Positions 1 through 20,008 of a DNA stretch of 20,008 nt are shown here, piece after piece. Numbering within the stretch: position 1 is the first letter of the stretch; every line of letters starts with the position of its first letter. Made by a program: the position numbers and the translations under genes. The notes beneath the pieces are model-generated. The model saw only the letters and a list, made by a program, of their open reading frames with translations. It was not told the DNA's origin and ran no database searches. Origin of the DNA: a virus; IMG/VR virus record IMGVR_UViG_3300044631_000168, positions 1-20,008 of that record, one strand, 5' to 3'.

Positions 1-2
1 TC

Positions 3-146
3 GGCAGCGCTGCGTTTGAAAGCACGACTTACTTCGCGCCTGCCACGACCGGCACTCTCATTCTCGCGGGCAACGGCAGCGGCGGCTTCTCGACCGTCAC
101 GGTCGGGTCTGGCCTGACCTACAACGCAGGCACGCTCGAAAGTACG
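3..146 (+). repeat. Fibre repeat type A, copy 1 (others at 1449-1592 and 1830-1973)
   Basis: 48-codon unit with core FAPATTGTLILAGNGSGGFS followed by VTVGSGLTY and GTL. The unit precedes the GTG at 162 that could be mistaken for a start, and so shows that the true start lies off the left edge. Confidence 0.85.
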
Positions 147-3100
147 GCAGGCGGTGGCAGTGTGACCAGCGTTGCGCTGACCGCAGGCACAGGCATCTCG
201 ATCAGCGGTGGACCGATCACGACAAGCGGCACGATTGAGGTAACCAACACGGCACCGGATCAGGTCGTTGCGCTGACGCAAGGCGGCACCACGACGATCA
301 CGGGAACTTATCCGAACTTCACCATCAGCAGCGCCGACCAGTACACGGGAACGGTCACGAGCGTCTCGCTGACGGCTGGCACGGGCATCTCGATTTCGGG
401 CGGTCCGATTACTAGCAGCGGCAGTATCGAGGTCATCAACAGCGCGCCGGATCAAACCGTTGTCCTGACTGGATCTGGAACGACGAGCGTCACCGGCACG
501 TATCCGAACTTCACGATCTCCTCGGCTGACCAGTACACCGGCACGGTGACGAGCGTGACTGCTCAAGGCAGCGCCGACATCTCGGTGACGGGTGGTCCGA
601 TCACGACAAGCGGGACGCTGTATTTCGGTCTTAGCGACACCAGCGTGACCGCTGGCAGCTACGGCAACAGCACGAACGTCGGGCAGTTCAGCGTCGACGC
701 AAAGGGACGCCTCACCGCTGCGGCCAACGTTCCCATCTCGATCACCGCTGGTCAGGTTCAAGGCGGATTCGTCACTTCTCTTTTCGGCAAGCAAGGCGTT
801 ATCACGTCGCTGAGTTATGCCGATTTCGACACGACATCTTCTGTCACTCCTGCTACGGGTCGTCTGACTTGGAGTCCTGACAACGGCACGCTCGACTTGG
901 GCCTGAGCGGCGGAAACGTCAACGCTCTTGTCGGCGTCGATCAGCACGTTATTGTTTTGAATCCGACTGGCACGGCGATGACTAAAGGTCAGGCTGTCGT
1001 CGCTAGTGGATCAAGCGGCACTCGGTTGTCGGTCACCTTTGGTCTCGGCAACGCGGATTCGAACACCGCAGAAACGCTCGGTCTTGTCGCAGAGCCGATC
1101 TCTAACAACCAGCAAGGCCACATCATCACCAAGGGTCTGCTGCGTGCGGTTGACACGAATGCTTTCAACGAGGGCGACATCCTATACATCAGTTCGGTCA
1201 CGCGTGGAGCGCTGACGAACGTGCGACCGATTGCGCCTAACCACGCGGTGCGTATCGGATACGTCATCAAGAAGGCTGGCGTTGCGGATGGTATCATCTA
1301 CGTCGATCCGCTCAATGGATTTGAGCTAGGCGAGCTGCACGACGTCTACACGTCCAGCGTCACGGCCAACGACTTCCTCGTCTACGACAGCGTCGACGGT
1401 CGCTGGGAGAACTACACGGCGGCAAACGCTCGCACGGCGATGGGCCTCGGCTCTGCTGCGTTGCAGGCCACGACGTACTTTGCACCAGCTACGACCGGCA
1501 CGGCGATTCTCGCTGGCAACGGGTCAGGCGGTTTCTCGCCAGTAACGGTCGGAACTGGGTTGTCCTACGTCGGCGGCACGTTGTCGGCGCTCGAAGCAGG
1601 CGGTACGGTGACTAGCGTCACGGCTCAAGGTTCGGCTGACATCTCAGTCACGGGCGGACCGATTACAACCAGCGGGACGCTATACTTCGCGTTGTCGGAT
1701 ACGACTGTTGCGGCTGGGACTTACGGCAGCGCGACTCAGGTCGGGCAGTTCAACGTCGATCCCAAGGGTCGTCTGACCTCGGCATCGAGTGTGACGATTC
1801 AAATTGGAACGGGTCAGGTTACGGGCTTGGGCAGCGCTGCAACGGAGTCGACTACCTTCTTCGCTCCTGCGACGACTGGCACGGCGATCTTGGCTGGAAA
1901 TGGATCTGGCGGTTTCTCGTCGGTGACGGTTGGAACTGGTCTCACTTACACCGACGGAACCCTTTCGAGCACCGGATCAAGTGGAGGCATCACAAACGTC
2001 GTAAGTACGACGGGAAGTTACACGCTAACTTCCACGCCAACCCTGCTCCGCACGACTCCTACCAACTACGGCACGACGGTCAAGCTGCCAGACGCGACGA
2101 CGATGACCGTTGGCACGGGCAAGTTTGAGATCGAGAACCTCTCCCAGTTCCACGTCCGAATCACGAACAACGGCGACACGCTGCTTGGTTTCGTCAACGC
2201 TTACAGCACGGTTGAGATCGAACTGGCGAACAACTCCACGGCAGCAGGTGCGTGGACGCTGGACAACGCCATGCGCTTTGGGGTTAGTTCGGAAAGGGCT
2301 AATCAGTCTACGACGGAAGGATTTACGACCATCGCTGGCGTTGCGACCAACCCGATTGAACTAGACAGCGACCGCGTATTGTTCCTGCTTAGGACTAACG
2401 GCAATTTGATTTACGGTCAGGTTTACGCTCAGTCCACAAACACCTACGGCTCGCAAACCCTAATCCGAAACGCTGCGGCAGGTCTTCACTGCGGTGCCGT
2501 TAGGATTGACGCAAACACGGTTATCGTAGCGTCAACTGTTGGCACCGCGTTTCAGGCAGTCGTCTTGTCGATCAGCGGAACGACGATCACGGTAAACACT
2601 GCGGCTACGTCAACCCTTCCCGGCAATATATCTTCATCATTCGCGTTTAAGGCTGTTCCGTCTGGCGGTTTTGTTTACGTTTATCGGGACGGCACCAACA
2701 CCGCGAGGACGGTGCCGATGTCAGTAAGCGGGACAACTGTTACGATAGGGACTCTTGAGAGCGCGTTTGCAACGACAGCTTCAGTAAACACGATCCTCGT
2801 ACAAACAGCGGCAGATAAAGTGATTCTTTACTGCATGGCAGACGGGTCTTCGACGGGGGGATTTATCGCGTATTCGCTTTCCGGCTCCACGCTCACGGCA
2901 GGAACGAGGGTCTCCACCGGACTAACGACAACCACTGCATCTAAATTTGTTAGACTGACCGATACGACGTTCTTCTTCGATGCTTACACGGCCGCAGTAG
3001 CGCACGTCGGAGTTATCTCGCTGTCTGGGACTACGGTAACTGTTTACAGCACTGCTAACATCGCACTCGCGGCTGTGGGTTCTCCCGTCGTTTTACTTCA

Positions 3101-3620
3101 CGCCGTAAGCCCCACCAAAGTATTTTTCTATTATGGTACCAGTTCTGCGGGAGCTAGTGGAGCAAACATTCTGACGTACACGGCAGGAGTGGGAGTGGCC
3201 GTAGGCACGGTTCTAACTGGTGCCCCAAACAGTGAGGCTACGCTCACTAGGTTCATCACTGCCAGCGGCAACGACGTAGTTGCTATCTCAGGCAGTAACC
3301 ACGTCGTTTACGATGTTTCTGGGTCAAGCCCAACGGTAAAGTCTGCTTTTGCAGTGGGCCTTAGACCTGACGCTGATTTGAGTGACGGCACGCATCCCGG
3401 AATGTTCTCCGGGATTCGCGTTAGTCTTATCCTCGCGCCGAACGCGATCCAGTACGGTTTTGACTCAAGGTCGGTCGTCACTTTGCCTAATCTCGGAAAC
3501 CTAAACAGCGTTACTCCAGTCGTTCCTCCCGAGAATCCTAAACTTGGTTTCGCTTCTAGTATTTTCACCGTTTCTGGGGTCGCGATTTCGTCTGTGATTC
3601 GCAAATTTGAACTCGTCTAA
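3..3620 (+). CDS. Tail fibre / receptor-binding protein, 5' end missing
   Basis: The reading frame is open from base 3, so the gene starts before the window; the GTG at 162 is only an internal codon, since the repeat pattern continues upstream of it. The visible part is about 1205 residues. It begins with Gly/Thr/Ser-rich beta repeats of three kinds (listed separately), interrupted at about 900-1440 by a domain of the kind found in many aquatic and gut phage fibres (motifs VDQHVIVLNPTGTAMTKGQ and GELHDVYTSSVTANDF). From about 2364 to 3370 there are six or seven units of about 50 residues built on a SxSGTTxTV strand, which I read as a beta-propeller. The adjacent downstream gene is a fibre assembly chaperone, which fits. 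Role inferred: tail fibre with a distal adhesin domain. The C-terminal third is lower in GC than the repeats. The fibre role is well supported, the propeller fold less so. Confidence 0.85.
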   Translation, partial: GSAAFESTTYFAPATTGTLILAGNGSGGFSTVTVGSGLTYNAGTLESTAGGGSVTSVALTAGTGISISGGPITTSGTIEVTNTAPDQVVALTQGGTTTITGTYPNFTISSADQYTGTVTSVSLTAGTGISISGGPITSSGSIEVINSAPDQTVVLTGSGTTSVTGTYPNFTISSADQYTGTVTSVTAQGSADISVTGGPITTSGTLYFGLSDTSVTAGSYGNSTNVGQFSVDAKGRLTAAANVPISITAGQVQGGFVTSLFGKQGVITSLSYADFDTTSSVTPATGRLTWSPDNGTLDLGLSGGNVNALVGVDQHVIVLNPTGTAMTKGQAVVASGSSGTRLSVTFGLGNADSNTAETLGLVAEPISNNQQGHIITKGLLRAVDTNAFNEGDILYISSVTRGALTNVRPIAPNHAVRIGYVIKKAGVADGIIYVDPLNGFELGELHDVYTSSVTANDFLVYDSVDGRWENYTAANARTAMGLGSAALQATTYFAPATTGTAILAGNGSGGFSPVTVGTGLSYVGGTLSALEAGGTVTSVTAQGSADISVTGGPITTSGTLYFALSDTTVAAGTYGSATQVGQFNVDPKGRLTSASSVTIQIGTGQVTGLGSAATESTTFFAPATTGTAILAGNGSGGFSSVTVGTGLTYTDGTLSSTGSSGGITNVVSTTGSYTLTSTPTLLRTTPTNYGTTVKLPDATTMTVGTGKFEIENLSQFHVRITNNGDTLLGFVNAYSTVEIELANNSTAAGAWTLDNAMRFGVSSERANQSTTEGFTTIAGVATNPIELDSDRVLFLLRTNGNLIYGQVYAQSTNTYGSQTLIRNAAAGLHCGAVRIDANTVIVASTVGTAFQAVVLSISGTTITVNTAATSTLPGNISSSFAFKAVPSGGFVYVYRDGTNTARTVPMSVSGTTVTIGTLESAFATTASVNTILVQTAADKVILYCMADGSSTGGFIAYSLSGSTLTAGTRVSTGLTTTTASKFVRLTDTTFFFDAYTAAVAHVGVISLSGTTVTVYSTANIALAAVGSPVVLLHAVSPTKVFFYYGTSSAGASGANILTYTAGVGVAVGTVLTGAPNSEATLTRFITASGNDVVAISGSNHVVYDVSGSSPTVKSAFAVGLRPDADLSDGTHPGMFSGIRVSLILAPNAIQYGFDSRSVVTLPNLGNLNSVTPVVPPENPKLGFASSIFTVSGVAISSVIRKFELV
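156..539 (+). repeat. Two tandem 64-codon repeats in the fibre gene
   Basis: Units 156-347 and 348-539 are each exactly 64 codons. Both follow the pattern TSVxLTAGTGISISGGPIT, then SGxIEV, APDQ, TGTYPNFTISSADQYTG. The opening of a third unit (GTVTSV) at 540 leads straight into a different repeat type. DNA identity is lower than protein identity because many codons differ synonymously. Confidence 0.85.
540..728 (+). repeat. Fibre repeat type B, copy 1 (copy 2 at about 1602-1790)
   Basis: About 63 residues opening with GTVTSVTAQGSADISVTGG and ending VGQFSVDAKGRLTAA. The second copy lies about 1060 bases downstream with the same opening and the ending VGQFNVDPKGRLTSA. The two copies are separated by the non-repetitive domain at about 900-1440. 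Confidence 0.85.
1449..1592 (+). repeat. Fibre repeat type A, copy 2
   Basis: 48-codon unit with core FAPATTGTAILAGNGSGGFS. Compared with copy 3, the 17 codons at 1488-1538 and 1869-1919 encode identical residues with 8 codons changed synonymously. Confidence 0.85.
1602..1790 (+). repeat. Fibre repeat type B, copy 2
   Basis: Second copy of the GTVTSVTAQGSADISVTGG unit. It directly follows type A copy 2 and directly precedes type A copy 3, so A and B units alternate in this part of the fibre. Confidence 0.85.
1830..1973 (+). repeat. Fibre repeat type A, copy 3
   Basis: Third 48-codon unit, core FAPATTGTAILAGNGSGGFS. It is the last repeat before the linker into the C-terminal propeller-like region. 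Confidence 0.85.
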
Positions 3621-3622
3621 AC

Positions 3623-3979
3623 ATGAGCGTCGTCATCACTCCCGACTCGGTCCTTGGACCGTTTAAGCAGATCGAGGTTCTTGCGGATCGTCTCCGCTGT
3701 GACGGAGCGGAGCTTTCGTTCGCGGTCCTCGGCTCCTACCAGATCAGCGAGGACGACTCGCTCGCGCCTCACCCGATCATCGATGACTCAGAGCAACGCA
3801 CTCAGATCAGGAAGGAACGGAATCAGAAACTGACGGAGTGCGATTGGACACAGTTGGACGACACGCCGCTTGATAACGTAGCCAAGGCGCAATGGGCCGC
3901 GTATCGTCAAGCGCTGCGTGACGTGCCGGATCAGACTGGTTTCCCGTCAAACGTGGTATGGCCTAGCCAGCCTGAGTGA
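3623..3979 (+). CDS. Phage tail assembly chaperone (tail-fibre assembly type)
   Basis: 118 residues, starting two bases after the fibre stop codon. The C-terminal half has the pattern of the phage tail assembly chaperone family (PF16778-like): a basic RxxRN segment, then LTECDWTQLDD, AQWAAYRQALRDVP and a final FPSNVVWPSQP. Proteins with this tail normally lie just after a fibre gene and are thought to help it fold or trimerise; some are minor virion parts. The N-terminal half (residues 1-60) is not recognised. The start is the only ATG that fits the gap; no Shine-Dalgarno is seen, so translation is probably coupled to the fibre gene. Family call from the motif order; the role is inferred from position. 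Confidence 0.8.
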   Translation: MSVVITPDSVLGPFKQIEVLADRLRCDGAELSFAVLGSYQISEDDSLAPHPIIDDSEQRTQIRKERNQKLTECDWTQLDDTPLDNVAKAQWAAYRQALRDVPDQTGFPSNVVWPSQPE

Positions 3980-4001
3980 GTTTAACGCCAGCCGCTTTTA
4001 T

Positions 4002-4433
4002 GTGGGCTGGATAACTGATCTCCTTTTTAACGCCGGATCGGGTGGTCTGTTCGGCATGGTCGGCTCGCTGGCGACAACCTGGATGCGCCTGCGGGAGAAG
4101 AAGCTGGATAACCAGTTCCAGCTCGATCTGCTCGACAAGCAGGCCGCGTCAGCCGAAGCGGTTGCGGCTTGGTCTGCTTTCTCCGCGTCTCAGTCCGCAT
4201 CTGCATCGGACATGACTGAGAAGGTCGCGCCATGGGCGGCTAACGTTCGCGCGGTTACTCGACCAGCGCTGACTGCGTTCCTGGTCGTCGGCGCGTTCAT
4301 CGCGATTCTGATCATCGATGACGAAGCCGTGAAGGCCAATGCGCTACAGTCTTTCCAGATGCTCGCCGGAACATCCGTCGCATGGTGGTTCGGCTCACGC
4401 ATGGCGACGCAGATCAATCAATCGAAACGATAA
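4002..4433 (+). CDS. Holin of the three-TM, gene-transfer-agent-release type
   Basis: 143 residues from the GTG at 4002. Features match the GTA holin 3TM family (PF11351): a glycine-rich N-terminal segment (FNAGSGGLFGMVG, residues 9-21), a charged helical middle (30-75), then WAANVRAVTRPALTAFLVVG (78-97) leading into a membrane segment at about 88-105, and a second one ending in SVAWWFGSR (125-133). Such proteins permeabilise the inner membrane at lysis. Start choice: an ATG at 3918 would give 28 more residues, but that stretch lies wholly inside the previous gene in another frame and resembles nothing. The GTG sits after the upstream stop codon and fits the family's N-terminus. No Shine-Dalgarno is visible. 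The family is well supported; the exact start is uncertain. Confidence 0.8.
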   Translation: MGWITDLLFNAGSGGLFGMVGSLATTWMRLREKKLDNQFQLDLLDKQAASAEAVAAWSAFSASQSASASDMTEKVAPWAANVRAVTRPALTAFLVVGAFIAILIIDDEAVKANALQSFQMLAGTSVAWWFGSRMATQINQSKR

Positions 4434-4630
4434 TGAACGACCACGCCGGAGCTAAACTGCTGTTCGCCAACGTCGGCGCATGGCTCGGAACCATTATCAG
4501 CCTGCAAAACGTGCAGGTCGTTATCGCGATTCTGTCGGGTCTAGCGTCACTCGGCGTCTCGATTCTTTCGATGATGTGGCTTCAAAAGAAGCTCAAGTCC
4601 TTGGAACACGGCGATAAGGAAGAACCGTGA
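4433..4630 (+). CDS. Small membrane protein, possible second lysis protein
   Basis: 65 residues. The ATG shares its first base with the last base of the holin stop (TAATG), so the two are probably translationally coupled. A hydrophobic stretch covers residues 8-50, readable as one long or two short membrane segments, followed by a charged tail (QKKLKSLEHGDKEEP). I do not recognise a family. Its size, topology and position directly after a holin suggest a second holin, antiholin or spanin-like helper, but this is inference. No endolysin lies next to it, which would normally help the case. An in-frame ATG at 4382 lies inside the holin gene and is less likely. Confidence 0.6.
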   Translation: MNDHAGAKLLFANVGAWLGTIISLQNVQVVIAILSGLASLGVSILSMMWLQKKLKSLEHGDKEEP

Positions 4631-4652
4631 TTTAACGCTTGCGGCAATTGTG

Positions 4653-5594
4653 ATGACTGAAAGTCCACTTCTGAACTTTGCGCGCGGTTTCGTCGGACAG
4701 ATCGACGAAGCGGCTGGCGTGATTCACGACGTTGCGGTCATCACCGAGGGGCGTGCGCTGGGTCACGGCGTCAACATCGACGCGACCACGCTTGAGCAGG
4801 TGAAGGCTCAGGCCGAGACGTACAGCGGCGGTCTCAAAGTGAAGATGGATCACGGCGGCGGCGCTGCTGATATTGTCGGTTACCTGACCGAGTTCCGCAT
4901 CGCCGGCAACAAGCTGATCGCTAACTTCCACGTCCTGCAAAACACTCCGCATCGCGCCTACATCTTCGAGATCGCGGACAAGATTCCCGACACGTTCGGC
5001 ATGTCGATTGCCTTCTCTGGTCCGACCGAGATGGCGTCGGACAAGAAGACGGTCCTGCAACGCTGCTCTGAGATCTATTCTTGCGACCTGGTCAGCGAGC
5101 CTGCCGCGAACGCTGACGGACTTTTCAGCATGAAGAAACTTCAAGAAGTCGAGGAGCCGAAGGGTTCCATCGAGATCGAATTCCCCATGAACGAAGAATC
5201 CAAGGCGGCCATTGCTGCCATGATTGAATCAGCCATGATGGGCCTGGGCGAGCGCCTCTCCGAGCTGGAGTCGATGCTTCCTAAGCCTGAAGACAAGGAG
5301 GTCGCCATGGCCTCCCGTAACGACGAGATTAAGCTTGCTGCTGAGGCGGCTGGTCTCGCTGCTGTCAAGGAGTTCGCCAAGTCCTTTGGCGCTCCGGTCA
5401 CCAAGCCCATTGCCTCCGACGCTCCTGCCGCTCCCGCTCCGGTTGCGCAGAAGTTTGAGGAGCTGGTTGCCGCTAAGGCTTCCGAGCTGAAGGGCGACAA
5501 GAGCGCGGCCATCGCGTTCTGCGTCAAGAATCACTCCCCCGAATCCGCCGCCGTCCGCTCCCGCGTGCAGGCCGGTGAAGTCATCAAACTCTAA
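4653..5594 (+). CDS. Prohead protease with fused scaffold-like C-terminus
   Basis: 313 residues from ATG 4653 (a GTG at 4650 is the alternative). Residues 25-160 resemble phage capsid maturation proteases of the type with a KMDHGG segment (His at about 67), a conserved GMSIAFSG segment (Ser at about 118), and the closing CDLVSEPAANADGLFS, which is typical of this group. These are the likely catalytic His and Ser; I cannot name the third residue. Residues 180-313 are helical, acidic and Ala/Pro-rich (APAAPAPVAQ) and look like an assembly scaffold that the protease would remove. The next two genes are decoration and capsid proteins, the normal context. Protease-scaffold fusions with an internal scaffold start are known (lambda C/Nu3), and an internal start is visible here. 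The exact peptidase family is not certain. Confidence 0.8.
   Translation: MTESPLLNFARGFVGQIDEAAGVIHDVAVITEGRALGHGVNIDATTLEQVKAQAETYSGGLKVKMDHGGGAADIVGYLTEFRIAGNKLIANFHVLQNTPHRAYIFEIADKIPDTFGMSIAFSGPTEMASDKKTVLQRCSEIYSCDLVSEPAANADGLFSMKKLQEVEEPKGSIEIEFPMNEESKAAIAAMIESAMMGLGERLSELESMLPKPEDKEVAMASRNDEIKLAAEAAGLAAVKEFAKSFGAPVTKPIASDAPAAPAPVAQKFEELVAAKASELKGDKSAAIAFCVKNHSPESAAVRSRVQAGEVIKL
5295..5301 (+). promoter_or_regulatory. Internal ribosome binding site AAGGAGG
   Basis: Seven bases matching the anti-Shine-Dalgarno complement, five bases before the in-frame ATG at 5307. It supports the nested scaffold start. Confidence 0.55.
5307..5594 (+). CDS. Nested in-frame scaffold protein (proposed)
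   Basis: An ATG at 5307, in frame with the protease-scaffold gene, is preceded by AAGGAGG at 5295-5301 with a five-base spacer. It would yield 95 residues beginning MASRNDEIKLAAEAAG and ending with the shared C-terminus GEVIKL. The product would be the scaffold part alone, as Nu3 is to lambda C. Most real starts in this window have no recognisable Shine-Dalgarno, so a near-perfect one placed exactly before an internal ATG is unlikely to be chance. Weak points: the motif also encodes Lys-Glu-Val in the parent protein, and no protein data exist here. Confidence 0.5.
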   Translation: MASRNDEIKLAAEAAGLAAVKEFAKSFGAPVTKPIASDAPAAPAPVAQKFEELVAAKASELKGDKSAAIAFCVKNHSPESAAVRSRVQAGEVIKL

Positions 5595-5600
5595 ACTACC

Positions 5601-5954
5601 ATGAGCACCCAGTACTTCGGCACGGGATCCTTCCTTGCCAATGCGACCATCACCGCGTTCCGCGCTGTGGTCATCTCCACGAACGGTGGCGTCGGTCTGT
5701 CGGCTACGGCTGGCAGCGTTGACGGCATCGCTCAGATCGATGCGGCTTCCGGTGACTACGTTACCGTGAAGTTTCTGAACAACGGCGGCACCCAGAAGGG
5801 TACGCTCGTCGGCGGTCCGGTGACGGTGGGTGACACGATCTACGCATGTGCGTCAGGTCAGGTCGGACCTGCTGGGACCGTGACTGTCGGCAAGAGCCTC
5901 ACCAGCGCGAGCACCGATGGTTCGATCATCGAGTTCATCGCCAAGAACCTCTAA
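5601..5954 (+). CDS. Head decoration protein (DUF2190-like)
   Basis: 117 residues, starting six bases after the protease-scaffold stop. It is a small, glycine- and threonine-rich all-beta protein with the hallmarks of capsid decoration proteins of the DUF2190 kind: an early ITAFRAVVIS strand, GVGLSATAGSVDGIAQIDA, a middle GDYVTVKFL, and VTVGDTIYACASGQVGPAG towards the end. Such proteins trimerise on the outside of the expanded HK97-type capsid and stabilise it. The position between protease and capsid genes is the usual one. No signal peptide or membrane segment. The family is judged from pattern and context only. Confidence 0.75.
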   Translation: MSTQYFGTGSFLANATITAFRAVVISTNGGVGLSATAGSVDGIAQIDAASGDYVTVKFLNNGGTQKGTLVGGPVTVGDTIYACASGQVGPAGTVTVGKSLTSASTDGSIIEFIAKNL

Positions 5955-5966
5955 TAAGCACCTACC

Positions 5967-6932
5967 ATGTACACTAACGCTGCTGCCATTTTCCGTGGCG
6001 ATCTCGCTGGCGTTGTCGAGCAGGCCAAGGACTGGGAGTCCAACCTGATCGGCACGCGCGTGATGCCCATCCTAAACGTTCCTCTCCGCGCTGGTCAGTA
6101 TCCTTCGTTCAAGCTGAAGGAAGGCCAGCTCCTCAAGAGCGACGTCAAGAACCGCACGCCGTACTCGACGTACGCGCGCGGCACTCGTTCCTTCACTCAG
6201 GAAACGTATACAGCTTCTGAATACGGATATGAGGAAGCCGTAGACGATACGGTCGCGCTTGACGTAAGCCGTTTCTTCGACGCCGAGGTCGTTGCTGCCA
6301 AGCTCTGCTTGCGCAAGCTCCTCCTCGCTCATGAGCTGCGCGTTGCTGCGCAGATCTTCAACGCTTCGACGTTCACCTCCACGAACTCCGGCACCGCGTA
6401 CACGACGGGCAACCTTGCCACGTTCGACGTTGGTCTCGATGTCGAGAGCGCGATCGACCGCATCCTGGCGCTTGGCGAAAGCCGCGATAACCTCCGCATT
6501 GTCATGAGCAACCCGGTCTGGACGCGCATCAAGGCTTCGACGAAGTTCCAGAATCGTCTGCGCGGAACGGGTCTTTCGACCGATACGATTCTGAACGCTT
6601 CGCAGCAGGCCGCTGCCGAGGTCTTCGGTGTCGCTGAGGTGCTGATCGGTCGCGCCTCCTACGACAGCGCCAAGGAAGGTCTTGCCTTCTCCAGCGCGAA
6701 CGTATGGTCCAACGACTACATCTGGGTCGGTGCGGTCACCGATGCCTCCTCTGGCTACTTTGGCGGCGGCACGGGCTTCACGCTGAACTGGCAGGAGTAC
6801 GGCAGTCCGACCGGCGTGTTCACCTATCGCGACGAGGCAATTAAGAGCGATATTGTGCGTGCTTCGCACTACGTCTCCGAGAAGGTCGTGAATAGCAATG
6901 CTGCGCAGATCGTGGCGACCCAGTATAGCTAA
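5967..6932 (+). CDS. Major capsid protein, HK97 fold
   Basis: 321 residues, the usual size for a capsid protein whose scaffold is a separate or fused protein. The N-terminus (GTRVMPILNVPLRAGQYPSF), the ETYTASEYGYEEAVDDTVA segment at residues 79-97, and the VMSNPVWTRIKAS helix-strand region agree with HK97-fold subunits (extended loop, P-domain, A-domain). It forms the icosahedral shell. It follows the protease and decoration genes and is itself followed by a strong intrinsic terminator, as is common for the most highly made virion protein. The start ATG has no Shine-Dalgarno (context cacctaccATG), the same pattern as the decoration gene (aactaccATG). No missing region is apparent. Confidence 0.88.
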   Translation: MYTNAAAIFRGDLAGVVEQAKDWESNLIGTRVMPILNVPLRAGQYPSFKLKEGQLLKSDVKNRTPYSTYARGTRSFTQETYTASEYGYEEAVDDTVALDVSRFFDAEVVAAKLCLRKLLLAHELRVAAQIFNASTFTSTNSGTAYTTGNLATFDVGLDVESAIDRILALGESRDNLRIVMSNPVWTRIKASTKFQNRLRGTGLSTDTILNASQQAAAEVFGVAEVLIGRASYDSAKEGLAFSSANVWSNDYIWVGAVTDASSGYFGGGTGFTLNWQEYGSPTGVFTYRDEAIKSDIVRASHYVSEKVVNSNAAQIVATQYS

Positions 6933-6955
6933 TCTCTGTTAGGGTTGTTGTGTTC

Positions 6956-6994
6956 TCCCCTCACCTGCGTAGCGGGTGGGGGGATTTTCTTTTT
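6956..6994 (+). terminator. Intrinsic terminator after the capsid gene
   Basis: A ten-pair stem (6956-6965 with 6975-6984: TCCCCTCACC against GGTGGGGGGA, with one G-U pair) and a nine-base loop are followed at once by TTTTCTTTTT. It is the only clear hairpin-plus-T-run that I see in the window. It lies between the capsid gene stop and the next ATG at 7013. This argues against the in-frame ATG at 6950 as the start of the next gene. Confidence 0.85.
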
Positions 6995-7012
6995 GACGGT
7001 TCGCGCTACGCA

Positions 7013-8704
7013 ATGCGCGTATCGCTTTGCGTCATCTGCGGGAACGAGGAACACCACATTGAGCGAATGCTGGACTCATTCAGTCCAGCCTTTGATGAGT
7101 TGTCGCTGGTACGAGCTATCGGCGCCCGCCAGCCTGACCGCACGCTGTCCATCGCGCGTGACTGGTGCGAGGCCAAGGACAAGACATTCCGTTTCCGCGA
7201 GCACCTGAACCAGCCTGGATCCGAACATTGGGAGCACGTCGACTCGTTCGGTGAAGCGCGCAACGAAGCCTTTCGCCAAGGCACCGGAGATTGGCTGATC
7301 TGGTGCGATTGCGACGACCTCCTCGACAACGCAGATCGGCTCAAGGAGGTTCTGGCTGGTCTGCCTGATGAGGTGTCGATGGCGCGCTTCCTTTACGACG
7401 TCCGAGGCACCAGCAAGAAGCTGTTCCGCGAGCGTGCTATCCGGCGCACGGTCTTTGAGGCTGGTCGCAAGTGGCATCACGATGTCCACGAAAACCTGCT
7501 GCTGCTCGCCGGCGACAAGCACATCGACATTGAAGATCCCGTCTGGATCCATGCGCCGTTAGAGGTCAAGCGCGAGAACCGTCACCGAAACCTGCGGATC
7601 CTGCGCAACTCGGTTCGGGATGCTGCCTCGCAGTATTTCTACATTCACCAAGAGCACTACTGCTCCGGAAACTTCAAGGCTGCGGAGGAGTTCGGCAAGC
7701 TGGCGATCTCGATGCCGAACCTGCAAGACTCGTTTAAGTACGAGGCGTTGCTAAACGTGGCGCGAGTGTGCGGCAATCATCGTGATGCGATCAACTATTG
7801 CCTCCAAGCGCATGGCGTCTTCCCGTGGTGTCGCGAGGCTTTAAACGCGCTGATCCTGCTCTACTTTGAGAAGCAAGATAGGCAGCGCGCCTACTACTGG
7901 GCGGAACGCGCGCTAGAGCGTCCAGAACCGCCATTAGAGGACCGACCGTGGACGCATGAGGCCAAGCATTACGGCTGGTACGGAATCGATCTAGCGGCAC
8001 GCGCGGCACGCTACGCAGGCCACGCCGAGCGAGCGCAGAACCTGCAAGACCATTTCCACGGCGGCAAGGAGCCGACGATCTCGCTGATCCATGCCACGCG
8101 CGGTCGATCCAGCAAAGCCGTTGCCTGCCGTGAAGCCTTCCTGCAAGCCGCTGCCAATCCGGCCAACGTCGAGCACATCTTCTGTGTGGACCTTGATGAC
8201 AGCGTCTCGATGGAGATGTCGCAGCAGTTCGTCCACGTCACCAGTAAGGAGCAGAGCTGCGTTGCAGCCTGGAACCTGGGCGCACGCAAGGCGCGCGGCG
8301 ACCTGCTGATCCAGCTTTCCGACGACTGGCTGCCGCCGCTGCATTGGGATTTGCAGCTCTTGGAACTAGTCGCGCTGCGCGATCTGAAGAAGGAGCAGCT
8401 AGCTATCGCTATTCACGACGGTCATCGCAAGGACGAGCTAATGTGCATGGCGATTATGTCGCGAGCGCGCTGGGAGGCTCAAGGTGATATGTTCTTCGCC
8501 GGCTACGAGTCGGTCTTCTCGGACAACGAGTTCAGTCATCGAGCCTGGGCCGACAACATCGTCATCGACGCACGCGACAAGGTGACTTTCGTTCACGATC
8601 ACCCGCACTTCAGCAACAGTCCGCTTGATCCGACGTATCGGCACAATAACCAAAGCGAGCGTTACAAGCGCGGCAAGGAACTGTTTGAGGCACGCAATCC
8701 ATGA
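7013..8704 (+). CDS. Two-domain glycosyltransferase with helical-repeat linker
   Basis: 563 residues in three parts. Residues 1-190 form a GT-A domain of family-2 type: MRVSLCVICGNEEHHIERML at the start (nucleotide-binding strand and helix), GEARNEAF at 80-87, and the metal-binding WCDCDD at 97-102. Residues about 200-350 are helical with TPR-like pairs (FKAAEEFGKLAI, RQRAYYWAERALE). Residues 353-563 begin a second GT-A-like domain (EPTISLIHATRGR), with DLDD at 393-396, WNLGARKARGDLLIQLSDDW at 420-439 and a His-rich end. The enzyme would transfer sugars from nucleotide-sugar donors; acceptor and sugars are unknown. The start at 7013 places the fold's first strand at the N-terminus; the ATG at 6950 would run through the terminator. 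It overlaps the methyltransferase gene by four bases. GT-A assignment is strong, TPR is moderate. Confidence 0.82.
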   Translation: MRVSLCVICGNEEHHIERMLDSFSPAFDELSLVRAIGARQPDRTLSIARDWCEAKDKTFRFREHLNQPGSEHWEHVDSFGEARNEAFRQGTGDWLIWCDCDDLLDNADRLKEVLAGLPDEVSMARFLYDVRGTSKKLFRERAIRRTVFEAGRKWHHDVHENLLLLAGDKHIDIEDPVWIHAPLEVKRENRHRNLRILRNSVRDAASQYFYIHQEHYCSGNFKAAEEFGKLAISMPNLQDSFKYEALLNVARVCGNHRDAINYCLQAHGVFPWCREALNALILLYFEKQDRQRAYYWAERALERPEPPLEDRPWTHEAKHYGWYGIDLAARAARYAGHAERAQNLQDHFHGGKEPTISLIHATRGRSSKAVACREAFLQAAANPANVEHIFCVDLDDSVSMEMSQQFVHVTSKEQSCVAAWNLGARKARGDLLIQLSDDWLPPLHWDLQLLELVALRDLKKEQLAIAIHDGHRKDELMCMAIMSRARWEAQGDMFFAGYESVFSDNEFSHRAWADNIVIDARDKVTFVHDHPHFSNSPLDPTYRHNNQSERYKRGKELFEARNP

Positions 8705-9249
8705 ACCACTTTTTCCATGAGTCGCGGTTCGGTGAAAACTGGTTCGACTACGCGAACATTTACTCGCGCTTTGTCGAGGAAGCGCCAGTCGGTGCAACCA
8801 TCGTTGAGGTCGGTTCATGGCGTGGTCGATCGATGGCGTTCCTCGGCGTCGAGGCGATCAAGAGCCAGAAACAGTTGCAGCTTTACGCGGTCGATACGTT
8901 CCGAGGCAGTATCGAGCACGCAGGCCATCCGCAACTTGCGACTGGTTCAATGGTCGGTCACTTCCTTCAGAACATTAAGCCGATCCTGCACGCGGTGCAT
9001 TGCTTGCCGCTGCCGTCGACCGAGGCATCAAAGCTGTTCGACGACAAGTCGGTGTTTGCGGTCTTCATCGACGCATCGCATCAGTACGAGGATGTCCTTT
9101 CGGACATTATCCATTGGAGCAAAAAGGTGCAGCCTGGCGGCTACTTGGCTGGTCATGACTTCGGCGGATACGATGGAGTTCGACGCGCTGTCGCTGAAAC
9201 ACTTGGCCGATACACGATTGTCGGTCAGTCTTGGATCACGCAATGCTGA
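8701..9249 (+). CDS. Class I SAM-dependent methyltransferase (Methyltransf_24-like)
   Basis: 182 residues. Motif I (VEVGSWRGRS, 35-44) binds SAM, the acidic residue after the second strand is Asp65 (YAVDTF), and FIDASHQYEDVLSDI (122-136) with GGYLAGHDF (146-154) are typical of the Methyltransf_24 / TylF-CmcI-like group, which often methylate sugar or natural-product hydroxyls. Asp124 and Asp153 could bind a metal. The start overlaps the stop of the upstream glycosyltransferase (ATGA) and the end overlaps the next glycosyltransferase, so all three are probably made together. Inferred role: O-methylation of a glycan made by its neighbours. Modification of a protein or other substrate cannot be excluded. 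No DNA-methylase target-recognition region or DPPY/NPPY motif is seen. Confidence 0.82.
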   Translation: MNHFFHESRFGENWFDYANIYSRFVEEAPVGATIVEVGSWRGRSMAFLGVEAIKSQKQLQLYAVDTFRGSIEHAGHPQLATGSMVGHFLQNIKPILHAVHCLPLPSTEASKLFDDKSVFAVFIDASHQYEDVLSDIIHWSKKVQPGGYLAGHDFGGYDGVRRAVAETLGRYTIVGQSWITQC

Positions 9250-10016
9250 CCATCTTCACAATCGTTTTGAACGGGAAACCGTTCATCGATAAGCAGTTGC
9301 CGATTTTCCAGAAGCTAACGATCCCGTGGCGCTGGCACATTGTCGAAGGCGTCTCGCGTCCGCAGGAGTGTACAAGCTGGTGCGCCGAGGTGCAGGACCG
9401 CTGGCACAAGAACTGGTTATCCATCGACGGGACAACTGAGTACTTGGACAGCATCAAGGATCCGCGCGTGCGCGTGACGTGGCGGCTCGGTCCTTGGGCT
9501 GGCAAGATCGCAATGGTCAATGCAGCCATGGAAGACGTCACCGATGGCGTCGTCATGCAGATCGACGCCGACGAGTTCTGGACTGCTGACCAGTTAGAGC
9601 GAGTCTATGAACTGTTGCAGGACAAAGAGCCTGGCGACTTCGCGCAGTTCGACTGTTTTTACTTCGTCGGGCCGAGCAAGGTCGTGACGACGCGGCAAGG
9701 CTTTGGATCAATGTCCTACGAATGGTTTCGCGCGTGGAAGATGGCGCCGGGACTCCGCTTCAACAGTCACGAACCTCCGGTTCTGAACGCTTGGGCAAGC
9801 TACGTTCCGCGCGAGACGACGCGAGCGATGGGTCTTGTCTTCGACCACTACGCCTACTTCACCGAGGAGCAGGTCCAGTTCAAGGAGCAGTTCTACCAGT
9901 ACGAAGGCTTAGTCGACGGCTGGCGTCGATTGCAGAAAAGCAAGGGCGACGTGCGGCTGTGCGACTATTTCAAGTTTCTCGACAAGCAACCTTGGGTCAT
10001 CGCTGGCGACATATGA
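9243..10016 (+). CDS. GT-A glycosyltransferase
   Basis: 257 residues from the ATG at 9243, which overlaps the methyltransferase stop (ATGCTGA). The N-terminus MLTIFTIVLNGKPFI is the first strand of a family-2-like GT-A fold, GPWAGKIAMVNAAM is the helix preceding the catalytic core, and VMQIDADEFW carries the DxD (Asp108, Asp110) that binds metal and the nucleotide-sugar. FNSHEPP at about residue 180 is a further conserved-looking motif. An in-frame ATG at 9231 adds only four residues (MDHA) and lies deeper in the upstream gene. Donor and acceptor are unknown. It ends overlapping the next gene by four bases (ATGA). Confidence 0.8.
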   Translation: MLTIFTIVLNGKPFIDKQLPIFQKLTIPWRWHIVEGVSRPQECTSWCAEVQDRWHKNWLSIDGTTEYLDSIKDPRVRVTWRLGPWAGKIAMVNAAMEDVTDGVVMQIDADEFWTADQLERVYELLQDKEPGDFAQFDCFYFVGPSKVVTTRQGFGSMSYEWFRAWKMAPGLRFNSHEPPVLNAWASYVPRETTRAMGLVFDHYAYFTEEQVQFKEQFYQYEGLVDGWRRLQKSKGDVRLCDYFKFLDKQPWVIAGDI

Positions 10017-10720
10017 AAACCGTTGTGCTGGTCTACCATGAGCGACTCGGAGACGTTCTGCGCTGCCTGGCTATCGCGCGACATCTTGCAGGTCAAGGCG
10101 TCGAGGTGCTGATTGAGTGCCTGCCGCAGTATCACTCGCTCTTTGATGTCGTCAGCTACGCAACGCCTGTTGCGCCTGGTCGAGCAGGAAAGGCCAAGAG
10201 GATCGACTTACAGATTTGGCCTGAGCGCTACGCAGACTTTCGAGCTAGCGGCAAGTCGTGGGCTGATTACGTTTACGGTCTTGTTCCTGAGTTGGCCGGC
10301 ATGGATCGTCGCATTGTCTTCGACAAGCTCGATCCGCGACCGGCGATGGACGACGCGATTATGGGGCCGCTGACGGCGATTGTCTCGCCGTTTGGCTATT
10401 CGCAGACCGTCCAGTACAACCCAGCGATGGTCTGTCAGTACGCCTTCGCGCAGTTCAAGGCACCGATGCGTATCCTTGCCGACCCTAAGCAGGTGGAAGC
10501 CTGCGTCTGGCGTGGCTGGTCTGAGTCGCTGTTCATTACCGCTCGCGACATTCCCGAGCTAATCCGTATCCTGCGTGACGCTCGCGAGGTCATGACGATC
10601 AACAGCGCTCCCGCAATCATTTGCGATGCCGTGCGCGAGCGGTACTACCATATTCCGTCTGGCACGCCGCAGGACGACACCATCACCGAAAAGTCAGTCG
10701 TTGTGACATTTGGAGCTTAG
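10013..10720 (+). CDS. Short GT9 / heptosyltransferase-like protein
   Basis: 235 residues from the ATG at 10013 (ATGA overlap with the upstream gene). The N-terminus MKTVVLVYHERLGDVLRCLA matches the GT-B Rossmann start of GT9 enzymes (the RxGDxL pattern), and the C-terminal INSAPAIICDAVRERYYHIP followed by SGTPQDD resembles the GT9 donor-site segment, where a Ser/Pro-containing loop is followed by a helix. GT9 heptosyltransferases usually have 320-350 residues, so this one is shortened in the middle and could be minimal or divergent. In bacteria they build lipopolysaccharide core; here the target is unknown. A longer in-frame start at 9722 lies wholly within the upstream gene and is unlikely. 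It ends three bases before the next ATG. Confidence 0.62.
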   Translation: MKTVVLVYHERLGDVLRCLAIARHLAGQGVEVLIECLPQYHSLFDVVSYATPVAPGRAGKAKRIDLQIWPERYADFRASGKSWADYVYGLVPELAGMDRRIVFDKLDPRPAMDDAIMGPLTAIVSPFGYSQTVQYNPAMVCQYAFAQFKAPMRILADPKQVEACVWRGWSESLFITARDIPELIRILRDAREVMTINSAPAIICDAVRERYYHIPSGTPQDDTITEKSVVVTFGA

Positions 10721-10722
10721 GT

Positions 10723-11040
10723 ATGACCGTCCGCGATTTCGATCCTGCTCTGCTGGAAGCCGACTTCAGCGCCATCCAAGACCAAGCCGGCATTACGTTC
10801 TCGATGTTCGGCGTGACCATCACGGGTATTTGGGCGAACTCGCGCAACGTCTTTCAGTCCTTCGAAGATCAGCGCCGCGATGAGGGTCGGTACACGGTGT
10901 TCTTCCTCGCCTCGCAGGTCGTCACGGCACCGCAGGTAACGACCAACGTGGTGCGCGCTGGCGTTACCTACTTTATCGAGAACCTGGAGTTCGACGCGGA
11001 AGGATCCGGCGTGCAGATGGAGGTCAAGAAGTCGATATGA
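10723..11040 (+). CDS. Putative head-tail joining / head completion protein
   Basis: 105 residues. It is preceded by GGAG at 10712-10715 with a seven-base spacer, one of only two regular gene starts in the window with a clear Shine-Dalgarno; that fits a gene restarting the morphogenesis series after the sugar cassette. The sequence is a small alpha-beta protein (DFDPALLEADFSAI, then FGVTITGIWANSR, and a beta-rich end VTYFIENLEFDAEGSGVQME). Size, start pattern and position before the neck and tail terminator genes match head completion proteins of siphoviruses. I do not recognise it by name; the assignment rests mainly on gene order. Confidence 0.55.
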   Translation: MTVRDFDPALLEADFSAIQDQAGITFSMFGVTITGIWANSRNVFQSFEDQRRDEGRYTVFFLASQVVTAPQVTTNVVRAGVTYFIENLEFDAEGSGVQMEVKKSI

Positions 11041-11798
11041 TCGTCATTGAGGCACGCACTCGCGAGTTAGAGTACAAGCTGGCGCGATTGGCTGCGGCAG
11101 CGCGTGTCGATTACGGTCTGGTAATTCGCGAGGAAGCGCGATTCGTAACGCAGCAACTGATCCAATTCACTCCGCCAAAGACGATGAGCCAAGGCAAAGG
11201 CGCTATCGCCTTTGATTTCACTCGCCTAACCAACCAGCTTGAGTACAGCTACTTCAAAGCGCGCGAGACGACGGGAGGCTTTTATAAGTCGATCGCCAAC
11301 TACATTCGCAAGCGAGAAGACACAAAACTTCAAGCGCTGTTCAACAATCGTGCGCTTAACGGATTCTACGGTCTGACGCTGCTAACCAATCCGCAGCAGA
11401 TCCTTGAACAGCACAAGAACCGACGCACGCAGTATGGTCGTATCCGCAGCGGCAGAAGGCAGTTTGCGTCGTACATGAAGGACTCCAATACCGCAATGCG
11501 CACGATTCAAGAGCGTGTTGGCTGGACTGCCTCTGGCTGGATTCCTGCGGCAAAGGTTACCGGCGCACGTTACAAGAAATTCTCGGACCGATTTGGCGGG
11601 AAGTCTGGCAGTCAGGTTTCCAACTTCGGGCGCAATCCGTTTATCCTCGCGCGTAACTTCAACGTTAAAATCCCAAAGTACCAGAACACGGTGAACGCGG
11701 TTCTGCGCAGCCGTATCGCGACAACTCAAAAGAAGTTGGAGCGTGTACTTGCTAACAAGGCCGTAAATTTGGGATTCACTCGCGTGAAGATGGGCTGA
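11037..11798 (+). CDS. Neck / minor tail protein Z-like
   Basis: 253 residues, overlapping the previous gene by four bases (ATGA). Very basic, with many Arg and Lys. The N-terminal helix ending in REEARFVTQQLIQFTPP (about residues 31-46) resembles the start of gp10/Z-type neck proteins, in which a helical segment is followed by a 'T/P-P-x-T' turn. The middle (YIRKREDTKLQALFNNRALN; RRTQYGRIRSGRRQ) and the C-terminal helices are not recognised. Between the head completion and tail terminator genes, it most likely joins head to tail. It is longer than HK97 gp10 (about 120-150), nearer to lambda Z (about 190). Family is inferred. Confidence 0.55.
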   Translation: MIVIEARTRELEYKLARLAAAARVDYGLVIREEARFVTQQLIQFTPPKTMSQGKGAIAFDFTRLTNQLEYSYFKARETTGGFYKSIANYIRKREDTKLQALFNNRALNGFYGLTLLTNPQQILEQHKNRRTQYGRIRSGRRQFASYMKDSNTAMRTIQERVGWTASGWIPAAKVTGARYKKFSDRFGGKSGSQVSNFGRNPFILARNFNVKIPKYQNTVNAVLRSRIATTQKKLERVLANKAVNLGFTRVKMG

Positions 11799-11809
11799 AC
11801 GAATTTCAA

Positions 11810-12244
11810 ATGAGCACTAGAACTCTCATCCGCAACGCGATCGGAGCAAAGCTGACGGCAGGCGCCGCAGTTGTGCCGACTGCCAATCTTCTCAAGGGTC
11901 GAAACAACACAATTGCCTCGGTGTCCTTTCCGGCTGCTGCTGTCTACGCAGTCGATGAGCAAATTGAGGTTCGCTCGCTAGCGCCAAGCAACCGCGTGCA
12001 GTATCGTCAACTGACGGTCAACGTGGACTATTTCACAGCGCAGACCAGCACGACCGTGATTGATGACTTGTTCGACACCGGCTCGGCTGCGATCGAGTCT
12101 GCTGTGCTGCAAGACGTTACACTCGGAGGCGTTTGCGACGACCTCCATTTAACGGCAGTTCAATATGTAGTAGAGGACGATGAGGACAAGCGCTGGGGTG
12201 TCGCGCGTCACACTTTTAACTGCATCTATCTAACCACCGACTAA
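11810..12244 (+). CDS. Tail terminator (gpU-like)
   Basis: 144 residues. It begins ten bases after the upstream stop, without a Shine-Dalgarno. The pattern RTLIRNAIGAKL, LLKGRNNTIASVSFPAAAVYA, DEQIEVRSLAPSNRVQYRQL, VNVDYF and a C-terminal HTFNCIYLTTD is that of lambda-gpU-type tail terminators, which cap the growing tail tube and bind the neck. Size (usually 130-150) and position just before the tail tube gene agree. No unusual features. Family judged from pattern and order. Confidence 0.72.
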   Translation: MSTRTLIRNAIGAKLTAGAAVVPTANLLKGRNNTIASVSFPAAAVYAVDEQIEVRSLAPSNRVQYRQLTVNVDYFTAQTSTTVIDDLFDTGSAAIESAVLQDVTLGGVCDDLHLTAVQYVVEDDEDKRWGVARHTFNCIYLTTD

Positions 12245-12245
12245 A

Positions 12246-12632
12246 ATGGCAAATCACCTGGGCCGCGAAGGCACCGTACGCATCAGTTCAACCACGATCG
12301 GAGAATTGCGGAACTACTCGCTCGCACATTCCTCAGATGTCGTAGAGGACTCAATTTTGGGAGACATCTACCGCACGCGCAAATCGACCATGCGCACTTG
12401 GTCTGTTTCCGGCGATCTCTACTGGGACGAGCTGGATGCCGGTCAGATCGCGCTGACCATCGGTTCGTCGGTGACGGTGAACTTGTATCCAGAGGGGGCG
12501 TCGAGTGGGTCGACGTACTACTCAGGCGGCGGCATCGTGACCAAGTTTGATATCAGCGCCGCGTTTGACGGGATGGTAGAAGCGGCAATTAGCATCGAAG
12601 GGAATGGTGCTCTGAGCACCGTTACTGCCTAA
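12246..12632 (+). CDS. Major tail tube protein
   Basis: 128 residues, one base after the upstream stop. Beta-rich with motifs common in phage tail tube proteins: GREGTVRISSTTIGELRNYS at the start, a DSILGDIYRTRKSTMRTWSV strand pair, SGDLYWDELDAGQIAL, VTVNLYPEGASSGSTYYSGG and an end VEAAISIEGNGAL. It polymerises into the hollow tail tube around the tape measure. Immediately followed by the tail assembly chaperone and tape measure, the expected order. Its stop codon overlaps the next ATG (TAATG). Confidence 0.85.
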   Translation: MANHLGREGTVRISSTTIGELRNYSLAHSSDVVEDSILGDIYRTRKSTMRTWSVSGDLYWDELDAGQIALTIGSSVTVNLYPEGASSGSTYYSGGGIVTKFDISAAFDGMVEAAISIEGNGALSTVTA

Positions 12633-12955
12633 TGGATGCTATCGACCTAGTACGCGAACACTTCACCGCACTTGGGACTCGGTCTGTCGAGATTCCCGAG
12701 TGGAAGCTCACGATTTATTCGACGCCAGTCACGCTGGCTGAGAAGAATCGACTTTACCGGAAGGCAAAGGACAACGACATGGAACTTCTTGTCGATGTCC
12801 TGATCCTCAAGGCAACCGACAAGGACGGGAACAAGCTGTTCAACGTCGATCACCGTATGACGCTGCTGCACAAGGCCGACTCAAACCTGATCGCCAAGGC
12901 GGCAAACTTCATTCTGTCGGAGGCTGCGCCATCGGTAGAGGAGCTAAAAAACTGA
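12632..12955 (+). CDS. Tail assembly chaperone G (short form)
   Basis: 107 residues, overlapping the tail tube stop by one base. Helical, acidic to neutral, with EIPEWKLTIYSTPVTLAEK at the front; such a 'W-P-V-T/L-AEK' opening is common in phage tail chaperones. It ends EELKN-stop within an A AAA AAC slip site. Position between tail tube and tape measure is that of lambda G. It would coat the tape measure during tail assembly and not be in the mature virion. A minority of ribosomes should make the longer form. Confidence 0.82.
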   Translation: MDAIDLVREHFTALGTRSVEIPEWKLTIYSTPVTLAEKNRLYRKAKDNDMELLVDVLILKATDKDGNKLFNVDHRMTLLHKADSNLIAKAANFILSEAAPSVEELKN

Positions 12956-13113
12956 CGCACGGCGGCGAGGGAGCCGACCTCCTCGCCGTCTACGCACTTG
13001 CGGAAAGGCTCGGCAAATTCGCGCACGAGGTTCTTGCCATGCCAGCTCAGGAGCTGACCGGCTGGCTTGCCTATCTGAACTATCAACAGCAGGTAACCAA
13101 GAAACATGGCTGA
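12632..13113 (+). CDS. Tail assembly chaperone G-T, made by -1 frameshift
   Basis: After the shift at 12946-12952 the frame continues from 12952 for 53 codons to the TGA at 13111, giving a fusion of about 160 residues. The extra part includes ADLLAVYALAERLGKF, AHEVLAMPAQELTGWLAYLN and YQQQVTKKHG, typical of the T domains of G-T proteins. The fusion's end overlaps the tape measure start (13106) by eight bases, so translation can couple. The T part has no start codon of its own near its beginning; without a frameshift it would leave an unexplained 150-base gap. In lambda the T domain recruits the tail tube protein. Support is from sequence only. Confidence 0.8.
12946..12952 (+). promoter_or_regulatory. 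Slippery heptamer A AAA AAC for -1 frameshifting
   Basis: Zero-frame codons CTA AAA AAC TGA place the heptamer in the exact phase needed for tandem -1 slippage, directly before the G stop codon. Confidence 0.8.
12961..12990 (+). promoter_or_regulatory. Stem-loop stimulating the -1 frameshift
   Basis: A ten-pair stem, 12961-12970 (GGCGGCGAGG) with 12981-12990 (CCTCGCCGTC), containing one G-U pair, and a ten-base loop. It begins eight bases after the slippery heptamer, the spacing normal for a frameshift stimulator. Confidence 0.72.
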
Positions 13114-14302
13114 AGCCTCATTCAACATTCGCGCGGTCGATTCTACGCGGCAGGCGTTCGCCTCTGTGCAGAACAGCTTGGACCGCGTGGCCAACACCGC
13201 GCAAAAGGCAGGCAAGCGCATTCAGCAGAGTTTCTCAATCGGTCGTGGCGTGTCGGCTGCGATGGTCGCTGTTGGTTTCACGATGGACTCCATCGCGCAG
13301 AAGATCACCGAGATGATCACAGGCGTGAACGACGAGACGCTGAAGGCCGAAGAACAAACTTTGGTTCTAATGCGCCAGCAGGCGGCGGCAGCCGAAGCGC
13401 TCGCGGTCGCAAAGAGGACCGACACACAGCAACTGATTGCACTTCGACTTGAGGAGGAGCAGCTCCAAGCTCGAATTTCCAGCGCCGATAATGACACGGT
13501 GGAGCAGCGCAATCGACTCCTTGAAGATCAAATCGCTTTAAGTCAAACGCGACTGAACATCATCAATCTCGGTGCGAAGGTCGAGCAGGACCAGTTACAG
13601 ATCCAGCAAGCCTACAATAACTCCTTGCAAGACTTGGCTGGCGCTCAGTCTCAGATCTATTCTGGACAGGTTTCAATTGCTGAACGCATCGTAGGTATTC
13701 GCGGTCGAGAAGCTCAGATCCTGCAAGACCTGGCATCAATTGGCGCTGATGATTTAGAGGCGCGCACGGTCAAGATCAAGGAGCTGACCATGCTTTACGA
13801 GAAGCTGGCTCCTCTACTTGAGGAACAGCGCAGATTGGGGCGTGAGGCCGGCGATATGATCGCAATGGGTTTTGAAGATGCGATCCTGAGCGGAAACAAA
13901 CTGTCCGACGTGCTGAAGAACTTGGCGCAAGACTTGATGCGCCTGATCTTCCGCAACGTAATCACGGCACCGCTGGCTGCTGGTATCGGCAACTTCATCA
14001 ACGGCGGTCTTGGCTTCCTTGCTGAAGGCGGACCTGCGCGCGCCGGATCCCCTTACATCGTCGGTGAAAAAGGACCGGAGCTGTTCGTGCCTGGCAGCAG
14101 CGGAACTGTCATTCCCAATGATCGCATGAATCAGATGGGCGGCAGCGCCGGCGGGCCGACCGTCAACATCTCATACAACATTCAGTCTGGCGTGTCGCGC
14201 GCTGAGTTGCAGCCGATCCTTGAGACTGAGCGCAAGCGGTTGCGCGCTGAGATTCCCGACATGGTTCGTCGTGGTGGTTCGTATCGGTCAGCCTTCGCTT
14301 AA
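13106..14302 (+). CDS. Tape measure protein (short)
   Basis: 398 residues. The N-terminal part (1-60) is helical and basic; residues 75-260 are coiled-coil-like, rich in Gln, Glu and Leu; a hydrophobic segment follows at about 285-310; then the hallmark C-terminal motif of tail length tape measures, AEGGPARAGSPYIVGEKGPE followed by LFVPGSSGTVIPN (about 310-343). By the usual figure of about 0.15 nm per residue the tail tube would be near 60 nm, short for a siphovirus. No lytic or peptidase domain is seen. The start overlaps the G-T stop by eight bases. It sets the tail length and probably leads DNA out at infection. Confidence 0.88.
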   Translation: MAEASFNIRAVDSTRQAFASVQNSLDRVANTAQKAGKRIQQSFSIGRGVSAAMVAVGFTMDSIAQKITEMITGVNDETLKAEEQTLVLMRQQAAAAEALAVAKRTDTQQLIALRLEEEQLQARISSADNDTVEQRNRLLEDQIALSQTRLNIINLGAKVEQDQLQIQQAYNNSLQDLAGAQSQIYSGQVSIAERIVGIRGREAQILQDLASIGADDLEARTVKIKELTMLYEKLAPLLEEQRRLGREAGDMIAMGFEDAILSGNKLSDVLKNLAQDLMRLIFRNVITAPLAAGIGNFINGGLGFLAEGGPARAGSPYIVGEKGPELFVPGSSGTVIPNDRMNQMGGSAGGPTVNISYNIQSGVSRAELQPILETERKRLRAEIPDMVRRGGSYRSAFA

Positions 14303-14305
14303 GCC

Positions 14306-14887
14306 ATGCCTATCTCTTATCCGCTCACGCCTCCTTCGCCGTTTCGCGCGGCCAAGATCAGCTTTACCGGAGCGACTGCACGGTCGCGCAACGTCTCGCC
14401 GTACACGTTCCAAGTGCAGCAGTACAACTGGCCTGGTCAAGGGTGGCTTGGCTCGGTTGAGTGTCCTCCGATGGTGCGCGCCGACGCCGAGCAGGTCATC
14501 GCATTCCTGTTGGCTGCGCAGCGTGGCACGTTCTACTTTCAAGACTACGCAAATCCGACCCGACGTGGCACGGTAACAGGCACGCTGACCGTCGCCAGCG
14601 CTACCGCGAACAGCACGACGCTCGGCATCTCTGGTGCTACTGGCACGTTTGCGGTCGGTGACTGGTTGCAGATCAGCACCTCGCTTTACAAGGTCGTTCA
14701 AGTCAACTCAAGCAGCTCGGTCGACCTTTTCCCGGTGCTGCGGTCTAGCTACACGGCAGGAACGTCAATCGTCTACTCGAACGCAAAGGGGCTTTTCCGT
14801 CTTGGCGCCAATCAGGTCGACTGGTCGATTGAGTTGGCCGGCATCTACGGCATTTCGTTTTCTATCGTTGAGGAGATCCCGCAATGA
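14306..14887 (+). CDS. Minor tail protein M-like / distal tail protein
   Basis: 193 residues, three bases after the tape measure stop. The N-terminal half contains YNWPGQGWLGSVECPPMVRA and QRGTFYFQDYANPT, matching the phage minor tail / distal tail family where a 'W-x-G..W..PPM' strand precedes a 'F-Y-F-Q-D' strand. The middle (TGTLTVASATANSTTLGISG) is an inserted beta region of about 60 residues, also seen in some relatives. The C-terminus VDWSIELAGIYGISFSIVEE is the usual closing strand. First gene after the tape measure, as lambda M. Probably forms the first tail-tip ring. Family name inferred. Confidence 0.65.
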   Translation: MPISYPLTPPSPFRAAKISFTGATARSRNVSPYTFQVQQYNWPGQGWLGSVECPPMVRADAEQVIAFLLAAQRGTFYFQDYANPTRRGTVTGTLTVASATANSTTLGISGATGTFAVGDWLQISTSLYKVVQVNSSSSVDLFPVLRSSYTAGTSIVYSNAKGLFRLGANQVDWSIELAGIYGISFSIVEEIPQ

Positions 14888-15531
14888 GCATCACCGCCGC
14901 AGGACGCACGATGACCGCCGGCATGGTGTCGGAAGTCACGACCGCGCAGCTTTCACCGATTCTGCTAGTCGACATGGCTTTCTCGACTCCGGTTTATCTG
15001 TGGACCGGATATGGGACTTTGACTTACGCAGGCAAAGCATACCTCGGAACAGGCGACATGGGAACGATTGCGCCAATCGAGGAGACGACGGATCTCTCGG
15101 CGCGTGGTCTGATGTTTCAGCTTTCGGGCATTCCGACTGCCTTCATCTCGCTGGCGCTTAATGAGAACTACCAAGGCAGAAGTTGCTCGGTTCAGCTTGG
15201 CGCGCTATCGACCACGGCTGGACTGATCGCTTCGCCAGTTACCGTTTTTCTAGGTCGCATGGACGTGATGGCAATCTCGGACGACGGCGAGACTGCACAG
15301 ATCACGATGAGCGCCGAATCTCGGCTAGTGGATTTTAGGCGCGTGAAGGAGTCGCGCTACACCGACGAGGAGCAAGGAACGATCGACGCGACCGACAAGG
15401 GCCTGGAGTTCGTCAATGCAATCCAAGAAAAGACGATCTACTGGGGCAGTCCTAATCCCACAAATCCTGGGTTGTGGAACGGCGGCAACGATGCGCCGGA
15501 AACCGATCGGAATCCTGACCGCATCATATGA
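14884..15531 (+). CDS. Minor tail protein L-like
   Basis: 215 residues. The start overlaps the previous stop (ATGA) and is preceded by GAGGAG with an eight-base spacer, one of the few clear Shine-Dalgarnos. Motifs LVDMAFSTPVYLWTGYGTLT and YAGKAYLGTGDMGTIAPIEE at the front, ALNENYQGR in the middle, and VDFRRVKESRYTDEEQ (about 152-167) towards the end are typical of the tail-tip family that includes DUF2163-like and L-like proteins. Such proteins join tail tube and tip and surround the J hub. A conserved-looking DKGLEFVNAIQEKTIYWG follows. No cluster of cysteines like that of the lambda L iron-sulfur site: only one Cys near CSVQLG. Confidence 0.7.
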   Translation: MSITAAGRTMTAGMVSEVTTAQLSPILLVDMAFSTPVYLWTGYGTLTYAGKAYLGTGDMGTIAPIEETTDLSARGLMFQLSGIPTAFISLALNENYQGRSCSVQLGALSTTAGLIASPVTVFLGRMDVMAISDDGETAQITMSAESRLVDFRRVKESRYTDEEQGTIDATDKGLEFVNAIQEKTIYWGSPNPTNPGLWNGGNDAPETDRNPDRII

Positions 15532-15947
15532 GCCGAGCGGACAACTGGCGCACGCTTTTGGCTGACTTTATCGAGGCACGTCGCGAGCGCGCCTTTGAGT
15601 GGGGTTCGCACGACTGCTGCCTGTTCGCTGCCGACTGGGTCGCGCTTGTTACAGGCAAGGATCCAGCGATAGCGTTTCGCCAGTCCTACTCGTCGGCAAT
15701 GGGAGCGCATGACATCTATACCCAGTTCGGTGGTGTTCCTGCGCTGGTGAGGAATTGCCTTCGTGATGCTGGATTTGTGCGCGTGTCGCAAGAGCAGGCA
15801 TCGGCTGGCGATCTAATCGTCCGCGAGTCAGGCCAAGGCAAGTGCGTTGGCATCGTCCTTGGACTAAACAGCGCCTTTGTAGGGGAAGACGGCTTACGTT
15901 TCGCGCGTACCGACGAGGATCCCGACGCTACATTCTGGAAATTCTGA
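15528..15947 (+). CDS. K-like tail protein with NlpC/P60-type fold (DUF6950-like)
   Basis: 139 residues, overlapping the upstream gene by four bases (ATGA). WGSHDCCLFAADWVALVTG (25-43) is the segment carrying the nucleophile Cys (Cys30) in NlpC/P60-like tail proteins, and GDLIVRE (94-100) precedes the strand where the catalytic His normally sits. Here that strand reads KCVGIVLG, with Cys106 where His is expected, so the enzyme may be inactive or use another base. DUF6950 proteins show this pattern. In lambda, K lies in the same place, just before I and J, and is thought to act on peptidoglycan or on tail assembly. No signal sequence. Family moderately sure, activity doubtful. Confidence 0.68.
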   Translation: MSRADNWRTLLADFIEARRERAFEWGSHDCCLFAADWVALVTGKDPAIAFRQSYSSAMGAHDIYTQFGGVPALVRNCLRDAGFVRVSQEQASAGDLIVRESGQGKCVGIVLGLNSAFVGEDGLRFARTDEDPDATFWKF

Positions 15948-15950
15948 TCC

Positions 15951-18900
15951 ATGCCGACGCTAATCGTAAACGCTGCTTACTATCTTTGGCTTGGCCTCAA
16001 GACGGTCGGCATCGCGATCTCGGAGGCAACCGCGATCTTCATCGTCAAGAGCATCGCTGTCATCGGCGCGTCGATGGCTACATCGAAGCTGCTTGCGCCG
16101 AAGATGCCGAGTATGGCCGACTCGCTCGGCTCGCGAGGTCAGATGATCCGCTCACCGATTGCAGCGCGACAAATCATCTATGGTCGAGCGAAGGTCGCCG
16201 GAGCAATCGTTTATCTGTCCACGACCGGAACAAAGAACGAGTTTCTGCATATGGTCTTGGCAGTTGCCGGCCATGAGGTCGAGGAGCTTGGCGACGTCTA
16301 CTTCAACGAGGACCTGGTCCTAACTGGCGCCGGCGACGGCAGCGCGACTGGCAAGTATGCTGGGTATGCTGAGATCTACAAGAAGCGCGGTGCATCTGGT
16401 CAGACTGCTTTCGCAACGCTAATCACCGACACAGCGAGCCTAACCAATGGTAAGTGGACTTCTGACCACAAGTTGACCGGCATTGCGTGCGTTTATGTCC
16501 GACTCAAGTGGAACACCGAAGTCTTCGTCGGCGGCATTCCGAACGTTTCGTTGATCGTCAAGGGCAAGAAGGTCTACGACCCGCGCACAGCCACGACCGC
16601 TTATTCGACCAACTCGGCGCTGTGTCTGCGTGACTACCTGACGTCGTCGCTTGGCATGGCGATGTCATCGAGCGAGATTGACGACACAGCCTGCACGGTC
16701 GCTGCGAATGAATGCGACGAGCAGGTGCAGATCCTGCCGGTCTCGCCTACCACCTACGAAAAACGCTACGAGACCAACGGCGTGATCTCGACCAGCGAAT
16801 CTCCCGACGCTGCCATCGCAAAGCTGCTGTCGGCAATGGCTGGTCTGACCGCCTACTCGTCGGGTCAGGTTGTGATGTATGCTGGGACGTATCAGATCCC
16901 GACGATCAGCCTAAGCGAGAAGCACTTTGTCGGTCCTCTGTCGGTCACGACGCGAACCAGCGCTCGCGACCGCGTAAACACGGTTAAGGGCGTCTACGTC
17001 TCGGAGGAGAACCAATGGCAACCGTCCGACTTTCCGGTCATCACGTCCGCAACCTACGTCACGCAGGACAACTCGATTAAGTACACGCGCGACGTGTCGC
17101 TGCCGTTCACGATCTCGCCATCTTGCGCGCAGCGCTTGGCAGTCATTGAGCTGCGACGTGCGCGTCAGGAGATTGTGCTGACCGCTCGCTTCCGCCTGGA
17201 GGCAATGCAGCTACGCGCCGGCGAGACCGTGATGATCTCCAACAGCAAGCTCGGATGGACGAACAAGGTTTTCGAGATCATGGAATGGCGATTCGTTGCA
17301 GACGGTCAGCCGCCGCAGCTTGCGGTCGACATGACTCTGCGCGAGATCGACTCGACCGTATACTCATGGACCGTCTCGGATGAGATCGCGGTTGCTGATG
17401 CGAAAAACACGACGCTGCCTAATCCGTTCACGATCGCTGCACCGACGTCGCTGTCGCTAGTGGCAGATGGCACGACTCAGCAGTACCAAGCAGACGGCAC
17501 CGCGTTGCCGCGTATCAGAGTCTCATGGTCCGCGCCGTCCGAGGAGTTCGTGCAGTCAGGCGGCTTCGTCGGCATTGAGTACAAGGAGACGACGTCCACG
17601 ACGTACCTGACTTGGGCGCGCGTTCCGGGAGATCAGACGCTGGAGTATATCAGCTCCGACGTTCGAATCGGCACCGGCTACAACGTGCGGATTTACGGCG
17701 AGTCGTATTTCAAAGTTTCGTCCAGCTACGTTTCCGGCGTGGTCACGGTCCAGAAGGATACGGTTGCGCCATCGGTTCCGACGAGCCTCACGGCAAACAT
17801 CGGCACGGGCAAGGCGGTGTCGCTAGACTGGGATGACGTCACCGTCGCAGATCTCAGCGAGTATGGCGTTTATCGCAACACCACCGGAGTCACGCCGGCG
17901 AGCACGGTCGCAGACAAGATTGCCGAGACGCGCAGCTCGCGATTCTTCGATGCCGAGGTCACGGTCGGTACTACTTATTACTACTGGGTCAACGCTTACG
18001 ATCGGTTAGAGAACGTGTCGGACTTCTCAAATCGCGCGTTTGCTCGACCGCTTGGCGTCACAGCGTCACCTGACCTGACGCCTCCGAGCACGCCAAGTGC
18101 GCCGACGTTCAAGAGCGAGCGCACGTACCTCGCCTCGGACGGAACCGCTCTTGCGGCGATTGTCTTGACCGTTCCGGCTGTCCCGTCTGGTGGTGTTGCA
18201 CTCGACGTTCTCTCGCGCGTGTCTGGCGCTGACGGTTACAAGGTCGAAGGTCAGATCGACAACGTTGCTGCGTCAGCGTTTGAGGTAGACGACCTGACAC
18301 CTGGCGTTTCCTACGACTTTGCTTGTCGTGGCGTCAATGCTTCTGGAATCTACTCGGCGCTTTCGACTGCGCTGACTCGCACGGCAGCCAGCAGCACAAC
18401 GGCTCCTGCTGCTCCGACCAACGTGTCGATCACGTCAACCGGAATCATTCCTGAATACTTTCCCGGTACTCAGGTGCTCCTATTTGGCACGCGCGTTTTG
18501 TGGGACGCTTCGACGGAAACCGATTTCTCGTACTACGAGGCAAAGGTCGTTAGCACGAACGATCCAAACGCGACGTCGTATAACTGGACGCCTGGTCCTA
18601 CGGGCGGGCTGCTTCAGACGCGCGAGAACGAGGCGTACTTCTACAACGCACTACTCAACGCCGGTTACGTCTACGTCCGCAGCGTCAATCGCGCCAAGGT
18701 TGCGAGCAGTTGGGTTTATGGCGGAAACGCGAACAGCGCAGCCAGCACAGGCTACACCTCACTTGGCAGGCAGGAATCGAGTAACGTCTCGGTGACAGGA
18801 GGCACGGTCAACTCGGTGACCATGAATGCGGTCAGCATTACCGCAACCAAGGTCAAGGTGCCGATTACCGTTTCCGGTACGCAGTACCGAGGACTTGAGG

Positions 18901-19103
18901 CCAACGAGACGACCGCAGTCGATGTCTACGCGGTCAATCTTCGTGTCTACGACAGCACAACGACCCAGAAGCTGCGCGTCGATAACGCGACCGGCGAAGT
19001 CTACGTACAGTCTGCGAAGGTTTTGTCGACACGGTACGGCACGACGCCGGCCACTCTGAGCGAAGTTATTTCCGCTCTTCAGCATCACGGCCTAGTTCCC
19101 TAA
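15951..19103 (+). CDS. Central tail tip / attachment protein J-like, with FN3 domains
   Basis: 1050 residues. Residues 10-47 are hydrophobic and small-residue-rich (IVKSIAVIGASMATSKLLAP), like the membrane-type segment of lambda I. From about 65, MIRSPIAARQIIYGRAKVAG and the AGHEVEELGDVYFNE segment are hallmarks of J-type hub proteins, with the ring domains to about 490. Fibronectin-III-like domains lie near 495-600, 605-700, 710-805 and 815-925 (PSVPTSLTANIG; YYYWVNAYDRLENVSDFSN). The last 110 residues contain the SVTGGTVNSVTMNAVSITAT motif of fibre stems. It forms the tip hub and probably contacts a receptor. No separate I gene lies between K and J; the N-terminus may replace it. Lambda J is similar in size (1132). 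Confidence 0.88.
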   Translation: MPTLIVNAAYYLWLGLKTVGIAISEATAIFIVKSIAVIGASMATSKLLAPKMPSMADSLGSRGQMIRSPIAARQIIYGRAKVAGAIVYLSTTGTKNEFLHMVLAVAGHEVEELGDVYFNEDLVLTGAGDGSATGKYAGYAEIYKKRGASGQTAFATLITDTASLTNGKWTSDHKLTGIACVYVRLKWNTEVFVGGIPNVSLIVKGKKVYDPRTATTAYSTNSALCLRDYLTSSLGMAMSSSEIDDTACTVAANECDEQVQILPVSPTTYEKRYETNGVISTSESPDAAIAKLLSAMAGLTAYSSGQVVMYAGTYQIPTISLSEKHFVGPLSVTTRTSARDRVNTVKGVYVSEENQWQPSDFPVITSATYVTQDNSIKYTRDVSLPFTISPSCAQRLAVIELRRARQEIVLTARFRLEAMQLRAGETVMISNSKLGWTNKVFEIMEWRFVADGQPPQLAVDMTLREIDSTVYSWTVSDEIAVADAKNTTLPNPFTIAAPTSLSLVADGTTQQYQADGTALPRIRVSWSAPSEEFVQSGGFVGIEYKETTSTTYLTWARVPGDQTLEYISSDVRIGTGYNVRIYGESYFKVSSSYVSGVVTVQKDTVAPSVPTSLTANIGTGKAVSLDWDDVTVADLSEYGVYRNTTGVTPASTVADKIAETRSSRFFDAEVTVGTTYYYWVNAYDRLENVSDFSNRAFARPLGVTASPDLTPPSTPSAPTFKSERTYLASDGTALAAIVLTVPAVPSGGVALDVLSRVSGADGYKVEGQIDNVAASAFEVDDLTPGVSYDFACRGVNASGIYSALSTALTRTAASSTTAPAAPTNVSITSTGIIPEYFPGTQVLLFGTRVLWDASTETDFSYYEAKVVSTNDPNATSYNWTPGPTGGLLQTRENEAYFYNALLNAGYVYVRSVNRAKVASSWVYGGNANSAASTGYTSLGRQESSNVSVTGGTVNSVTMNAVSITATKVKVPITVSGTQYRGLEANETTAVDVYAVNLRVYDSTTTQKLRVDNATGEVYVQSAKVLSTRYGTTPATLSEVISALQHHGLVP

Positions 19104-19106
19104 GTC

Positions 19107-19451
19107 ATGGCACTCAAACTCAGCATCACACTTCCGAACGGCGCGTCTGGCGACTATCTGCGACTGGTCAACGTCGAGTGGGACCGCAACCTTGAAAGCG
19201 CGTTGGCTTACCTCGCCTTGTATCTGAACAAGGCACAAGCCGACGCAGCGCCGGCGCATCCTCTGGCGCTGGTCGCACAGATTAACGTGCGTGGCCTGCC
19301 GTTTACCGATCACCTGAGCAACGCAGCGCTCAAGGCTCCAAACGTAAACTTCTTGTCGCAGCTCTACCACATCGCGAAGACCGAGCCGTCGTGCGTCAAG
19401 ATCATCAACGGCGTGAGCGTGCCTGACTTGGCGCAGGCCGAGGATGTCTAA
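19107..19451 (+). CDS. Small tail-associated protein of unknown function
   Basis: 114 residues, three bases after the J-like stop. No recognised domain. Segments seen: DYLRLVNVEWDRNLESALAY, a helix ending LALYLNKAQADA, a strand LALVAQINVRGLPF, and a C-terminal helix FLSQLYHIAKTEPS. It has no signal peptide or membrane segment. Its place directly after J and before an enzyme gene suggests a tip accessory or assembly protein, but no function can be given from the sequence. Confidence 0.6.
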   Translation: MALKLSITLPNGASGDYLRLVNVEWDRNLESALAYLALYLNKAQADAAPAHPLALVAQINVRGLPFTDHLSNAALKAPNVNFLSQLYHIAKTEPSCVKIINGVSVPDLAQAEDV

Positions 19452-20008
19452 GGGACGACGCTTTGTCGTCGCGTCCGACAACCACGGCGACCAGTACGAC
19501 GAGGCAACGTTCAAGGCGCTCAAGTCGTTCCTCGCTGAGTTCCGACCAGAGGTTCGTATCCACGCAGGGGACAACTGGGACTTCCGCAACCTACGCAAAG
19601 GAGCCTCTGACGATGAGAAAGCGCACAGCCTTGAAGACGACTGGGAAGCTGGCGTCGAATGGTTACGCGCGTTCTTCGACGGCGGGCGGGAGAACCATTT
19701 CTTGCGAGGCAACCACGACGAGCGTCTGTGGCACTTCTCCCACAACGCCGCAGGACTGGTCCGAGACTACGCAACCGAGGGCATCAAGCGAGCCGAGCGC
19801 GTTGTGGCGCAGGCAAAGGCGCGGATGCTCCCGTACGATTCGCGCTTTGGCGTACTCCGTCTGGGACACCTGAGAGTCGTACACGGTTACTTTGCCGGAC
19901 TCGGTGCAGCGCGACGGCACAGCATCGCCTACGGCAACTGTATCTTTGGCCACACTCACTCGACCGACAGCGCGCCGGTGGAATCAATCGACGGTCCGGC
20001 AGAAGCGC
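19444..20008 (+). CDS. Calcineurin-like metallophosphoesterase, cut by the right edge
   Basis: 188 residues visible, open to the end of the window. The ATG overlaps the upstream gene by eight bases. All five metal-binding blocks are present in order: SDNHGD (11-16; Asp12, His14), AGDNWD (41-46; Asp43), RGNHDER (88-94; Asn90, His91), VVHGYF (145-150; His147) and FGHTHSTD (168-175; His170, His172). The fold hydrolyses phosphate mono- or diesters with two metal ions, commonly Mn or Fe. Phage enzymes of this family act on nucleic acid ends, nucleotides or dinucleoside polyphosphates; the substrate here is unknown. Its site beside tail genes is not diagnostic. The remaining C-terminus lies outside. 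Confidence 0.88.
   Translation, partial: MSKGRRFVVASDNHGDQYDEATFKALKSFLAEFRPEVRIHAGDNWDFRNLRKGASDDEKAHSLEDDWEAGVEWLRAFFDGGRENHFLRGNHDERLWHFSHNAAGLVRDYATEGIKRAERVVAQAKARMLPYDSRFGVLRLGHLRVVHGYFAGLGAARRHSIAYGNCIFGHTHSTDSAPVESIDGPAEA

Follow-up and report, generated by a model that had tools for sequence, protein, structure and literature searches.

Behind the major capsid gene of the window, the whole 20,008-base stretch of DNA that was analysed, lies a real, conserved and modular glycosylation locus that is linked to the capsid gene. Its constant part is a gene for a large glycosyltransferase (GT1). In the window's branch a gene for a short GT9-like protein is kept almost throughout. The methyltransferase (MT) and second glycosyltransferase (GTA2) encoded between the two are one of several exchangeable inserts. 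The most likely product of the enzyme set is a methylated sugar attached to a virion protein, and the locus as a whole is probably a capsid-tied virion-glycosylation locus with a virion protein as its target. Since the window is itself an IMG/VR virus record, the cassette was examined through its relatives.

Gene layout and the putative capsid terminator

Four overlapping open reading frames (7013-10720) occupy the space between the capsid gene and the head-tail joining gene, as a preliminary description of this DNA had claimed (Table 1). GT1 and MT overlap by ATGA, MT and GTA2 by ATGCTGA, and GTA2 and the GT9-like gene again by ATGA, with the GT9-like ATG at 10013; the head-tail gene begins 2 nt past the GT9-like stop. 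Because this downstream gene matches PF05354 (lambda FII) below the cut-off, the name head-tail joining comes partly from gene order. The tail terminator in the window is phrog_4204. Where the tail block of a cultured siphovirus is similar, the interval from capsid to head-tail joining gene holds small genes only, in line with the earlier remark that most siphoviruses have no or one small gene there. The gene that follows the head-tail joining gene (11037-11798) is much more divergent among close relatives than its neighbours; its product is 49-67% identical at the amino acid level in most of them and its synonymous sites are saturated, a pattern that looks like allele swapping.

Table 1. Features of the capsid-to-tail region in the window, with proposed roles
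Feature	Coordinates	Strand	Basis
Small head protein (decoration- or scaffold-like), candidate acceptor	5601..5954	+	phrog_673 'head scaffolding protein' E 3.5e-11
Major capsid protein, candidate acceptor	5967..6932	+	phrog_1005 E 1.4e-33
Intrinsic-terminator-like hairpin and T run in the capsid gene/GT1 gap	6956..6994	+	13-pair stem, then TTTTCTTTTT
GT1 (563 aa), proposed glycan-starting protein glycosyltransferase	7013..8704	+	PF00535; GmaR/ThuS by sequence; SunS/ThuS by fold
MT, class I SAM methyltransferase, proposed sugar O-methyltransferase	8701..9249	+	PF13578 E 9.8e-16; PF05711 TylF E 1.7e-5
GTA2, GT2-family GT-A enzyme, proposed chain-extending transferase	9243..10016	+	PF00535 E 1e-7; invariant IDADE in alignment
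GT9-like short GT-B protein (235 aa), proposed further transferase	10013..10720	+	AlphaFold pLDDT 89.8; fold matches
Head-tail joining gene, downstream border	10723..11040	+	PF05354 E 0.022, below cut-off; gene order

A hairpin followed by a T run is present in all 115 distinct gaps between capsid gene and GT1, compared with 15% of shuffles under the same simple energy criterion. Such a terminator would probably hold enzyme levels under capsid levels, the cassette being reached by read-through. The T run is followed by TTGAC in 105 of the 115 gaps (6985-7000 in the window, and in the relatives).

Conservation beside the capsid gene and exchange of the middle enzymes

Searches of IMG/VR yielded 230 stretches for GT1, 256 for a short-GT1 type and 274 for a capsid profile, and the best 80 of each were used. 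Among the deduplicated capsid relatives with at least 1.1 kb downstream, GT1 stands next to the capsid gene in 80 of 80, in some with an HNH-like insert between. The sole capsid relative with at least 300 bp downstream and without GT1 is L127, whose 736 bp are occupied by the HNH-like gene. The preliminary description had named homologues that occur only as scattered single genes as an outcome that would refute it; the neighbourhood survey found a conserved cluster instead. The locus has conserved glycosyltransferase genes linked to a virion gene, an arrangement expected of phage virion glycosylation. The HNH-endonuclease-like gene itself (~227-242 aa) sits precisely in the gap that separates GT1 from the capsid gene, in relatives scattered through the set (L013, L019, L035, L036, L059, L061, L064, L118-L120, L126 and L127); that of L013, the one checked against Pfam, scores just under the cut-off.

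A second lineage (around L177-L216, plus L225, L227, L229 and L230) keeps the order capsid-GT1-[methyltransferases]-GT2-GT9. Identity to the window is ~34-39% for the capsid protein and 31-36% for GT1 (42% in one short piece), with 54-57% for GTA2 and 32-47% for GT9, the genes lying in the same order. For all four genes dN/dS is about 0.03-0.15 (0.03-0.14 for the window compared with L002, L004, L006 and L008), like the values of capsid genes. This constraint, and a gene order kept in two deep lineages, argue that the cassette is not a product of chance. In L192, FkbM-type (PF05050) and Methyltransf_24 enzymes lie ahead of GTA2. A GTA2 relative also occurs in another group, L217-L224, and in L221 a Methyltransf_24 gene stands ahead of it, which suggests that the Methyltransf_24/GTA2 pair may travel together.

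A search of 50,697 records of deposited phage genomes found no full-length GT1 relative at the sensitivity used. Distant partial matches of the second-lineage GT1 include yolJ of phage SPbeta and Listeria-derived records, and GT1 of L112 as query returned five loci only. The metagenomic podovirus MW202743 encodes a GT2-TPR-GT4 protein one small gene downstream of its capsid gene. A scan of genome contigs with the GT1 alignment found a single contig, which belongs to a Betaproteobacteria MAG and seems to be identical to IMG/VR L005. The capsid profile had no further match in 274 genomes of Betaproteobacteria. No published description of the locus was found in the part of the literature searched. 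Other enzymes also occur in relatives. Behind GT1 in L123 (10738-13665) lie genes for a zinc dehydrogenase, an E1-dehydrogenase-like protein and a 256-aa protein without an assignment, which together may modify sugars in an unusual way. In L154 (15079-16881; relative G001) a gene next to those for a tail fibre and RCC1 repeats encodes 601 aa and includes a sulfotransferase domain.

The content of the interval between GT1 and GT9 varies widely within the window's own lineage. A Methyltransf_23 gene fills it in 40 loci (and is present in one more where GT9 was not seen), DUF5672 in 11, some of them incomplete, and the Methyltransf_24 plus GTA2 pair in nine, one of which ends before GT9. Rarer contents are Methyltransf_23 plus GTA2 (n=2), three genes (n=1) and nothing (n=2). 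Loci without GT9 carry either a small GT2 (n=6) or a short GT1 with a 214-aa protein behind it (n=19); the 214-aa protein has no Pfam match and is labelled GT-like from its sequence alone.

Comparisons of individual loci reveal how the exchange looks at the DNA level. L012 and L020 have a Methyltransf_24/GTA2 pair resembling that of the window (86-90% DNA identity), set between flanks that are 91-94% identical to those of the DUF5672-bearing L009 and L018. Against L018, L020 is 93% identical in GT1 and 94% in GT9, with unrelated enzymes between; against the window, it is 90% identical in MT and 89% in GTA2, and 76% in GT1 and 70% in GT9. A like pattern of kept flanks, with DUF5672 in one locus and Methyltransf_23 in the other, is seen for L037/L033 and L058/L061. 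As raw counts, the minimum number of type changes among GT9-bearing loci is nine on the GT1 tree and six on the capsid protein tree; for all loci the raw counts are 12 and eight. Much as in the gene swaps of bacterial surface antigens, the middle enzymes are replaced and the outer ones kept.

These exchangeable middle genes rule out a fixed four-enzyme pathway. The preliminary description had proposed a single pathway of four enzymes near the capsid gene, and part of that idea stands: the neighbourhood is conserved, the genes share constraint and GT1 resembles protein glycosyltransferases. The set itself is not fixed, its middle being swapped.

Predicted folds and activities of the four proteins

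GT1 scores 47.6 bits against PF00535 (gathering cut-off 23.3). Its predicted structure comprises a GT-A domain (~1-180), TPR-like helices (~183-348) and a second GT-A domain (~354-563), in keeping with the two-domain, tripartite glycosyltransferase first described. The model, built with a 16-sequence alignment as input, has a pLDDT of 84.6 and a pTM of 0.71, with weak stretches; the DxD-type residues D99, D101 and D102, as well as D393, D395 and D396, are invariant in an alignment of 16 sequences. By sequence profile, GmaR (4.2e-8) and ThuS 7msk (0.0022) were the only PDB matches at E<=0.01. SunS 7msn and ThuS 7msk top the fold ranking. In VIA-align comparisons, residues 1-351 match ThuS 7msk with Z 18.7 over 287 residues but an rmsd of 8.3, GT1 matches 7msp with Z 17.8 and rmsd 3.3 over 262 residues, and residues 353-563 match the fucosyltransferase WrtF with Z 18.3. 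The matches to 7msk and 7msp give the model the SunS-type combination of GT-A and helical domain, and the first part of GT1 is closest to the solved protein glycosyltransferases SunS, ThuS and GmaR. GT1 scores only 12 bits (E 0.065) against the SunS family peptide S-glycosyltransferase model TIGR04195, for which the NCBI curated cut-off is 350, and is therefore classed as SunS-like by fold and not as a member of the SunS family.

The assignments of a SAM methyltransferase and a second GT-A enzyme both hold. MT scores 59 bits against PF13578 (Methyltransf_24; gathering cut-off 26.3). PHROGs labels its family 'DNA methyltransferase', a role that was rejected, as Pfam indicates sugar or small-molecule O-methylation instead. 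GTA2 scores 32.5 bits against PF00535 (cut-off 23.3), and its acidic residues D108 and D110 are invariant among relatives; its sequence profile had one chance-level match in the PDB. The motifs singled out in the four proteins, WCDCDD, VEVGSWRGRS, IDADEFW and RLGDVLRCLA, are present and are invariant or nearly so in relatives.

The model of the GT9-like protein matches WaaC (Z 15.4), WaaF (1psw; Z 15.3), 3tov (Z 14.4) and TibC (Z 13.2), the alignments spanning 215-228 of 235 residues, and it shares an RLGD-type N-terminal motif with GT9 heptosyltransferases (WaaC, WaaF, TibC), though these are ~300-390 residues long and the GT9-like protein is roughly 70-150 residues shorter. It matched no Pfam family at E<=1 and no PDB entry by sequence profile. 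With a GT-B heptosyltransferase fold and no matching sequence profile, it is filed as GT9-like by fold alone.

Probable target of the locus, known parallels and meaning

From the genes, their predicted folds, conservation, neighbourhood and exchange we infer an acceptor, a set of sugars, an order of steps and a role. GT1 would be a soluble protein glycosyltransferase of the SunS/GmaR type, working in the cytosol. Its TPR-like middle would bind an abundant virion protein (the capsid protein, the small head protein or the major tail protein), and its first GT-A domain would attach the first sugar. With nucleotide-sugar donors, GTA2, the GT9-like enzyme and the second GT-A domain of GT1 may extend the glycan, and MT may cap one sugar with a methyl group. 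The enzymes between GT1 and GT9 would be swapped among related phages via recombination in the flanks, so that relatives would carry different glycans.

The likeness of GT1 to GmaR, a flagellin GlcNAc-transferase, and to ThuS points, at the level of sequence, to a virion protein as target. The SunS/ThuS-like fold of GT1, its place behind the capsid gene in both lineages, the similar protein of podovirus MW202743, the capsid-like constraint on all four genes and the exchange of the middle enzymes also favour this reading of the locus. Counting against such a target are the GT9 relatives WaaC and WaaF, which act on LPS, the score of GT1 under the SunS cut-off and the pTM and weak stretches of its model. 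Moreover, the conserved place beside the capsid gene is evidence of linkage, not of substrate. It is unlikely, that said, that the enzymes instead act late in infection on LPS or capsule at the surface of the host, which might for instance keep progeny from re-adsorbing to debris. LPS heptosyltransferases are among the closest relatives of the GT9 fold, and GT2 enzymes frequently act on surface polysaccharides, but none of the four proteins has a segment hydrophobic enough for a membrane anchor (maximum KD19 1.14), GT1 resembles protein glycosyltransferases and the cassette is inseparable from the capsid gene. TibC, GT9-like too, is annotated as an enterotoxigenic E. coli glycosyltransferase, and it heptosylates a protein.

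GT1 might also serve virion structure or assembly, with catalysis only incidental, as GmaR likewise moonlights as an antirepressor, with the other genes as passengers. Its constancy among variable neighbours and its TPR-like binding module would suit such a factor; the invariant DxD-type catalytic motifs of its first domain do not, and passengers would not hold dN/dS near 0.05; this reading is very improbable. Modification of phage DNA, by way of glycosylated hypermodified bases, is likewise very improbable. The PHROGs label of the MT family favours it, and DNA-acting phage glycosyltransferases are known (cited in PMC12619734), but MT matches Methyltransf_24 and the TylF sugar O-methyltransferases, and a place beside the capsid gene does not suggest a DNA role. 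The annotated proteins of a 36.7-kb relative, which cover part of its ORFs, include DNA methyltransferases and none recognised as a maker of hypermodified bases.

Glycosylation of a virion protein has parallels in several systems. Capsid glycosylation is already known for a few phages, and Freeman et al. reportedly described in 2023 virion glycosylation in the mycobacteriophages Che8, Corndog and Myrna. In these phages, phage-encoded glycosyltransferases glycosylate capsid and tail tube proteins (PMC11256854, PMC12619734, PMC12363180). The present locus resembles them in its phage-encoded glycosyltransferases, which are proposed to act on virion proteins; it differs in that the glycosyltransferase genes of the related F1 phage Maravista lie near the genome 3' end, whereas here the block sits behind the capsid gene and its enzymes are exchangeable. 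In PBCV-1, A064R unites a methyltransferase with two rhamnosyltransferases that serve the glycan of the major capsid protein, and chlorovirus glycan variants define antigenic types (PMC7019647). By description it resembles the pathway proposed here, being encoded by the virus, cytosolic and equipped with a methyltransferase besides two GT domains, but PBCV-1 is a eukaryotic giant virus, the product is an N-glycan and the methyltransferase is fused within A064R. SunS and ThuS share the GT-A plus helical domain and are the top fold match for GT1 residues 1-351; GT1 has an extra second GT-A domain and lacks a glycocin context. GmaR, the best PDB sequence match of GT1, has the same layout of an N-terminal GT followed by TPR, the latter a proposed flagellin binder (PMC9638930); its C-terminal end is an antirepressor domain, in contrast to the second GT-A domain of GT1.

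What is new here is the capsid-linked, modular and exchangeable form of the proposed virion glycosylation. In a large group of uncultured phages (230-274 candidate IMG/VR stretches per search), capsid glycosylation seems to be both obligatory and of ancient origin, with enzyme exchange at one site. Held with rather less than even confidence is the proposal of a serotype-like system, in which a fixed protein glycosyltransferase by the capsid gene and cassettes exchanged between fixed flanks would make the sugar coats of virions differ even among close relatives. The diversifying selection behind such differences might act, for instance, against host recognition, against defences that sense capsids or against the loss of particles in water. 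If true, phage particles would have surface 'serotypes', with a bearing on host contact, defence and persistence. The locus is also a rich source of enzymes with virion proteins as possible cytosolic substrates, and it suggests a testable rule by which cassette type would set glycan type.
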